A stretch of DNA of 64,000 bases, taken from the NCBI RefSeq assembly GCF_010093025.1, contig NZ_CP048114.1, positions 1,550,001-1,614,000 on the forward strand, in the 5' to 3' direction. A program made the translations under genes and the position numbers. This document shows, in pieces, positions 1 through 64,000 of this stretch. The stretch is from Edaphobacter sp. 12200R-103. GTDB lineage: Bacteria > Acidobacteriota > Terriglobia > Terriglobales > Acidobacteriaceae. The stretch's first letter is position 1, and each line of letters opens with the position of its first letter. The notes below the pieces were generated by a model that was not told where the DNA came from, did no database searches, and worked only from the letters and a program-made list of their open reading frames with translations.

Positions 1-2075
1 TTCCCTTGAGCATGAAAGATATACGGGATACTGCCCACTCCGAGTTGCACGCCCTGAAAGAGGCCCAGATCCGCCTTGCGATAGATCCAGCAGGGATTTG
101 AAAACACCACCCGGAAGACGGGCCGCTCTGCATTACGCGGAGGGTCCTGTTCCATCTGGATTCCGGCATTGTTCCTGCATGGGTCCAACTCCCGGCTGTC
201 GCGCCGGACCGCGGACGCCAGTGTAATCTGCTGCGCGACCGGATCTCCCAATGCGGTGCCTCCCTCGAAGGCCAGGGCGTGTAATTGCCTGGGTAAAGTC
301 ACCGATACCGGCTGCGTATATACGGGTGACTCCGGGCCAACGGAAGAGCCGTCCAGAGTGTAATGAATCTCTCCAAAATTGCCCTGCGTGCTCAACGTAA
401 GAGTGGCGCGATCGCCAGTGACGGCAGGCACAGCGTGCGCCTGCACCTCGAAGACGCTGAGTGCAGGTTGAAGGCCTGCGTCTTTCGCGCGTTGCAGGTC
501 CGCAGGCAGCCGCTTCAGAAAATCGGTGTAGTTTCTGTTCCCTGCCGGCGACCAGGCCATCTCCGCAAGTGCGGCCGCACGAGGAAAGAGCATGTGCTGT
601 ACCCGATCCTCGGTCAGGATGTACTCCGTCCAGATGGAGCCCTGCACGCCAAGGATGTGGCTCTGCTCTGCGGGTGTCAGCTCTGTGGGATCGGCCCGGA
701 AGTTGTATACGTCGCCCAGCGAATTTACGGGATCGCGTCCGGCGGGCTCATCGATGGCATCACTCTGGCGATAGTTGAAGTAGAGCGGGCGGTAGGGCGT
801 AAGGATCGCGTCGTGGCCCTGCCTGGCCGCAGCGATCCCGCCCTCCATGCCGCGCCAGGACATTACGGTTGCGTTCTGCGACAGTCCTCCCTGCAGGATC
901 TCGTCCCATCCCACCATCTTGCGGCCATGCGCGTTGATGAACTTCTCGATCCTCGCGATAAACCAGCTCTGAAGAGCATCCTCGTCATGCAGTCCGAGCT
1001 CGTGGAGCTTCTGCTGTATGGCAGGATTCTCCTTCCACTGGTTCTTGATAGCTTCATCTCCTCCCACATGGATGTACTCACTGGGAAAGAGCTCCATCAC
1101 CTCTGTGAGGATGTTTTCAAGGAAGGTAAACGTCTCGTCTTTCGGGTTGTAGAGGTTCGGGTAGATTCCCCATCCAACTGGCATATGGGTGATCGGGTTC
1201 AGCGAACTTGCGTACTCCGGGTACGCGACCAGCGGCGCAGTTGCATGGCCTGGCATCTCGATCTCAGGGACGACAATGATGTTGCGAGCCTGAGCATAGG
1301 CCACGATGCGTCGAATCTGCTCCTGTGTATAGAAGCCGCCATAGGGACCCTTCGGCGTCAGGGAGTTTGGCTGGTACGGCGGCATCGTCTGTGGTCGATA
1401 CCCTCCTACCGACGTCAGGCGTGGATATCGTTTAATCTCAATGCGCCAACCCTGATCGTCGGTCAGATGCCAGTGAAGCCGGTTCAGCTTATGCTCGGCC
1501 ATGTAATCGAGCAGCTCTAGGATAAATTTCTCGCTCTGCATGTGACGCGCGGAATCGAGCATCAGGCCACGCCAACGAAAGCGCGGCTCATCTTCGATCT
1601 GCCATACAGCAAGCTGGCCGTTATTGTGCGCCAACATCTGCCACAGGCTGATGGCGCCGTAAAGATAACCAGCATGGTTGCTCGCAGAGATCACGACGGA
1701 AGCCGGAGAGATCTTCAGCGAATAGCTCTCATCCTCGCCTCCATTCACGAACTGATGAGCAGGACGCCGAACGAATCGAAGTTGGGGAGTTCCTTTGACT
1801 AAACCTTGAGAGTTTTCAATCAGGCCTGCATTGTGAGTTCTTTCCAGAAGCCACTGGAGATACCTCTCAACAGAACGGGCGTCGGGATCTGCACTGGCAG
1901 CGTCAAAGAAAAGCCCACGATTGAGGTTCAGCATGCCGTTGCCGCGGGAGGCATCTGCCGGTTCGGGAATGATGGGTGCCGAGCGGCTCTGCTGTGCGAT
2001 GCTCCTCAACGTCCCGCCAGTCAGGCTCAGCAAAAGGAGCAGAAAAGACGTTCCAGCTTTTCTACAAACGCTCAT
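1..2075 (-). CDS. Beta-N-acetylhexosaminidase, GH20 family (3' end outside window)
   Basis: The reverse strand is open from the ATG at 2075 to the window edge, so the C-terminus is missing. GGAG lies 8 nt before the start. The N-terminus is a signal peptide with a Leu-rich core and a likely cut after SIAQ. A GH20b-like domain follows, then the TIM-barrel start (WRGLMLDSARH, then LHWHLTDDQGWRIEI). The family HxGGDE motif is present as HVGGDEA near residue 337; its Asp-Glu pair polarises the substrate acetamido group and acts as general acid. Family knowledge says it removes terminal GlcNAc/GalNAc from chitin or glycan oligomers; the export signal suggests periplasmic or extracellular action. 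It stands alone and is divergent from the cytochrome gene. Family assignment is secure; the exact substrate is not visible. Confidence 0.93.
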   Translation of the reverse strand, partial: MSVCRKAGTSFLLLLLSLTGGTLRSIAQQSRSAPIIPEPADASRGNGMLNLNRGLFFDAASADPDARSVERYLQWLLERTHNAGLIENSQGLVKGTPQLRFVRRPAHQFVNGGEDESYSLKISPASVVISASNHAGYLYGAISLWQMLAHNNGQLAVWQIEDEPRFRWRGLMLDSARHMQSEKFILELLDYMAEHKLNRLHWHLTDDQGWRIEIKRYPRLTSVGGYRPQTMPPYQPNSLTPKGPYGGFYTQEQIRRIVAYAQARNIIVVPEIEMPGHATAPLVAYPEYASSLNPITHMPVGWGIYPNLYNPKDETFTFLENILTEVMELFPSEYIHVGGDEAIKNQWKENPAIQQKLHELGLHDEDALQSWFIARIEKFINAHGRKMVGWDEILQGGLSQNATVMSWRGMEGGIAAARQGHDAILTPYRPLYFNYRQSDAIDEPAGRDPVNSLGDVYNFRADPTELTPAEQSHILGVQGSIWTEYILTEDRVQHMLFPRAAALAEMAWSPAGNRNYTDFLKRLPADLQRAKDAGLQPALSVFEVQAHAVPAVTGDRATLTLSTQGNFGEIHYTLDGSSVGPESPVYTQPVSVTLPRQLHALAFEGGTALGDPVAQQITLASAVRRDSRELDPCRNNAGIQMEQDPPRNAERPVFRVVFSNPCWIYRKADLGLFQGVQLGVGSIPYIFHAQG

Positions 2076-2391
2076 CCGAAAAACTCCAGGGAACAACTTC
2101 CTATCTCGGGCTGCCACAAACAACGCTTCGTCGAAGGCCGAGTATCCCTAACAGTACACGCAGCCCCTGTGGTTTGCGGGAAGTCCATGCAACGCCACTG
2201 AGACAAATGTCCTATCGATTGGAGCCGCCTCTTCAGATCGCAGACATATCTGAACCGCGCGATCGCAGCATCAGAGACGATCAATAGTGCAAGAGCCTTA
2301 TCCGAAAGACTGCTAAGAGAAGTTATGATGGCAGACATGCCGATTACCGCATCAATCTGCTTTCAGGATTCGTGCCCGGCCAGTTGACATC
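2076..2391. other. Intergenic region between divergent genes
   Basis: This 316-base stretch separates the GH20 gene (minus) from the cytochrome gene (plus) and must hold both promoters. I see no open frame that looks real, no hairpin with a T-tract and no clear paired -35/-10 boxes. The reading frames crossing it are shadows with no initiation signal. Confidence 0.5.
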
Positions 2392-3318
2392 ATGCCTTTG
2401 ACCAATATCCTTGCTCGCCATCTTCGCCGCGTTGCTAAAGGCGCATCTACCTGTCATCTTCCCGTCGCTGTCTCCGGAACTTCGGTTGCGGTAGCCCTGA
2501 CTGCGGTTTTCTGGTGGAGTCAGCAGATGGCGCCCGTAGCATTGGCTGGACAAGAGAAGCCGCGTAAAACGAGCTCCTTCAACTCCGGTGAGACAAGGCC
2601 ACCTGAAGATCCTGCTGCCGTAGCACGGGGAAAGACGCTGTACGGCGTGCACTGTCAGGCATGTCATGGAATGGACCTCCGCGGCGGGGATATGGGAGGT
2701 CCGAACCTGCTGCGCTCACAGGTCGCGCTTACCGATCAGCATGGCGAAAAGATCATTCCAATTATCCAGGGAGCCCGGCAAGCCCAAGGTATGCCAAATA
2801 TAGGTCTGAACGATGAAGATGCCGGAGCTGTCGCCGCCTATATCCGAACCGTGATTGGCACGATTGGGAGTCAGGGCACGCCACCCGGCGAGTTGAAGCC
2901 ACTGGATATCGTCGTTGGCAATGCAGAGCAAGGCCAGACGTATTTCACCGCTCATTGCGCCAGCTGTCACTCTGTCACCAGCGATCTGAAAGGGTTTGCG
3001 AGCCGCTACCCGGAACCACGGGCTCTGCAGGCGCGGTGGATCCTGGGTGAGAGAAGCATCAACCAGGATGGCATAAGAAATGCGACCGTCGATATAACAG
3101 TAGCTCCCGGACAGGTCGTCTCCGGAGCTCTGGTTCACATCGACGACTTCCTGGTGACGCTTCGTTCGAGCGACGGCACGGAACACAGCTACTCTCGCAA
3201 CGGAGCCACTCCAAAGGTCGTCGTGCATGATCCATTGCAGAAGCATCGCGAGATGCTGCCGACCTACACCGACGATGACATCCATAACGTGACTGCATAT
3301 CTGGTGACCCTGAAGTGA
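2392..3318 (+). CDS. Dihaem c-type cytochrome, exported
   Basis: The 308-residue protein has an N-terminal membrane/signal segment (about residues 22-45, preceded by Arg-Arg) and two haem-c motifs, CQACH at 88-92 and CASCH at 189-193, each opening a cytochrome-c-like domain. It should sit in the periplasm, possibly anchored, as an electron carrier. Its stop overlaps the start of the quinoprotein gene (GTGA, 4 bases), so the two are translationally coupled and probably form a dehydrogenase-cytochrome pair. The start is uncertain: the ATG at 2392 has a weak ribosome site, while the ATG at 2527 has GGAG 7 nt upstream but would delete the export segment. I keep 2392. Confidence 0.85.
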   Translation: MPLTNILARHLRRVAKGASTCHLPVAVSGTSVAVALTAVFWWSQQMAPVALAGQEKPRKTSSFNSGETRPPEDPAAVARGKTLYGVHCQACHGMDLRGGDMGGPNLLRSQVALTDQHGEKIIPIIQGARQAQGMPNIGLNDEDAGAVAAYIRTVIGTIGSQGTPPGELKPLDIVVGNAEQGQTYFTAHCASCHSVTSDLKGFASRYPEPRALQARWILGERSINQDGIRNATVDITVAPGQVVSGALVHIDDFLVTLRSSDGTEHSYSRNGATPKVVVHDPLQKHREMLPTYTDDDIHNVTAYLVTLK

Positions 3319-4997
3319 AGATCAATCGCGCTCTTTCCCTTGTCAGCATTCTGCTTCTCTCTGGCTCTCTGTTCGGGCAGGGAGGCGGTGTGTCGCCTGA
3401 AGAACTCCTGAAGCCGCTCAAGAATTCCTGGCCCACCTACAATGGCGACTACACAGGCAAGAGATACAGCGCGCTGACTGCAGTTAATCGCCAGACGGTT
3501 AAGAATCTTGGGCTGTCATGGTCAGCTCAGCTCACGCCTGGTGATGAATCAAACGCCGCCAACGGTCGTCGCTCCACGTCGCCCTCGTCGCGGTTCATCA
3601 TCGGTGGTGAAGGGGCCGGTGATATGAACATCCACTCCGGCAGCATCAAAGGCTCGTCCCTGATGGTGGATGGAACCCTGTACGTCACCATGCCCGACAA
3701 CGCCTGGGCGATCGATGCTCGTAGTGGGCGCACGCTGTGGCATTACTTCTGGAAGACCCGCGGCGGAACCCATATCGGCAATCGCGGCTTTGGAATGTGG
3801 AACGGCTACCTCTACATGGAGACTCCGGACGATTACCTTGTCTCCCTGGATGCGAAGACCGGCAAGGAACGTTGGCACAAGATGATCGCGAATGTGGAAG
3901 AGGGCTACTTCGCCACTCCGGCGCCCATCGTGATCGGCAACCACGTCCTTGTGGGCGTAGGAAATGACATCGATTCTCCCGGCTTTCTTCAGTCCTACGA
4001 TGCAGAGACAGGCGAGCTGCAATGGAAGTTCTATACCGTTCCCATGAACAAAGACGATCCCGGAGCCGATACCTGGGCCAGCCTGGATGCAGCACGACAT
4101 GGCGGAGCGCAAACGTGGATCACCGGCGCCTACGATCCGGAGACACATCTCTATATCTTCGGGACCGGTAATCCCACTCCCGCCTATACGACAGGTCTAC
4201 GGGGAGACAAAGACAATCTCTTCACCTGCACGCTCATCGCCATCAACGTGGATACGGGCAAGATGGCCTGGTACTTTCAAACCTCGCCCCACGACATGCA
4301 CGACTACGATTCCGCCCAGACGCCAGTACTCTTCAATGGCATGTTCCATGGCAAGATGCGCAAACTGGTGGCGACCGCCGCGCGCAACGGTTACTACTTC
4401 ACACTGGACCGGGTCACCGGGGAGCATCTCGTCACCAGCAAATATGGCAAGACAACAAACTGGGCGAAGGGACTGACTCCAGCCGGAGGCCCTCTTCGCG
4501 ATCCCGGAAAAGATGCTACCGTCGCCGGTTCGCTGGTCTCTCCCAACTCGAGCGGCACCATCAACTGGGAGCCTCCGGCGTTCTCGCCGCGTTACGGCCT
4601 TCTCTATACCTATGAGGTCAACAGCTTCTCGGTCGTCTATCTTACCGACCCCGATCCACGAGGTTCCATGGGCCTTGGCGGCAAGCAGGAGATCTCCGTG
4701 GGAACGTATGCCAGCTATCTGACGGCAATCGATTACAAAACCGGCAAAGCGCGTTGGAGACATCCATTCGCCAATGGAAACATGGGCGGCGGAGGCCTGC
4801 TGGCCACTGCGGGGGGGCTACTTTTTACCGGAGACGGTGCAGGAAACTTGGTCGCCTATGATCAGGCCGATGGCACCCCACTCTGGCACACTCGTATCGG
4901 GCAGGTAACGAATGCCCCGCAGACCTATGAGTTGGACGGACACCAGTACCTTATCTGTGCAACTGGCGACAGGCTCTGGTCATTCCTTCTGCACTGA
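3315..4997 (+). CDS. PQQ-dependent dehydrogenase-like quinoprotein
   Basis: A 560-residue secreted protein (signal peptide about 1-21) begins at a GTG overlapping the cytochrome stop. It has repeated tryptophan-docking blades of the type AxDxxTGxxxW (for example AIDARSGRTLW near 132-142, SLDAKTGKERW near 177-187, SYDAETGELQW near 227-237, AIDYKTGKARW near the end), as in quinoprotein alcohol dehydrogenases. Asn286 (TGNPTP) and the Asp330/Asp332 region (HDYDS) line up with the family Asn ligand and catalytic Asp. The usual GGAEFG stretch carrying the calcium-binding Glu reads GNDIDSPG here, with no Glu. The vicinal Cys-Cys pair of methanol dehydrogenase is absent. Electrons would pass to the upstream dihaem cytochrome. 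The substrate is unknown and cofactor occupancy uncertain. Confidence 0.85.
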   Translation: MKINRALSLVSILLLSGSLFGQGGGVSPEELLKPLKNSWPTYNGDYTGKRYSALTAVNRQTVKNLGLSWSAQLTPGDESNAANGRRSTSPSSRFIIGGEGAGDMNIHSGSIKGSSLMVDGTLYVTMPDNAWAIDARSGRTLWHYFWKTRGGTHIGNRGFGMWNGYLYMETPDDYLVSLDAKTGKERWHKMIANVEEGYFATPAPIVIGNHVLVGVGNDIDSPGFLQSYDAETGELQWKFYTVPMNKDDPGADTWASLDAARHGGAQTWITGAYDPETHLYIFGTGNPTPAYTTGLRGDKDNLFTCTLIAINVDTGKMAWYFQTSPHDMHDYDSAQTPVLFNGMFHGKMRKLVATAARNGYYFTLDRVTGEHLVTSKYGKTTNWAKGLTPAGGPLRDPGKDATVAGSLVSPNSSGTINWEPPAFSPRYGLLYTYEVNSFSVVYLTDPDPRGSMGLGGKQEISVGTYASYLTAIDYKTGKARWRHPFANGNMGGGGLLATAGGLLFTGDGAGNLVAYDQADGTPLWHTRIGQVTNAPQTYELDGHQYLICATGDRLWSFLLH

Positions 4998-5043
4998 TGC
5001 AGTAAATGGGAGAACGGTTACAGCTTTCCAGCGCACCTCCCGC

Positions 5044-5379
5044 CTAATGCGCTGCAGACTTAGAAAAGAGGTTCATTACCAGCACGCCCGCAATAATCAG
5101 CGTCATCCCCATCATTGCCGCGCGGTCCAGCGCCTGCCTGTAGACCACGAATCCTACTAGTGCAATCAGCACCGTTCCCACGCCAGACCAGATTGCATAC
5201 ACAATCCCCACCGGAATCGTCTTCAGGGTTTGAGACAGACAATAGAACGCCGCACCATATCCAGCCACCACCACCACAGAGGGCCACAACTTTGTAAATC
5301 CGTTGGAAGCTTTCAGCGACGAGGTCGCAATCACCTCACTCAGGATCGCCGCCAACATCCATAGAACGTCACCCCTCAT
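5044..5379 (-). CDS. emrE: Small multidrug resistance transporter, EmrE type
   Basis: This 111-residue protein has four membrane helices. Glu15 (AAILSEVIATS) is the counterpart of the essential EmrE Glu14 that binds both proton and cation. The conserved stretches GFTKLWPS and PVGIVYAIWSGVG match EmrE closely, including the helix-3 Trp, so I call EmrE rather than the SugE/Gdx branch. It would act as an antiparallel dimer in the inner membrane exporting lipophilic cations against protons. Its ATG overlaps the stop of the upstream MFS gene (ATGA), so both are made from one mRNA. Confidence 0.93.
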   Translation of the reverse strand: MRGDVLWMLAAILSEVIATSSLKASNGFTKLWPSVVVVAGYGAAFYCLSQTLKTIPVGIVYAIWSGVGTVLIALVGFVVYRQALDRAAMMGMTLIIAGVLVMNLFSKSAAH

Positions 5380-6542
5380 ACCCCCGCCTCCACCTGCGTC
5401 TCGCGGTTGTTCATCGCCAGTAATATCGGCCCCGCAGCCACCACCACACCCGCCAGCACTACCATCCCCAGCGCGCGTTCTAGCCCCAGCATCACAGCCA
5501 GCCATCCGATCAGCGGAGGCCCGGCAAGAAAGCCAAAGTACCCGATCGTCGACAACGCCGAGATCGCTGGCGCAGTCGCCATCTTTGTACTCCTGCCAAT
5601 TAGAGTCACCATCACGGGAAAAACATTCGCAATCCCCATACCCGTCAGCACCAGTCCAAAGACTGCAATCGGAATGGACGGCGAGATCAGCGTGCATCCA
5701 AACCCGAATGCAATCAGCGCTCCGCTTCCGGTTAGGATCGCCCCGTGACTGAATCTGCGCACAAACCAGTCGCCCGCGAACCTCCCACATGCCATCGCAA
5801 TAGCATACGAGGCATACCCCGCCGCGGCCAGTGAAAGGCTCGCCTTCATATTCGACCGCAGATACACCGCCGCCCAGTCGCCAATCGCTCCCTCGGCAAA
5901 CAGTCCGAAGAAGGCAATCATCGCTAGCCGCAGCAGCGGAGCATCCGGAAGCATAAACCCCTTCTTCTTCTCCTCCTCGCGATGTCCAGGCTTTTCCGTT
6001 ATCAGAAACGGCAGCACCGCAAGCACCGCCATCACAAGCACCAACGATCCCGCCGACAGGTTGAACCGCAGTGTCTGCCCATGCTTCAGCAGCAGGCTCG
6101 TCACGCCCGCACCGAACAACCCACCCAGACTCCAGCACCCCTGCAGCAGACTCTGGCTCGATCTGTGATAGTGGTTCTCCAATGCCACCGCCTGCGCATT
6201 CACCGAGACATCGAAGGCCCCCTTCGCTCCCCCGAAGAGCCCTGCGCTTATCACCAGCATCGTGTGCGAATTTGCTTGCGCCAGGCACGCCAGCATCACC
6301 ACATAGGCCAGCGAGACCACCCGCACGATCTTCCTGCTCCCAAAATGCGAGATCAGATGCCCCATCACCGGCATCGTCACAATCGCCCCACCCACCAGGC
6401 TCAGCAAAACCGTGCTCAGCGCGCCGTTCGTAAGATGCAGATTCTGTTTGAAGACGGGAACATGCGCCGCCCACAATCCGAATCCCGTTCCGTCCGCAAG
6501 AAAAAGTACAGCAAGCGCCCACTTGGGCCACTGAATCCCCAT
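5376..6542 (-). CDS. MFS transporter
   Basis: About 388 residues with 12 predicted membrane helices split by a basic, Lys/Glu-rich cytoplasmic loop (EKPGHREEEKKK), the usual MFS plan. The loop motif after helix 2 appears as GHLISHFGSRKI, near the family G-x-x-x-D-R-x-G-R-R. The sequence resembles the YbjJ/FucP-like branch. The start is ambiguous: ATG at 6542 (MGIQWPK) lies close to the first helix and is preferred; ATG at 6575 would add 11 residues and has GGCGAG upstream. It overlaps emrE by four bases, suggesting a two-gene efflux operon. Substrate not evident. Confidence 0.85.
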   Translation of the reverse strand: MGIQWPKWALAVLFLADGTGFGLWAAHVPVFKQNLHLTNGALSTVLLSLVGGAIVTMPVMGHLISHFGSRKIVRVVSLAYVVMLACLAQANSHTMLVISAGLFGGAKGAFDVSVNAQAVALENHYHRSSQSLLQGCWSLGGLFGAGVTSLLLKHGQTLRFNLSAGSLVLVMAVLAVLPFLITEKPGHREEEKKKGFMLPDAPLLRLAMIAFFGLFAEGAIGDWAAVYLRSNMKASLSLAAAGYASYAIAMACGRFAGDWFVRRFSHGAILTGSGALIAFGFGCTLISPSIPIAVFGLVLTGMGIANVFPVMVTLIGRSTKMATAPAISALSTIGYFGFLAGPPLIGWLAVMLGLERALGMVVLAGVVVAAGPILLAMNNRETQVEAGV

Positions 6543-6653
6543 GACACTATTAAACGCCCCGCCCGGTCCATCCATCGATAAAATCTCGCCTACAGCCTGC
6601 ACAATGCATCTTCGTTGACTTTCCTCTCCGCTCACCCCTACGATCTTCCGGCC

Positions 6654-7610
6654 ATGCAAAGCCTCTTCCCACCTGCGGCATACCTTCTTCTGCTGATTCC
6701 TCTTGCGTCCCGAGCCCAGCAGATCACGCCCGCTCAGGCCATGGCGATGCACCAGTATGAGCGGACGACACCTTATATCGATCTTCCCACCGCTCAGCTC
6801 ACGAAAACCGTCAAGGAGCTGAACGGCCTCAAAACGGAACCCGACTCAGGCCAGCTCGATACCATCCTCCAAAGTACCGGCGAGGGTATCAATGCTCAGC
6901 TCCCCCGCGTTCCTAACCTCCTCTGCCGCGAAGAGGTCGCCGAGGAGACTAAACCCCAGATCTCCGCTCCCACCTCAGTAAGGATCTCGGGTAGCCCCGG
7001 CGCCTCCACCATGCAGTCACCCACCGCACCCGATCAGTGGAGCACCGGTGCCACGCATCGTTTCGAGTACATCATCCGCACCAGCAAGGAAGAAGACGGC
7101 AGCATCACCCTCGAGGAGACTCGCCAGGGCAAAGGCCCTGCCGTTGCCGCCCCAAGGGGAATCGGCTTCGCCGCGCTCTGGATGATCTTCGCTTCCGGCA
7201 ACCGGGCCGAATCCACGTTTCGCTATCTCGGAACCCAGAAGGTCGATGGCCGCCCCACCCAGGTAATCGCGTTCGCTCAGATCCCGGACAAAGTCAGAAA
7301 GCCCGCCCAGATCGATACGGGTGCCGGAACGGTTCCTCTGCTCTACCAGGGCTTCGCCTGGATCGACGCAGAAAACTTCCACATCCTTCGTCTCCGCACC
7401 GATCTCCGCGCTCCCTTGCCTGAGCTCAACCTCAGACGCATCACCTCGACCATCGACTTCAGCAAAGTAACCATTCCTCAGTTTCCCGATGACTTATGGC
7501 TTCCCAAACAGGTCGAGGTTTTGTGGCAGACCAACGAAGCGGAAGCAGGGGAGATTCACCGCTACTCAAGGTATCAGCTCTTCCACGCCACCGCGCGAAT
7601 CGTGCCCTAA
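6654..7610 (+). CDS. Secreted protein of unknown function
   Basis: The ATG at 6654 gives a clean signal peptide (MQSLFPPAAYLLLLIPLAS, cut near SRAQQ) and a 318-residue product; an upstream in-frame ATG at 6615 would bury it. The mature part is rich in beta-strand-like stretches (TFRYLGTQKVDGRPTQVIAF, GFAWIDAENFHILRLRTDL) that recall the LolA-like/outer-membrane-lipoprotein-sorting fold, with alternating strands and a 'wider context' Trp-Ile-Asp turn. I do not recognise a named family. No membrane helix, lipobox or enzyme motif is visible. It is divergent from the MFS/EmrE operon and followed by dctA after 144 bases. Confidence 0.7.
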   Translation: MQSLFPPAAYLLLLIPLASRAQQITPAQAMAMHQYERTTPYIDLPTAQLTKTVKELNGLKTEPDSGQLDTILQSTGEGINAQLPRVPNLLCREEVAEETKPQISAPTSVRISGSPGASTMQSPTAPDQWSTGATHRFEYIIRTSKEEDGSITLEETRQGKGPAVAAPRGIGFAALWMIFASGNRAESTFRYLGTQKVDGRPTQVIAFAQIPDKVRKPAQIDTGAGTVPLLYQGFAWIDAENFHILRLRTDLRAPLPELNLRRITSTIDFSKVTIPQFPDDLWLPKQVEVLWQTNEAEAGEIHRYSRYQLFHATARIVP

Positions 7611-7754
7611 GGTCCTATTCAGCCGCCCATATCGATCCTGTTTTTACGCACGCCTGACAAAACTGAATGCCCCGTTGTATCCTTCCGTGAATCCGGAAAT
7701 GACGCCGGTTGTATTCTGTATCTCCTCTCTCTCATAAAAGAAGTGATGAATTGA

Positions 7755-9029
7755 ATGAGACTTCTTTCTCGCTCCCTGTACCTCCAGGTCCTTCTCGCTG
7801 TTGTTATTGGAATATTGATCGGCCTCTTCGTGCCTTCCGTCGGACTCCAGCTCCAGCCGCTCGCCACCGGCTTCGTCAAGCTCATCAAGATGGTGTTTGC
7901 CCCGGTCATTCTTCTGACCGTTATCCTTGGCATCGCCCGCATGGAAAACCTGGCCGACCTGGGCCGCGTCGGCATTAAGTCCCTTATCTACTTCGAAGCT
8001 GTGTCCACCTTCGCCTTGCTCATCGGATTAGGAGTGGTCTCGGTCGTTCGCCCCGGTGTCGGTATGAACGTCGATCCTGGCACCTTGGACACCAAGGTGC
8101 TCTCAAGCTACGTCTCCGCCGCTCCCCCGCAATCCATCAGCGAATTTCTCCTGCACATCATTCCCGATAGCGCTGTAGATTCGCTCGCAAAGAATGAGGT
8201 ACTTCCTATCCTCTTCTTCGCCATCCTCTTTGGCATCGCACTGGCACGCATGGGTGACGAGGCCATGCCTCTGGTCAAGATTCTTGATCTCCTCGCGAAG
8301 GCAATGTTCCGCATCGTAGGCATCATCATGCGCTTTGCCCCGATCGCCGCCCTGGGAGCCATGGCGTTTACGGTCAGCAGATATGGCTTCGCCTCTATCT
8401 TGTCTCTCGGCAAGCTCATGCTGACGATGTACACCACCTGCTTCCTTTTTATTGCGATCATCCTCGGACTCATCGCCAGGTCTTCGGGCTTCAGCCTCTG
8501 GCGCTTCCTACGCTACCTCAAGGACGAGATCGTTACCGTCGTCGGAACCAGCTCCTCTGAATCCGTCCTGCCGCAACTAATGCTCAAGCTCGAAACCATC
8601 GGCTGCGCCCGCTCTACCGTAGGTCTGGTGGTCCCTGCCGGAATCGTCTTCAATCCCGATGGACAATGCATCTACTACACGATGGCTGCCATCTTCATCG
8701 CCCAGGCAACCAACACGCACCTGACCATCACAGACATGCTCGTGCTGTTCGGAGTCCTGATGGTCGCTTCCAAAGGCTCAGCCGGCGTCACCGGGTCAGG
8801 ATTCATTACGCTGGCGGCCACTCTCACCTCCCTCGGCAAAATCCCAGTCGCAGGCATGGTCCTTATCCTCGGCATCGATCGATTCATGTCCGAGGCACGT
8901 GCGCTGACCAATACAATTGGTACTGCAGTGGGAACCATGGCAGTGGCCCGCTGGTCGGGCACCCTCGACCTCTACCGGGTGAATCAGGTGCTCGATCCAG
9001 AGACGCCCCTCGCCGTCTTCGACGAATAA
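7755..9029 (+). CDS. dctA: C4-dicarboxylate/proton (sodium) symporter DctA
   Basis: This 424-residue DAACS-family carrier keeps the family signatures: the serine-rich re-entrant loop VVGTSSSESVLPQLM, the substrate-binding GxxFNPDG stretch (AGIVFNPDGQCIYY), the KGSAGVTGSGFI loop and a final helix with DRFMSEARALTN. Eight membrane helices plus two hairpins are expected. It imports succinate, fumarate, malate or related dicarboxylates. The next gene, 45 bases on, encodes a tartrate dehydrogenase, which makes C4 hydroxy-dicarboxylates (malate, tartrate) the likely substrates. Confidence 0.95.
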   Translation: MRLLSRSLYLQVLLAVVIGILIGLFVPSVGLQLQPLATGFVKLIKMVFAPVILLTVILGIARMENLADLGRVGIKSLIYFEAVSTFALLIGLGVVSVVRPGVGMNVDPGTLDTKVLSSYVSAAPPQSISEFLLHIIPDSAVDSLAKNEVLPILFFAILFGIALARMGDEAMPLVKILDLLAKAMFRIVGIIMRFAPIAALGAMAFTVSRYGFASILSLGKLMLTMYTTCFLFIAIILGLIARSSGFSLWRFLRYLKDEIVTVVGTSSSESVLPQLMLKLETIGCARSTVGLVVPAGIVFNPDGQCIYYTMAAIFIAQATNTHLTITDMLVLFGVLMVASKGSAGVTGSGFITLAATLTSLGKIPVAGMVLILGIDRFMSEARALTNTIGTAVGTMAVARWSGTLDLYRVNQVLDPETPLAVFDE

Positions 9030-9074
9030 TCAACGCAGCACGACCAAATCTGTCTCTTTGGAGGAGCAGTCCGC

Positions 9075-10163
9075 ATGTCCACGCCCGACAAGAAGCACCG
9101 CACTTACAGGATCGCAGTCATCCCCGGCGACGGGATCGGCAGAGAGGTCGTACCCGAAGGTGTGCGCGTGCTCGAAGCCTCCGCAAGGAAGTTCGGCTTC
9201 AAACTCCAGCTTGACGAGTTCGACTTCGCCTCCTGCGACTACTACCTTGAGCATGGACAGATGATGCCCGAGGACTGGAAGCAGCAGATCGGCGGGCACG
9301 ATGCTATCTTCTTCGGCGCGGTCGGCGATCCCGCAAGAGTGCCGGACCATATCTCTCTTTGGGGCTCGCTGATTCAGTTCCGCCGCGAGTTCGACCAATA
9401 CGCGAACCTGCGCCCCGTCCGCCTGATGCCCGGAATTCCCTGCCCCCTCGCCGGACGCAAACCCGGCGATATCGACTTCCTTGTCGTGCGCGAAAACACC
9501 GAAGGCGAATACTCCTCCATCGGAGGCAAGATCTTCACCGATACCGAGCGCGAGGTCGTCATCCAGGAGACCATCATGACGCGCACCGGCGTCGATCGCA
9601 TTTTGAAGTTTGCCTTCGAGCTTGCACAGCGACGGCCCCGGAAGCATCTGACCTCAGCCACCAAGTCCAACGGCATCTCCATCACAATGCCCTACTGGGA
9701 CACGCGGGTCGAGGCCATGGCGAAGTCCTATCCTGGCATCACCTGGGATAAATACCACATCGACATCCTCACCGCGCACTTCGTCCTCAATCCGGATCGC
9801 TTCGACGTCGTCGTTGCCTCCAACCTCTTCGGCGACATCCTCTCGGACCTTGGTCCCGCCTGCACGGGAACCATCGGCATTGCCCCCTCAGGCAACATCA
9901 ACCCTGAACGCCGGTTCCCTTCTCTCTTCGAGCCTGTACATGGATCGGCCCCGGACATCGCCGGTCTCGGTGTAGCAAACCCCATCGCGCAGATCTGGTC
10001 CGCGGCCATGATGCTCGATCACCTCGGCGAAGAAGACGCCGCAGCAGCCATCCTCCACGCCATCGAGCAGGTTCTTCCCGTTCCATCCTCACGCACCCGC
10101 GACATCGGCGGCACAGCCGATACGGTCACCGCAGGAAAAGCCATAGCCGAGGCGCTCGGATAA
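9075..10163 (+). CDS. ttuC: Tartrate dehydrogenase/decarboxylase
   Basis: A 362-residue NAD-dependent beta-decarboxylating dehydrogenase with a GGAGGAG ribosome site. It has the nucleotide-fold start IPGDGIGREV, the substrate-binding Arg cluster around FRREFDQYANLRPVRL, the RENTEGEY loop, the Lys of KSNGIS, the metal-binding Asp pair in SNLFGDILSDLG, and the adenine-binding EPVHGSAPDIAG. The GRKPGDIDFLVVREN stretch and the loop lengths fit the tartrate dehydrogenase branch (TtuC/DmlA) better than LeuB. The reaction oxidises tartrate or D-malate, with decarboxylation for malate. It pairs with dctA upstream as an uptake-and-use unit. D-malate as the main substrate is an alternative. Confidence 0.88.
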   Translation: MSTPDKKHRTYRIAVIPGDGIGREVVPEGVRVLEASARKFGFKLQLDEFDFASCDYYLEHGQMMPEDWKQQIGGHDAIFFGAVGDPARVPDHISLWGSLIQFRREFDQYANLRPVRLMPGIPCPLAGRKPGDIDFLVVRENTEGEYSSIGGKIFTDTEREVVIQETIMTRTGVDRILKFAFELAQRRPRKHLTSATKSNGISITMPYWDTRVEAMAKSYPGITWDKYHIDILTAHFVLNPDRFDVVVASNLFGDILSDLGPACTGTIGIAPSGNINPERRFPSLFEPVHGSAPDIAGLGVANPIAQIWSAAMMLDHLGEEDAAAAILHAIEQVLPVPSSRTRDIGGTADTVTAGKAIAEALG

Positions 10164-10214
10164 TCCGCAGCGGCCTCCAGAGCAAAGTGGCTGCACTTTT
10201 TGAACGTCGGTTCC

Positions 10215-10310
10215 GGAGGTGTCATCCTGAGCGTAGCGCCAGCGCGAAGTCGAAGGATCTGTGGTCGGGAATGGTGGCTAAGCCAGCAGATCCCAGATCC
10301 CTTCGACTCT
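10215..10310 (+). repeat. REP-like dispersed repeat, intact copy
   Basis: Within the gap after ttuC lies GTCATCCTGAGCG, then CGCGAAGTCGAAGGATCTG, then a partly complementary AGATCCC..CCTTCGACTC return, so the element can fold back on itself. Related copies occur at 60119-60152 and 60591-60640, always between genes. It sits where convergent transcripts of ttuC and the RND outer-membrane factor meet. Confidence 0.6.
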
Positions 10311-10380
10311 GCCGCTCGCTGTAAAACTGTGAGAAGCGTCGCTCAGGAGGAGACTCCTCAAGAGAGGGCAATGAGCGCAT

Positions 10381-11856
10381 TTAAGGCTGTTGCGGAAGCA
10401 GCGATGTATTCCATCCTCCACCAAGCGCCTTGATCAGCAAAACGCTCGCCTCAAGACGGCGGCGTGTGATATCGATATCGTTGCGCTCATTCTGCAACAG
10501 CGCCGTCTGCCACGTAATCACTTGCAGATAGGTGTCGACCCCACCTTCGTAGCGAGTATTAAACAGATCCAGTGACTGCCGGGCCGACGACGTCGCCGCC
10601 TGTTGCTGGCCGGATTCAATCTCAAGTCCATGCAACGCATTCAGGCTGTCTTCTACCTGCTGAAATGCCGTGAGTGTCGTTTGCCTGTACGAAGCCACTG
10701 TACCGTCATAGTCCGCTCGGGCAATATCGCTGACAGAGCGTCTTCGTCCATGGTCGAATAGCGTCTGCGACAGCGTCGGTCCAACTGCAAAGAAGCGACT
10801 GGGCCATGTAAACCAATTCAGCGCCGATGTTCCTGTAAATCCTGCAGCAGCCGAAAGCGAAAGCGTCGGATAGAACGCAGCCTGCGCAATTCCAATCTGC
10901 TCGTTGGCAGCCGCCATGCGACGCTCAGCCGAAGCGATATCGGGCCGCCGTTCCAGCAGTTGCGAAGGAAGGACTCCGGGAATCTCCGGCATCGCCGGCC
11001 CGGCAACAGTAACCGGGCTGCGCGGCAGCGTAAACTGCGCAGGAGCCTTACCAATCAGCATCGCGATCGCGTGCTCATACTGTGCGCGCATGATGTCTAC
11101 ATCGGTCGCCTGCACCTGCGCGGTCTGCAGCTGTGTCCTCGCCTGCGTCACGTCCGACAGCGGAGCTGCGCCTCCTTCATAACGATCCTCCGTCAGCTGC
11201 AAGGCATCCTGAAAAGCCTTCACCGTCTCGTCCAGCAGCTTCCGCTGCCCATCGGCCGAGCGCAGATTGAAGTAGTCAATCGCAAGCTCCGCATGCAGTG
11301 ACAGCCGCGTCGTCTCCAGATCCGCTGCCGATGCCTGTGCCTGCTCCCGCGACTGCGTAATGCTGCGACGAATCCTTCCCCACAAGTCAATCTCGTAGTT
11401 CAGATCGATCGGCAGGGTAAAGTCTCCCGTCCCGTTACTGGCAACAGACTTGTTGAAATACGGCTGATTGGTCGAGTTCCGAATCGCCCCTATACCCGGA
11501 TTTGCCGAGACGGTAGGAGCAAGATCGGCCCGATAGAATCGAACCGCAGCGCGCGACGCGCGGAAGTTTGCCTCTGCCTCTTTCAAGGTCTGGTTCGCGG
11601 GATCCACCTGGGCTTCAAGCTCGTTCAATTGTGAATCGTTGAACAGCGTCCACCAGTCGCCCTTCAACTGGGCATCGCTGGGCTGCGCGATCTTCCATCC
11701 ATCTGAAGCCTTGAAGTTACTCGGGAGAGCTTCTTTGAACTCCGGCGCCAGCGGCGCTGTGGGCCGAACGTACTCCGGGCCGACGCGGCAGCCGGAAATC
11801 AGAAAGGAAAGACTCCCCGCCAACGCAATCAGCGCTGATCGTGCACGATCTCTCAT
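10381..11856 (-). CDS. RND efflux outer-membrane lipoprotein, NodT/OprM family
   Basis: A 491-residue protein with a lipoprotein signal ending in LISGC (Cys about residue 23), followed by the family opening VGPEYVRPTAP. Two tandem outer-membrane-efflux repeats carry the long coiled helices of a TolC-like channel. The family motif around LLERRPDIASAERRMAAAN is clear. It is the third gene of the operon permease (16300) - adaptor (13115) - channel; its ATG overlaps the adaptor stop by four bases. It would be the outer-membrane exit duct of this pump. Confidence 0.95.
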   Translation of the reverse strand: MRDRARSALIALAGSLSFLISGCRVGPEYVRPTAPLAPEFKEALPSNFKASDGWKIAQPSDAQLKGDWWTLFNDSQLNELEAQVDPANQTLKEAEANFRASRAAVRFYRADLAPTVSANPGIGAIRNSTNQPYFNKSVASNGTGDFTLPIDLNYEIDLWGRIRRSITQSREQAQASAADLETTRLSLHAELAIDYFNLRSADGQRKLLDETVKAFQDALQLTEDRYEGGAAPLSDVTQARTQLQTAQVQATDVDIMRAQYEHAIAMLIGKAPAQFTLPRSPVTVAGPAMPEIPGVLPSQLLERRPDIASAERRMAAANEQIGIAQAAFYPTLSLSAAAGFTGTSALNWFTWPSRFFAVGPTLSQTLFDHGRRRSVSDIARADYDGTVASYRQTTLTAFQQVEDSLNALHGLEIESGQQQAATSSARQSLDLFNTRYEGGVDTYLQVITWQTALLQNERNDIDITRRRLEASVLLIKALGGGWNTSLLPQQP

Positions 11857-13115
11857 CGGCTTCCTTTCGCCTTACGGTTCACCCGCACCGGCGCTCCATT
11901 GGTCAGCGAATCCGAAGGATCCAGCACGATCTCATCCGATTCCGTAAGCCCCGACGTCACTTCAAGCGTACTGCCATAGTCGTGTCCAATCGTGATCGGC
12001 GTCAGCTGCACATGATCGTTGCGAACCACGGCCGCACGCAGCCCTTCGGAGCGGAACAGCAGTGTATTGGCGGGAATCGTAACCGTATTGCTTCCGCCAG
12101 GTATATGGAAGTGCACAAACACGTACGCTCCCGGCAGCAATGCGCCATCGTGATTGTCTACGTCCACTTCCACATTCAGCGTGCGGGTCGCGTGATCAAT
12201 TGCATTTGCATTCCGTACAATCACACCCTGAATCTTCACGCTCGGATTCGAGTCCTGCGTCAGGTATGCCTTATCGCCGTTGTGAATCGAATCGGCATAG
12301 ATCTCAGGGACCGAGGCATACACGCGCAGCTTTCCTGTCGCGGCCAGATGAAAGAGTTCGCGAGGATTCGTCGAGCCGGAGCCTGCCGTGATCAGGTCGC
12401 CTATATCCGTATTGCGAACGGTAATCACGCCATCGAACGGAGCGATGATCTTCTCATAACTCTGCAGTTGCTCCAGGCGCCGTACGTTCGCCTTGCTGGC
12501 ATCTACGGCGGCCTGCGCAGCAATGTAGTTACTGCGTGCCTGGTCGGCCTCCTGCTGCGAGACAGCGTGTTTGGCCAGCAGGCTCTGCCAACGATTGCTC
12601 GTCACACCAGCCAGCTGCATATTGGCCTCAATCCTCTCCAGCTCGGCCCTCGACTGCTGCAGCTGCTGATCGACCTCAGGGGTTTCAATCTCAGCCAGCA
12701 ACTGTCCTTTACGCACCCGCGAGCCAATGTCGAAGTACCACTTCTTCAGGTAGCCATTCGTGCGCGAATAGATCGGCGTTTCGGTAAACGCCTGCACATT
12801 GCCCGGAAGGATCAGCTCCTGCGCGGCCGACCCAGTTTGTGGATGCGTCACATTCACGGTGGGAATTGCAGCTTCATCGGTCGCCTTTGCAAGCTCCTTC
12901 TCCTGCGAGGAGCGCACACGGACCCCATACACAATCGCCGCCATCAACGCTATAGCAAATAAAATGCCGATTACCTTGCCGCTGCCGGGACCGCCTTCAG
13001 GCGGATTACTCGAAGCCTCCTCGCGATGAGCCGGGACGACATCCGTCTGTGCCGAATCCGTCGTCTGTTCTACGGGCATACCTTCCTCCAGGTTCTTTCC
13101 ACCGTTGTGGCTCAT
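11853..13115 (-). CDS. RND efflux periplasmic adaptor (membrane fusion protein)
   Basis: A 420-residue HlyD/AcrA-type adaptor. It has a cytoplasmic tail of about 45 residues, one N-terminal membrane anchor (KVIGILFAIALMAAIVYGV), a barrel-sandwich lipoyl half-motif (GYLKKWYFDIGSRVRKGQLL), a coiled-coil hairpin (about 130-200), the second lipoyl half (IIAPFDGVITVRNTDIGDLI) and a beta-barrel/membrane-proximal C-terminus. It overlaps both neighbours by four bases, so permease, adaptor and channel are translationally coupled. Confidence 0.95.
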   Translation of the reverse strand: MSHNGGKNLEEGMPVEQTTDSAQTDVVPAHREEASSNPPEGGPGSGKVIGILFAIALMAAIVYGVRVRSSQEKELAKATDEAAIPTVNVTHPQTGSAAQELILPGNVQAFTETPIYSRTNGYLKKWYFDIGSRVRKGQLLAEIETPEVDQQLQQSRAELERIEANMQLAGVTSNRWQSLLAKHAVSQQEADQARSNYIAAQAAVDASKANVRRLEQLQSYEKIIAPFDGVITVRNTDIGDLITAGSGSTNPRELFHLAATGKLRVYASVPEIYADSIHNGDKAYLTQDSNPSVKIQGVIVRNANAIDHATRTLNVEVDVDNHDGALLPGAYVFVHFHIPGGSNTVTIPANTLLFRSEGLRAAVVRNDHVQLTPITIGHDYGSTLEVTSGLTESDEIVLDPSDSLTNGAPVRVNRKAKGSR

Positions 13116-16100
13116 GCGTGCTCCTTCACCAGCCGTTTGCGCTCGCGGCTTCTCCGACGCCCTTCACTTCCGTGAATCAGTGCAAACACGCTTGGAACAA
13201 ACACCAGGGTCGCGACCGTGGCACACAATAGTCCACCAATCACTGCTCTACCCAGCGGCGCGTTCTGCTCACCGCCGTCACCCATCCCCAACGCCATAGG
13301 AACCATGCCGATAATCATCGCCAGGGCCGTCATAATGACCGGGCGAAAACGCGTCGTCCCAGCCTCGATGGCGGCCCTGATCGCATTGTCATGCTCCTCC
13401 AGCTGCGTCTTGGCAAACGAGATCACCAGGATGCTGTTCGCCGTCGCTACGCCCATGCACATAATGGCTCCCATCAGAGCAGGAACGCTCAGGGTGGTCC
13501 CTGTCAGAAACAGAAATAGAATGATGCCCGCAAGCGCCGCCGGAAGAGCCGTAATGATGATGAATGGATCGGTCCAGCTCTGGAAGTTCACAACGATCAA
13601 CAGGTAGACCAGGACGATCGAGAAGAAGAGTCCGCCAATCAGCCCGATATATGAAGCCCGCATCGTCTCCACCTGGCCTTTCAGGGTGATGAAGGTGCCG
13701 CGCGGAAGGTCCTTTCTATTCTTATCGAGAATCTTCTGGATGTCTCTGCTCACGGCTCCAAGGTCGCGGCCCTGCACATTGCCATAGATATCGACAACGC
13801 GGCGCAGGTTGACCTGGTTGATCACCGACATCTCATGACCGCGCTTAACCGTCGCAAGATTGGCAAGGATTGCCGGCGCCGTCGAGCTGCCCGGAGGGCC
13901 GGCCGTCGTGCGGTTGATCGGGATATTGCTCAGGTCCTGGATCGAGGACATCTTGTACTGCGGCGTCTGGGCCACGATGAAGTAGTTAATGTGGTTTCTC
14001 CAGTTCAAAAAGAACATTGGAGTAACTTGGAAACTTCCGCTCAGCGTATTCAGAACACTGGTCGCGACGTCACGCTCCGTATAGCCGCCCTGCGCCGCCT
14101 TGGTCCGGTCGACATTCAGATCCAGGGTGGGATAGTTGAATGGCTGCTGGATACGGAGGTCCGTCAGTCCGGGGACGGTACGCAGCTGGGCCAGAATCTT
14201 GTCTGCCTGCTCTTTACTTGCCTCGACGTCGTTGCCCTCCAATTGAACATCGATCGGCGCAGGCAGGCCGAAGTTCAGAATTTGTGTCGTAATGTCCGCC
14301 GGAAGCATGTAGAAGGTGGCATTCGGGAACTTGCGCGGCAGCGTATCTCTTAGCACGCGAATGTAACGCTCCGTCGGATGATGATGCTCCTTCAACGTCA
14401 CCATCACATCGCCGTCGCTTGCCCCTATTGTCCCGTTCGTCAGATGCTGTGTATTCATCGGGCTGTACGGCAGTCCAATGTTGTCCAGGATATTGTCGAT
14501 CTCGTCCGCGGGAATCTCCCGCCGGATCTCATCCTCGACCAAGTCAAACAGCCTGGCCGTCTCTTCGATACGCAGCCCCGGCGTACCGCGGACATGGAGG
14601 ATAAACTGACCGCTGTCCGTGTCCGGAAAGAAGTCTTCTCCCATGAACGGAACCAGTAAAAACGCTGCAAGACAGGCCAGCAGAAATGCAGGAACGAAGG
14701 CTCTCCTCTTCGCCACCAGCCTCGCCAGCAATCCGTGGTATCCCGAACGGATCCGCTCAAAACCATATTCGAACGCACGCTGGAAACGGGCAAAGAAACC
14801 GTTGCCCGGCATCACATGGCTGTGCTCACGCAGCAGAAACATCGCAAGCGTTGGGACCAGCGTACGGCTGAGGACATAGCTGGCCAGCATGGCGAAGACG
14901 ACTGCCTCAGCCAGCGGAACGAACAGGTACCGCGCTACGCCGCCCAGGAAGAACATCGGAAGAAACACGATGCAGATGCAGAGCGTCGAGACGAGTGCAG
15001 GCACGGAGATCTGCGCCGCCCCTTCCAGAATTGCCTCGCGCAGCGGAAATCCCTCCTCTAGAAATCGCTCGATGTTCTCAATCGTGACCGTGGCGTCGTC
15101 CACCAGAATTCCTACTGCCAGTGCAAGGCCGCCCAGCGTCATCGTGTTGATCGTCTCGCCCATCAGGCTTAGAACAATCACCGACGTAAGAATCGACAGA
15201 GGGATCGAGACCGCAATGATCAGCGTCGAGCGCCAGCTTCCCAGAAACACCAGGATCATGATCGCCGTCAGGACGGCGGCAATCACCGCCTCTCGAATGA
15301 CGCCCTCAACTGCTCCACGCACAAAGATGCTCTGGTCCGACAGCAGAGTCATCTTCAGCTCCGGAGGCACCGTGGCCGCCGCATGCGGCAGCACATCCCT
15401 GACGCCCTTCACCACATCCAGCGTAGAGGCGTTTCCGTTCTTCAGGATGGAGATCAGCACGCCGCGCCGGCCATCCTGTCGAACCACATTCGTCTGGACC
15501 TGAAAACCGTCGCTTACGCTCGCGACATCCCGCAGATAGATCGTCGTCCCGTTTACCTGTTTCACCGGAATCCGCGAAAGTTCCTCTACCGTGCGCGGAG
15601 TACCGTTAGTACGGACGTCATACTCCGTCTGGCCAATTTTGATGGTCCCCGACGGAGTCACCACATTCTGCTGCCCAACGGCGTTCAGCAGGTCTGCCGG
15701 AGCAACTCCCTTGGACTGCATCGCCGCCGGATCCATCGCAATATTGACCTGACGCTGCTTGCCTCCATAGGGCAGAGGAATCACCGTACCCGGTACGGTC
15801 ACCAGCTGCGGACGAATGAAGTTGGCTGCATAATCGTTCAGCTGCGACTCCGACAGCCCCTGTCCAGAAACGCCAATCTGCAGAATCGGCACACTCGAAG
15901 CCGAGAAGTTGATAATCTCCGGTGGCAGTGTTCCCGGAGGCAGTTGCCGCAGCATGTACTGCGAAGCAGCCGTCACCTGTGCGTTCGCCGTATCCAGCGA
16001 AGCGCCCGGCTGCAGGAAGATCTTGACCACCGCGACCCCGTTATAGGTCGTCGATTCGATGTGCTGAATATTGTCGACAAGGCTGGTCAGCGCCTTCTCG

Positions 16101-16300
16101 TACGGGGTGGTGAGGCGCCCCTCCATCTCCTCCGGATTCAACCCCGTATACTGCCAGCCCACCGAGATGACCGGGATATTGATATTGGGAAAGATATCCG
16201 TCGGCGTCCGCAGAATGGCCACAGGCGCAGCAATGAGGATCAATAGCGCGAGGACTATGAACGTATACGGCCGATTCAGCGCAACTTTAACAATCCACAT
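13112..16300 (-). CDS. RND multidrug efflux permease (HAE1-like), system 1
   Basis: The 1062-residue permease has twelve membrane helices and two large periplasmic loops. The helix-4 proton-relay pair is intact as Asp401-Asp402 (GILVDDATVTIEN), preceded by GGLALAV, and the second half carries the matching GxxxxNSILVISF region. The opening (RPYTFIVLALLI, RTPTDIFPNINIPVISV) is typical of the acidobacterial/proteobacterial HAE1 subgroup. It is the first gene of the operon and diverges from a LysR regulator at 16430, with two palindromes between. The substrate cannot be read from sequence; lipophilic drugs or plant phenolics are usual for the family. Confidence 0.95.
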   Translation of the reverse strand: MWIVKVALNRPYTFIVLALLILIAAPVAILRTPTDIFPNINIPVISVGWQYTGLNPEEMEGRLTTPYEKALTSLVDNIQHIESTTYNGVAVVKIFLQPGASLDTANAQVTAASQYMLRQLPPGTLPPEIINFSASSVPILQIGVSGQGLSESQLNDYAANFIRPQLVTVPGTVIPLPYGGKQRQVNIAMDPAAMQSKGVAPADLLNAVGQQNVVTPSGTIKIGQTEYDVRTNGTPRTVEELSRIPVKQVNGTTIYLRDVASVSDGFQVQTNVVRQDGRRGVLISILKNGNASTLDVVKGVRDVLPHAAATVPPELKMTLLSDQSIFVRGAVEGVIREAVIAAVLTAIMILVFLGSWRSTLIIAVSIPLSILTSVIVLSLMGETINTMTLGGLALAVGILVDDATVTIENIERFLEEGFPLREAILEGAAQISVPALVSTLCICIVFLPMFFLGGVARYLFVPLAEAVVFAMLASYVLSRTLVPTLAMFLLREHSHVMPGNGFFARFQRAFEYGFERIRSGYHGLLARLVAKRRAFVPAFLLACLAAFLLVPFMGEDFFPDTDSGQFILHVRGTPGLRIEETARLFDLVEDEIRREIPADEIDNILDNIGLPYSPMNTQHLTNGTIGASDGDVMVTLKEHHHPTERYIRVLRDTLPRKFPNATFYMLPADITTQILNFGLPAPIDVQLEGNDVEASKEQADKILAQLRTVPGLTDLRIQQPFNYPTLDLNVDRTKAAQGGYTERDVATSVLNTLSGSFQVTPMFFLNWRNHINYFIVAQTPQYKMSSIQDLSNIPINRTTAGPPGSSTAPAILANLATVKRGHEMSVINQVNLRRVVDIYGNVQGRDLGAVSRDIQKILDKNRKDLPRGTFITLKGQVETMRASYIGLIGGLFFSIVLVYLLIVVNFQSWTDPFIIITALPAALAGIILFLFLTGTTLSVPALMGAIMCMGVATANSILVISFAKTQLEEHDNAIRAAIEAGTTRFRPVIMTALAMIIGMVPMALGMGDGGEQNAPLGRAVIGGLLCATVATLVFVPSVFALIHGSEGRRRSRERKRLVKEHA

Positions 16301-16369
16301 CTGTTTTGGACGCCTCTTTTACTCGGAAGCGGGAAAAATCTTCCAGCTTCTATATTGATTCTTTGGTCT

Positions 16370-16419
16370 GACAATTGTCGCGTAGTTCTTTCCGGCACCA
16401 TCTATCGGAAAAACCGATA
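16370..16419. promoter_or_regulatory. Putative LysR operator pair between divergent promoters
   Basis: Two palindromes lie in the 129-base gap between the RND operon and lysR. The first is GACAATTGTC (16370-16379, perfect 10-mer). The second is TATCGG-AAAAA-CCGATA (16403-16419, perfect 6-bp arms, a T-N11-A type site). Their centres are about 36 bases apart, roughly 3.5 helical turns, which fits the recognition/activation site arrangement of LysR-type regulators. The promoter boxes themselves are not clear. Confidence 0.6.
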
Positions 16420-16429
16420 TCATGACCTA

Positions 16430-17335
16430 ATGGAGCTGCGCCACCTTCGTTACCTCGTCGCCGCCGCAGAAAACGGCAGCTTCAGCGGAGCCGCCCGCCG
16501 GCTCCACGTCGCCCAATCCGCCATCAGCGAACAGCTCTCAGACCTCGAGCAGGAGATCGGCGTCCAGCTCTTCACCCGCTCGTCCAGAAAGACCAGCCTC
16601 ACCCCCGCCGGAGAGCTCTTCCTCGCCGAAGCGCGGCAGATCCTGGCGGATGCCGACCACGCCGTAGAGACCGCGCGCCGCGCCCAGCGTGGCGAGATCG
16701 GCTCCCTCAGCATCGGCTTCTTCGCCGGCAGCGTAGGGGTCAACTTCCCCCGGCTCATCCGTTCCTTCCGCAAGCAGCATCCCGGCGTACGCCTCTCCAT
16801 GGTGGAGATGACCTCCACCCGTCAGTGGCAGGCCCTTGTCACCGGAGAGATCGACGTGGGCTTTACCCGTCGCGTCGAACCCGAGTTCCGCACCGACCTC
16901 ATCTCCGAGATCCTCCATCAGGATCCCATCGTCGCTATCGTTCCCAAGGGGCACCCCGTCGCGCCCGGCCCCGTCGACCTCCGCGATCTCGCAAGCGAGC
17001 CCTTCGTGCTCTCCTCCCGCGATACCTCGCCTGCCGTCTTCGATAAGGTCATCGAACTCTGCTCCGAGGCTGGCTTCTCCCCGCGCATCGCCAGCATCTC
17101 CAGTGTCTGGTCCAGTGTCGCCGTGATGGTACAGGCTGGCGAGGGGATCGCTTTGCTCCCTCTCAACCAGCAACAGTCACGTACACGCGATCTCGCCTTT
17201 TGCCCCTTGCTCGCCAAGGACGCCTTCGTCGATTTTGTGATGACATGGTCGCCACAGCACGACAGCGACCTGAATCGCAGCTTCCGTCTACTGGCAAAGA
17301 CGCATTCCACCGGACCTGGAATGCGTCCCTATTAG
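16430..17335 (+). CDS. LysR-type transcriptional regulator
   Basis: A 301-residue regulator starting at the ATG at 16430 (MELRHLRYLVAAAENGSF), the standard LysR opening; the longer in-frame start at 16355 would run through the operator. The N-terminal winged helix-turn-helix (residues about 1-60, with AARRLHVAQSAISEQL) is followed by a linker helix and the periplasmic-binding-like effector domain (from about residue 90, SIGFFAGSVGVNF). The closest named branch looks like the aromatic/hydroxyacid group (BenM/CatM/AlsR-like). Divergence from the system-1 RND operon makes that operon its probable target, along with its own gene. Confidence 0.93.
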   Translation: MELRHLRYLVAAAENGSFSGAARRLHVAQSAISEQLSDLEQEIGVQLFTRSSRKTSLTPAGELFLAEARQILADADHAVETARRAQRGEIGSLSIGFFAGSVGVNFPRLIRSFRKQHPGVRLSMVEMTSTRQWQALVTGEIDVGFTRRVEPEFRTDLISEILHQDPIVAIVPKGHPVAPGPVDLRDLASEPFVLSSRDTSPAVFDKVIELCSEAGFSPRIASISSVWSSVAVMVQAGEGIALLPLNQQQSRTRDLAFCPLLAKDAFVDFVMTWSPQHDSDLNRSFRLLAKTHSTGPGMRPY

Positions 17336-17359
17336 CCCGCCGACAAGCGCCGCAACGCC

Positions 17360-18670
17360 CTACTGCCCCGTCTGGTAACGAATCGCAGCCAGCGACCGCT
17401 GGTAGTCATATCGCGCGTTCGTGTTGCCGATCTCTGCCGATGTCTGGGCCAGCTGCGCCTGGCTCAACTCGACAATACTGCTCAGCCCCAGCTTGTACCG
17501 TGTCTGCGCCAGATCGAGCGCCTGATTGGCCTGATTTAGAAGCTTGGCCGTCACGCCAATCTTCTGGTACGCCGATTGCGCAGCCAGCCAAGACACCCTG
17601 ACATCTCGCGCGATCGTGTTCCGCAACGCACGAACCTGCTCCTGCGCCGCGCTGGCCCGGTAATCCGCTTCTTTTGCCCGGGCCGAATACAGTCCGCCAT
17701 TGAACACAGGAATATTAATGTTCACCCCGGCTGCTCCATACCAGTTCGATGTAATCGCATCCGACCGCACCGGCGCTCCTCCGGCATCCGCCAAAGCGGA
17801 GATCGTAGGACGCCACAGCTCGTGTTCCGCCTTCCGATATTTCTCCGCCGCCTGTTGCTGCTCATTTAAAGCAGCAAGATCGGGCCGCGATTGGAAGGCC
17901 AGCATCGTCAGCGAATCGATATCCTGCACAGGAGCCTTCGATTGGCCCATACGATCCACCAGCTGAAAATTCTGCTGGCGCTCATACCCAAGCACATTGC
18001 TCAAATCTGCGAACGCCGCATCCTCTTCATTCTGCGCGTCGAGCAGAAGCACCTGGGCCTGGTTCAGATTTACCTCGGCAAAGCTTTCATCCAGCGTCGA
18101 TTTCAACTTCGCATTCGCCAAAGAGCCAACCAGGTTCGCCGTATCCTGTCGAAACGACACTGTCTTCTTCGCTACGTTCACGACCGATTGGGCGGCCAGC
18201 GCGCGATAAAACGCCTGATCGACAGCCAGCTTGATATCCGCCTCGGTCGCAAGCTCGCTCGACTGCTGGGCCCGTGCATTCAGTGCCGCACTGCTCACCA
18301 GATTTCGTGTACGGCCGAAATCCGTGATCAATTGGCTCACGGAGACTCCCCCCGCCGCTCTCGTATACAGAACCGGATTGTTCAGCACGCCTGCCGTAAG
18401 CCGCCCGCCATCGTGCGCGTCGACCGCAGTCAGGCTGCCGGTTACTGTAGGAAGCTCCGCTGCCTTTGCCTGCCGCGTTACCTCTCCTTCGGCCAGCGCC
18501 AGTAGCTTCGCTGTAGAAATCTGCGGATGATTCTTGATTGCAATCGCTTCGGCATCGGCCACCGTCAGCTTCACGGGAGCAGGAGTACCACCGGTACCCT
18601 GTCCCCAGCCCGAAGCGCCTGCACCCGACAGAAGAACTCCCGTAACAACAACCGTTCTAAACCTGTTCAC
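17360..18670 (-). CDS. TolC-family outer-membrane efflux protein, system 2
   Basis: The real start is the GTG at 18670. AGGAGG sits 6 nt upstream (18677-18682) and the product then begins with a normal signal peptide (MNRFRTVVVTGVLLSGAGAS). The ATG at 18703 would prepend 11 residues and spoil it. The 436-residue protein has two OEP repeats with long helices and no lipobox, unlike the channel of system 1. It overlaps the end of the system-2 permease by 14 bases and is the last gene of adaptor-permease-channel operon 2. Confidence 0.93.
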   Translation of the reverse strand: MNRFRTVVVTGVLLSGAGASGWGQGTGGTPAPVKLTVADAEAIAIKNHPQISTAKLLALAEGEVTRQAKAAELPTVTGSLTAVDAHDGGRLTAGVLNNPVLYTRAAGGVSVSQLITDFGRTRNLVSSAALNARAQQSSELATEADIKLAVDQAFYRALAAQSVVNVAKKTVSFRQDTANLVGSLANAKLKSTLDESFAEVNLNQAQVLLLDAQNEEDAAFADLSNVLGYERQQNFQLVDRMGQSKAPVQDIDSLTMLAFQSRPDLAALNEQQQAAEKYRKAEHELWRPTISALADAGGAPVRSDAITSNWYGAAGVNINIPVFNGGLYSARAKEADYRASAAQEQVRALRNTIARDVRVSWLAAQSAYQKIGVTAKLLNQANQALDLAQTRYKLGLSSIVELSQAQLAQTSAEIGNTNARYDYQRSLAAIRYQTGQ

Positions 18671-21600
18671 GGGCTTCCTCCTGCTGCTGCTGTAAAGCTC
18701 CATCTTTCTGCTCCTCTTTGCGATGCACCAGCAGATAAGCCGCTGGAACGACGAAGACCGTCACAATGACCGATACGGAAAGCCCTCCAATGATGGCTCG
18801 TGCCAGCGGTGCATACTGCTCGCTGCCTGCCTCGAGCGCAAGCGCCATCGGAACCATGCCCAGAATCGTCGCCAGCGAGGTCATCAGCACCGGACGCAGA
18901 CGCACCCGGCACGCCATTCCCACAGCCTCTTCGATCGGCATTCCTTCTCCTCGCAGCGTGCGTGTGAACTCGACGATCAGAATCGAGTTCGAGACCACGA
19001 TGCCGGTCATCATGATCACTCCCATCAGCGACATCACGTTCAGCGTCGTGTGTGTAACCAGAAGGAAGACGATCACCCCCGTAATGCCCGGTGGAACCGC
19101 CAGAAGAATAATCAGAGGATCGACGAACGACGCAAACTGAGCCATCAGGATCAGGTAAACCAGCACGATCGACAGGATCAGTCCGATGCCGAAGCTCTTG
19201 AAAGACTGCCGCATCCCCTCGACGGAGCCGCGCACTGCCACCCGGACTGTGTCCGGAATATGCTCGTTCGCAATCACCTTGTCGACGCGGCTTGCAACGC
19301 CTCCCAGGTCTTCGCTCGAAGGCGACACGTACACATCGATCACGCGACGCAACTGGTAGTGATCCACCTCGGTCGGGGTATCGATGTACTTTACGCTGGC
19401 CGCCTCACCCAGCGTGGTCACGCTCTTCCCATCCTTCGACCGCAATGGAATCTGTTGGAAATCCGTCATCGACTTCACCTGCGTGTCCGGATACTGCACC
19501 GTCAACAGGTAGTTATTTCCGCTCTTCGGATCGACCCAGTAACTCGGAGCGATCATGCCATTCGAGCTCAGTGCCGTGATGACGTTGTCTACCACTTCTC
19601 TCGGCGTCAGACCCAGCTTGGCCGTCATCTCTCGATTTACATTGAGCTGAATCCCCGGATAGTCCAGATCCTGCGGAATCAGCACGTCGCTCACACCCTT
19701 CAGCCCCTTGATCTTCTTCGCCAGATCTGTGGCTGTCCGATAGGCCTCGCCCATATTGCTTCCGCCAACCTGAATGTCGATTGGAGCCGGCAATCCAAGA
19801 TTGACGACCGCATCCACCAGGCCGCCGGTCTGGAAGTACGTCGATAGCTCTGGAAGATCATCGTGTAGCTTTGCGCGCACCCGGTTCATATACTCAAAGC
19901 TGCTGACCTCGTGTTCCTTCTTCAGGCTGACCTGCACAAATGCCGTGTGCTGTCCGGAGTTGCTGGTGTAGATTGCCGAAAAATCCGGGGTGATGCCGAT
20001 GTTCGACACGATCATGCCAAGGTCCTTCGCCGGAACCACGGCGCGGATATCCTTCTCCACACGCGCGATGTACTGGTCCGTTACCTCCAGCCGCGTGCCC
20101 GTCGGAGCCTTCACGTTGATGACAAACTGTCCTGGATCGGTTCGCGGAAAGAACGCCAGCCCAAGAAACGGATACAGGCCAAGGCTGAAGAAGAAGACGC
20201 CCACCACGCTCAGCACAACCGCTGCAGGGCGTAGCAGGCTTCGCCGTACCAGGATGTCGTACTGCATCAGCCCCCGGTCATAGCGGCGGTTGAACCAGCG
20301 GACAAACCTTTGGAAGGGATTGCCCCCCTCGTGGTGCCCAGCCTCATGATGCGCATTCTTCAGAAACTTTGCGCAGAAAAGCGGAACCACCGTCATCGCC
20401 ACCACAAACGAAGCGAACAACGACAGAACCACCGATAGCGCCAGCGCTATAAACAGAAACCGGCTGACACCATAAAGGAAGACCACCGGGAAGAACACAA
20501 TCGCCGTGGTAAACGTCGCCGCCAGTACCGGCAGTGCAACCTCGCGGCCCCCCTCTTCGGCAGCCTGCTCGGCGGGTTTGCCCATCTCCATATGGCGGAA
20601 GATATTCTCCAGCACGACGACCGAGTTATCGATCAACCGGGAGAACGCCAGCGCCAGTCCGCCCAGCACCATGCTGTTGATGGTTCCTCCCCCCATATTC
20701 AGCGCGAGAAATGCCGCCAGCGCCGAGAGCGGAATCGAGAGCATGACGGCAACCGTCGCGCGAAAATTCCCCAGGAAGACGAGAATCATCATCGCCGTCA
20801 ACACCAGGCCGATGGCGCCCTCGCTCCCCAGGTTTGTGATGGCTGTCTTTACAAACTCCGACTGGTCGAACACCACCTTCGTGACCAGCGTTTTGGGCAC
20901 GTCCAGCAGCTTGCCGATAGCAGCTCGAACTCCGTTGACGACCGCGATTGTGCTTCCACCACCGCCCTGCTTCAGAATCGGCAGATAGACCGAGTGCTGT
21001 CCGTCCACGCGCACGATATTGGTCTGAATGGCCGAAGCGTCCTTTGCCGTACCAATATCTGAGACCAGCAGCTGCCCATTTCCCACGCTTCGCAGTGGCA
21101 TGCGGTTGATGTCCGCTGTCGTCGGAGCCTGGGCGTTGGTATAGATATTGAAGTCCTTCGGCCCAATGCGAACGTCACCGGAAGGCAGAATCGCGTTCGA
21201 CTCGTTCACCGACCGAACCACATCCATCAGACTCAACTGGTTTGCCTGCAGCTTCACCGGGTCTACATAGACCTGGATCTGCCGGTACTTTCCTCCGAAC
21301 GGCTGCGGAACCGAAGCTCCGGGCACGCTGGCGATCTGATTACGGACGGTGTACTGACCCAGGTCGTGCAGTTCCGTCTCATTTAACCCTTGGCCCTTCA
21401 GCGTAATCAGACACACAGGGAGACTTGATGCGTCGAACTTCAGTACTACCGGCGGCAGCGTACCGGGTGGCAGACGGCGCAACTGCGCCATCGCCAGATT
21501 CGATATCGTGCCCACCGCCGCATCCGGATTCGTCCCCGGCTGAAAGTACACCTTGATCAGGCTGACGCCTGTTAGCGACCGTGACTCAATGTGATCGATG

Positions 21601-21821
21601 CCGCTTCCCAGAGTGAAGAAGCGCTCAAACGGGTTCGTAATGCTCGCCTCAATCTGCTCCGGAGGCATCCCGTTATAAAACGTCGCAACGACAACAACAG
21701 GAATATTGATATCTGGAAATAGGTCCACCGGCATGCGCGCCACCGTCACCGAACCGACCACGGCGACGATCAGGCACATCATGATGATGAAGAACGGATA
21801 GCGTATCGAAAATCCTGACAT
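18657..21821 (-). CDS. RND efflux permease, system 2, with Asp-Asn relay variant
   Basis: A 1054-residue RND permease (MSGFSIRYPFFIIMMCLIVA opening, MPVDLFPDINIP loop). The helix-4 motif reads SRLIDNSVVVLEN, that is Asp398-Asn399 where AcrB and system 1 have Asp-Asp. AcrB family work places both aspartates in the proton relay, so this branch either uses another carboxylate or moves ions differently. The rest of the protein is full length and intact, so this is unlikely to be decay. GAGGAG from the adaptor's last codons is its ribosome site; the gap to the adaptor is 3 bases. Substrate unknown. Confidence 0.94.
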   Translation of the reverse strand: MSGFSIRYPFFIIMMCLIVAVVGSVTVARMPVDLFPDINIPVVVVATFYNGMPPEQIEASITNPFERFFTLGSGIDHIESRSLTGVSLIKVYFQPGTNPDAAVGTISNLAMAQLRRLPPGTLPPVVLKFDASSLPVCLITLKGQGLNETELHDLGQYTVRNQIASVPGASVPQPFGGKYRQIQVYVDPVKLQANQLSLMDVVRSVNESNAILPSGDVRIGPKDFNIYTNAQAPTTADINRMPLRSVGNGQLLVSDIGTAKDASAIQTNIVRVDGQHSVYLPILKQGGGGSTIAVVNGVRAAIGKLLDVPKTLVTKVVFDQSEFVKTAITNLGSEGAIGLVLTAMMILVFLGNFRATVAVMLSIPLSALAAFLALNMGGGTINSMVLGGLALAFSRLIDNSVVVLENIFRHMEMGKPAEQAAEEGGREVALPVLAATFTTAIVFFPVVFLYGVSRFLFIALALSVVLSLFASFVVAMTVVPLFCAKFLKNAHHEAGHHEGGNPFQRFVRWFNRRYDRGLMQYDILVRRSLLRPAAVVLSVVGVFFFSLGLYPFLGLAFFPRTDPGQFVINVKAPTGTRLEVTDQYIARVEKDIRAVVPAKDLGMIVSNIGITPDFSAIYTSNSGQHTAFVQVSLKKEHEVSSFEYMNRVRAKLHDDLPELSTYFQTGGLVDAVVNLGLPAPIDIQVGGSNMGEAYRTATDLAKKIKGLKGVSDVLIPQDLDYPGIQLNVNREMTAKLGLTPREVVDNVITALSSNGMIAPSYWVDPKSGNNYLLTVQYPDTQVKSMTDFQQIPLRSKDGKSVTTLGEAASVKYIDTPTEVDHYQLRRVIDVYVSPSSEDLGGVASRVDKVIANEHIPDTVRVAVRGSVEGMRQSFKSFGIGLILSIVLVYLILMAQFASFVDPLIILLAVPPGITGVIVFLLVTHTTLNVMSLMGVIMMTGIVVSNSILIVEFTRTLRGEGMPIEEAVGMACRVRLRPVLMTSLATILGMVPMALALEAGSEQYAPLARAIIGGLSVSVIVTVFVVPAAYLLVHRKEEQKDGALQQQQEEAREQV

Positions 21822-21824
21822 TCG

Positions 21825-23060
21825 CTACTCCTCCTTCCCGCTGCCCGCCATGGCGCTCGCCCGCGGATTCACCTTCTGCCCAGGCTCATACGAGGCGAGA
21901 TTGCCCACAATCACCTGCTCTCCCTGGTGAACGCCATCCAGAATCTGTACCTTGTCCGGAGTCGTCAGCCCCACTCGCACCGCCCTCCGCTGCACTTCAT
22001 TGCTTCCGTCGACCACCAGCACCGACGTTCCGTTCGACCCTTGATCCAGCGCCTGCACCGGAATCGTCAGCGCACTCGGATTCCCTGCAATCTGCAGCGT
22101 CACATCTGCGTACATCCCCGGGGTCAGCTTCGACTTCGGATTCGGCACGTCTACTTCCACCTGCAGGCTTCGCGTCGCGCGGTCCAACGCTCCCGTCGTC
22201 CGCACTACCTTGCCCGTAAAGTGGTCGCCTGTCGCCTGCACTTGAACGTCGGCTGTGTCGCCCTCACGCACATAACCTGCCAGCGACTCCGGAACCGGAA
22301 TGCGCAAGCGCAGCACCTTCACTTCGGCGACTTTCACCACAGGCATCGATCCTGCATTCGAGGTCCCTGCCTGAATCAGGGCTCCCGTATCGGCGTACCG
22401 CCACGTCACAATCCCATCGAACGGCGCCGTAATCCGCGAGTAGCTCGCGAGCGATGAGTAGTGCAGATGCTCAGCCCTGGCGACATCCGCCTGTTGCTGC
22501 TGGGCTGCCACGGTAGCCTTGGCGACGGCCACCTGCGCCTCCGATGCGGCGTCTTTCGCCTCGGCATCGTCGATCTCTTGCTGGGCAATCATTCCCGGCC
22601 GGGCCGCTGCAGCCTGCTTCAGACGTTCGGCAGCGATATGCAGCGCATTGTGATCGGCCTCGGCCCGCGCCACCTGGCTCTTGGCAAGTGCAATCTCTTC
22701 CTGGCTGTGCCGTATCCCGGCCTCGGCGCCTGAGACCTGCGCCGTAAGCTCGGGAATTTCAAGCGTCGCCAGCACCTGTCCTTTGCGGACCCTGTCGCCA
22801 ATGTCGACATTGATCTTCCGGATATACCCTGCGACCTTGGCGTGCAGTTCTACCTCCTGAAAAGGAATAAACTCGCCCGCGACCGTCAGGTTCTTCGTCA
22901 GCGCTTGGCGCATCACCGGCACAACCGCAACCCGGGGCGTCGTAGCCGCCTCCGCCGTATTTCCGTCTTCACTCTTCTTGCACCCCGCAACAGCTCCCAC
23001 CAACAAGGCGGCACAAACACAAGGCAGCGCACACCGCCGAGCACACCAGGACCAGTCCAT
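21825..23060 (-). CDS. RND efflux adaptor lipoprotein, system 2
   Basis: The start at 23060 gives a lipoprotein signal (Cys-rich h-region, VGAVAGC lipobox near residue 27) and a 411-residue protein. An ATG at 23111 adds 17 residues of poor signal character. The two lipoyl halves are visible (GYIRKINVDIGDRVRKGQVL and ITAPFDGIVTWRYADTGALI), separated by a long Ala/Gln-rich coiled hairpin with several QQQQ/AAA runs. It is the first gene of the second tripartite operon and, unlike the system-1 adaptor, is lipid-anchored rather than membrane-spanning. Confidence 0.93.
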   Translation of the reverse strand: MDWSWCARRCALPCVCAALLVGAVAGCKKSEDGNTAEAATTPRVAVVPVMRQALTKNLTVAGEFIPFQEVELHAKVAGYIRKINVDIGDRVRKGQVLATLEIPELTAQVSGAEAGIRHSQEEIALAKSQVARAEADHNALHIAAERLKQAAAARPGMIAQQEIDDAEAKDAASEAQVAVAKATVAAQQQQADVARAEHLHYSSLASYSRITAPFDGIVTWRYADTGALIQAGTSNAGSMPVVKVAEVKVLRLRIPVPESLAGYVREGDTADVQVQATGDHFTGKVVRTTGALDRATRSLQVEVDVPNPKSKLTPGMYADVTLQIAGNPSALTIPVQALDQGSNGTSVLVVDGSNEVQRRAVRVGLTTPDKVQILDGVHQGEQVIVGNLASYEPGQKVNPRASAMAGSGKEE

Positions 23061-23167
23061 AGCCAACTCACTCACATTTCGTTTTAGAGGTGGAACTGCA
23101 TCTGTCGGCATCCAGACAGAGACACGCCTCCGCCAGAGGAACCGATAACCCGTTTAAAAAGAAGAAA

Positions 23168-23566
23168 TTAACGGACTGGGGGTGCTCGGAACTGCGAGAT
23201 TCGGGCGAACCTCGCGCGGCGGACCGCAAACGCAGTCTCGCATTCCATCCACTCACCCGTGGGTCGAAACTCCAGCATGTGCTGTGCCGCGACCACAAAC
23301 AACAACAACGAAGCGATGCTCGCCACGATTCCCGCGGCCATTCCTGAATCTTCCGGCGCTGACAGCATGGCGGCAGCAATCTTCGCCTCATGTTGCCACA
23401 TCTTGCTCGAGGACAACGTCCTTACCGGCATTCCGATGCTCTTCGGCTGATACCACGAGAGCTTCGCCGCGAACGCGAACACAAGAACCAGCAGGCACAG
23501 CGCTATTCCAGCCCCGCGCGCCCATTGCTCCTGTTTCGTTCTGCCGAAGTCCAGAATCATCTCCAT
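23168..23566 (-). CDS. Small membrane protein of unknown function
   Basis: About 132 residues with two hydrophobic helices (GIALCLLVLVFAFAAKLSW near 22-40 and GIVASIASLLLFVVAAQHML near 80-99) separated by a polar loop. No family is recognised. The start is unclear: ATG at 23566 or 23560, or GTG at 23596, none with a good ribosome site. It lies upstream of the system-2 adaptor on the same strand with a 107-base gap, so it may share the promoter. Confidence 0.5.
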   Translation of the reverse strand: MEMILDFGRTKQEQWARGAGIALCLLVLVFAFAAKLSWYQPKSIGMPVRTLSSSKMWQHEAKIAAAMLSAPEDSGMAAGIVASIASLLLFVVAAQHMLEFRPTGEWMECETAFAVRRARFARISQFRAPPVR

Positions 23567-23686
23567 CCACCATACCATCGGGGTACAGCGGAACACTCTA
23601 TCTATCTTGGACGCAGACCTTCATGACAGTGTTAGCCGCTCCCATCCCGGCGACACCGTGATACTCTTCCCGGCAAGGTCGCTGAC

Positions 23687-24832
23687 ATGTCCCTGACACG
23701 CAGACACTTCTGCTCCTGCCTCGCCTGCCACACAGCCACCCTGCTGCTTGCCCGCAATCTCTCCGCTCAGCCTTCGACCGGAACTCCCACCCGTCCCAAC
23801 GTAGCCGGAATCGATCACGACCGCATCCTCTCCGCTGCCGATCATGCGCTCACCCAGCCGCCTGCCCCGCTCACCACCCTGCCCTCCCCAAACTCCCCGG
23901 GATCACCTCACGACTACTACTCTGAGCCCGGCACCTTCACCGCTCATCGTGACGCCCTTCTGTCGCTGGCCCATATCGTCCCAGCCCTCACCGCAGCTTA
24001 TGTCCTCACCAAAGAGGAGCGTTACGCCAAGCACGCCGCCGCCCATCTTCACGCCTGGTTCGTCGCCCCTGATACCTCCATGACTCCCAACCTGGAATAC
24101 GCCCAGGTCGTTCCGCCTGCAAAGACCGGCCGTCCCGAGGGTCTGGTTGAGGCCGTTCACCTGGCCGAGGTCGCGCAGAGCCTTCAATTTCTCTCCAACT
24201 CTGACGCGTTGTCCCCTGAAGATGGAGTAACCACCGTTAAGTGGTTTACCGGTTATCTCGATTGGCTCAACTCTTCACGCACCGCCGGGCTCGCCCGCGA
24301 CATGCACGACCACAACGGCTCCTCCTGGCTCCTTCAGGCAGCCGCTTGTGCGCGACTGAATCTCAAGGACGATAGCCCGCTCACCACACTGCGCCACCAG
24401 TTCCGGTCTACAACCCTCCGCGCCCAGATCTCCTTCGATGGAACGTTTGCCCGCGAGCTCACAACTCCCAATCCTTACCGCAACAGCCTCTTCAATCTCG
24501 ACATGCTCGCCGGCTGCTGCGAACTGCTCTCCACCCGGTTTGAGAGCGTCTGGGACTATGAGCTGCAGGACGGTCCCGGCATGCGCATTGCCATAGCAAA
24601 GCTATATCCGTTCATCGCCGACCGCAGATCGTGGCCGTACCGCGCCGACGCAAAATTCTTCAATGAGCTTCCCCTTCGGCGTCCCGCCCTTCTCTTCGCC
24701 GCCCGCGTCTATAGCCGTCCTGAATACGCCGAGACCTGGCGTACTCTTCCAGCCGATACTTCGAACCCCGAACTGGACCGCACCTTCCCCATCCGCCAGC
24801 CTCTCCTCTGGGTCACTCGTCCCCACCCATGA
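23687..24832 (+). CDS. Alginate lyase-family protein (PL5-like), exported
   Basis: The 381-residue protein opens with a Tat-like signal (SLTRRHFCSCLA) and has the alginate-lyase-domain pattern: an alpha-toroid with HAWFVAPDTSMTPNLEYAQ (near 122-140), an HDHNGSSWLLQAA segment near 208-220 matching the family Asn-Asn-His region, and a later NLDMLAGCCELL helix. The fold breaks uronate-containing polymers by beta-elimination in the periplasm. The uronate genes 8-12 kb downstream fit this role. The exact polymer (alginate, glucuronan or another) is not visible, and catalytic residues should be aligned before naming it AlgL. Confidence 0.78.
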   Translation: MSLTRRHFCSCLACHTATLLLARNLSAQPSTGTPTRPNVAGIDHDRILSAADHALTQPPAPLTTLPSPNSPGSPHDYYSEPGTFTAHRDALLSLAHIVPALTAAYVLTKEERYAKHAAAHLHAWFVAPDTSMTPNLEYAQVVPPAKTGRPEGLVEAVHLAEVAQSLQFLSNSDALSPEDGVTTVKWFTGYLDWLNSSRTAGLARDMHDHNGSSWLLQAAACARLNLKDDSPLTTLRHQFRSTTLRAQISFDGTFARELTTPNPYRNSLFNLDMLAGCCELLSTRFESVWDYELQDGPGMRIAIAKLYPFIADRRSWPYRADAKFFNELPLRRPALLFAARVYSRPEYAETWRTLPADTSNPELDRTFPIRQPLLWVTRPHP

Positions 24833-24967
24833 TTCATTTTCACCGTGCATTAACGTAACCGCTAAACCTGCGCATTTTAGACACACCACCTGCTGAATAG
24901 TTCTGCTATTCATCGAAAACTAACGCGATTTTCATATGGCCCTCCAATACTCGACCGAAGAGGCCCA

Positions 24968-27900
24968 ATGAAACCCCTACGTCTACTATTTATTCTGTTC
25001 GTACTTCTTTCCGAGAGTTTTGCCCAGACCAGCACAGGAAGTATCACCGGCTTCCTTACAGACCCATCAGGCTCCGCGCTCACTGACGCAAACGTCACCC
25101 TCACCGACGAGGGTACCGGTCGTCAGCGCACGACAAACACCAACAACTCCGGCCAGTTCACCCTCGTCCAGCTTCCGCCATCGACCTACACTCTGACGGT
25201 CTCCCACACCGGCTTCTCCACCCTTCAAGCCAAGGGGATTCTTCTCCAGGTAGGCCAGGAGATTAATCGCAACTTCACCCTCCGTGTAGAAAGCTCGCAG
25301 AGCACCATCACCGTAGAGTCCGGCACCACAGCTCTCGATACCGAGTCCGCAAGAATCGGAGGCAACGTCAGCGCGCGCGAGATCCAGGACCTACCCATTA
25401 ACGGCCGCCAGATCTCTCAGCTCTACCTGCTTGTTCCCGGAGCAACCAACTCCGGCTCCGGAACCTTCGGTGACATCCGTTTTTCCGGTCGTGCAGTCGA
25501 ACAGAACATTATCCGCCTCGACGGTATCGAAGCCACCTCAATCATCGACACGTCCCCGGGCAACCTGAACGGCGAGCTCGGCTCCCTCTTCCGCCTCCAG
25601 CAGTCCCTCGAGGCCGTTCAGGAGTTCCGTATCGACTCCTCCAGTTATCCCGCGGAGATGGGTACGGGAACCGGAGGACAGATCAGCTTCATCACCAGGT
25701 CCGGCAGCAACAATCTGCACGGCTCGGTCTTCGAGTATCTCCGCAACGACTTCTTTGACGCCCGCAACACCTTCAACCAGCGCGGCAAGGGCAATCCGAA
25801 GTTCCGCCTCAACCAGTTCGGCGGCTCCATTGGCGGTCCCATCTTCAAGGATAAGCTCTTCTTCTTCGGCAACTACGAAGGTCTGCGCCAGACTTGGGCA
25901 GCCCCCTATACCCAGGCCACCCTGTCCAACTACGCCCGTTCGCTGGTCTCTCCCAACAGCGCGGTTTATTCCCTGCTCGGCTCATTCCCTACTGACCCCA
26001 ACCCGATCGTTCCCGGCGTTCTGCAGCAGACCGTAACCACCATCGGGGCCAATACCATCCAGGAAGACTTCGGCGCCGTTCGCTTCGACTATCACATCAA
26101 CGACCGCTTCAGCATGTATGCGCGTTACAACCGCGACCAGGGCACCTCGTCGCAGATCCAGGACGCCTCACTCAGCAAGTTCGGCCAGGTTTCCGTTCCC
26201 CAGAACGGTGTTCTTGCCCTGACCCAGGTCTGGACGCCGCACATCTTCAACGAGACCAAGTTCGGCTACAACGGCATCTACATGCGCGTGCTCGGCATCC
26301 CCGGCCCCAGCCCGAACGCTGATCTCAGCCGCACCCGTATCGCCGTCGGCGGCCTGACGAACGTCGGCTCTCTCATTTCGCTCTCCAGCTCGTTCAACGG
26401 AGTCGGCGCGCCCTATACCGGCCAGACCTTCTCCTATATCGATAACCTCTCCGTCCTCAAGGGCAATCACAACCTGAAGTTCGGTGTGGAGATTCGTCCC
26501 GTCGGTCTCTATAACGACCAGATCGGCGGAACCACCTACACCTACCAGAACGTCTCCTCCTTCCTCTCCAACTCGCCCTCGCAGATCCAGTTCTACGGCG
26601 ATCTCAGCGACAAGAGCCCCTTCACCGGTCTCAGCGGCAATGCCCATGTCAAGCAGGCCTATTACATCGGCTATGCCCAGGATGAGTGGAAGCTGCGTCC
26701 TAACCTGACCCTCAGCTACGGTCTGCGCTACGAGTTCTACTCGCCCCTGCATGAGACCCGCAACAAGGACGTCATCTTCGACATGGTCGCCGGAACCATC
26801 TATCCCAAGTACTCCGGTGACTGGTACAAGAGCAGCAAGACCAACTTCGGTCCCCGCCTCGCCCTTACCTGGGCTCCCAATACCCTGCACGGCGACACCG
26901 TCTTCCGCATTGGCGGCGGCGTCTTCTACGGACCAGGCCAGACCGAAGATCAGATCCAGCCCGAAGCCAACGACCGCGTCACCCGTACCTTCACCTCCGG
27001 CAAAGTCTACCCGATCAATCCGCAGGCTGACGTCTACGCGAACTACGACATCAACAGCCCCACCCTGGGCTACCAGCCGCGCGCTTATTCACCCAATTAC
27101 CGGATTCCTGAGCGCGTCACCACCTACACTGCCTCCATCCAGCAGAGGCTGCCGGGCGATATGCAGCTGATGGTTGGATACGTTGGCTCGACCGGACGCA
27201 ATCTCTTTATGCGTTCTGTCACCAACCTCATTACCAGGGCAACTACCAATCCCACGACCGGTGCTGGAACGGCAGTCCGCGAGTTCGGCGGCCGTTTTGC
27301 CGAGGTCGACTACAAGACTTCGGGCGGTACGGATATGTACAACGCTCTGCAGACCCAGCTTGTGCGCCGATTCACCAAGGGGCTATCCCTTGGTGCGCAG
27401 TACACCTGGGCCAAGGAGCTTGGAACCTCCTCGGGATCGAACGAAGCCAATACCTCTCAGGCTCCCATTCAGGTCTTCGGGGCCAGGCCGGAGTATGGCC
27501 GTGGCAACTTTGACATTCGCCACAGCCTCAACGTCAATCTGCTGTATGACCTCCCCTTCGGCCACGGCAGGACCTTCAGCTTCTCCGGTCCGATGGACGT
27601 GCTCGCAGGCGGATGGCAGATCGGCGGCATCACAAACTTCCGCAGTGGCCTGCCGATCGATGTCCTGATCACGCGGCCCGATCTTGCCTATGTCGGCAAT
27701 CCCGGAACCTCCATCGCAGGACAGGTCTTCGGCTCGCCCGTTGTAACCAATGGAGTCGTCCAGACCACTGCCGTCGTCAACGTCCCCGGAGGCGGAAACA
27801 GCCGTAACGTCCGTCGTCCCGACATCGTCCCCGGAGTCAACCCCTACCTGAAGAATGGATACAACTACCTGAATCCGGCGGCCTTTACGACACCAGCGCC

Positions 27901-28228
27901 GGGAACCTTCGGAAACTTCCGGCGTAACAACCTCAGCGGTCCTAATCTCGCTCAACTCGACCTGACGCTCTCAAAACAGTTCCACCTTACCGAGCGCGCC
28001 AACATCGAATTCCGTTCGGAGATCTACAACGTCCTCAACCACCCCAACTTCGCCAACCCCGGCAACGTGCGCCTGAACCAGACGCTCACTTCAGCCAGCC
28101 AGCCCGGCAATGCCTTCACCCAGTCCCTGGCAGGCTCATCGTGGGGCGTAAAGTCGGCAACCGTTGGCAACCAGGTGGGCATCGGAGCGAACCGTCAGAT
28201 TCAGCTGTCACTCCGCGCCAGTTTCTAA
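24968..28228 (+). CDS. Oar-like TonB-dependent receptor with carboxypeptidase-regulatory-like domain (1)
   Basis: The 1086-residue outer-membrane protein has a signal peptide (MKPLRLLFILFVLLSESFAQ), an N-terminal carboxypeptidase-regulatory-like beta-sandwich (about 24-110; TGFLTDPSGSALTDANVTL), a plug (about 120-230) and a 22-strand barrel ending in the aromatic LSLRASF. No canonical TonB box is clear. In Acidobacteriota these are abundant and are thought to import oligosaccharides or other large substrates. It starts 135 bases after the alginate-lyase-like gene on the same strand, which suggests joint use, and ends at a strong terminator. Confidence 0.93.
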   Translation: MKPLRLLFILFVLLSESFAQTSTGSITGFLTDPSGSALTDANVTLTDEGTGRQRTTNTNNSGQFTLVQLPPSTYTLTVSHTGFSTLQAKGILLQVGQEINRNFTLRVESSQSTITVESGTTALDTESARIGGNVSAREIQDLPINGRQISQLYLLVPGATNSGSGTFGDIRFSGRAVEQNIIRLDGIEATSIIDTSPGNLNGELGSLFRLQQSLEAVQEFRIDSSSYPAEMGTGTGGQISFITRSGSNNLHGSVFEYLRNDFFDARNTFNQRGKGNPKFRLNQFGGSIGGPIFKDKLFFFGNYEGLRQTWAAPYTQATLSNYARSLVSPNSAVYSLLGSFPTDPNPIVPGVLQQTVTTIGANTIQEDFGAVRFDYHINDRFSMYARYNRDQGTSSQIQDASLSKFGQVSVPQNGVLALTQVWTPHIFNETKFGYNGIYMRVLGIPGPSPNADLSRTRIAVGGLTNVGSLISLSSSFNGVGAPYTGQTFSYIDNLSVLKGNHNLKFGVEIRPVGLYNDQIGGTTYTYQNVSSFLSNSPSQIQFYGDLSDKSPFTGLSGNAHVKQAYYIGYAQDEWKLRPNLTLSYGLRYEFYSPLHETRNKDVIFDMVAGTIYPKYSGDWYKSSKTNFGPRLALTWAPNTLHGDTVFRIGGGVFYGPGQTEDQIQPEANDRVTRTFTSGKVYPINPQADVYANYDINSPTLGYQPRAYSPNYRIPERVTTYTASIQQRLPGDMQLMVGYVGSTGRNLFMRSVTNLITRATTNPTTGAGTAVREFGGRFAEVDYKTSGGTDMYNALQTQLVRRFTKGLSLGAQYTWAKELGTSSGSNEANTSQAPIQVFGARPEYGRGNFDIRHSLNVNLLYDLPFGHGRTFSFSGPMDVLAGGWQIGGITNFRSGLPIDVLITRPDLAYVGNPGTSIAGQVFGSPVVTNGVVQTTAVVNVPGGGNSRNVRRPDIVPGVNPYLKNGYNYLNPAAFTTPAPGTFGNFRRNNLSGPNLAQLDLTLSKQFHLTERANIEFRSEIYNVLNHPNFANPGNVRLNQTLTSASQPGNAFTQSLAGSSWGVKSATVGNQVGIGANRQIQLSLRASF

Positions 28229-28245
28229 ACGAAACCAACGTAGAC

Positions 28246-28282
28246 AGGAAGGCCGCTGCCGAGTGCAGCGGCCTTCCTTTTT
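28246..28282 (+). terminator. Rho-independent terminator
   Basis: A perfect 14-bp stem AGGAAGGCCGCTGC (28246-28259) pairs with GCAGCGGCCTTCCT (28265-28278) around a 5-base loop, followed by a T-run. It ends the first receptor transcript. Confidence 0.93.
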
Positions 28283-28570
28283 GTACCGAATAGCCTGTCA
28301 AAACCCCGCTCTCGATTGCCCCGAAATCCTAAATTTCGTCTCCGGGCGATTTGCCGGAGATTCCTCCACTCCTCCATCGAATGGAGGATGTGCAACATCG
28401 CTCAGCCTATTGAAAATTCACCTGCTATCGGGAACGTCTCCCCGGTTCCCCTGCTGTGGGTGAGCGGGGATTATGTGCCTATCCGAATTTAATCCGGACC
28501 GCAGAAGCAGTTTGTCTGGCAAAGGACGAGTTTTTCACATTTTTGGCTCCGCGGGAGCTCAATTATTTAT
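28283..28570. other. Intergenic region rich in small hairpins, including a decayed repeat copy
   Basis: No credible gene is present. Visible folds are CGAAAT-CCTAA-ATTTCG (28322-28338), TCCTCCAT-CGA-ATGGAGGA (28370-28388) and a GGGAAC/GTTCCC pair around 28431-28450. At 28489-28527 there is a diverged copy of the palindromic repeat found between groES and groEL (core GAAGC..GT.TG.CT..CAAA on this strand, matching the reverse complement there). Confidence 0.5.
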
Positions 28571-28598
28571 TTGACACAGCCACCCCGACCTCTATATT
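28571..28598 (+). promoter_or_regulatory. Sigma-70-type promoter of the second receptor
   Basis: TTGACA (28571-28576), a 16-base spacer, then TATATT (28593-28598, five of six consensus bases) lie in an AT-rich island just before the receptor. Transcription would start near 28605, giving a leader of about 98 bases. Confidence 0.75.
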
Positions 28599-28702
28599 TT
28601 TTTGCTCGCGTAATAAATGCCAATTCATCTTTGAAATGGTGCCGCCACAAGAGGGCACATTTTATGGCGCTGTTGAAGTTCGTTCATTTTCAGGAGGTCG
28701 TA

Positions 28703-31700
28703 ATGAAGCGTCTATTCATGGTCTTCACGTTTCTTTTACTTGTTTCATCCGCCGGGCTGATGTTGGCCCAATCTATGGATCGACAGCAGATTACCGGAAC
28801 GGTCACCGATCCAACCGGAGCTGCCGTCCCCGATGCGGATATCGTCGTTACCAACGAAGCCACCGGAGCGAGCCGTACCGTAAAGTCCAATGCCGATGGC
28901 AATTTCACTGTCCTCAACATTCCGGTCGGCGTTTACTCCATTACGACGACCATGAACGGCTTCAAGAAGTCGGTGCTGGCAGGAGTGAACGTCGACATCG
29001 GCGGTAAGCCCGATGTTCCCGTACAACTTGCGGTCGGTCAGGCCACCGAATCTGTTGAGGTGCAAGCCGGCATCGTTCCTATCCAAACCACGAGTGCTGA
29101 GATCGGCGGCGTCATTACGAGCACCGAAGCCACCCAGATCCAGTTAAACGGGCGCAACTATATCCAGCTCCTGACCCTGCAGCCTGGCGTATCGCAAACG
29201 ATCGCGGGCGGTTTCGCCCTCTTCGGGACTTACGGTGTGAGCGGCAGCTCTCAGTCGGTCAACGGTATCCGCACCGATTCCGCGAACTATTTCATCGATG
29301 GTGTCGACAACAAGGATAACGGCGGCGGCGGCAATAACTTCGTCAACATCTCGCCGGACTCGCTGCAGCAGTTCCGTAACGTCGCCTCCAGCTACGATGC
29401 CAGCTACGGCGGCACCTCCGGTGCGACTGTTTCGGTCGCTATCAAGAGCGGAGGGCGCGACTTCCACGGCAACGTATACGAATACATCCGCAACGATGCG
29501 ATTCAGGCCTATCCCTTCCGCGCCATCAGCTCTTACAGCCAGAAGCCCATCAAGGCTCCCCTGCGCTACAACGACTTTGGCTACACCATCGGCGGTCCCG
29601 TCTGGATTCCCGGCGTCTTCAACCAGAACCGCGACAAACTCTTTTTCTTTGCAGCTCAGGAGTTCAAGCGCCTGCGTACTTCAACCGTAACCAATGTGAC
29701 GGTCCCAACGCCGCAAGCCATTGCAGATGCCATTGCTACTGGACCATCCACCGCAACTGGTCGCGCCCTGGCCTCATCCGTACTGCAGGATCCCAGCGGA
29801 AATTACCGTTATCTAAGCCTGGGGAACAACAATCAGTCGGAGTATCTGGTCAAGGTCGATTACAACCTCAACGAGAAAAACACGATCAGCGGGCACTTCG
29901 TTCATGACAACGTGCTCAACGTAGGCAATCCGACCAACTTTGTCATCTATGACCGAACTATCCCCGGCCTTACGAGCTCTGTGTCCTGGACCCACACCTT
30001 CGATGCGAAGACCGTAAACACGGCCGTGGCCTCTTACTCGGGAAACATCATCAATGAGGGCGGAAACATTCGGGCGAATCCACAGTTCGGCAACAGGTCC
30101 ATCAACCGTTCTGACTATGGCATGACGTATGCAACCCTGTACAACGCGTCTGCCATCATCCCACAGATCACAATCTCCGGCTATGGCAATCCCGGCGTGT
30201 CACCGAGACAGTTCGACAACTACCAGCGCATCTACGCCATGAAAGATGATTTCTCCCGCGTACTGGGCAATCACACACTGAAGGTCGGGGCCTACTTCTG
30301 GCGCGCCCGTAAGAACCAGACCGCGCCACCACAGCTGAATGGAGCTTTTACTTTTGCGAACCTGGCTGGTCTTGTATCCGGCAACTTCACACAGTACACC
30401 GAAGGCAGCAACATCCCACAGATTCAAGCTCGCTTCACGCAGTTCGAGACCTACGTGCAAGACGATTGGACCGTGAATCGCCGGCTTACCCTGAACCTGG
30501 GACTGCGCTGGCAGTACATGCCGCCGATCTACAGCTGGCCGAACAACACCGCCTTCTTCGATCCCAACTCCTATGATCCGGCGCAGGCTGCGACCGTTAG
30601 CCCGACAACCGGTGTCATCACCTCCAATCCTTCTCCGTACAATGGCCTGGTTTTGCCTGGTACCGGTTTCTCGGAGAAGGCCAAGCAAGTCGTCGCACCT
30701 TCGGTTTACAACAACCCGCAGGTGCAGGCGCTGTTTCATAATCTGCCCTCCGGTATCGTCAACACCGTCTACAACACCTTTGCGCCACGCGTTGGGTTTG
30801 CCTATGACGTAACCGGCAGGCAAGAGACTGTTCTGCATGGCGGCTACGGCATCTCCTACGAGCGTGTTGAAGGGAATTACATCTACGGCGCTTCTTCACA
30901 ACTGCCCTTCACCGCAGTTGCCAGCCTCGCCAGCGCCGGCAATGCCGATAACCTGGGCAGCATCGGCCTCAGTGCAACTCCGACGAATATTGGCAATTCT
31001 GCGGCACGCAATCTTGCGCCCCCGCGGATTCACAGCTATAGCCTGGGCATACAACAGAAACTGCTCAACAACACCTCCCTTGAGATTAACTATGTAGGCT
31101 CGAATTCGTCGAATCTTACTTATCGTAAGAACCTCAACCAGGCTCCCGCCGGCACCGAACAAGCCAATCCAACGATCAAGCAGCGCAACGCACTCCGTCC
31201 TTACAAGGGCTATGGCGAAATCTACCAGTACACCAACGGCGGAGAGGCTAATTACAACTCGATGCAAGTGCGCCTGCAGTCCCGCTTCGGTAGCAGCGGT
31301 ATTGCTACGGTCTCCTGGACCTGGTCCAGTGCTCTGACCAACGGTTCCAGCTTCGATTACCAGCCGCAGGACAGCACCAACCTTCACGCCGATTACGGTC
31401 CGGCCAACTACAACCAGCCAAAGATATTTGTTGCGAGCTATGTCTATCCCATTCCGTTCTGGCAGCATGAGCACGAGTGGTATAAACAGGCACTCGGCGG
31501 CTGGCAGCTCTCGGGCATTACCCGTATCGCGAGCGGCCTGCCCATTAACGTTATTCAACCCTCCGGCCTGTCGGTAGCAGGCAATCTGGTTACGACCTCC
31601 AGCGTTGCACAGCGGCCGAATCTGGTTGGCGATCCTTATTCGCACACCGGCGACGGCAAGCAGTACCTGAATCCCGCTGCCTTTCAGGCGCCGGCTCCCG

Positions 31701-32014
31701 GAACCTACGGCAATCTGGGCTATGATGCCCTCAAAGGACCGCTGTTCGACAACTGGGACGTAGCGCTGCAGAAGAATATTGCGATTCACGAACAGATTGG
31801 AATGGAGTTCCGCGCTGAGATGTTCAACGCTCCGAACCATCTGTCGCCCTTTCAGATTGGCGGTTCGACCAGTCCTGCTCTGGGCGCTCAGCAGCCGGAC
31901 GGATCGTATCAGCCGAACTTCAGCTCGGCCGGTAAATTCCAGAATGCCTTCGGTCAGGTAACCAGCGCTACCGATCCACGCACGATGGAGTTCGTACTCC
32001 GAGTGCATTTCTAA
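28703..32014 (+). CDS. Oar-like TonB-dependent receptor with carboxypeptidase-regulatory-like domain (2)
   Basis: AGGAGG (28692-28697), 5 nt before the ATG at 28703, fixes the start over an ATG 132 bases upstream. The 1103-residue product has a signal peptide (MKRLFMVFTFLLLVSSAGLML, cut near AQS), a regulatory-like beta-sandwich (TGTVTDPTGAAVPDADIVV) at about 30-110, a plug containing the family stretch NYFIDGVDNKDNGGGG, and a long barrel ending in MEFVLRVHF. The organisation is as in receptor 1, but the two proteins are not close copies. It has its own promoter. Substrate unknown; a carbohydrate ligand is inferred from context. Confidence 0.93.
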   Translation: MKRLFMVFTFLLLVSSAGLMLAQSMDRQQITGTVTDPTGAAVPDADIVVTNEATGASRTVKSNADGNFTVLNIPVGVYSITTTMNGFKKSVLAGVNVDIGGKPDVPVQLAVGQATESVEVQAGIVPIQTTSAEIGGVITSTEATQIQLNGRNYIQLLTLQPGVSQTIAGGFALFGTYGVSGSSQSVNGIRTDSANYFIDGVDNKDNGGGGNNFVNISPDSLQQFRNVASSYDASYGGTSGATVSVAIKSGGRDFHGNVYEYIRNDAIQAYPFRAISSYSQKPIKAPLRYNDFGYTIGGPVWIPGVFNQNRDKLFFFAAQEFKRLRTSTVTNVTVPTPQAIADAIATGPSTATGRALASSVLQDPSGNYRYLSLGNNNQSEYLVKVDYNLNEKNTISGHFVHDNVLNVGNPTNFVIYDRTIPGLTSSVSWTHTFDAKTVNTAVASYSGNIINEGGNIRANPQFGNRSINRSDYGMTYATLYNASAIIPQITISGYGNPGVSPRQFDNYQRIYAMKDDFSRVLGNHTLKVGAYFWRARKNQTAPPQLNGAFTFANLAGLVSGNFTQYTEGSNIPQIQARFTQFETYVQDDWTVNRRLTLNLGLRWQYMPPIYSWPNNTAFFDPNSYDPAQAATVSPTTGVITSNPSPYNGLVLPGTGFSEKAKQVVAPSVYNNPQVQALFHNLPSGIVNTVYNTFAPRVGFAYDVTGRQETVLHGGYGISYERVEGNYIYGASSQLPFTAVASLASAGNADNLGSIGLSATPTNIGNSAARNLAPPRIHSYSLGIQQKLLNNTSLEINYVGSNSSNLTYRKNLNQAPAGTEQANPTIKQRNALRPYKGYGEIYQYTNGGEANYNSMQVRLQSRFGSSGIATVSWTWSSALTNGSSFDYQPQDSTNLHADYGPANYNQPKIFVASYVYPIPFWQHEHEWYKQALGGWQLSGITRIASGLPINVIQPSGLSVAGNLVTTSSVAQRPNLVGDPYSHTGDGKQYLNPAAFQAPAPGTYGNLGYDALKGPLFDNWDVALQKNIAIHEQIGMEFRAEMFNAPNHLSPFQIGGSTSPALGAQQPDGSYQPNFSSAGKFQNAFGQVTSATDPRTMEFVLRVHF

Positions 32015-32032
32015 CCGCCGTCAAAGCAGCGA

Positions 32033-32068
32033 GAGAAAGGGCCCGGAGAATATCCCGGGCCCTTTCTC
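32033..32068. terminator. Bidirectional terminator between receptor 2 and eda
   Basis: A perfect 14-bp stem, GAGAAAGGGCCCGG (32033-32046) with CCGGGCCCTTTCTC (32055-32068), an 8-base loop and T/A-rich flanks. The genes on either side converge on it. Confidence 0.9.
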
Positions 32069-32109
32069 ATTTGCATAAAACTTTTTGTCGATTCGAATAG
32101 AACTCAGGG

Positions 32110-32763
32110 CTACTTCTTCCCTGCCTGAAATTCCCTGACGATCGCCATATACTTCTTTGCGCTCTCGGTCACGATCTCGGGCTTGCCCTCGGCCATCGCC
32201 TTGGTGTTCACCAGGTCGGCACCGACGCCGAGCGCAAAGGCTCCGGCATCGAGGAAGCTCTTTGCCGTTTCCAGCGAGACGCCGCCGGTCGGGATCATCT
32301 CCACCTGGGGCAATGGAGCCTTCAGCGAACTGAGGTACTTCGCTCCGCCCATCGCGCTGGCCGGGAAGATCTTCACCACGTCGGCGCCAGCCTCCCAGGC
32401 CGTGATCACCTCGGTCGGAGTAAGGGCGCCCGGAAGCGCAGCGATGGAGTAGCGATGGCACATCTCGATGGTCTTGATGTTCAGCGCCGGGCTGACGACA
32501 AACTTTGCGCCCTCGAGGATGCAGGCCCGAGCTGTCTCGGCGTCGAGCACCGTGCCTGCGCCGATCAGCAGGTCGGGACGCTGCTCCGCCAGCTTGCGCA
32601 TCACCTGGATCGCGCCGGGAACGGTCATCGTGACTTCCATTGCCGTAACGCCGCCAGCGGCAATTGCCTCTACCAGCGCCAGCGCCTTGTCGACTGACTC
32701 GGCCCGAAGCACCGGAACCAGTCCAATCTGTTTCAATGAAGCCAATACAGCGGCTTTCGTCAT
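32110..32763 (-). CDS. eda: KDPG aldolase (2-keto-3-deoxy-6-phosphogluconate aldolase)
   Basis: A 217-residue TIM barrel with the Schiff-base lysine Lys131 (GADVVKIFPAS), the general-acid Glu43 (TAMEVTMT), the phosphate-binding GGV at IPTGGVS and the GAGTVLD loop. It splits KDPG into pyruvate and glyceraldehyde 3-phosphate in the cytoplasm. It is the last gene of kduI-kdgK-eda; a 79-base gap carrying a strong hairpin separates it from kdgK. Confidence 0.97.
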   Translation of the reverse strand: MTKAAVLASLKQIGLVPVLRAESVDKALALVEAIAAGGVTAMEVTMTVPGAIQVMRKLAEQRPDLLIGAGTVLDAETARACILEGAKFVVSPALNIKTIEMCHRYSIAALPGALTPTEVITAWEAGADVVKIFPASAMGGAKYLSSLKAPLPQVEMIPTGGVSLETAKSFLDAGAFALGVGADLVNTKAMAEGKPEIVTESAKKYMAIVREFQAGKK

Positions 32764-32794
32764 GGGAATTACTCTCTTTCCTGAAGTGTCTGAA

Positions 32795-32822
32795 GCCCGG
32801 CTGAGATCTCGCTCAGCCGGGC
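32795..32822 (-). promoter_or_regulatory. Intercistronic hairpin between kdgK and eda
   Basis: A perfect 11-bp stem, GCCCGGCTGAG with CTCAGCCGGGC, around a 6-base loop. No T-run follows on the transcribed strand, so it is better read as an mRNA-processing or stability element, or partial attenuator, than a full terminator. Confidence 0.65.
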
Positions 32823-32842
32823 CTGTATTGATAAGATTCTGC

Positions 32843-33952
32843 CTACCGCTGAACGCGAGCGCCGCCGCCCTTCATCACGCGCTGCACCTCGTCGAAGGTT
32901 GCCATCGTCGTGTCGCCGGGGGTCGTCATCGCCAGCGCGCCATGAGCACAGCCACAGTTGACCGCCCAGTCAGCGCCCTTCTCGTTGAGGAAGCCGTAGA
33001 TCAGGCCCGAGGCGAAGGAGTCGCCGCCGCCGACGCGATCGAAGATCTCGAGATCAGGCATCGGACGAGCCTCGTGGAACTGGCCCTCGTAGTAGCAGAC
33101 CGCGCCCCAGTCGTTGACGCTCGCCGTCTTCGCATGACGCAGCGTGGTCGCAACGGCCTTGAAGTTTGGGTAGGTCGCGACGGCTTTCTCGATCATCTTG
33201 CGGAAGTTGGCCGAATCCAGTTCGCCCAGGTCGTCGCCCACGCCTTCGATCTCGAAGCCGAGCGCTGCGGTGAAGTCCTCTTCATTGCCGATCATGACAT
33301 CGACGTACTGTGCAAGATCGCGATTGACCTCGGTCGCCTTCGCCTTGCCGCCGATCGATTTCCAGAGAGAGTCGCGGTAGTTGAGGTCATAGCTGGTGAT
33401 GACGCCATGCTTGCGGGCAGCCACCAGGGCCTCTTTGCAGACCTCAGGCGTCGTCTCACTCAGAGCGCAGAAGATACCGCCGGTGTGGAACCAGCGAGCG
33501 CCTTCCTTGCCGAAGATCTCGTCCCAGTCGATCTGACCCGGCTTGAGTTGCGAGACTGCGGTGTTGCCGCGGTCGGAGCAGCCCAACGCTGCGCGCACAC
33601 CAAATCCGCGCTCCGTAAAGTTCAAACCGTTGCGAACCGTGCGGCCGACGCCGTCATACTTGACCCATTTCACGTGGCTCTGGTCCACGCCGCCCTGGTT
33701 CATGAGGTCCTCGACGAGGCGACCGACCGGATTGTCGGCGAGCGCGGTCACGATGGCCGTCTTCAGGCCGAAGCAGCGGCGAAGGCCGCGAGCAACGTTG
33801 TATTCGCCACCGCCTTCCCACACCTGAAACTGTCGCGTCGTCGCGACACGAACGTCGCCCGGATCGAGACGAAGCATCACTTCGCCCAGGCTGACCAGAT
33901 CCCACTTGCTCTCTTCTTTTTTACGAATCTTTAGACTTGTCGACTCACTCAT
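32843..33952 (-). CDS. kdgK: 2-keto-3-deoxygluconate kinase (PfkB family)
   Basis: A 369-residue ribokinase-fold sugar kinase. The N-terminal GEVMLRLDPGD and sugar-binding GGGEYNVARGL, and the C-terminal catalytic motif DRVGGGDSFASGLIYG with the general-base Asp, are all present. It phosphorylates KDG at O6 for eda downstream. The protein is somewhat longer than the E. coli enzyme (about 309 residues) because of a mid-protein insertion. It begins 6 bases after kduI. Confidence 0.95.
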   Translation of the reverse strand: MSESTSLKIRKKEESKWDLVSLGEVMLRLDPGDVRVATTRQFQVWEGGGEYNVARGLRRCFGLKTAIVTALADNPVGRLVEDLMNQGGVDQSHVKWVKYDGVGRTVRNGLNFTERGFGVRAALGCSDRGNTAVSQLKPGQIDWDEIFGKEGARWFHTGGIFCALSETTPEVCKEALVAARKHGVITSYDLNYRDSLWKSIGGKAKATEVNRDLAQYVDVMIGNEEDFTAALGFEIEGVGDDLGELDSANFRKMIEKAVATYPNFKAVATTLRHAKTASVNDWGAVCYYEGQFHEARPMPDLEIFDRVGGGDSFASGLIYGFLNEKGADWAVNCGCAHGALAMTTPGDTTMATFDEVQRVMKGGGARVQR

Positions 33953-33958
33953 TGTTTT

Positions 33959-34789
33959 CTATCGAAGCTCCGCGATGGCAACGCCATCCATATCGTCATA
34001 CGCCTGGTTTTCTCCGCCCATACCCCAGCAGAATGTGTAGTGCTTCGTGCCGACACCGGCGTGGATGGACCAACCGGGCGACACAACAACCTCTTTATCT
34101 TTCATCACCAGGTGGCTGGTCGCGTCCGGCGGCCCCATCAGGTGAAGCACACGATGCGCGGGATCCACGTCGAAGTAGAAATAAACTTCGCTGCGCCGCA
34201 TGTGCGTGTGCGGTGGCATCGTGTTCCAGTTACTTCCCGGCTCGAGCATGGTGAAGCCCATCACCAGCTGGCAGCTCCGGATGCCTTCCTTGTAGATCGC
34301 CTTGTAGATCTTGCGCTTATTGCAGGTCTCGACCGAACCAAGCTCCACCGGCTTAATGTCTTTAAACTTCACCATCGCGGTCGGATACTGTGCATGCGCG
34401 GGATAGCTGAGCAGGTAGAACTCGGCGGGTTTAGCCGGGTCTTTGCTCGCAAAGCTGACGTTCCTCGAGCAGCGGCCAACATAGAGGCAGTCGAGCTTGT
34501 CCATCTCGAAGGTTTTGCCATCGACGGTAACGGTTCCGGAGCCTCCGACGTTCAGGACCCCAAGCTCACGCCGCTCGAGGAAGAATTCGGCTCGCAGCTC
34601 CGGCTCGGTCTCAAGCTTGAGGGGCGAGACGGTCGGGACGGCCGACCCGATCACCGTGCGATCCAGATCCACGTAAGCGAACTCGATCTCACCGGGTTGG
34701 AAGAAGTCTTCCAGAAGAAACGTCTCGCGCAGCTCTTCCGTGTTCATCAGCCCGTAGCGGACCGAATCTGCCATCTGATACAGCCTCAT
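33959..34789 (-). CDS. kduI: 5-keto-4-deoxyuronate isomerase KduI
   Basis: AGGAG lies just before the ATG at 34789, which gives 276 residues, the family length; the frame extends further upstream without support. The metal site is visible: His194 and His196 (PPHTHMRRSE), Glu201, and His243 (GWSIHAGVG). The enzyme isomerises 5-keto-4-deoxyuronate, the product of unsaturated uronate from pectin, glucuronan or hyaluronan, to 2,5-diketo-3-deoxygluconate. First gene of the kduI-kdgK-eda run and divergent from kduD. Confidence 0.97.
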   Translation of the reverse strand: MRLYQMADSVRYGLMNTEELRETFLLEDFFQPGEIEFAYVDLDRTVIGSAVPTVSPLKLETEPELRAEFFLERRELGVLNVGGSGTVTVDGKTFEMDKLDCLYVGRCSRNVSFASKDPAKPAEFYLLSYPAHAQYPTAMVKFKDIKPVELGSVETCNKRKIYKAIYKEGIRSCQLVMGFTMLEPGSNWNTMPPHTHMRRSEVYFYFDVDPAHRVLHLMGPPDATSHLVMKDKEVVVSPGWSIHAGVGTKHYTFCWGMGGENQAYDDMDGVAIAELR

Positions 34790-35104
34790 CGCATTCTCCT
34801 CAAGGTGCAGCAATTCTCTGCAAAAGCTTCTCTCAGGGGCATAAGACAAGAATATCGTCCCTGTTCGAGCAGGACCTAAGCCATATGCCCTAAAGCGCGT
34901 GCAGCCGGGCCAGGAAAAGCTCGTCATTTCCGGTCCCATCGAAGGCGCCGCTTCGGCGCGGAGATAACCTTCTCACGATACGAGACGGGATTCCGGACCG
35001 TCAATCAATCGCCAATAACCGCACGGGTAGTTTGAACCGCGGATGAACAGCCCATCGACAGGAAATTTGCTGCACAGACGAAGCGGCCTTTAAAGTGACG
35101 ATGT
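34790..35104. other. Divergent promoter region between kduI and kduD
   Basis: This 315-base gap must hold the promoters of both uronate operons. I see one perfect short hairpin, GCGCCG-CTT-CGGCGC (34945-34959), but no recognisable KdgR-type palindrome and no convincing -35/-10 pair. No gene is supported. Confidence 0.5.
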
Positions 35105-35866
35105 ATGCAAAACATCTTCGATCTCTTCCGCCTCGACCAGAAAGTTGCCCTCGTGACCGGCGCCGCCACCGGTATTGGAGCCTCCATCGCTGAAGCACTT
35201 GCCCAGGCAGGCGCCACCGTCGCAGTTCATGGGAATCGCCGTCCCGCGACCGAGACGGCAGAGGCGATCGGCGAGCAAGCTGCGGCATTTCAGGCGGACC
35301 TCTCCTCAACAGCAGGAGCGGAACAGTTGTTTGCCGAGGTAAAGGAGCGCTTCGGCAGGATCGATATTCTGATCAACAATGCCGGGACCATCATCCGCCA
35401 TAATGCAATCGAATATCCGTTGGATGACTGGCAAACGGTCCTGCAGGTCAACCTGACGAGCGTCTTTCAGCTCTCGCAGCTTGCCGGACGCGACATGATC
35501 GCCCGTAACACTCCGGGCAAGATCGTCAACATCGCTTCCCTGCTGAGCTTCCAGGGCGGCATCCGGGTTCCCGCGTACGCGGCCAGCAAGGGCGGCGTTG
35601 CCCAGCTTACCAAGGCACTGGCCAACGAATGGGCACCGAAGGGAATCCAAGTCAATGCGATTGCACCGGGCTACATTTCAACCACGAATACGGAACCTCT
35701 CCAGGCGGACGAGACGCGCAACCGCCAGATTCTGGAGCGGATTCCGGCAGGACGCTGGGGGCAGCCGCTGGATATTGCCGGGGCCGCGCTTTATTTGAGC
35801 TGCTCCGCTAGCGACTATGTAACGGGCACGGTGCTGACAGTCGACGGCGGTTGGATGGGGCGCTGA
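35105..35866 (+). CDS. kduD: 2-dehydro-3-deoxy-D-gluconate 5-dehydrogenase KduD
   Basis: A 253-residue classical SDR. It shows the cofactor motif TGAATGIG (18-25), NNAG (91-94), catalytic Ser145 (VNIASLLSFQGG), Tyr158 and Lys162 (YAASKGG), and the C-terminal DGGWMGR typical of KduD. It reduces 2,5-diketo-3-deoxygluconate to KDG, closing the gap between KduI and KdgK. The start at 35105 has no strong ribosome site but matches family N-termini. A 31-base gap separates it from the small protein downstream. Confidence 0.95.
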   Translation: MQNIFDLFRLDQKVALVTGAATGIGASIAEALAQAGATVAVHGNRRPATETAEAIGEQAAAFQADLSSTAGAEQLFAEVKERFGRIDILINNAGTIIRHNAIEYPLDDWQTVLQVNLTSVFQLSQLAGRDMIARNTPGKIVNIASLLSFQGGIRVPAYAASKGGVAQLTKALANEWAPKGIQVNAIAPGYISTTNTEPLQADETRNRQILERIPAGRWGQPLDIAGAALYLSCSASDYVTGTVLTVDGGWMGR

Positions 35867-35897
35867 TTTGAGTCGCCCCTCGAAAGGAGCACCATAA

Positions 35898-36089
35898 ATG
35901 ACATTCTCTAACCAAGCGCGCATCGTCGAACTGCACAAACAGGCAGCGCATGCTCATATGACCGCCGCGGCCTCACATGATAAATCTGACCATCTTACGG
36001 CCCACGAGCTTTCGCAGAAGGCGCACGAACTCTCGATGGAGGCGCTCCGCCTGGCTAAAGAACAGGCGAAGCAGGCCCGAGAATCCTGA
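35898..36089 (+). CDS. Small helical protein of unknown function
   Basis: 63 residues behind a good ribosome site (AAAGGAG, 8 nt from ATG). The sequence is nearly all helix-forming, with many Ala, His, Glu and Lys residues and repeated HELS(Q/M)EA-like heptad-spaced segments (HELSQKAHELSMEALRLAKE), suggesting an amphipathic or coiled helix. No transmembrane segment or cysteine. It follows kduD on the same strand and may be cotranscribed. Confidence 0.7.
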   Translation: MTFSNQARIVELHKQAAHAHMTAAASHDKSDHLTAHELSQKAHELSMEALRLAKEQAKQARES

Positions 36090-36100
36090 ATGGACCTCGC

Positions 36101-37180
36101 TTAATCGATTGCCGGAAGCTCGGTACCTCCATGCTCGCTTGAGAGGTAGGCGGCTTCGACGGTTCGCATAGTGTCGATTGCATCTTCGACGCTGGTCGGC
36201 AGTGTATCGGCGTCGCCCTGCACATAGGCCTGCAGTGAGCCCATCGATCCCATGAAGGCGTCGGGGAACCAGTTGCCGCTGATCGGCGCATCTTTCCACC
36301 CGGTGCCGTCGCGCAGGATGTACTGCAGGTTGTCGGGCAGGCCAGCGGGATAGTTCAGGTTGACCCCCATCTGTGCCCGCATCGCACCTGTCATTCCCTC
36401 CCACTGCACGAAGCTTCGCTGCATATGCGGGTCGAAGTCGTGGCTATGGTTGGTCGCGACGAAGGCACGCTTGTCCTCGCCGTAATCCAGGATAATGACG
36501 CTCTTGGTCGCGGCCAGAGCGGGCGTCTGCGGGCTCTTCACCGTCTTTGCATAGACGCGGCGCGGATTCCCGAGCCAGCTTCGGACCAGATCGACGTAGT
36601 GGATGGAGTGGTAAAGGATCTCAAGGCGCGGCGCTGTGCTCAGAAAGCTCCAAAGCTCCCATGGCATGTGGACGCTGACCTTCACTTCCATGTCATGCAT
36701 TTCTCCCAGCGCTCCGGAGGAGGTGATGGCCCGCGCCCCTAGCATATTGGGCGCCCATCGAAGCTGAAAGTTCACCGCCGCGGTCAGCCCTTTGCTGCGA
36801 CAGATGCGAAGGATCTCCGCCGCCTCAGCCAGCGTGTCGCCCATGGGCTTCTGCATCAGAACTGCGCCGCCGTCGGGGAGTTGCGAGAGGATGGACGGGA
36901 GCACCCGGGCAGGTGTAGCGATGTCGAAGATCGCATCTTTGGGAGCAAACCGGATCGCCTCCGCGATAGAGGCGAAGCCGCGTGGGATGTTGAATTCCTT
37001 CGCGAGCGATTCAGCCCTTTCCAGATCGAGATCCACCAGCGTAGCCACAGGAAAGCCAGCCTTGGCATATGCGGGGAGATGCGCGTCGCGCACGATGCCG
37101 CCGGAACCGATCATAATGATGGGACGCGGGGTTCGGGGGCGCGGCGCAGCTGCTGCCCTGACGATCGATTCCAAATCCAT
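36101..37180 (-). CDS. Gfo/Idh/MocA family oxidoreductase
   Basis: Starting at 37180 (AAGAGG 8 nt upstream) gives 359 residues. The Rossmann N-terminus (IIMIGSGGIVRDAHLPAYAKAG) leads to the LMQKPMGDTLAEA stretch carrying the family E/Q-K-P motif, here Gln-Lys-Pro rather than Glu-Lys-Pro. A C-terminal alpha/beta dimer domain follows, with HSIHYVDLVRSWLG. Such enzymes oxidise or reduce sugars or sugar acids with NAD(P). It converges on kduD and its small neighbour, so a role in uronate or related sugar-acid use is likely but not proven. No export signal. Confidence 0.88.
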   Translation of the reverse strand: MDLESIVRAAAAPRPRTPRPIIMIGSGGIVRDAHLPAYAKAGFPVATLVDLDLERAESLAKEFNIPRGFASIAEAIRFAPKDAIFDIATPARVLPSILSQLPDGGAVLMQKPMGDTLAEAAEILRICRSKGLTAAVNFQLRWAPNMLGARAITSSGALGEMHDMEVKVSVHMPWELWSFLSTAPRLEILYHSIHYVDLVRSWLGNPRRVYAKTVKSPQTPALAATKSVIILDYGEDKRAFVATNHSHDFDPHMQRSFVQWEGMTGAMRAQMGVNLNYPAGLPDNLQYILRDGTGWKDAPISGNWFPDAFMGSMGSLQAYVQGDADTLPTSVEDAIDTMRTVEAAYLSSEHGGTELPAID

Positions 37181-37301
37181 CCAGAAGACCTCTTTTACCG
37201 ATTCAAATTCAATTCTATTCCCCAAAGTAATGCCATTGTTGCGCATGGCATCCGAAGACCACCGGTTGCGTGCTGCGATGGCACCTCGTACCCTACCAGA
37301 G

Positions 37302-38060
37302 ATGTCCTCTGCGCTCGAACTCGCCCTGCTCTCCTGCGCTCTGCTGGGCCTTCGTCATGGGTTCGACTACGATCACCTGGCAGCCATTACGGACATCACG
37401 AGCGTGCAGCGGACCTGGCGCGAAGGCATGCGGCTGGGCCTTCTGTATGCGCTGGGGCATGCGTTGACGGTGGCTGTTCTCGGAGCCGCCGTGATCTTCC
37501 TGCACCTCGGGCTTCCGAGAAATATGGATGCCGTTGGCGAGCGCCTGGTCGGCGCTACGCTGATCGTACTTGCGGTTTACGTGCTCATCAGTTTCTTCCG
37601 CCGGCCTTCGCCTGAAGCTCATCGCCACGCTGTTCCTGTCAGCCGCATTGCCCTGCTGGTCTCAGCGGCTCAGTTTGCGGGATGGAAGCTGCGTTCGCTA
37701 CGGAACCCGGATCTGCCGCGGCCTGAACCCTTTCGCTTTCGCTATGACCAAAGCTCGGTTGTGCTGGTCGGCATTGTGCACGGTCTGGGCGCGGAGACGC
37801 CATCGCAGCTTCTTCTCTTTCTGCTGGCAGCAAACCTGGGCGGCACCAGCCGCGGATTTCTCGGATTGTTGTGCTTTATCGCCGGGCTGCTGGTGATGAA
37901 CACCATCATGACGGCGTCCGCATCCGGCATCTTTGCCAGAAGTACCCATCGTCCCAGGCTGCAGATGTTCATTACGTCGCTGACGGCCGCGTACAGCTTT
38001 GTCATCGGCGCGATCTTTCTCTTCGGCATGAGCGATAAACTGCCGGCGCTGGTGCGGTAG
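37302..38060 (+). CDS. Nickel/cobalt transporter-like membrane protein (HX4DH motif)
   Basis: The C-terminal 252 residues of a long open frame form a compact six-helix protein; the part upstream overlaps the divergent oxidoreductase gene and is a shadow. Helix 1 carries His19-x4-Asp24-His25 (LRHGFDYDHLAAI), the nickel-binding signature of NiCoT and UreH/HupE-like carriers, and a second GIVHGLGAETPSQ loop follows in the second half. It heads a gene run containing larE, larC and larB, all of which need nickel delivery, so nickel uptake (not efflux) is the probable role. Alternative starts are 37230, 37245 and 37278. Confidence 0.78.
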   Translation: MSSALELALLSCALLGLRHGFDYDHLAAITDITSVQRTWREGMRLGLLYALGHALTVAVLGAAVIFLHLGLPRNMDAVGERLVGATLIVLAVYVLISFFRRPSPEAHRHAVPVSRIALLVSAAQFAGWKLRSLRNPDLPRPEPFRFRYDQSSVVLVGIVHGLGAETPSQLLLFLLAANLGGTSRGFLGLLCFIAGLLVMNTIMTASASGIFARSTHRPRLQMFITSLTAAYSFVIGAIFLFGMSDKLPALVR

Positions 38061-38099
38061 CAACATCTCTGCCGCCGCGGCATCCACTACACTCGAGCT

Positions 38100-39110
38100 A
38101 TGCTTCGTGTTCCTTTTGCCGATCTTTTTGCGATGCTGGAACGAGCCATGCTGCGGCTCGGATTTCCCCCGGAGGCAGCACGGCTCTCTGCGCGCTTATT
38201 TGCGGAGACGACGCGCGATGGAGTGTATTCGCACGGTCTGAATCGCTTTCCCCGTGTGGAAGCCATGGTGGCCAATGGCAGCATCGATGTCCATGCCAGA
38301 CCCCAGCGTACGGCAGCGTTCGGCTGCATCGAGCGCTGGAATGGCAATCGCGGCATCGGCAACGTGAATGCCTATCTCGCCATGCAGAGGGCCGTTGAGC
38401 TGGCTCGCAAAGATGGAATGGGAGCGGTTGCCATGGCCAACTCGAATCATTGGATGCGGGGCGGTGCCTTTGGCTGGCAGGCGGCCGACCAGGGCATGTT
38501 TGCTATATGTTGGTCGAACACCCTGGCAAACATGCCTGCCTGGGGCTCAACCGAGCCTACGCTCGGCAATAATCCGCTGGTGATCGCGGTTCCGCGGGCA
38601 GATGGGCGGCACGTTGTTCTCGATATGGCGATGAGCCAGTTCTCTTATGGCGCACTCGCGTCCTATGCAAAGCGGGGAGAGCCTCTTCCCTTGCCCGGTG
38701 GATTCGATGAGCAGGGCCGGCCGACCCAGGATGCTGCCGCGATTGAGGCTTCGCAACGGCCATTCCCTATCGGCTACTGGAAGGGTTCCGGACTCTCTCT
38801 CGTTCTGGACATGATGGCTGCCATGCTGTCGGGAGGACTGGCAACCTATCAGCTTCCCCTGGAACCCACGCTGGAAGCGGGGCAGTCCCAGATCTTTCTC
38901 GCGATCGATCCCTCGAACATCGCATCTGTTGCTGAACTGAATCACATCGCCGACGCCATCCTGCAGCATCTGCACGATGCAAAGCCTGAAGATTCAGGCC
39001 GGCCTGTCCGGTATCCGGGAGAGCAAACGCTTCACGTTCGCGAAGAAAATATGCGTCTTGGGGTTCCGGTCGATCCCGAGCTGTGGCAGAGGCTCAACTC
39101 GCTGGGATGA
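38100..39110 (+). CDS. dlgD: Ldh2-family dehydrogenase, YiaK/DlgD-like (2,3-diketo-L-gulonate reductase)
   Basis: A 336-residue NADH-dependent Ldh2/MDH-fold enzyme. The stretches ETTRDGVYSHGLNRFPR, ANSNHWMRGGAFGWQAAD and PFPIGYWKGSGLSLVLDMMA match E. coli YiaK/DlgD closely, including the catalytic His of SHG. That enzyme interconverts 2,3-diketo-L-gulonate and 3-dehydro-L-gulonate. Ldh2 members also include malate, ureidoglycolate and sulfolactate dehydrogenases, but YiaK is the best fit by eye. It lies between the nickel transporter and larE, so its substrate may be one that the nickel-cofactor enzyme produces. Confidence 0.85.
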   Translation: MLRVPFADLFAMLERAMLRLGFPPEAARLSARLFAETTRDGVYSHGLNRFPRVEAMVANGSIDVHARPQRTAAFGCIERWNGNRGIGNVNAYLAMQRAVELARKDGMGAVAMANSNHWMRGGAFGWQAADQGMFAICWSNTLANMPAWGSTEPTLGNNPLVIAVPRADGRHVVLDMAMSQFSYGALASYAKRGEPLPLPGGFDEQGRPTQDAAAIEASQRPFPIGYWKGSGLSLVLDMMAAMLSGGLATYQLPLEPTLEAGQSQIFLAIDPSNIASVAELNHIADAILQHLHDAKPEDSGRPVRYPGEQTLHVREENMRLGVPVDPELWQRLNSLG

Positions 39111-39163
39111 GGCCATTCACAGATCGCGATGCGTTCCATTAGCATCTACGGAGAGACAGGCTT

Positions 39164-40003
39164 ATGAATCTTGCCGGAAAACGCGCCCTGCTGGATACCA
39201 CGCTTCGTGAACTGGGAAGTGTGATGATCGCCTATTCGGGAGGCACGGATTCAGCGTTTCTGGCGTGGGCAGCTCACCAGGCTCTGGGCGAGAAGATGCT
39301 TGCGGTCATCGCCGATTCGGCCTCGCTTCCGCGTGCGGAGCTGGCAGCAGCGCTCGCCTTCACTGCGCATCACGGCATCCCCACACATATTCTGCTGACC
39401 GAAGAGCTTGAGAACCCCAACTATCAGCGTAACGACGCGCAACGCTGCTTTCACTGCAAGGACGAGCTCTTCACCCGCATGGAGGCAGAGCGTGCAGCGC
39501 GTGGATTCCGTCATCTGGCGTATGGGATGAATCTCGACGATGGCGGCGAATTTCGTCCAGGCCAGCAGGCTGCATCGCAGCATCAGGCTGTCGCTCCTCT
39601 GGTAATGGCGCAGCTGACCAAGTCGGAGATCCGTCAACTGGCTCACGAGGCCGGACTGGAGCTGTGGGACAAGCCCGCCTCGGCCTGCCTCTCTTCGCGG
39701 ATTGAATATGGCCGCCCGGTAACGCGCGAGAGCCTCAGTCAGGTAGAGCGTGCGGAAGAGGCTTTGCATGGACTCGGATTTCTGCAGGTCCGCGTGCGGC
39801 ACCATGGCAATCTGGCCCGGATTGAGATCGCGCGCGCGGACCTTCCACGCGCGCTGAGCATGGACGTGCTCGATAGCATTACGGATGCCGTGCGCCGGGC
39901 TGGTTTCGTCTACGTCACGCTCGATACTCAGGGCTACCGTTCCGGCTCGATGAACGATGTCCTGCCAGCCTCGGCCATCACCCCTGCCCGCGTGAAACAA
40001 TAG
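39164..40003 (+). CDS. larE: LarE, ATP-dependent sacrificial sulfur transferase
   Basis: A 279-residue PP-loop enzyme (SGGTDS at 25-30) that adenylylates pyridinium-3,5-biscarboxylate mononucleotide and donates sulfur. The conserved cysteine Cys175 in KPASACLSSRI is in the position of L. plantarum Cys176, which gives up its own sulfur to become dehydroalanine. Two further cysteines (Cys95 and Cys98, RCFHCKDE) are also present. It is five bases before larC and acts after LarB in nickel-pincer-nucleotide cofactor synthesis. Confidence 0.95.
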   Translation: MNLAGKRALLDTTLRELGSVMIAYSGGTDSAFLAWAAHQALGEKMLAVIADSASLPRAELAAALAFTAHHGIPTHILLTEELENPNYQRNDAQRCFHCKDELFTRMEAERAARGFRHLAYGMNLDDGGEFRPGQQAASQHQAVAPLVMAQLTKSEIRQLAHEAGLELWDKPASACLSSRIEYGRPVTRESLSQVERAEEALHGLGFLQVRVRHHGNLARIEIARADLPRALSMDVLDSITDAVRRAGFVYVTLDTQGYRSGSMNDVLPASAITPARVKQ

Positions 40004-40008
40004 CTGCC

Positions 40009-41334
40009 ATGCGCATTGCTTATCTTGACTGCTTTGCCGGTGTCAGCGGCGATATGTTTCTCGGAGCCCTGGTTAGCGCTGGCGTTCCCGCAGATGTGCT
40101 TCATCAGGCTGTAGATGTTCTGAACGTGGGAGCGTCGCTTGAGATGGGCACGGTAGATCGCAGCGGCATCTCCTCGACCAGCGTGCGGGTGCTTGAGGCT
40201 GGAAGGCCGGCTGACCAGGCGACGCATTCGCATTCTCACGCCGAGCAACATCACCCTTATCACGATGACCATCAGCATGCTCACTCGCATGAGCACAGCC
40301 ATACGCACTCGCACAATCATGAACATTCCCACAGTCATGAACACGAGCATCACGAGCACGCGCATGGGCGCTCCCTTTCGGCCATTCGCAAGCTGATTGA
40401 AGCGGCGAAGCTGCCCGATGCCGTCAAGCAGACCGCCATTCACGCCTTTGAGCTGCTTGGCGCGAGTGAGGCGAAGATTCACAACGTCGACATCGAGAAG
40501 ATCCACTTCCACGAAGTAGGCGCCGTCGATGCCATCGTCGATATCGTGGCCGCGAGCGCGGGCATTCATGCGCTTGGCGTAAACGCCTGGTACTGCTCCC
40601 CGCTGAATGTGGGGGGCGGCATGGTCGATTGCGCACACGGGTGCTTCCCTGTCCCCGCACCTGCGACGGCCGATCTGCTGCGCGATGTACCGACCTACTC
40701 CGCACACGTCCAGCAAGAGTTGGTGACGCCGACCGGAGCTGCTCTGATCCGTGCAATCTCTCCAACCTTCGGGCCTCAGCCTGCCATGCGGGTGCAGAAC
40801 ATCGGCTACGGTGCAGGCACCCGTAATCCCAAGGACTTCCCAAATGTGTTGCGGCTCTCCGTCGGCGAGACGGCAGGCGCCAGCCACTCCGCAGTGGCCG
40901 TGCTGGAAACAGCAGTGGACGACATCTCTCCCCAGATTCTTGCGTATGTTACGGAACGCGCGCTGGCTCTTGGCGCACTCGATGTAATGTCGACCGCCGT
41001 GCAGATGAAGAAGGGACGGATGGGAACGCACCTGACGGTTCTTGCTGACGACGCAAAGGTTGCGGCGCTCGAAGACCTGCTGCTGCGCGAGACCAGCACG
41101 CTCGGCGTACGGATTCACCACGAGCGCCGCTCCTGCCTGGACCGCGATCACGTCACCGTGACCACACCCTACGGCGAGATTCGCATGAAGATCGGATCGC
41201 GTTCCGGCGAGATCTACAACGTGGCTCCTGAGTTTGAAGACTGCAGGCTCGCTGCGGAGGCCAAAGGCGTTCCGGTCAAGGTGGTCCAGCAGAGTGCGAT
41301 CGCAGCCTACCAGGCGCAGCAGGGCTCCAAATGA
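40009..41334 (+). CDS. larC: LarC, nickel-inserting cyclometallase, single-ORF form with His tract
   Basis: A 441-residue CTP-dependent nickel insertase. The N-terminal LarC1 part opens with IAYLDCFAGVSGDMFLGAL; the C-terminal LarC2 part includes METAVDDISPQIL-type sequence (residues about 300-315) and KKGRMGTHL. Residues 73-119 are a metal-binding tract with 23 His in 47 residues, interleaved with Ser and Glu. In L. plantarum larC1 and larC2 are joined by a programmed frameshift; here one unbroken frame encodes both. It overlaps larB by four bases (ATGA). Confidence 0.95.
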   Translation: MRIAYLDCFAGVSGDMFLGALVSAGVPADVLHQAVDVLNVGASLEMGTVDRSGISSTSVRVLEAGRPADQATHSHSHAEQHHPYHDDHQHAHSHEHSHTHSHNHEHSHSHEHEHHEHAHGRSLSAIRKLIEAAKLPDAVKQTAIHAFELLGASEAKIHNVDIEKIHFHEVGAVDAIVDIVAASAGIHALGVNAWYCSPLNVGGGMVDCAHGCFPVPAPATADLLRDVPTYSAHVQQELVTPTGAALIRAISPTFGPQPAMRVQNIGYGAGTRNPKDFPNVLRLSVGETAGASHSAVAVLETAVDDISPQILAYVTERALALGALDVMSTAVQMKKGRMGTHLTVLADDAKVAALEDLLLRETSTLGVRIHHERRSCLDRDHVTVTTPYGEIRMKIGSRSGEIYNVAPEFEDCRLAAEAKGVPVKVVQQSAIAAYQAQQGSK

Positions 41335-42086
41335 ACCGCAATCGCCTACTCGAGCTTCTGTCTTCGGTCGAACGCGGCGAGTTGAGCGTCGAAGGCGCCC
41401 TGGATCGCCTCACGCATCTGCCGTTTGAAGACGTCGGGCATGCTCGTATTGATCATCACCGGACCCTGCGGTCGGGATTGCCCGAGGTGATCTATGCCGC
41501 AGGCAAAGCTCCAGAGCAGACGGCAGAGATTTTCACCCGCATGGCGGCGGCCGGCTCGGATGTCCTGGCGACCCGTGTCGACGAGGCCACCGCGGAGCTT
41601 GTCCTGAAGGCTGTGCCCCAGGCGATTCACCATTCACTGGCCCGCTGCATCAGTCTGCGTCAAAGCAGTGACGCGCCGCTCGGTAAAATTGCCGTACTCT
41701 GCGCGGGCACCAGTGACCTGCCCGTTGCTGAAGAAGCAGCGGTTACTGCCGAACTATTCGGAACTTCCGTCACACGACTCTACGACGTCGGCGTGGCAGG
41801 GCTTCACCGGCTGCTCGCAGTCCGCGAGCAACTTCGGGACGCCAGCGTTGTCATCGTCTGCGCGGGGATGGAGGGCGCTCTTCCCTCCGTCGTCGGAGGC
41901 CTCGTTGGAGCCCCCGTCATTGCGGTCCCCACCTCGGTCGGGTATGGGGCCAGCTTTCAGGGAGTTACGGCCCTGTTGGGCATGCTCAACTCCTGCTCGC
42001 CGAACGTGACCGTGGTCAATATCGACAACGGCTTTGGAGCAGCCTACAGTGCGACACTGATCGCGCGAGCCGGCCACTTGCGCTAA
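41331..42086 (+). CDS. larB: LarB, NaAD carboxylase/hydrolase
   Basis: A 251-residue protein whose C-terminal half has the AIR-carboxylase (PurE-like) fold (GKIAVLCAGTSDLPVAEEAA then CAGMEGALPSVVGGLVGAPVIAVPTSVGYGASF). LarB makes pyridinium-3,5-biscarboxylate mononucleotide from nicotinic acid adenine dinucleotide, the first step of the nickel-pincer cofactor. It completes the biosynthetic set larB-larE-larC in the gene order E-C-B. Confidence 0.95.
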   Translation: MNRNRLLELLSSVERGELSVEGALDRLTHLPFEDVGHARIDHHRTLRSGLPEVIYAAGKAPEQTAEIFTRMAAAGSDVLATRVDEATAELVLKAVPQAIHHSLARCISLRQSSDAPLGKIAVLCAGTSDLPVAEEAAVTAELFGTSVTRLYDVGVAGLHRLLAVREQLRDASVVIVCAGMEGALPSVVGGLVGAPVIAVPTSVGYGASFQGVTALLGMLNSCSPNVTVVNIDNGFGAAYSATLIARAGHLR

Positions 42087-42137
42087 GCTACTCGCGAGGA
42101 AAACCACTCCATTCCAAGGGGAGGCATCCAAAACGGT

Positions 42138-43160
42138 ATGCTCCGCCGCGACTTCATCAAATCTGCAAGCGCCACCGGAATCGCAGCCTCGGTTCCATTC
42201 GCCCAGGGACAGTCACAACCGTCTTCATCGATGAAGCCTGCCACCCGGCCAGAGGCTCCCGACATGATCTACCGCGAGCTGGGCACGACCGGCGAGCGTG
42301 TCTCCGCCATCGGTCTGGGAGGAGCTCATCTCGGAGGAGGCCCGGACGCAGCGTCGAAGATCCGTCTCGCACGCTCTGCCATTGATCACGGCATCACCTT
42401 TCTGGACAACTGCTGGGACTACAGCGACGGACTGGCCGAAGTTCGCATGGGACAGGCGCTGCGCGATGGATATCGCAGTAAAGTCTTCCTGATGACCAAG
42501 ATGGACGGGCGCAACAAGGAGACCTACAACAAGCAGTTGGAGCAGTCGCTTGGCCGCCTGCAGACCGACATGATCGACCTGGTGCAGTTCCATGAGATCA
42601 TCCGCATGGAAGACCCGGACCGCATCTTTGCCCCCGGCGGCGCGATGGAGGCAGCCGTGGAAGCCCGCCAGGCAGGAAAGATTCGCTACATCGGCTTCAC
42701 GGGACATAAGGATCCGGCTGTTCACCTGCGCATGCTGGAGATGGCCCAAAAGCACAATTTCCACTTCGACACCGTGCAGATGCCGATCAATGTCATGGAC
42801 GCTCACTTCCGTTCGTTCACCCACGAGGTCCTGCCCGTTGCGGTGAAGCAAGGCATCGGCGTGCTGGCAATGAAGACTTTTGGAGGCTCCTACATCCTCA
42901 ACAGCAAGACGGTCGAACCGATGGATGCCCTCCACTACGGGCTCACCCTGCCAATCTCTGTCCTGATTACAGGCATCGATTCGGAGAAGATTCTCGATCA
43001 GGCGCTGACAGCAGCCAAAACTTTCAAGCCTCTCTCTGAATCTCAGGTCGCTGCAATATTGGCGAAGACCAAGGATGCAGCCAGCGAAGGCAGGTACGAG
43101 CTCTTCAAGACATCGAATCGCTTCGACGGAACGGCGGCGAATCCGAAATGGCTCGGCTGA
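42138..43160 (+). CDS. Tat-exported aldo/keto reductase
   Basis: The 340-residue protein begins with a twin-arginine signal (LRRDFIKSASATG) followed by an AKR barrel. The start of the barrel (TTGERVSAIGLGGAHLG) and the catalytic set Asp-Tyr (FLDNCWDYSDG), Lys (LMTKMDGR) and His (VQFHEI) are present. Export of an NADPH enzyme is unusual; a periplasmic enzyme would need a bound cofactor or the signal may serve another role. It follows larB by 51 bases and so belongs to the nickel-cofactor run. Substrate unknown. Confidence 0.85.
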   Translation: MLRRDFIKSASATGIAASVPFAQGQSQPSSSMKPATRPEAPDMIYRELGTTGERVSAIGLGGAHLGGGPDAASKIRLARSAIDHGITFLDNCWDYSDGLAEVRMGQALRDGYRSKVFLMTKMDGRNKETYNKQLEQSLGRLQTDMIDLVQFHEIIRMEDPDRIFAPGGAMEAAVEARQAGKIRYIGFTGHKDPAVHLRMLEMAQKHNFHFDTVQMPINVMDAHFRSFTHEVLPVAVKQGIGVLAMKTFGGSYILNSKTVEPMDALHYGLTLPISVLITGIDSEKILDQALTAAKTFKPLSESQVAAILAKTKDAASEGRYELFKTSNRFDGTAANPKWLG

Positions 43161-43173
43161 GGGTTCCGCTGAT

Positions 43174-43464
43174 ATGATCGAAGTTATGACACAGCTGGAT
43201 GTCCTGTACCGGTACGGTGTGCCACCGACGGAAGCAAGTATGCTTGCCCTGTCCAGGGTGCGTGAGGTCTATGGCGTTCGAGCGCTTATGTTTGACGAAA
43301 AGAATAAGACGGTTCGCGTGGAGTACGACGCCACCCGCCTGAATGAACCGATGATCCACCAATTGCTGCGCCGCGCCGGGCTTGATCTGGTGGAGCGCGT
43401 TACCCTGTACACTGTGCCACCGCCACCGGAGACGCAGCCGACCGTTGCGCCGACGGCGAAATAA
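43174..43464 (+). CDS. HMA-like small protein without the CxxC motif
   Basis: A 96-residue protein whose predicted order beta-alpha-beta-beta-alpha-beta (QLDVLYRYG, then an Ala/Leu-rich helix, VRALMFDEKNKTVRVEYDA, EPMIHQLLRRAG, LVERVTLY) is that of the ferredoxin-like heavy-metal-associated fold. The usual metal-binding Cys pair is missing and there is no cysteine at all. The tail is Pro/Thr-rich. It is the last gene of the lar run, 13 bases after the aldo/keto reductase. ATG at 43186 is an alternative start. The function is inferred only from the fold and neighbours. Confidence 0.7.
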   Translation: MIEVMTQLDVLYRYGVPPTEASMLALSRVREVYGVRALMFDEKNKTVRVEYDATRLNEPMIHQLLRRAGLDLVERVTLYTVPPPPETQPTVAPTAK

Positions 43465-43472
43465 TGTCATGT

Positions 43473-43549
43473 GCGCCTGTAGCTCAGCTGGATAGAGCAA
43501 CTGGCTTCGAACCAGTAGGTCGGGAGTTCGAATCTCTCCGGGCGCACCA
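43473..43549 (+). tRNA. tRNA-Arg (anticodon UCG)
   Basis: 77 bases with encoded CCA. The acceptor stem GCGCCTG/CGGGCGC pairs fully (one G-U), the anticodon arm is ACTGG-CTTCGAA-CCAGT so the anticodon is TCG (reads CGA and CGG), and the TTCGAAT T-loop is canonical. It differs from the second tRNA-Arg at 45471 at only four positions. Confidence 0.95.
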
Positions 43550-43554
43550 TACCT

Positions 43555-43995
43555 TCAGTTCACAACTGATTCCTTTATGACACCCAGCCTGCGGGATTGC
43601 GGGCGAAGCGCCCAGGACGCGATGGCAACACCTGTCATGAAGATCGGGTACGCCAAGGTGCCAGTATCCGCCAATCCAGAAGCCGAAAGCGACGCAATCG
43701 CCCCTGTCAGGTCGAAGCATACGCCAGCATAGACCCACTCCTTAAGACGGGGAAATCGTGGAACGATCAGGGCGATAGCCCCAAGCAGCTTCCAGCTCCC
43801 CAGGATAGTTAGAAAATATAGAGGGTAGCCCAGCCGTTCGATAAGGCCACGCACCTGCGGCACCCGCAGAATATCCCATACGCCCCCCATAACCAGCTCG
43901 AGGACGATTAGAGCGGTCGTTATCCAGTAAGCGACGATCTTCCAACGGGGATTAGAGGCAGGACTGACGAGGTTAGCCATAGCGTCCATCTGCAA
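43555..43995 (-). CDS. DoxX-like membrane protein
   Basis: A 146-residue protein with four membrane helices and the DoxX_2 pattern (MGGVWDIL near helix 1, LGYPLYFLTILGSWKLLGAIALIVPRFPRLKEW, VCFDLTGAIASL). Members are small inner-membrane proteins often near oxidoreductases; function not well defined. Starts at 43989 and 43980 are also possible. It lies between the two tRNA-Arg genes with an SDR and an HxlR regulator. Confidence 0.82.
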   Translation of the reverse strand: MQMDAMANLVSPASNPRWKIVAYWITTALIVLELVMGGVWDILRVPQVRGLIERLGYPLYFLTILGSWKLLGAIALIVPRFPRLKEWVYAGVCFDLTGAIASLSASGLADTGTLAYPIFMTGVAIASWALRPQSRRLGVIKESVVN

Positions 43996-44109
43996 GCCAC
44001 GATCGGCGCGCTCGCATTCCCGAACATTATAGGGACCCCGCGAAAAGCGGGCCGATGATTTAGTCTCAAACGGCCCTGTTCCTGCTGTTCTCGATGTACA
44101 GCTGTGTGT

Positions 44110-44883
44110 TTAGTGCGGAGCGGGAGCAGCATCGTTGAAGCTCTTGAAGAACGCCTCATACTTCTCGACTCCGTTCAGCTCGGCAAACCGCAGCGGCTTG
44201 ACTCGTTCCACCAAGACCTCCTGCACACCGGGCTGGGTTTTAAGGATGTTCATCGCCTCGTTGATGAACTCCCTGAGCGGCATGGCCCGGGGATCGCTTG
44301 CCTGGGCTCTACCCATTAGCTCGGTCTGGACATACGGCGGCGCCAGCTCGATCACTTCAACGCTGGTGTCCTTCAGCTGATAGCGCAGCGACTGCGAATA
44401 AGAGTGGATCGCGGCCTTCGTCGCACAGTAGGTCGGCGTAAGTGCGAGCGGGATAAATCCCAGGCCTGAGGAGACAGTCATGATGGTCGCTTTCGGCTGC
44501 TTCATCAGGTGAGGAAGCAAGGCAGCATTCAGCCGGATCGGTCCCAGAAGGTTGGTCGCAATGGTAGCGTCGGCGGCAGCCAGGGCTCCTGCCGGATCGA
44601 GAAGGTTCTCGGGCCGCATAATTCCAGCGTTGTGGATCACCACGTTCAGTGTCGGATCTTCCTTCACAACCTTCTCTCCGAAGCTGCGGATGCTCTCAGG
44701 GTCTTCCATGTCGAGAACGATTGGCTTCATTCCAGGATTTGCAGCGACGGTTTCATCCAAAACCTGCGGCCGACGTCCCGCAATGATGACCTGGTTTCCC
44801 TGCGCCTGGAACGCCTCCGCCAGAGCACGGCCAATCCCGGAGCCGCCGCCTGTAATCAGGACGGTATTGCCTGAGATATTCAT
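44110..44883 (-). CDS. Short-chain dehydrogenase/reductase, DltE-like
   Basis: AAGGAG before the ATG at 44883 gives 257 residues, cutting 14 residues from the longest frame. Rossmann motif TGGGSGIG, the NAG of VIHNAG, catalytic Ser (TVSSGLG), Tyr and Lys (YCATKAA) are present. The closest named group is DltE/YvrD-type SDRs. It is divergent from an HxlR regulator across a 94-base gap with a palindromic operator, which makes it the regulator's likely target. Substrate unknown; a carbonyl or quinone stress role is possible. Confidence 0.9.
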   Translation of the reverse strand: MNISGNTVLITGGGSGIGRALAEAFQAQGNQVIIAGRRPQVLDETVAANPGMKPIVLDMEDPESIRSFGEKVVKEDPTLNVVIHNAGIMRPENLLDPAGALAAADATIATNLLGPIRLNAALLPHLMKQPKATIMTVSSGLGFIPLALTPTYCATKAAIHSYSQSLRYQLKDTSVEVIELAPPYVQTELMGRAQASDPRAMPLREFINEAMNILKTQPGVQEVLVERVKPLRFAELNGVEKYEAFFKSFNDAAPAPH

Positions 44884-44924
44884 CTGTTTCTCCTTCAGAG
44901 GTAATATAAGAAAGCTACTCTCCA

Positions 44925-44962
44925 TTGGGAAGTAGGCACTTTAGATATCTATACTTACCCAA
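44925..44962. promoter_or_regulatory. Putative HxlR operator
   Basis: Inverted arms TTGGGAAGTA (44925-44934) and TACTTACCCAA (44952-44962) differ by one inserted base and flank a perfect 10-base palindrome TAGATATCTA (44942-44951). The site overlaps the promoter region of both the SDR and hxlR, so autoregulation and control of the SDR are expected. Confidence 0.65.
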
Positions 44963-44977
44963 AGGAGAGTGATATCG

Positions 44978-45388
44978 ATGACCAGTAATTCCGTCCCGGT
45001 GAGCCATACAAAACATCCACCGAAAGAGGCTGCCCCGAAGATCGAAGCATTGGTCCGGCAGATCATCGAGCGGGTGGCGGACAAGTGGACGATGCTCGTC
45101 CTTGAGGTTCTTGAGGAGCACGGGACAGTTCGCTTCACTCGCCTGGGCGAACTGGTAGGAGGGATCAGCCAGAAGATGCTGACCAAGACGGTGCGACAGA
45201 TGGAGAGCGACGGGCTGGTAGTCCGGACCATTCATCCCGTCATCCCACCCCGCGTGGAGTACAGCCTTACGCCCTTGGGACGAAGCCTGAGCGCGGCCTT
45301 CTGTGGCGTGTGGATCTGGGCCGAAGAGAACTACGACGAGATTACGAGCGCGCGCGAACGATTTCAGAAAAACGCAAAAGAATCTTAG
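44978..45388 (+). CDS. HxlR-family transcriptional regulator
   Basis: The ATG at 44978 lies 10 nt after AAAGGAG; the GTG at 44969 is too close. The 136-residue protein is a single winged helix-turn-helix domain with the family signatures ADKWTMLVLEVL, VRFTRLGELVGGISQKMLTKTVRQME and PPRVEYSLTPLGRSL. The lone cysteine (AFCGVW) could sense an electrophile but is not in a known sensor position. It probably represses the divergent SDR gene. Confidence 0.92.
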   Translation: MTSNSVPVSHTKHPPKEAAPKIEALVRQIIERVADKWTMLVLEVLEEHGTVRFTRLGELVGGISQKMLTKTVRQMESDGLVVRTIHPVIPPRVEYSLTPLGRSLSAAFCGVWIWAEENYDEITSARERFQKNAKES

Positions 45389-45470
45389 TTTTCCTCTCGA
45401 TGCAGGGCCACGAGCGGTTGCTCTTCCAGGCAAAATTCGGTATCTTGAAAAGGTTGCAACAATGCAATGT

Positions 45471-45547
45471 GCGCCCGTAGCTCAGCTGGATAGAGCAACT
45501 GGCTACGAACCAGTAGGTCGGGTGTTCGAATCACTCCGGGCGCACCA
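45471..45547 (+). tRNA. tRNA-Arg (anticodon ACG)
   Basis: 77 bases with encoded CCA, acceptor stem GCGCCCG/CGGGCGC, anticodon arm ACTGG-CTACGAA-CCAGT (anticodon ACG, read as inosine after deamination, for CGU/C/A) and TTCGAAT T-loop. It is 73/77 identical to the tRNA-Arg(UCG) 2 kb upstream, with a compensatory T-stem change. Confidence 0.96.
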
Positions 45548-45669
45548 TCTCCCCTCTTGCAACGTCCCTTTTTTCTTTAGAAGAAACATTTAAGGTTTGC
45601 GCAGCCGCCTTAAAGTCCGCAGCCGCCCACGTAAAGGCGGCTGCTTCGGAATGCCACGCTTCCCTGCCG

Positions 45670-46818
45670 CTAGTCGCGACGGCTGAGGGTTGGGCGGTCG
45701 TCGGAGTTCGAAGGGTTGTTGGGGTTGGATGGATCGTTATTGCCGCCGCCAACACGCCGCAGGGTTGGACGATTGCCGTCCTTTTTGTCGTTCAGCTTGC
45801 GCTTGTTCTCGATGCGGGCCAGCCGTGCCTTGACGTCGTCGAACTCGGATGTGGAGACGATGTAGTCCGGCCGGGGAGGCATGATCGTCGCAATCTCTTC
45901 CTCGGAGCGACCGATGCGATCCGGTGTCTGCGGATGGTCGGAGAACACCTTGGAGAGCGTTCCGGGCTTGTGCTTTTCGAGTGCAGCGATCTTTTCGAAG
46001 AACTGAATGAAGGCCTGCGGGTCATACCCTGCCTTGTACATGTACTGCAGACCGAGCCAGTCCGCCTCCGACTCGTCTACGCGTGAAAACTTCAGGAAGG
46101 CGATAGGGACAGCAAGCTGGGTCGCTTCGTAGATTCCGTACCCGGTCCAGGATCCGGAGGTGAAGATGATTAGCGGGATCGAACCGATCTGCGCCATGTT
46201 CATCTTGGTCATCTGGCGCGCGGCGTGATGGGCGCAGACGTGCGCGACCTCATGGGCCATAACGCCGGCAAGCTCCGCCTCCTCGTCCGCGGCAAGAATC
46301 AAGCCGGAGTTGACGTAGAAGAAGCCCCCGGGAAGCGCCATCGCATTGATCTCGTCGGAGTCGATGACTTTGATGGTGAACGGCACCTTGCAATCGGAGT
46401 TCTTCACGATATTCTGGCCAACTCGGTTGACGTATTCATTGACAACCGGATCAGTCACCATGTGAGCCGACTTCTCGATCTCCATCGAGTAGGCCTTGCC
46501 GTTGCGAATCTCCCAATCGGTGGAATACCAGTTCCCAAGGCCGCGGCCTCCAATATTGCGCGTCCCGATTGCATTGACATCGTCTTCGCTACCCGCCTTG
46601 ATGTGAGGATCGAGATCTTCTCCCGGAGAGGGAATGGAGTCGGCCTTCTGGCTCGCTTTTTCCTTTGCAGCTTTATCTTCGGCCGGAGTTGCGGTTGGGG
46701 AACCAGGAATGGGCTTTGATTGTCCCGGAGGCGTCGGCGTGGAGGATGGCGTCTGGGCGAAGGAGACTGTTGAGAAAACGAGGATGGCGGCCAGACCGAG
46801 GTTCGCTGTGCGACGCAT
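45670..46818 (-). CDS. M48 family metalloprotease, exported (BepA/Oma1-like)
   Basis: GGAG 8 nt before the ATG at 46818 sets the start; 382 residues with a signal peptide (about 1-21, FAQ). The zinc motif HExxH is His189-Glu190-x2-His193 (MAHEVAHVCAHH), with the third ligand Glu in DESEADWLGLQYM. The linker after the signal is Pro/Ser/Thr-rich and the tail is Asn/Pro-rich (GGGNNDPSNPNNPSN). Such periplasmic proteases repair or clear stalled outer-membrane proteins, which fits a genome with many large receptors. It stands alone. Confidence 0.92.
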   Translation of the reverse strand: MRRTANLGLAAILVFSTVSFAQTPSSTPTPPGQSKPIPGSPTATPAEDKAAKEKASQKADSIPSPGEDLDPHIKAGSEDDVNAIGTRNIGGRGLGNWYSTDWEIRNGKAYSMEIEKSAHMVTDPVVNEYVNRVGQNIVKNSDCKVPFTIKVIDSDEINAMALPGGFFYVNSGLILAADEEAELAGVMAHEVAHVCAHHAARQMTKMNMAQIGSIPLIIFTSGSWTGYGIYEATQLAVPIAFLKFSRVDESEADWLGLQYMYKAGYDPQAFIQFFEKIAALEKHKPGTLSKVFSDHPQTPDRIGRSEEEIATIMPPRPDYIVSTSEFDDVKARLARIENKRKLNDKKDGNRPTLRRVGGGNNDPSNPNNPSNSDDRPTLSRRD

Positions 46819-46934
46819 AACAGAGTCTCCTGAGTGAGGCCGCCTCCGGCAGCCGGACGCAGCTTCCCACTCTTTAGACGTAGTATGCGCCTGAATGTTG
46901 CAAGGATACAAATGGCGGGCATGACGCAAGAAGC

Positions 46935-46976
46935 ACAAAAAATGCCCCGTCTCCGATCGTGCTGGAGCCGGGGCAT
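46935..46976 (-). terminator. Terminator of the PEP-CTERM gene
   Basis: On the minus strand ATGCCCCG (46976-46969) pairs with CGGGGCAT (46949-46942), with an inner GCTCC/GGAGA pairing, followed by TTTTTTG. It ends the gene at 46999. Confidence 0.88.
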
Positions 46977-46998
46977 CCGCGGAAGAGACTGTAGCTGT

Positions 46999-47628
46999 TT
47001 ACGACTGCGTCAGGCGGCGGCGAACAATGCCGGCTGCACTCAGAAGACCCGTTCCAAGCAGAGCGATCGATGAGGGCTCAGGAACGGATGATGTGGTTCC
47101 AGGGTCGCTGATACCGGACAGCCCGGTTTGCCCTGCCGCGTTCATGATATCGGCGGCAAAATAATAGCCGTTGCTGTTGGCGACGAAGTCGCTGTAATTG
47201 ATTCCGGCGGCGCTGTAGATCGTGAAGACCAGTGGACCGTCGTTGTGCTGGCTGGCTCCGGGACCGGGATTGTTGATGAAGTAATCGAAGGATCCCATGC
47301 TGGGTCCGTTCGTGTTTACAGAGCTGGCATTGAAACTAGAGAGAGTCCACGGGCTGCTGATGCTGGCGATCGAGATCGAGGGGTCGTTAGCCAGGTTGAA
47401 CGCAAAACCGGGATGGTTGCCAGAACCACTGGCTACAAAATACTGGGCGCCATTGGTAAGACTAACTGTTACCTGCATGTTGTTGGCGTCAACCTGATGA
47501 AGGTTGACATCGAAGCAGCATTGACCAGCCTGAGAGCCTGTGAACAGCGAATCAGCCTTTGCGGCTGAGGCAGTAAAGCAGGTCACGGCGAGAGCAAACA
47601 CAATACGGGAGAGAGCCTTGACGTGCAT
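46999..47628 (-). CDS. PEP-CTERM sorted exported protein
   Basis: A 209-residue protein with a signal peptide (MHVKALSRIVFALAVTCFTASA) and the C-terminal sorting tag: VPEPSS, a hydrophobic stretch (IALLGTGLLSAAGIV) and RRR. This tag is recognised by an exosortase, which lies elsewhere. The body is rich in Asn, Ser and Gly with beta character (a Cys-Cys pair near the start), consistent with a surface or biofilm-matrix protein. Function of the body unknown. Confidence 0.9.
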   Translation of the reverse strand: MHVKALSRIVFALAVTCFTASAAKADSLFTGSQAGQCCFDVNLHQVDANNMQVTVSLTNGAQYFVASGSGNHPGFAFNLANDPSISIASISSPWTLSSFNASSVNTNGPSMGSFDYFINNPGPGASQHNDGPLVFTIYSAAGINYSDFVANSNGYYFAADIMNAAGQTGLSGISDPGTTSSVPEPSSIALLGTGLLSAAGIVRRRLTQS

Positions 47629-47789
47629 CGTTCGTAATCCTTTCGGGTTCCGTTCGTAAACGACGGGATACCCGACCTATATGCACATCGACGGCCAAAC
47701 CGCTCAACGATTGTGTCTTAGCCGGATTTCGTGAAAATCCGCGCTACAAGCGGAAGGCGCGATCCTTTCCCATTTCATGAAAGGAAAAA

Positions 47790-47815
47790 TAATTCACAAG
47801 GAAGGGTACTTCCTT
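47790..47815 (-). terminator. Probable terminator after the pseudopilin genes
   Basis: On the minus strand AAGGAAG-TACC-CTTCCTT (7-bp stem) is followed by GTGAATTATTTTTCC. The T-run is offset by a few bases, so it is a modest terminator. Confidence 0.6.
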
Positions 47816-47839
47816 TCATATGGATTTGCCCGAACGGTC

Positions 47840-48256
47840 TTACCAGGAGGAGTAGGCCGACCCGTCGGAGCTGACCTCCTGGGCTCCGGAGTGCACATCG
47901 TTGATGCCAGGTTCTGTCTGATCAATGGTTTGCAGAGTATCGTCCTGCCCTGGGACCCAGGTATCCGTCCGATGGGTGAAGGGATCGACCGGAAGGGCCT
48001 TGATATAGCCAGCTTCCACCAGGTCGTCCAGCGTCTGCGGAGCCTTCTGTTTATCCACCGTGTAAGAGTCAATGGCGGAACGGAGTGTCCGCAGATCTTC
48101 CCGCAATACAGCCTCGCGCGCATGACGAACGCTCTGCACGTACATGGGAACAGCGATCGCGGCCAGGATGCCAATGATGACCATCACGATCATCAGCTCG
48201 ATGAGCGTGAAGCCGAGTTCGCTTCGGCGGGTCCGGGATGGTGCGAAAGCTACCAT
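47840..48256 (-). CDS. Type II secretion-type pseudopilin GspG (1)
   Basis: 138 residues with the prepilin signal GFTLIELMIVMVIIGILAAIAVP (cleavage after Gly at about residue 15, Glu5 of the mature helix present) and a C-terminal pseudopilin head ending SDGSAYSSW, close to GspG ends. It forms part of the periplasmic piston of a type II-like system. It overlaps the second pseudopilin by 7 bases. The rest of a full secretion operon (GspE, GspF) is not in this window. Confidence 0.88.
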   Translation of the reverse strand: MVAFAPSRTRRSELGFTLIELMIVMVIIGILAAIAVPMYVQSVRHAREAVLREDLRTLRSAIDSYTVDKQKAPQTLDDLVEAGYIKALPVDPFTHRTDTWVPGQDDTLQTIDQTEPGINDVHSGAQEVSSDGSAYSSW

Positions 48257-48792
48257 GTGGAATATTTTGTACCGTCCATCGCTGTGTTCTGGCTCTTGGA
48301 GTACACGTCAAAGACGTTCTGGCCACCGAAGGAATCGGAATCCGGATCGTCCTGGTTGGAACGCATTCCCCATTCAGCGGTTCCAGTCATGGGATCGATC
48401 GGAATGCGCCGAAGGAAACGAACTTTCTTGCCCTGAACATCGACCCCTTTGACCAGGGTATCGAGGTCGGGCGGGTAGCCGAGAGAGTCCGCCTTCACCT
48501 GGAAGGCTCCTTTGTCGGCAGCGTCCTTGTAGCGATCGATTGCAGCTCTCATCTCCCACAGGTCCCGGCGCAGCTCGCGCTCTTTCTCCCGTTTTACCTG
48601 GAAGCGCGCGATTGGAACCGCGGCGGTCGCCAGGACGGACAGGATAGCCACAACAACGATCAGCTCCACCAGGGTTAACCCGGCTTCCGGGTTCTGTGCC
48701 GAAGCCTCGCCGGACGGACGGAAAAGGCGGCGTTCACGATGCCCTTCGCCACCTACCCGCTGCTGGAGGAACGACTTGGAGCCAACAATCAC
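48250..48792 (-). CDS. Type II secretion-type pseudopilin GspG-like (2)
   Basis: 180 residues with a longer leader (about 37 residues) before the prepilin cleavage site G|LTLVELIVVVAILSVLATAA, followed by a charged helix (KREKERELRRDLWEMRAAIDRYKD) and a GspG-like head ending DGTKYSTW. Its start overlaps the secretin stop by four bases, so it is translated with gspD. It is related to but clearly distinct from the next pseudopilin. The two may be major and minor subunits. Confidence 0.86.
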   Translation of the reverse strand: MIVGSKSFLQQRVGGEGHRERRLFRPSGEASAQNPEAGLTLVELIVVVAILSVLATAAVPIARFQVKREKERELRRDLWEMRAAIDRYKDAADKGAFQVKADSLGYPPDLDTLVKGVDVQGKKVRFLRRIPIDPMTGTAEWGMRSNQDDPDSDSFGGQNVFDVYSKSQNTAMDGTKYSTW

Positions 48793-51194
48793 TTCACGTG
48801 TACCACGGACTGCGAGCCAACTGCCGGCAGGTTCGCCTGGGCACTGTTTCTTGCGCCTACCTTCACCAGCGCAAGGTTCGAGTCACCCGCAGCTACCGCC
48901 TTGAAGGTCAGGGTGGCCACGGTTCCCTGCCCGCTGACGCCCTGAACGTTCGGGGGCCTGGAGGTGGAGATGGTCACCATGCCGTTGCCCTCATCTCGAT
49001 GGACGATGGAGACCGCCTGTCCGTCACGCTCCAGCAGGGTTCCGGCGTCCACATTGACCAGCTGCAGGACGGCAGGATTGAACTGAAGCTGCATCGGCAC
49101 GGCGAATAGATCGTTGGCGTTCGAGGCATTGACCGACACCTGGAAAGTGCTGCCCACATTCTGGACCGCTGGAGGCGGGACCACCGAGAGACTAACGGGG
49201 GTTCCCGGCGCAGGCGGCTGGGCTGCAGGATTTGCTGTATTCGCCGCCGGTGGCGTAGCGCCTGGCGGGGGTGGGGTGGGAGGCTGCGCCTGCTGCAGGA
49301 TCTGCTGAGCTGCCGCCGAGGCCGCATTGGCAGCGGTCGAAGGCTGGCCGATAGACTTCGGCCTTCCCGGAAGCACGTCTTCATCCTGTCCGGAAAGCGT
49401 TGGATCCTGACGCAACTGGAACGAGGTGCTGGTTCCGGTATCGATCGCACGCGTATTGAGGCGCGTAAGTACCGGTTCACGAACAATATGCGGGATTAAC
49501 AGGAAGATGATCTCGTTCTGCTGCGTCTCGCGAGAGTTGGAGGCGAAGAAGAACTTGAAGAATGGAATCTCGCTGAGGCCGGGGGTTCCGTTGAGGCCGC
49601 GGGTGTCCTGCTTGGTGACCAGCCCGGCCAGGATGCTGGGCTCACCTTCTTTGAGCTGAATGACCTGCTCGACGACGTTCTGTCCGATGACCGGCTCTGC
49701 GACACCGGAGATGGTAACGGTGTTCTGCTGCGAGGACACCTCCATCTTCATCTTCAGAGATACCTCCCGGTCGTAGTGGACCGTGGGGGTCATATCGATC
49801 TGGACGCCAACATCAAGATAGGTGAACTGGGTCTGGACACCGATGCTGGCCACGCCGGTCGCCACGCCCGCGTTGTAGGAGCCGGTCGCCACCGGGATTC
49901 TCTGGCCGATCTTCAGATTGGCGCGCTGCCCATCGGTTGCGCGGATTCTCGGATTCTGCAGAATTCTGGTGTCGCTGTCAGTCAAAAGAGCGTCGAGCGT
50001 AGCCGACGGGATGCCCACGCCAAAGTTAGTGGCGTTTATGTTCCCGAGGGTATTGAGCGTAAAGTTCGACGGCGAGTTCGTTCCGGTGGAAGAGGATGAG
50101 GAACTGCTGGAAGTCGTACTTGGGCTGGCCTGCGGAGTGATCGTGATGGACTGCGGCAGGGCGATGCCGAGCTTGCGCATCTTGTCGCGATTGACTTCGA
50201 GGATGGCCACATCGACGACGACCTCTGGTCGTGCGCGATCCACATCATCGATCAGCTTCTGGGCCAGGAGGAGCTGATCGGGAGTGGCCCTCAGGATGAT
50301 CGCACTCTGACTGGGAACGAGGACGATCTTCGAGCTGGGATCGAGCACATTGCGCAGCGCGGTCAAAACTTCGTTCGCGTCCGACTGCTGGCTGGCATTG
50401 GTCAGGTAGAAGGTCTGAACCGCTAGTTCATCCAGATCGGTCCGCTTGGTCCGATTGTTCTGCGCGACAAAGATGGTGTTCGAGGTAACGGGCTTATAGA
50501 AAGTTCCGGCGATCGTTCCCACAATCCGCAGGGCATCGGCCAGAGAGACGTTTACAAGGTCGATGGGAATGCGCTTGGACGTGTAATCGGGATCGAAGAT
50601 CACGTTGAGCCCGGCGGCCTTGCCGATCGCCTGGTAGATGTTCTTGACGTCCTCAACAGCGTGCAGGGTGATCGGCTCTGAGGAGACAGGCTTTAGTTCA
50701 ATGGGACCGGCGACGGTGCTGATGGCGGCGAGATTATCCACGCCAATCTGCTGATTCTGCACCGGTGCGCCGGTCGATGAGGATTGCGTCTCGATCTCGT
50801 GGGTGACCCGATCGAACTCCTGCTGGGCAGTCTGGTTGGCGGAATCGATCTCCAGGGCTCTGCTGAACTGGCTCAAAGCTCCCTGCAGATCGCCGTTCTG
50901 GCGCAGCACGCGGCCACGATCCACATGGCTGATTGCGGCCTGAAAGCGCATCAGCTCATAGTGCGCCTTGTATCTCAGATCCTTGGGGTTCTTCAACATC
51001 GCCTGGCGGTAGGCTTCGTATGCTGTGTCGTAGTCCTGACGCAGCTCCGCGTCCTGCCCTCTTTTGTCCCAGGTCTTGGCCGACTGTGCATGGAGAGAGG
51101 AGCTGCCAAGAAGAAGGACCGCTACAAGGGCGAGAGCCAACTGTGCGGCATGCCGAACTGGTATGGAGAAAACTGGGAGCTTGCCACGACTCAT
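48789..51194 (-). CDS. GspD-type secretin with TPR and C-terminal cohesin-like domain
   Basis: The ATG at 51194 gives a signal peptide (SIPVRHAAQLALALVAVLLLGSSSLHAQ) and 801 residues; the frame extends further up without one. Domains in order: TPR-like helices (about 30-125), an STN/N0-like secretin domain (NIYQAIGKAAGLNVIFDPDY), N-domains with a Ser-rich linker (SSSSSSSST), the secretin barrel (IPFFKFFFASNSRE..IFLLIPHIV), a Pro/Ala-rich linker (PPTPPPPGATPPAA) and a cohesin-like beta-sandwich (VSLSVVPPPAVQNVGSTFQ to the end). Secretins normally end at the barrel. First gene before the two pseudopilins. Start confidence is moderate. Confidence 0.88.
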   Translation of the reverse strand: MSRGKLPVFSIPVRHAAQLALALVAVLLLGSSSLHAQSAKTWDKRGQDAELRQDYDTAYEAYRQAMLKNPKDLRYKAHYELMRFQAAISHVDRGRVLRQNGDLQGALSQFSRALEIDSANQTAQQEFDRVTHEIETQSSSTGAPVQNQQIGVDNLAAISTVAGPIELKPVSSEPITLHAVEDVKNIYQAIGKAAGLNVIFDPDYTSKRIPIDLVNVSLADALRIVGTIAGTFYKPVTSNTIFVAQNNRTKRTDLDELAVQTFYLTNASQQSDANEVLTALRNVLDPSSKIVLVPSQSAIILRATPDQLLLAQKLIDDVDRARPEVVVDVAILEVNRDKMRKLGIALPQSITITPQASPSTTSSSSSSSSTGTNSPSNFTLNTLGNINATNFGVGIPSATLDALLTDSDTRILQNPRIRATDGQRANLKIGQRIPVATGSYNAGVATGVASIGVQTQFTYLDVGVQIDMTPTVHYDREVSLKMKMEVSSQQNTVTISGVAEPVIGQNVVEQVIQLKEGEPSILAGLVTKQDTRGLNGTPGLSEIPFFKFFFASNSRETQQNEIIFLLIPHIVREPVLTRLNTRAIDTGTSTSFQLRQDPTLSGQDEDVLPGRPKSIGQPSTAANAASAAAQQILQQAQPPTPPPPGATPPAANTANPAAQPPAPGTPVSLSVVPPPAVQNVGSTFQVSVNASNANDLFAVPMQLQFNPAVLQLVNVDAGTLLERDGQAVSIVHRDEGNGMVTISTSRPPNVQGVSGQGTVATLTFKAVAAGDSNLALVKVGARNSAQANLPAVGSQSVVHVK

Positions 51195-51493
51195 ACTGCG
51201 TTCGTTTGCGTCCTTTACACCGAAAAGAGTGAGGCGTTTGCCGGAGTGCGCTCCTACCCCTGGATTTGGACAAGGGAGGACGCTGCCTGTGGAGGCGTTT
51301 CCTGCCAGGCTGGTGCGCTCGGGTGAGTATAGCATTCGGACTTCAAATTCCTTGTCGTTTCGCGGCACAGAACCGGTCGTTTCTACCGATGGCAGAGAGT
51401 GGAACGCTGGAGAACCTGGGCGTCTCACGGTTAGACGAGCGCAAGCCGCGTGGGTGAGGTCGCTCACTCTGCCCATGTTAAAGTAAGAGATTC

Positions 51494-52036
51494 ATGCCTC
51501 GCTCGCTTTCCAACCCGACCGCAGCCTACCAGCCGAAAGCTTCGGCCCCGAAGGTGAAGGATCGGGATCCGGTTGCGGCAGGACAGCGCGATGCATCGGT
51601 CAACCGTGCGGCCAGCCACAACTACTTCCTTACAGACCGCTTTGAGGCAGGAGTCGCCCTGCGCGGCACCGAAGTGAAATCCATCCGGGAGGGCAAGGCG
51701 AACCTGAAGGATGCCTATGGGCTTCTGAAGGATGGAGAGTGCTATCTGCTGAACGCGCACATTGGCCCCTTCTCCCACGGCAACACCATGAATCACGACT
51801 CCCTGCGTACTCGCAAATTACTGCTGCACAAAGGAGAGTTGCGCAAGCTGGAGAGCATGACACGGCAGAAGGGATACACCCTTATCCCGACACGTCTGTA
51901 CTTCCGCCACGGACGGGTGAAGTGCGAACTCGCCATAGCCAAGGGCAAGCAAGACTGGGACAAGCGTGAAACCGAGCGCCGCAAAGAGGCCGACCGCGAA
52001 GCACGGGCAGCCATCGTGCGGAGCCAGCGCAGCTGA
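51494..52036 (+). CDS. smpB: SsrA-binding protein SmpB
   Basis: 180 residues. The core starts near residue 37 (NRAASHNYFLTDRFEAGVALRGTEVKSIREGKANLKDAY) and contains the tmRNA-binding OB barrel, GRVKCELAIAKGKQDWDKRE and the Lys/Arg-rich tail. An N-terminal extension of about 36 residues precedes it, longer than the usual 155-160-residue form. It delivers tmRNA to stalled ribosomes. It diverges from the secretin gene and lies upstream of groES with a 341-base gap. Confidence 0.96.
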   Translation: MPRSLSNPTAAYQPKASAPKVKDRDPVAAGQRDASVNRAASHNYFLTDRFEAGVALRGTEVKSIREGKANLKDAYGLLKDGECYLLNAHIGPFSHGNTMNHDSLRTRKLLLHKGELRKLESMTRQKGYTLIPTRLYFRHGRVKCELAIAKGKQDWDKRETERRKEADREARAAIVRSQRS

Positions 52037-52135
52037 TAACTTCTGCCTCTGGGCCCGCCACTGCGTCTGAGGAGTACCGAGAAACTCACTTCGATAGACC
52101 CTGCGTCAGTTTCACTCACATTTTAACTACGTCAG

Positions 52136-52165
52136 TTGACAGCCATACGGAGCCTGCCCTATCGT
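52136..52165 (+). promoter_or_regulatory. groESL promoter
   Basis: TTGACA (52136-52141), 18 bases, then TATCGT (52160-52165, four of six consensus bases). The CIRCE element begins at the last base of the -10 box, so HrcA bound there would block RNA polymerase. The stretch 52037-52135 between smpB and this promoter shows nothing else. Confidence 0.7.
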
Positions 52166-52191
52166 TAGCAATCGGAAGCATCGAGTGCTAA
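52165..52191. promoter_or_regulatory. CIRCE element (HrcA operator)
   Basis: TTAGCAATC, nine bases, GAGTGCTAA. The right arm is the exact consensus; the left arm has one mismatch (A for C at position 7). The site lies 187 bases upstream of groES at the start of the transcript, and marks the operon as HrcA-repressed, heat-inducible. Confidence 0.95.
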
Positions 52192-52377
52192 TCGCCTGCC
52201 GGGCTAATGCCGGGCGATACCCTCCCGGTCAGATTTTGGCGGGATTAAGGCAGCGATGGAAATTCCAAAAAACTGCAAAGGCTACGGGCAATATTTTGCC
52301 CACGAGGTCGATGCGCGAATTCAACCCGGCGAGTCATTCTCGTTTCGGAACTAAAAAGCAACAAGGAGAGATAGCAA

Positions 52378-52671
52378 ATGGCGAAGACATTCACACCGCT
52401 GCACGATCGCATCCTGGTCCGCCGCGTCGAAGAGGGCGAAACCCTCCGTGGCGGCATCATCATCCCCGACTCCGCCAAGGAAAAGCCCCAGCAGGGCGAA
52501 GTTATCTCGGTCGGTAAGGGCAAGTCCAACGACGAAGGCAAGGTCTTCCCGCTCGACGTCAAGGCTGGCGACCAGATCCTCTTCGGCAAGTACTCGGGCA
52601 CCGAAATCAAGCTTGACGGCGAAGAGTTCCTGATCATGCGCGAAGAAGAAGTCCTCGGCATCCTCAAGTAG
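52378..52671 (+). CDS. groES: Co-chaperonin GroES
   Basis: 97 residues with AAGGAG-type ribosome site (AAGGAGAGATAGCAA before ATG). [15 protein letters not shown], the mobile loop [16 protein letters not shown] and the closing [14 protein letters not shown] are diagnostic. It caps the GroEL ring. It is under the CIRCE promoter and separated from groEL by a 268-base insert with palindromic repeats. Confidence 0.98.
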
Positions 52672-52818
52672 TGCTTCGCGGACGGCGGGAGGCGGCTTCG
52701 CCGCGTTCTTCGCTGGAATGAAGAGGTCGCCTCATGGAGCGTATCCGTTGGTTTGGAATGCTGAGGACGCTCTTCAGTCGCAGGAGGTTTTGAGGACCGT
52801 TTCAGCGCAAGCAGTTCG

Positions 52819-54607
<1,789 letters not shown>

Positions 54608-54641
54608 GCTTCGCGCTCGGCGAAACGCGCCTTTCGGCGCA

Positions 54642-54680
54642 AAAACAAAGACCCTGGAGATCTTCCGGGGTCTTTGTTTT
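54642..54680 (+). terminator. groESL terminator
   Basis: AAAACAAAGACCC pairs with GGGTCTTTGTTTT around a short imperfect top, giving a long stem with a T-run, 35 bases after groEL. Confidence 0.93.
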
Positions 54681-54795
54681 TAAGCCTTCGAGAGTTACTG
54701 AACGGCAAAATTGAAAACCGTCGTTTTCCTTTTTTGTTCCTTCGACTTATCCTTATCGCGCAACACCAATTGAATAAAACGAAACAAGGAGCGTG

Positions 54796-55899
54796 ATGAT
54801 CTCCCGTAGAGAATTCTCAAAGCTGGGCGCCCTCGGCCTCGCCGCCCATACATTTTCTCCACTTCCTCTCATTGGTCAGAGCGCGGGGAAAAAGATCGGC
54901 TACTGCATCATTGGACTTGGCCGCATCGCAGACCACCACATGCGCGGCATCGCAAAGACCTCAACCTCAGCGATCACGGGCCTGGTGAGCGGACACCGTG
55001 ACAAGGCCGAGCGCATCGCTGCACAGTATGGCGTGCCGAAGGAATCAATCTACAACTACGAGGACATGGATCGTATCCGCGACAACAAGGCGATCGATGC
55101 CGTCATCGTGTGCCTGCCGAACAGCATGCATGCCGAATATACGACTCGCTCGGCAAAGGCCGGGAAGCATGTTCTGTGCGAGAAGCCGATGGCAGTTACG
55201 GTTGCGGAGTGCGAGCAGATGATTGCTGCCTGCAAGTCGGCCAATGTGAAGCTGATGATTGCCTATCGCATGCACTACGAGCCGTACACCCTGAAGACGA
55301 TCGAGCTGATCAAGTCAGGAGCGCTGGGAAAGGTGCAGGGGATCGACAGCGCCAATGGCTTCAACATCGCACATGGCGAGTGGAGGACGCAGCGCTCGCT
55401 GGCAGGTGGAGGACCGCTGATGGACGTCGGCATCTACTGCCTGAACGCTACGCGCTACCTGACCGGCGAGGAGCCGGTTGCCTTCACAGCTGTGGCTACT
55501 TCGAACAGGAACGACGAACGCTTCAAGGACATCGAAGAGAATCTCTCCTGGACGATGCGCTTCCCCTCCGGCACGGTCGCGAGCTGCTCCACGACGTACG
55601 GGGCACAGATGCCGAGTTACGCCAAGGTCTTCGGAGAGAACGGCTGGCTGGAGTTCGATAACTTCAACTACGAGGGACAGCGGCTGACCGCGATGTACAG
55701 GAAGGACCGCGGCTCGCCCGCCGTGAAGCTCGATGAGGCTTCGACACTGCACGACCCCAGCCAGTTTGTCGATCAGGTGAATCACTTCACGAGCTGTGTT
55801 CTTGAAAACAAGACACCAGGAACGCCAGGCGAAGAAGGTCTCAAGGACATGCGTCACATTGAGTCGATTTATAAGGCCGCCGGCCTCACTCTCGGTTAG
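54796..55899 (+). CDS. Tat-exported Gfo/Idh/MocA oxidoreductase (glucose-fructose oxidoreductase-like)
   Basis: AAGGAG ends 4 nt before the ATG at 54796 (a GTG 3 bases earlier is too close). 367 residues: twin-arginine signal (SRREFSKLGALG), Rossmann fold (YCIIGLGRIADHH), EKP motif (LCEKPMAVT) and the GGGPLMDVGIYCLN and YGAQMPSYAKVFGENG stretches common in GFOR-like enzymes. Family members keep NADP tightly bound in the periplasm and interconvert sugars and lactones. It overlaps the convergent VWFA gene by 14 bases. Confidence 0.93.
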   Translation: MISRREFSKLGALGLAAHTFSPLPLIGQSAGKKIGYCIIGLGRIADHHMRGIAKTSTSAITGLVSGHRDKAERIAAQYGVPKESIYNYEDMDRIRDNKAIDAVIVCLPNSMHAEYTTRSAKAGKHVLCEKPMAVTVAECEQMIAACKSANVKLMIAYRMHYEPYTLKTIELIKSGALGKVQGIDSANGFNIAHGEWRTQRSLAGGGPLMDVGIYCLNATRYLTGEEPVAFTAVATSNRNDERFKDIEENLSWTMRFPSGTVASCSTTYGAQMPSYAKVFGENGWLEFDNFNYEGQRLTAMYRKDRGSPAVKLDEASTLHDPSQFVDQVNHFTSCVLENKTPGTPGEEGLKDMRHIESIYKAAGLTLG

Positions 55900-56851
55900 C
55901 CGAGGGTGAGGTTGTGATGCGGACTCCTGGACGAATATAGCGAGCTGCCTGCAGCTTCGTAGAGCCGAGCGTGGTGGAGAACTTTAGCGCGATCAGGTTG
56001 TTGCTCGTCTTGGCAGGCGCCGGGAACGTTGCCACAAAGCTCTCGGAGACGGACTTCGTGAACCTTTCGAAGAATGGCGTGAGGGAGACGGGGTTCCCAG
56101 TTCCCTGGAAGTATGCCTGTCCTCCAGTCTCGTCAGAGACCTTGGCGAGATAACTCTGCCCGCTAAAGCTGGCAGCTCCTCCGCGAATGCCCGCGTTGGT
56201 GTAATAGATGGTGTAGACAGGCACGCCTGCGCGTTGGGCATCGCGGATGGAGTTATCGACGTAGACGCTGTTCTGGTTCAGGGGGCTGACGCTGCCGTTA
56301 TAGGGATCGACACCGTTGGTGATCATGATGACAAAACGAGCCTTCGCTGTGACAACACTACCCTGATCTCTTGCTCCCTCTTTGCTACCAGGCCAGTTCT
56401 TCACAAAATCAGACAGGCAGAAGTAGGGGCTTGCGCTGAGGCCGGGGGAGCCCATCGGAAGCCGCAGGTTTGCAGCGGCGGCCTTGTGGTCCGTGGAGAA
56501 CGGCTGCTGAGAGACCACGCGACCATTCTGCATGTACCCGACGAGGATTTCGGTTCCTTCCGGCAACGACTGGATGAAGTTCCGGATGTCGGGCAACAAA
56601 CGACCGACTGAAGTACGAAGACCATCGTCGATCAGCAGAGCTACCTGAGTTCCATTGGGCTTAACGGGCTCGACGGCTGTCAGCGGCGTCTCGTGGTTGT
56701 TGACGCGCACCTTCAGATTCTGGGCCGTCAATGGCTGTGGAGACTTCGCATTGACCGTGACGATCGCCTGCGTCAGGGGTCCTTCCTGCGCGAGGACGAA
56801 GAGAGGGGAGGCAAAAAGCGCAGTCGCAAAGAGGATTTTCCGGAGGGTCAT
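55886..56851 (-). CDS. Secreted VWFA-related protein (acidobacterial type)
   Basis: 321 residues with a signal peptide (MTLRKILFATALFASPLFVLAQ). The domain pattern matches the acidobacterial VWFA-related family: a start with KVRVNNHETPLTAVEP, a metal-site region VALLIDDGLRTSVG (Asp-x-Gly-x-x-x-Ser, not the classical Asp-x-Ser-x-Ser), FVIMITNGVDPYNG and GVPVYTIYYTN. It is a single-domain secreted adhesion or scaffold-like protein; whether it binds a metal is unclear. AAAGGA precedes the ATG. Confidence 0.85.
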   Translation of the reverse strand: MTLRKILFATALFASPLFVLAQEGPLTQAIVTVNAKSPQPLTAQNLKVRVNNHETPLTAVEPVKPNGTQVALLIDDGLRTSVGRLLPDIRNFIQSLPEGTEILVGYMQNGRVVSQQPFSTDHKAAAANLRLPMGSPGLSASPYFCLSDFVKNWPGSKEGARDQGSVVTAKARFVIMITNGVDPYNGSVSPLNQNSVYVDNSIRDAQRAGVPVYTIYYTNAGIRGGAASFSGQSYLAKVSDETGGQAYFQGTGNPVSLTPFFERFTKSVSESFVATFPAPAKTSNNLIALKFSTTLGSTKLQAARYIRPGVRITTSPSANRE

Positions 56852-57075
56852 ATTTTACTTTCCTTTCCCTGTCTCATTAGACGCTTCAGTTGCGGTTCCC
56901 GACTCTACCCTATCCGGTATATTTTTGGCGCAAAATATTGGCATAATGAGACTTACATTGGAGCTTCGATATGGGTCCGCAATCCTTCGGGCCAGGAAAG
57001 ATTGCCGCCTAGACCGGATTGCTGTTCATCTTTAACCCGTCATACAGAGTTTTGATTTCCTGCAGAAAGATAAAG
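56852..57075. promoter_or_regulatory. Upstream region of the VWFA gene with nested inverted repeats
   Basis: GTCTCATTA (56871-56879) is inverted as TAATGAGAC (56944-56952), and between them ATATTTT-TGGCGC-AAAATAT (56919-56938) is a perfect 7-bp palindrome. These may be operator sites or a foldback in the leader. The rest to 57075 shows no gene. The remainder of the gap to 57205 holds the receptor terminator and an AT-rich stretch. Confidence 0.5.
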
Positions 57076-57093
57076 ACTCCGGGGAACCGGAGC
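57076..57093 (-). terminator. Terminator of the cobalamin receptor gene
   Basis: On the minus strand GGCTCCGG-TTCC-CCGGAGTC forms a short GC stem followed by TTTATCTTTC. A moderate terminator for the gene ending at 57206. Confidence 0.7.
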
Positions 57094-57205
57094 CTTCGTG
57101 TCTTCCTTCTTTATTTTTTTACTGATTTGACTCCATCAAATCGGCAGAGATAACCGCCTTGCATCTCAAGGAGATCAATCGCTGTTTTTTGGCAGCCACT
57201 GCCTC

Positions 57206-59677
57206 TTAGTCGCCGCCGAGCCGTACCTTGAGACCGGTGCGGAACGTAAATGGAAGCGATGGATAGCCGATCGGGCCGATGTGCTGTTGCGATAGCAGGT
57301 TCCCGAGTTCCGCGAAGGCGGTTACGTGATGAGTAAAGGCGTAGGTCCCATACGCATCGAGCTTGGCGTAGCCGAAGTCGAGATTGCGATTCGGCAGCAG
57401 CAGTGTGTTGCCGCCGTTGAAGTCCGAGTAGGAGAGGAAGGTTGAGTCATCCGCACGGCTGGCGAAGGCTCCCTTGAGAGCGGCGGAAAATTTGTTGCTG
57501 GTGTACTGCGCGGCGAAGAAGCCCGTCTGTGGCGGGCGGCGGAAGGGACGCTGACCGACCAGCGGGTACGACGCTCCTATGGGCGTGTCAGGGTAGTTGG
57601 GATTGACGGCTGCGGTGCCGTTGGCGATGGCATCGGTCGAATAAGATTGCTCAACCAGTGAGGCGAGATAGGTGTATCCGCCACGAAGCAGGATCCTGTG
57701 GGTGGGAGCGAACTGCAGTTCTCCCTCAAAGCCCTGGGCACGATAGGCCAGGGTGTTCAGCAGTGCGCCGAAGATGATAGAGGTTGGAGTATTAATTCCG
57801 AAGACCGTCCGAAGCGTGCCATTGTCGATGTAATCGAGCTGATGGCTGAACTGATTGTGGAAGTAACCCGCTTTCAAGACCAGGGCCTGGCCGAGGATGT
57901 TCTGGTCCACACCGACGTCAAAGGTGCGGGACCGGAGCGCCTGGATAGGACGCACGTGGTAAGCCTCAATGAGGTCCGTCAAGTCCGCATCCTGGAGCTC
58001 TTTATAGAGCGAGGAGAACTCAACCGAGAGTGAAGGCTCCTGAACACCAGTGGAGGCATTGGCGCGAATCCTGGTTCCATGGAACAGCCCGTTTCCGGGC
58101 CGTACAGGAACCCAGGCAAGACCGAAGCGAGGTGTGCCTGCAGTACCGTACAGGTTGTTGCGCTCGATGGCTCCGCCAAACGAATAGAAGATGCGGTTTT
58201 TAATATCGCCTTGAAACTGGAGTGTGTACTGGTAGTTGGTCCGCTTGACGACCTGGGACTCAAAAAAGTTGGGATTGTTATATGAACCGCGCTCGTCTTC
58301 GTAACGGAATCCGAAGAGGCCGATGAAGTGCGGCGAGAAGGTGAAGTCGGACTGATAGTACAGCTCGTCCCGCAGCGAAGACTGATCAGTGGGTGCGGTT
58401 CCGGCGAAGAGGAAGGAGGCGCGTCCGGTGCCTGAGGTTCCATTGGCTCCATCGATGGTGACGATGTTTCCAAAGTACAGCGTATAACCGGGAAATCCAC
58501 CAAAGCCGGGATAGTCGACGGCTTCTCCTGGAGCATAGAAGGTGACGGCCTGTTCGCGCTTACGAGCGATGCCGTAGCGAACGAGATTGTGCCACCTGTC
58601 ACGCCAGCGATTTTCGAGCGTAGCGCCAGAGTAAAGATCCTGATCAGATTGCTTTCCCGGATTCGGAATGCCATAGAAGCTGTAAGCGCCGGGAAGTCCG
58701 GTGGCCGAGACACCGTTGCGGATGGTAAAGCGGAGCGAGGTGTTGGCGGTGATGTTGTAGCCGAGATTCCCCGCACTGGTTGACGAGTGATAGCGATCCA
58801 TGGGGATGGAGTTTGAGGTGTCGAATCGCGAGAAGGCGCCGTAGTAGTCGAGGCGGCGGCGGGCACCGCTGAGGGTGACTTCATTGCGCCAGGTGTGGAA
58901 GTTCCCGGCGTCTCCGGAGTAGTTGAGGATGGGGCGGGATGTAGCGCCACGGGGCGTGGTGAAGTTCACCACCGAGGCTCCGGCGTCGGAGCCGTAGAGA
59001 ACGCTGTTCGGACCGCGGTAAAGCTCGAAACCATCGAGGGCAGTCGAAGAGACGGTTCCGAAGTCGAACCGTCCGCCGATATCTTCTGACGTGACACCAT
59101 CGATCATCACCTTGTTGGCGTCCGAGTTTCCGCCGCGCACAAAGAGAGAGCCTACACCGCCGTATTGCCCGGACTGGACGAAGTTGACGCCGGGCGACTG
59201 GCGAAGATCGTCCATCACTCCGACGCGGGTCTGAAGTGCGCTGAACGGGATGAGATTGATGGCAGAGCTGGCCTGCTGGATGGGCGTGGGGATTCCTGTC
59301 GCGGTGACGGTCACTTGCGCGGTGACAGAGGCAACCTCAAGGGTCACGTTGCGGCTGACGATATCGGTGCGTCCGCCATAGAAGCTCTGGCTGATGCCCG
59401 AGGTGAACGTCGGCGAGGAGGTAAGAAGAACGAATCTTCCGGAGCCGGTGCTGCGAATCTCAAAGGAACCGTCGGAACCACTGAGGGCAGAGCCCGCTAC
59501 GGATTTGCCCTGAATGAGTTGAACACGTGCTCCAGGCACAGCTGCGCCGAGCGGATCGGTAACGGTTCCACGGACGATAACGGCACGGGAAGAGGTACTG
59601 GCGAAGGCAAAGAGCGCAAAAGCGACAAGAAGACGGAAGAGAGGTGAGACCGCAAACGGACGTGCGGATGCTTGCAT
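57206..59677 (-). CDS. btuB: TonB-dependent cobalamin receptor (BtuB-like) with regulatory-like N-domain
   Basis: The start at 59677 follows GAGGAG by 9 nt and gives a signal peptide (SPLFRLLVAFALFAFAS) and 823 residues; longer frames run into the riboswitch. An N-terminal carboxypeptidase-regulatory-like domain (VRGTVTDPLGAAVPGARVQL) precedes a plug (DDLRQSPGVNFVQSGQYGG, SLFVRGGNSDANKVMIDGV) and the barrel, ending FRTGLKVRLGGD. The plug is of the BtuB/FepA branch. The cobalamin riboswitch in its leader makes B12 or cobinamide the substrate. Confidence 0.88.
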   Translation of the reverse strand: MQASARPFAVSPLFRLLVAFALFAFASTSSRAVIVRGTVTDPLGAAVPGARVQLIQGKSVAGSALSGSDGSFEIRSTGSGRFVLLTSSPTFTSGISQSFYGGRTDIVSRNVTLEVASVTAQVTVTATGIPTPIQQASSAINLIPFSALQTRVGVMDDLRQSPGVNFVQSGQYGGVGSLFVRGGNSDANKVMIDGVTSEDIGGRFDFGTVSSTALDGFELYRGPNSVLYGSDAGASVVNFTTPRGATSRPILNYSGDAGNFHTWRNEVTLSGARRRLDYYGAFSRFDTSNSIPMDRYHSSTSAGNLGYNITANTSLRFTIRNGVSATGLPGAYSFYGIPNPGKQSDQDLYSGATLENRWRDRWHNLVRYGIARKREQAVTFYAPGEAVDYPGFGGFPGYTLYFGNIVTIDGANGTSGTGRASFLFAGTAPTDQSSLRDELYYQSDFTFSPHFIGLFGFRYEDERGSYNNPNFFESQVVKRTNYQYTLQFQGDIKNRIFYSFGGAIERNNLYGTAGTPRFGLAWVPVRPGNGLFHGTRIRANASTGVQEPSLSVEFSSLYKELQDADLTDLIEAYHVRPIQALRSRTFDVGVDQNILGQALVLKAGYFHNQFSHQLDYIDNGTLRTVFGINTPTSIIFGALLNTLAYRAQGFEGELQFAPTHRILLRGGYTYLASLVEQSYSTDAIANGTAAVNPNYPDTPIGASYPLVGQRPFRRPPQTGFFAAQYTSNKFSAALKGAFASRADDSTFLSYSDFNGGNTLLLPNRNLDFGYAKLDAYGTYAFTHHVTAFAELGNLLSQQHIGPIGYPSLPFTFRTGLKVRLGGD

Positions 59678-59724
59678 GAGGTTGGACTCCTCGTTCCCCC
59701 CTCGGGAACGTGGCTGTTGTGCGA

Positions 59725-59915
59725 CAACGAAACCGGTCTCCTGACTGTCGCGTTCCATGTCTGCCATCAGGGCTCTTCCCTTCCCGAAGAATGGATCAGT
59801 GGGAGTGAGCCAGGCAGCATTCACACTCATACAAGTACAAGCATGCGCGAATCACAGTTGCGGGGCAGTGGCGGAATCTCACCGCGCTTCCCGAGCATTT
59901 CATTGCGTTACAAAG
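59725..59915 (-). ncRNA. Cobalamin riboswitch
   Basis: Read on the minus strand, the aptamer core appears in order: GGGAA then GCGGTGAGATTCCGC and CTGCCCCGCAACTGTGA (59892-59852), GCTGCCTGGCTCACTC (59818-59803), AGCCCTGATGGC (59774-59763) and the B12 box AGTCAGGAGACCGGT (59746-59732). A GTTGT-CGC-ACAAC hairpin follows. The expression platform is a CGTTCCC/GGGAACG hairpin (59692-59710) that touches the GAGGAG ribosome site, so control is probably at translation. B12 should lower receptor synthesis. Confidence 0.95.
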
Positions 59916-59925
59916 TAAATTTAGA

Positions 59926-60198
59926 CGACGCGAACTCGTTGACGACAGCCCGGCCGCAGGTTTAGAGCAATATCTATTAGTTTGCGGTATATGAAAGCAC
60001 GAAGTCAAAAGTAACAACAGCTGCCTGCCGGAGTTGTCATTCCGGTGTCATCACCCCTATTGGTTATCGGGATGGAGAGTTTCTGTTCTGCCCTTAGCAT
60101 CTGGAAATCCTGCGGGCAAGATGCAGGAATGCTTCGCGTTGCTCAGGATGACGGTTTTAGCCGTGAGTGGTTATCAATACTTACGCTGCAGGAATGTT
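59926..60198. other. Intergenic region with a repeat copy
   Basis: Upstream of the riboswitch, this stretch must hold the receptor promoter. It contains, at 60119-60152, a REP-like copy (reverse complement reads GTCATCCTGAGCAACGCGAA, then GCATTCCTGCATC). No gene is supported. Confidence 0.5.
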
Positions 60199-60555
60199 CT
60201 ATTTTTGCAGGCTGAGCGGGTCGAACTTTTTGGTGTCTTCGAGAGCAAATCGGCCGATCTCGAACGGGTGCGAGGTCTGGGGCTTGTTGTAGACCGGATC
60301 GGAGGGATAAGGCGAAGGAGTGAGCGTAGGAAAGGCCCAGACGCGGCCGTTGCTGAGGTCGACGACCACCTTCGAGTAGACCTGCTGGCTGTTATCGGGA
60401 GCGCGGACGAGAAAGGTGCCCGGCTCGAAGAAGTAGTTCGTATCGGTGGACTGGGCCAGAACGGGCTCCGGGGCGCGAACGGGGCGCAGAACGAGCGCCA
60501 GAAGGAGCAGCGCGATGGCCGCAAGCAGAATGTTGGTCGATCTGAGGGCATTCAT
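60199..60555 (-). CDS. Small membrane-anchored protein of unknown function
   Basis: 118 residues with an N-terminal anchor (NILLAAIALLLLALVLRPV) and a short periplasmic part (about 85 residues) carrying two aromatic patches (TNYFFEPGTFLV, VWAFPTL). AAGAGAG precedes the ATG. I do not recognise the family. It stands alone between repeat copies. Confidence 0.7.
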   Translation of the reverse strand: MNALRSTNILLAAIALLLLALVLRPVRAPEPVLAQSTDTNYFFEPGTFLVRAPDNSQQVYSKVVVDLSNGRVWAFPTLTPSPYPSDPVYNKPQTSHPFEIGRFALEDTKKFDPLSLQK

Positions 60556-60590
60556 AGAACTCTCTTAGGGCGATCCTCTCTACGAGAAAG

Positions 60591-60640
60591 CCGCATATCC
60601 TTCGACTCCGGCCTTCGAGCCGCGGCTCAGGGTGACACCT
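60591..60640 (-). repeat. REP-like dispersed repeat, copy with inverted arms
   Basis: On the minus strand GTCACCCTGAGCCGCGGCTC, then AGTCGAAGGATATG, a close relative of the element at 10215. It lies between two same-strand genes, in a 148-base gap with no other visible feature. Confidence 0.6.
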
Positions 60641-60703
60641 ATGGTAAGTCTCAATTCTCAATGACGCCCGTACAATTCCGAGGATTGTTGCAGGTTTCTT
60701 CGA

Positions 60704-61675
60704 TCAGGGGATGAGGAGAAGCTTGCCGGTTGTCTTGCGACCCTCGAGGTCACGGTGCGCATGAGCGGCGTCGGCCAGCGGATAGACGTGTTCCACGCGG
60801 AGCGTCAGTTCGCCCTTGGCGATGGCATCGAAGACCTCGCCGGCACGATGCTCCAGCTCTTCACGGGTGGCGGTGTAGTCCTTGAGGGTAGGCCGGGTGA
60901 TGTAGAGCGAACCCGTCTGCGAGAGGCGAATCAGATCGAAAGGAGGAACCGCTCCGCTGGATGCGCCAAAGAGGACGAGCATACCGCGGCGACTGAGAAT
61001 CGAGAGGGACTTGTCGAATGTTGTCTTGCCTACAGAGTCGTAGACGACGCGGAGTCCTGACGGTGCGAGCTTCCTGATGGCATCGGCAAAGTCCTCTCTG
61101 GTATAGAGGATCACATCATCGGCGCCAGCAGCCCGGGAGAGCTCGGCCTTTTCCTCCGTCGATACTGTTGTGAAGACCGTGGCTCCGAGAGACTTGGCCA
61201 TCTGCGTCAGCAGCAGGCCAACTCCGCCGGCGCCTGCGTGGATGAGAACCTCATCACCGGGTTGAATGGAATAGGTAGAATGCGCCAGATAATGCGCGGT
61301 CATCCCCTGCAACATGGCGGCGGCGGCCTGCTGGGCCGTGACAGCCTCTGGAACATGAACAAGCGACGACACCGGGGCAAGCGCAAGCTGTGCGTAGGTT
61401 CCGGGGTACGTGGTCCAGGCGACTCGATCGCCGACTTTGAAGCCGCTGACTGCGGTCTCATCGCCGAGAGCAACGATGATTCCGGCGGCTTCCTGCCCGA
61501 GGGTATACGGAAGAGGCGCAGGATAGCGGCCCTCGCGAAGGTAGGTATCGATGAAGTTCACTCCGGAAGCTTCAATGCGCACGAGCGCCTGTCCGGGTCC
61601 GGGAGTGGGCGTGGGAAGCTCCGTGAACTGAAGGACCTCTGGACCGCCGTGCTGGAAGATCTGTATCGCCTGCAT
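60704..61675 (-). CDS. qor: NADPH:quinone oxidoreductase (zinc-independent MDR family)
   Basis: 323 residues starting at 61675 (MQAIQIFQHGGPEVL). Features: GVNFIDTYLREGRYP (the family N-terminal motif), no catalytic zinc ligands, the NADPH-binding GAGGVGLLLTQMAKSLGA, and a C-terminal GKTTFDKSLSILSRRG. The enzyme reduces quinones by one or two electrons in the cytoplasm. It follows the YegP-like gene by 32 bases. Confidence 0.93.
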   Translation of the reverse strand: MQAIQIFQHGGPEVLQFTELPTPTPGPGQALVRIEASGVNFIDTYLREGRYPAPLPYTLGQEAAGIIVALGDETAVSGFKVGDRVAWTTYPGTYAQLALAPVSSLVHVPEAVTAQQAAAAMLQGMTAHYLAHSTYSIQPGDEVLIHAGAGGVGLLLTQMAKSLGATVFTTVSTEEKAELSRAAGADDVILYTREDFADAIRKLAPSGLRVVYDSVGKTTFDKSLSILSRRGMLVLFGASSGAVPPFDLIRLSQTGSLYITRPTLKDYTATREELEHRAGEVFDAIAKGELTLRVEHVYPLADAAHAHRDLEGRKTTGKLLLIP

Positions 61676-61707
61676 GGATGATTCGATGCCTCTCGTGTCG
61701 GTTTGTT

Positions 61708-62091
61708 TCAAGAGGATAGCAGGGGTTTCACTCCAGCAAGGAGGTCGACGGGGGGATAGCCCGTTAGATCGCGGATGCTCGCGACGGGGCCGTTCTTCAT
61801 CACGGACCTGATTCCCTTCTCGCGAGCGCCTTCGGAGGCATAGGTCTCACTTTTGCCGAGGATCTCGTCATCGGCAGAGCGAAGGATGAAGAATGGCTGC
61901 GAATGAGACGAACGTTTCCGCTCGAAACGATTGTCCAGCGTACAGCTCCTGCGGACAGATTCGATCGCCTGAAGAGCATTGGTCTTCGAGCAATAGGTCT
62001 CGCTGGCAAGAATCACTTCGCCGTTAGCAGCTTTCAGATAAAAGATGAACTGATGCCCCGGTACAGCCTTCAACTCGTAACGGGCTGACAT
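61708..62091 (-). CDS. YegP-like DUF1508 protein
   Basis: 127 residues with two tandem DUF1508 units: YELKAVPGHQFIFYLKAANGEVILASETYCSKTNALQAIESV and then FFILRSADDEILGKSETYASEGAREKGIRSV. Each unit carries the family pattern F-x-L-(K/R)-A-x-(D/N)-(G/D)-E-x-(I/L)-x-S-E-x-Y. GGAGGAAGGC precedes the ATG. The function is not established; the family is often found near stress or metabolism genes. Confidence 0.9.
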   Translation of the reverse strand: MSARYELKAVPGHQFIFYLKAANGEVILASETYCSKTNALQAIESVRRSCTLDNRFERKRSSHSQPFFILRSADDEILGKSETYASEGAREKGIRSVMKNGPVASIRDLTGYPPVDLLAGVKPLLSS

Positions 62092-62236
62092 GCCTTCCTC
62101 CGTCTGATCTGCAAAAAAGAACAGAATCCAGCTTCCACGGAGGGGCCCTGGCTACCAGCTGGACAGCCAATAATGTATCTCATTGCTGCGAAGATCAGGA
62201 AAAGAGTTTTGTCGAACCTGGCGAAAGAGATGAGGG

Positions 62237-63235
62237 CTACTGTAGCAGACTCTCTTCCGAGCGGAGGCGCACGATGCGGTCGACCGCGTAAGGCGCCCGG
62301 TGCGATGCGGTATGGAAATGCCGCACCTGCAGTTCGCCAAGCAGGCCGATACCGATCATCTGGACTCCGGCGAGGATCAGGACGCCGGCGACGACGAAAA
62401 GCGGTCCGTGCATGTCCATCACATGCTGGCTGGTTACCAGCTTCAGCACCAGCAGCCATGCTGCAAGGGCGCCGCCTAGGAAAGAGCTGATCGCGCCGAT
62501 GGTTCCGAAGAAGTGCAAAGGGCGCGTCATGTACTTGAGGAGAAAGCGGATCGTCAGCAGGTCGAAGAAGACCCGGAAGGTGCGGGAGATTCCGTAGTGG
62601 CTTTTGCCAAACTGGCGGCTGGGGTTGGAGATCGGAATCTCGCAGATGCTGGCGCCATACCAGGAAGCAAGTGCCGGGATGAAGCGGTGCATCTCGCCGT
62701 AGAGCGGAATATTGTGGATGACCTCGCGGCGGTAGGCCTTGAAGGTGGTGCCGAAGTCGTGGATGTTGACTCCGCTGAGAGTGGCCATCAGCCAGTTGGC
62801 GATCCGAGAGGGGATGCGGCGCATGACGAAGTTGTCTCCGCGCTGTGCCCGCCATCCGCTGACGACGTCGTAGCCCTCTTCAAGCTTCCCAAGGAAGTTA
62901 GGTATCTCGTCAGGAGAGTGCTGCAGGTCGCCGTCCATGGCAAGAATGAAGTCACCCTGGGCGTGGTCGAAGCCGGCCGCGAGGGCCGAGGTCTGCCCGA
63001 AGTTGCGTCGCAGCTTGATGACAAGTACGCGTGAATCGACTGCAGCGATCTCTTCCAAAAGACGATAGGTACGGTCACGGGAACCGTCGTCGACAAAGAC
63101 AAGCTCGAAGGTCTCCCCGATATGCTCCATCACAGCCTTCAGGCGGTCATAGAGCGTCGTCACATTGTCTTCTTCGTTGTGGAAAGGAACTACGATCGAG
63201 TATTTCGGCACATCTTCGATGATACTCCCGTTCAT
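62237..63235 (-). CDS. GT2 polyprenyl-phosphate glycosyltransferase (GtrB/ArnC-like)
   Basis: 332 residues from the ATG at 63235 (a GTG at 63238 is adjacent). An A-type GT2 catalytic domain (PKYSIVVPFHNEE, VFVDDGSRDRT, LRRNFGQTSALAAGFDHA, DGDLQHSPDEIP with the DxD-like Asp) is followed by two C-terminal membrane helices (FFGTIGAISSFLGGALAAW and PLFVVAGVLILAGVQMIGIG). Members transfer sugar from a nucleotide donor to polyprenyl phosphate for lipid or surface-glycan modification. Substrate unknown. Confidence 0.93.
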   Translation of the reverse strand: MNGSIIEDVPKYSIVVPFHNEEDNVTTLYDRLKAVMEHIGETFELVFVDDGSRDRTYRLLEEIAAVDSRVLVIKLRRNFGQTSALAAGFDHAQGDFILAMDGDLQHSPDEIPNFLGKLEEGYDVVSGWRAQRGDNFVMRRIPSRIANWLMATLSGVNIHDFGTTFKAYRREVIHNIPLYGEMHRFIPALASWYGASICEIPISNPSRQFGKSHYGISRTFRVFFDLLTIRFLLKYMTRPLHFFGTIGAISSFLGGALAAWLLVLKLVTSQHVMDMHGPLFVVAGVLILAGVQMIGIGLLGELQVRHFHTASHRAPYAVDRIVRLRSEESLLQ

Positions 63236-63351
63236 CACCAGAGTGACGAAATAGTAACGCCAGAATCTGGAATCAGACGTGGTACACGAATAGGGGCAAA
63301 GCTAAATAGTGACTTGCACAATCTCACGCAAGTCACTGATTAAAAACATCA

Positions 63352-64000
63352 TCACCCGTTGCGAAACATCTGTTTGATTCCGCGCAGAGCCTGTCGGGTA
63401 CGCTCTTCGTTTTCGATGAGGGAGAAGCGAACGTAACCATCTCCATGTTCTCCGAAGCCGACACCAGGACTGACCGCAACCCTGGCTTCGGTCAGCAGCT
63501 TTTTAGAGAACTCGATGGAGCCGAGCGAGCGGTACTGCTCAGGGATCTTTGCCCAGGCGAACATGGTCGCCTTTGGCAGCTCGACCGGCCAGCCGAGTTT
63601 GTTGAGTCCGGGAACGAGGACGTCGCGGCGGCACTTGTAGTTCTCGACGATCTCGCGAACGCAATCCTGCGGACCCTCAAGAGCCTGAATAGAGGCGACC
63701 TGGATGGGCGTAAAGGTGCCGTAGTCGAAGTAGCTCTTGATGCGGCCAAGCGCGGCAACCAATGTCTTATTCCCTACCATGAAGCCGACACGCCACCCAG
63801 GCATGTTGTAGCTCTTCGAGAGTGTGAAAAATTCAACGGCGATGTCCTTGGCGCCGGGAACCTCAAGGATGCTGGGAGCGCGATAGCCGTCGAAGACCAG
63901 GTCCGCATAGGCGAGATCGTGGACGATATAGATGCCGAGATCCTTGCATAGCTCCACGATCCGCTGGAAGAACGGCAGATCGACGCACTGGGTAGTCGGA
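63352..64000 (-). CDS. alaC: AlaC-type glutamate-pyruvate aminotransferase (5' end outside window)
   Basis: The reverse frame is open to the window edge; 215 C-terminal residues are visible. [65 protein letters not shown] (with the PLP-binding Lys of LSKSYNM) and [17 protein letters not shown] are near-identical to E. coli AlaC. It is a fold-type I PLP enzyme making alanine from pyruvate and glutamate. The N-terminal third is missing. Confidence 0.94.

Follow-up and report, generated by a model that had tools for sequence, protein, structure and literature searches.

The window, by which we mean the whole 64,000-nucleotide stretch of Edaphobacter sp. 12200R-103 DNA that was analysed, carries a seven-gene operon on its plus strand that was confirmed by open reading frames and family models. 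It begins with genes for a NicO-superfamily membrane protein with an HX4DH motif (37302..38060; Pfam NicO, 36.4 bits against a cut-off of 27.7) and a YiaK/DlgD-type 3-dehydro-L-gulonate 2-dehydrogenase of the Ldh_2 family (38100..39110; NCBIfam NF009750, 414 bits against 316). These are followed by larE, encoding an ATP-dependent sulfur transferase of the CxxC...C type (39164..40003; TIGR00268, 307 bits against 150), larC, encoding a nickel insertase (40009..41334; LarC1, 216 bits against 90, and LarC2, 144 against 50), and larB, encoding a pyridinium carboxylase/hydrolase (41331..42086; NF033503, 293 bits against 175), each above its curated cut-offs. LarC1 and LarC2 lie within a single frame that includes a His-rich stretch. 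Cys95, 98 and 175 of LarE were invariant in 30 sequences from larC-positive loci, the window included, and in 12 from LarC-less loci. The last two genes encode an aldo/keto reductase (42138..43160; Pfam Aldo_ket_red, 112 bits), whose twin-arginine (RR) leader was spotted by eye, and a small, weakly HMA-like protein (43174..43464).

The intergenic gaps along the operon are, in order, 39, 53, 5, -4 and 51 bp, with a last gap of about 13 bp if the small-protein gene begins at the ATG at 43174, and a tRNA-Arg begins 9 bp past the final stop. The operon is presumably transcribed as one unit. An Rfam scan of positions 28000-52000 returned two tRNAs and nothing else, which ruled out a nickel/cobalt riboswitch in that region. 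The identical seven-gene order was seen in Edaphobacter modestus (L057) and strain TAA 166 (L058), and because it is repeated there it is not a product of chance. No larA lies inside the operon. The description of a seven-gene cofactor operon without LarA, made from the sequence alone, was thus borne out.

The divergent neighbour of the operon is a Gfo/Idh/MocA oxidoreductase gene (36101..37246, minus strand; Pfam, 39.9 bits), which occupies the equivalent position at L057-L060 and L063. Beyond it lie a KduD-like SDR gene of the uronate pathway (35105..35866, plus strand) and, on the minus strand, kduI for 5-dehydro-4-deoxy-D-glucuronate isomerase (33959..34939; NF002091, 396 bits against 250), a PfkB-type, KDG-kinase-like gene (32843..33952; Pfam PfkB, 89 bits) and eda for KDPG/KHG aldolase (32110..32763; TIGR01182, 200.5 bits against 156). 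The sequence-only reading had placed the operon beside kduI, kduD, kdgK and eda; kduI and eda hold up, whereas the KduD-like protein scores slightly below its cut-off (TIGR01832, 332.5 bits against 338.85) and the kdgK-like gene misses every NCBIfam cut-off. As in the window, the lar operon lies within the kdu cluster in five further genomes of the genus.

A Lar_N search of the genome returned three LarA-superfamily proteins, P0004, P0005 and P0006, all above the cut-off, consistent with the proposal that a sugar-acid racemase or epimerase is encoded elsewhere. Two of them are of the hexonate-epimerase type: P0006 and P0004 score 653 and 574 bits against a cut-off of 500 for NF052594, the NCBIfam model of group 18 ('putative hexonate epimerase'). 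P0005 exceeds the group 22 model (466 bits against 400). None of the three exceeds the lactate racemase model, and that role was rejected. GntE-type LarAs, the D-gluconate 2-epimerases, make up LarAH groups 18-20. We aligned P0006, P0004 and 41 relatives, giving 21 P6-type and 22 P4-type sequences. The catalytic residues D72, H108, H174 and K298 and the NPN ligands R75, K184 and H200 were invariant in all 43, as was the GntE signature E, V, A, H (LarA positions 175, 176, 358 and 359), which corresponds to E153, V154, A346 and H347 of P0006 and is usual among GntEs (PMC11770544 section 6). The only solved structure related to P0006 at E <= 0.001 is 4NAR from Thermotoga maritima (107 bits), a protein with published D-mannonate activity (PMC7583248 Results), and this GntE2 matches all of those residues and the signature, save V to S. 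Acidobacteriota are listed among the carriers of LarA homologues (PMC11770544); a literature search restricted to the unhyphenated spelling found no paper pairing Acidobacteriota with 'nickel pincer'. P0004 and P0005 could also be clients of the cofactor.

The P0006 gene lies about 235 kb from the window operon, in an operon of its own with the order larA-uxaE-gntK-SDR-HAD (L006 10304..4929, minus strand). The SDR misses every fructuronate/mannonate cut-off (231.5 against 281). UxaC and gnd are both encoded in the genome, the UxaC gene unlinked. Within the genus, P6-type larA lies no more than 16 kb from larC in 24 of the 34 genomes that carry it, and at the 19 linked loci that were read (L137-L155) uxaC is near larA in 18, gntK in 15 and uxaE in 11; these linkage counts are not independent, because the linked genomes are related. 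Outside the genus, larA is near larC in just 1 of 44 P6 genomes. Among the 150 genomes searched, LarC was found in 78 of 78 P6 genomes, and uxaE is next to P6-type larA in 44 of the 62 genomes with both. The cofactor and client operons are apart on the chromosome in this lineage and adjacent in most sampled congeners; which arrangement is older is a matter of inference. Overall, the earlier interpretation is partly supported: LarA homologues exist, and the best candidate sits in a uronate operon and not with lactate genes. Neither of the outcomes named beforehand as refuting it was observed.

Collectively, these results suggest that the main client of the window's cofactor operon is P0006, a gluconate-2-epimerase-type LarA predicted to interconvert D-mannonate and D-gluconate in uronate breakdown, a reading to which we give a probability of about 0.74. 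LarB would carboxylate, LarE would add sulfur and LarC would insert nickel to yield the nickel-pincer nucleotide, the nickel plausibly being provided by the NicO protein together with LarC's His-rich stretch. UxaC and UxaE would isomerise uronates, the SDR would reduce the product, P0006 would act as epimerase and carbon would leave as 6-phosphogluconate. We infer the substrate and direction of the P0006 step, most likely D-mannonate to D-gluconate. Since the client operon adjoins the cofactor genes in most sampled congeners, the cofactor probably aids sugar-acid use, for example from pectin.

LarA is not the sole exit from mannonate and may be dispensable for emptying it, because the genome also encodes the mannonate dehydratase ManD (NF043051, 716 bits against 550), found among the 7 of 13 above-cut-off enolase-superfamily matches that were scanned, and a distant UxuA relative. 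The latter exceeds the Pfam cut-off (PF03786, 147 bits against 23.7), its best-matching stretch covering positions 166-351 of the 352-position profile, and misses the NCBIfam UxuA models (104.9 against 191 and 83.5 against 199.6). The idea that LarA has entirely taken over from mannonate dehydratase in this genome was rejected because ManD is present.

The HX4DH motif of the NicO protein, HGFDYDH, is conserved in all 7 relatives inspected, and the protein misses the NiCoT (NixA/HoxN) models (TIGR00802, 34.6 against 333; NF052500, 39.9 against 450); from its family and motif it is probably a Ni/Co uptake protein. Across 30 larC-side stretches from the genus (19 of L137-L155, 10 of L201-L210 and the window), DlgD adjoins lar genes in 12 and the aldo/keto reductase in 20, which rules out DlgD as an obligatory partner. 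DlgD also lies 3' of kduD in stretches without lar genes, at L061 and L064-L066. The reductase gene is a frequent lar-operon member, and in several relatives it separates larC from larB. At one distant locus (L127), genes for uxaE, a D-mannonate oxidoreductase (371 bits against a cut-off of 281), a kinase, a GntE-like larA and DlgD are consecutive, and since DlgD follows larA directly in this uronate operon, a link between DlgD and LarA is possible. An action of DlgD and the reductase on the LarA product remains conjectural. The small protein is 66-80% identical across 5 relatives. Its HMA-like label proved weak, because it scores under the Pfam HMA cut-off (18.9 bits against 24.8) and has no Cys, hence no CxxC, and an HMA metal chaperone was rejected.

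The order of steps in the P0006 pathway could differ. GntK might phosphorylate mannonate first, with LarA converting 6-phosphomannonate to 6-phosphogluconate, as do two activities in Lactobacillus suebicus. The presence of gntK in the P0006 operon fits this scheme, but P0006 bears the E, V, A, H signature typical of GntEs, enzymes whose assays used unphosphorylated mannonate, and a PfkB-type kinase replaces gntK in 4 of the 19 loci L137-L155; we regard it as improbable. Somewhat better placed, though still unlikely, is a reaction running from gluconate to mannonate and on to KDG, or one with altronate, gulonate or idonate epimers as substrates; DlgD might then use the product. ManD and the DlgD gene 3' of larA in L127 are in keeping with it, as are UxuA-family matches at the Pfam cut-off in 15 of 35 genomes of the genus, but strong UxuA (>300 bits) occurs in just 4 of the 35. 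Also in its favour, strong UxuA was associated with kinase type, being present in 3 of 5 PfkB and 1 of 25 GntK genomes (Fisher p = 0.009, uncorrected for kinship). Each of the 30 genomes compared (29 of the genus and G114) had a single clear kinase type; G055, which has both kinases, and five linked genomes of the genus were left out. The frequencies of uxaC, gntK and uxaE near larA, on the other hand, fit mannonate to gluconate.

The least probable alternative, and a rather remote one, is that the cofactor serves mainly P0005 (group 22) or P0004 and that the uronate link is incidental. Both proteins exceed their respective models, but no uronate or lar genes were recognised by eye among the predicted open reading frames beside either, and it is the P6-type larA that recurs close to larC. 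A mannonate-gluconate epimerase in uronate breakdown remains the preferred reading.

P4-type LarA, which occurs in the window genome also (P0004), has a different distribution. Fifteen near-complete genomes of the order carry P4-type larA, larB and larE with LarC undetectable, and in 13 of the 15 larB is no more than 3 kb from larA. The cofactor and catalytic residues are conserved in these LarA proteins. Within another family of the order, 6 of 7 carriers match the C-terminal part of LarC only, and two more genomes have a GntE-like LarA yet no LarB, LarE or LarC above cut-off. Outside the order, P4-type LarA had 1 carrier (G162) among 396 phylum-sample genomes at E <= 1e-130. The portions of the literature covered by our search describe no nickel insertase other than LarC and make no mention of its absence. 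We tentatively propose, as possible rather than probable, that the pincer cofactor of P4-type hexonate-epimerase LarA is completed without LarC, through a replacement insertase or as an unmetallated or differently metallated nucleotide. Whether the pincer needs nickel at all, and by what path the metal would be inserted, are questions that these genomes raise.

For group 18, merely a putative hexonate epimerase in NCBIfam, the gene context offers a concrete candidate substrate. Comparison of gene order would explain an orphan cofactor operon and link uronate use by Acidobacteriota to an uncommon organometallic cofactor. In E. coli, YiaK/DlgD is encoded in the yia operon; the window protein satisfies the curated model, and its setting is lar/kdu instead. 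As in Lactiplantibacillus plantarum, LarB, LarE and LarC are all present above cut-off. Unlike that system, the window has a one-frame LarC containing a His-rich stretch, an operon without larA, and a LarE whose CxxC...C pattern is that of the T. maritima enzyme with its [4Fe-4S] cluster (PMC9283937). Many cyanobacteria likewise have larBCE without larA (PMC11796402), whereas the window genome does encode LarA homologues. The hybrid galacturonate route of L. suebicus (PMC6978723) has UxaC, UxaE, fructuronate reductase and the 6-phosphogluconate exit in common with our scheme, but there mannonate is phosphorylated ahead of epimerisation and no gene is known for either of these two steps. The closest parallel in catalytic and cofactor residues and in the proposed hexuronate-network step is GntE2 (LarAH20, PDB 4NAR) of T. 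maritima, for which a mannonate to gluconate route with UxaE has been proposed. P0006 differs in belonging to group 18, for which a hexonate was merely hypothesised in the 2020 paper, and in having an SDR in the reductase position, another phylum as host and its cofactor genes in an operon of their own.

The LarA user of the nickel-pincer cofactor had been predicted to be encoded elsewhere in the genome. A Pfam Lar_N search of the complete Edaphobacter sp. 12200R-103 genome, a single contig of 4,554,841 bases of which the window spans 1,550,001-1,614,000, supported this prediction, returning three homologues above the cut-off (P0004, P0005 and P0006). P0004 (574 bits) and P0006 (653 bits) passed the NCBIfam model 'nickel-dependent putative hexonate epimerase' (cut-off 500), and P0005 scored above the cut-off of 'NPN isomerase group 22'. 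At locus L002, two consecutive ORFs (686-1117 and 1240-2742) share the same ~43-residue opening, including HPERSPKGVVEGS; P0005 therefore probably begins at a position further inside its ORF. An alignment covering 21 of the 26 genomes with P0004 relatives (P4-type) plus G162, and 21 genomes with P0006 relatives (P6-type), was used to examine active-site residues. P0004 and P0006 contain all catalytic and cofactor residues named for LarA, with E, V, A and H at the four selectivity positions, which is the usual pattern of the D-gluconate 2-epimerase GntE in the available text of PMC11770544. Since functions on the tree of that paper, as its available text describes, were assigned from these selectivity residues, proteins of both types may already be labelled GntE in its Figure 2. 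The best solved relative of P0004 and P0006 was 4NAR (GntE2 of T. maritima), for P0006 the sole one at E <= 0.001. The 4NAR protein epimerises D-mannonate, and a hexonate substrate for group 18, the group of P0006, is only hypothesised (PMC7583248).

P0006 (1,351,027-1,352,304, minus strand) heads an operon in which larA precedes uxaE (Pfam UxaE, 168 bits; cut-off 27), gntK (TIGR01313, 166 bits; cut-off 114), an SDR gene and a HAD hydrolase gene, in support of the proposal that the client LarA is tied to sugar-acid metabolism. The run is broken between larA and uxaE by a plus-strand gene (L006, the locus of this operon, 8446-8955), the product of which ends in VPEPGTLLLLGTG, presumably a PEP-CTERM-like C-terminal motif. 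The top models for the SDR included KduD, gluconate 5-dehydrogenase and D-mannonate oxidoreductase, each scoring below its cut-off. The genome also encodes 6-phosphogluconate dehydrogenase and, unlinked to the operon, UxaC (758,122).

The cofactor operon itself (window 37302-43464, plus strand), delimited from ORFs and profile scores, encodes in order a NicO-family membrane protein, a DlgD-type (3-dehydro-L-gulonate 2-dehydrogenase) protein, LarE, LarC, LarB, an aldo/keto reductase whose leader is of the twin-arginine type, and lastly a small protein. Profile scoring of the window proteins placed LarB, LarE and both LarC halves above curated cut-offs, and LarC contains a His-rich stretch. The CxxC...C pattern of LarE, which binds a [4Fe-4S] cluster in T. 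maritima LarE according to the available text of PMC9283937, was invariant at larC-positive loci (30 sequences) and at LarC-less loci (12 sequences). In the sequence-only reading the membrane protein was a NiCoT-like transporter; HX4DH and the NicO family agree with this, but its score was far from the NixA/HoxN model. The small protein fits the HMA-like label poorly: it scored 18.9 bits, where the cut-off is 24.8, and lacks CxxC. Two tRNA-Arg genes (TCG and ACG; window 43473-43549 and 45471-45547) lie downstream, the first starting 9 bp past the last stop of the operon.

To survey linkage, 150 genomes of the order, including this one, were searched with LarC (126 positive) and with P0004 (112 positive). 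P6-type LarA was found in 78 genomes, 34 of the 35 same-genus genomes among them, and was accompanied by LarC in all 78. Its gene was within 16 kb of larC in 24 of these 34, the present genome lying outside this set. Nineteen of the 24 linked loci were examined (L137-L155): larA and the SDR gene were present in all, uxaC in 18, gntK in 15, uxaE in 11 and a PfkB kinase gene in 4, with the larA-side genes on the opposite strand to larE-larC-larB. The larC side was also examined in the 10 remaining same-genus genomes. The lar operon was within a kdu cluster in five, as in the window, and beside SDR-gntK-uxaE in G053 and G146, with larA on a separate contig; neither setting was seen in the G010 stretch, and in G055 larE was located elsewhere. 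In G119, P6-type LarA was absent and larE-larB adjoined SDR-gntK-uxaE. Beyond the genus, larA was near larC in only 1 of 44 P6 genomes, many of them in many contigs. Of the 62 P6 genomes possessing uxaE, 44 carry it next to larA, and the P0004 search matched a LarA in 85/85 uxaE-positive genomes compared to 27/65 others. In G125, larE-larC-larB-uxaE and a larA form one run (L221, 5941-12662); this LarA, 29% identical to P0006, has GntE motifs by eye.

DlgD and the aldo/keto reductase had been proposed to act on the LarA product, and for DlgD a link is possible. Of 30 same-genus stretches, 12 have DlgD and 20 have the reductase in the neighbourhood of lar genes, absences being soft as the stretches vary in upstream reach. 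lar biosynthesis genes were inside the stretch, several being short, at 9 of the best 80 of 301 DlgD loci. In a more distant acidobacterium (L127, 4982-10969), uxaE, a D-mannonate oxidoreductase gene (371 bits; cut-off 281), a kinase gene, larA and the DlgD gene are consecutive. Its LarA has GntE motifs by eye, yet scored 238 against the group 18 cut-off of 500. This row of genes gives the best support both to a DlgD link and to mannonate being the substrate.

P4-type LarA (59-90% identity to P0004) was found in 26 of the 150 genomes, and full LarC in four of these, all same-genus. Seven belong to another family of the order, and in six of the seven the match is confined to the C-terminal part of LarC, for example a 433-residue ORF matching residues 246-414 only (L181, 757-2058) and a free 153-residue LarC2-like ORF (L182, 1489-1950). 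In the other 15, LarC was not found with PF01969 or with the window LarC protein (E < 0.01). LarB and LarE are encoded in every one of the 15, at E values below 1e-80 and 1e-84 respectively, and in 13 the start of larB lies no further than 3 kb from larA. The order was larA-larE-larB at all 12 loci examined of those 13, headed by uxaE among uronate genes in five (L157, L158, L162, L167 and L176, from G032, G037, G047, G098 and G147). In G012 and G022, two genomes of another genus, SDR genes adjoin a larA (L222, 5584-6858; L223, 15755-17026) whose product shows GntE motifs by eye, and no LarB, LarE or LarC match was above cut-off.

Nickel insertion is the role of LarC (PMC7583248, PMC12611868, PMC11770544, PMC11796402), and LarA users lacking it are not described in the available text of these papers (for PMC12611868, the Results). 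Residue conservation argues against decay of the LarC-less P4-type LarA. Listed completeness of the 15 genomes was 98-100%, four being single contigs. It is possible that LarC is present but diverged beyond detection; the best window LarC match in the 15 genomes was E = 0.012, with none at E <= 10 in seven, and the same search gave 1e-106 or better in the four LarC-positive same-genus P4 genomes. Another insertase could possibly supply the nickel, or the pincer cofactor might function without it.

Mannonate could also be drawn off by dehydratases. ManD scored 716 bits in the present genome, and visual inspection of the predicted ORFs around its gene turned up no uronate genes. A UxuA-family match above the Pfam cut-off was found in 15 of 35 same-genus genomes, this one included (147 bits, aligning best over the latter half of the profile, but below the NCBIfam cut-offs), and a strong UxuA (>300 bits) in four. 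Among 29 same-genus genomes plus G114, leaving out one two-kinase genome and five linked genomes, strong UxuA occurred with the PfkB kinase in 3 of 5 compared to 1 of 25 with gntK, though chance figures for such associations overstate independence because the genomes are related. Phosphorylation of mannonate before epimerisation, as in L. suebicus, where it comes first (Valk 2020, available text), is a live rival to the route that Rodionova 2012 put forward for T. maritima (as related in the available text of PMC7583248 and PMC6978723), in which uronate is converted through tagaturonate/fructuronate to D-mannonate, then to D-gluconate and finally to 6-phosphogluconate.
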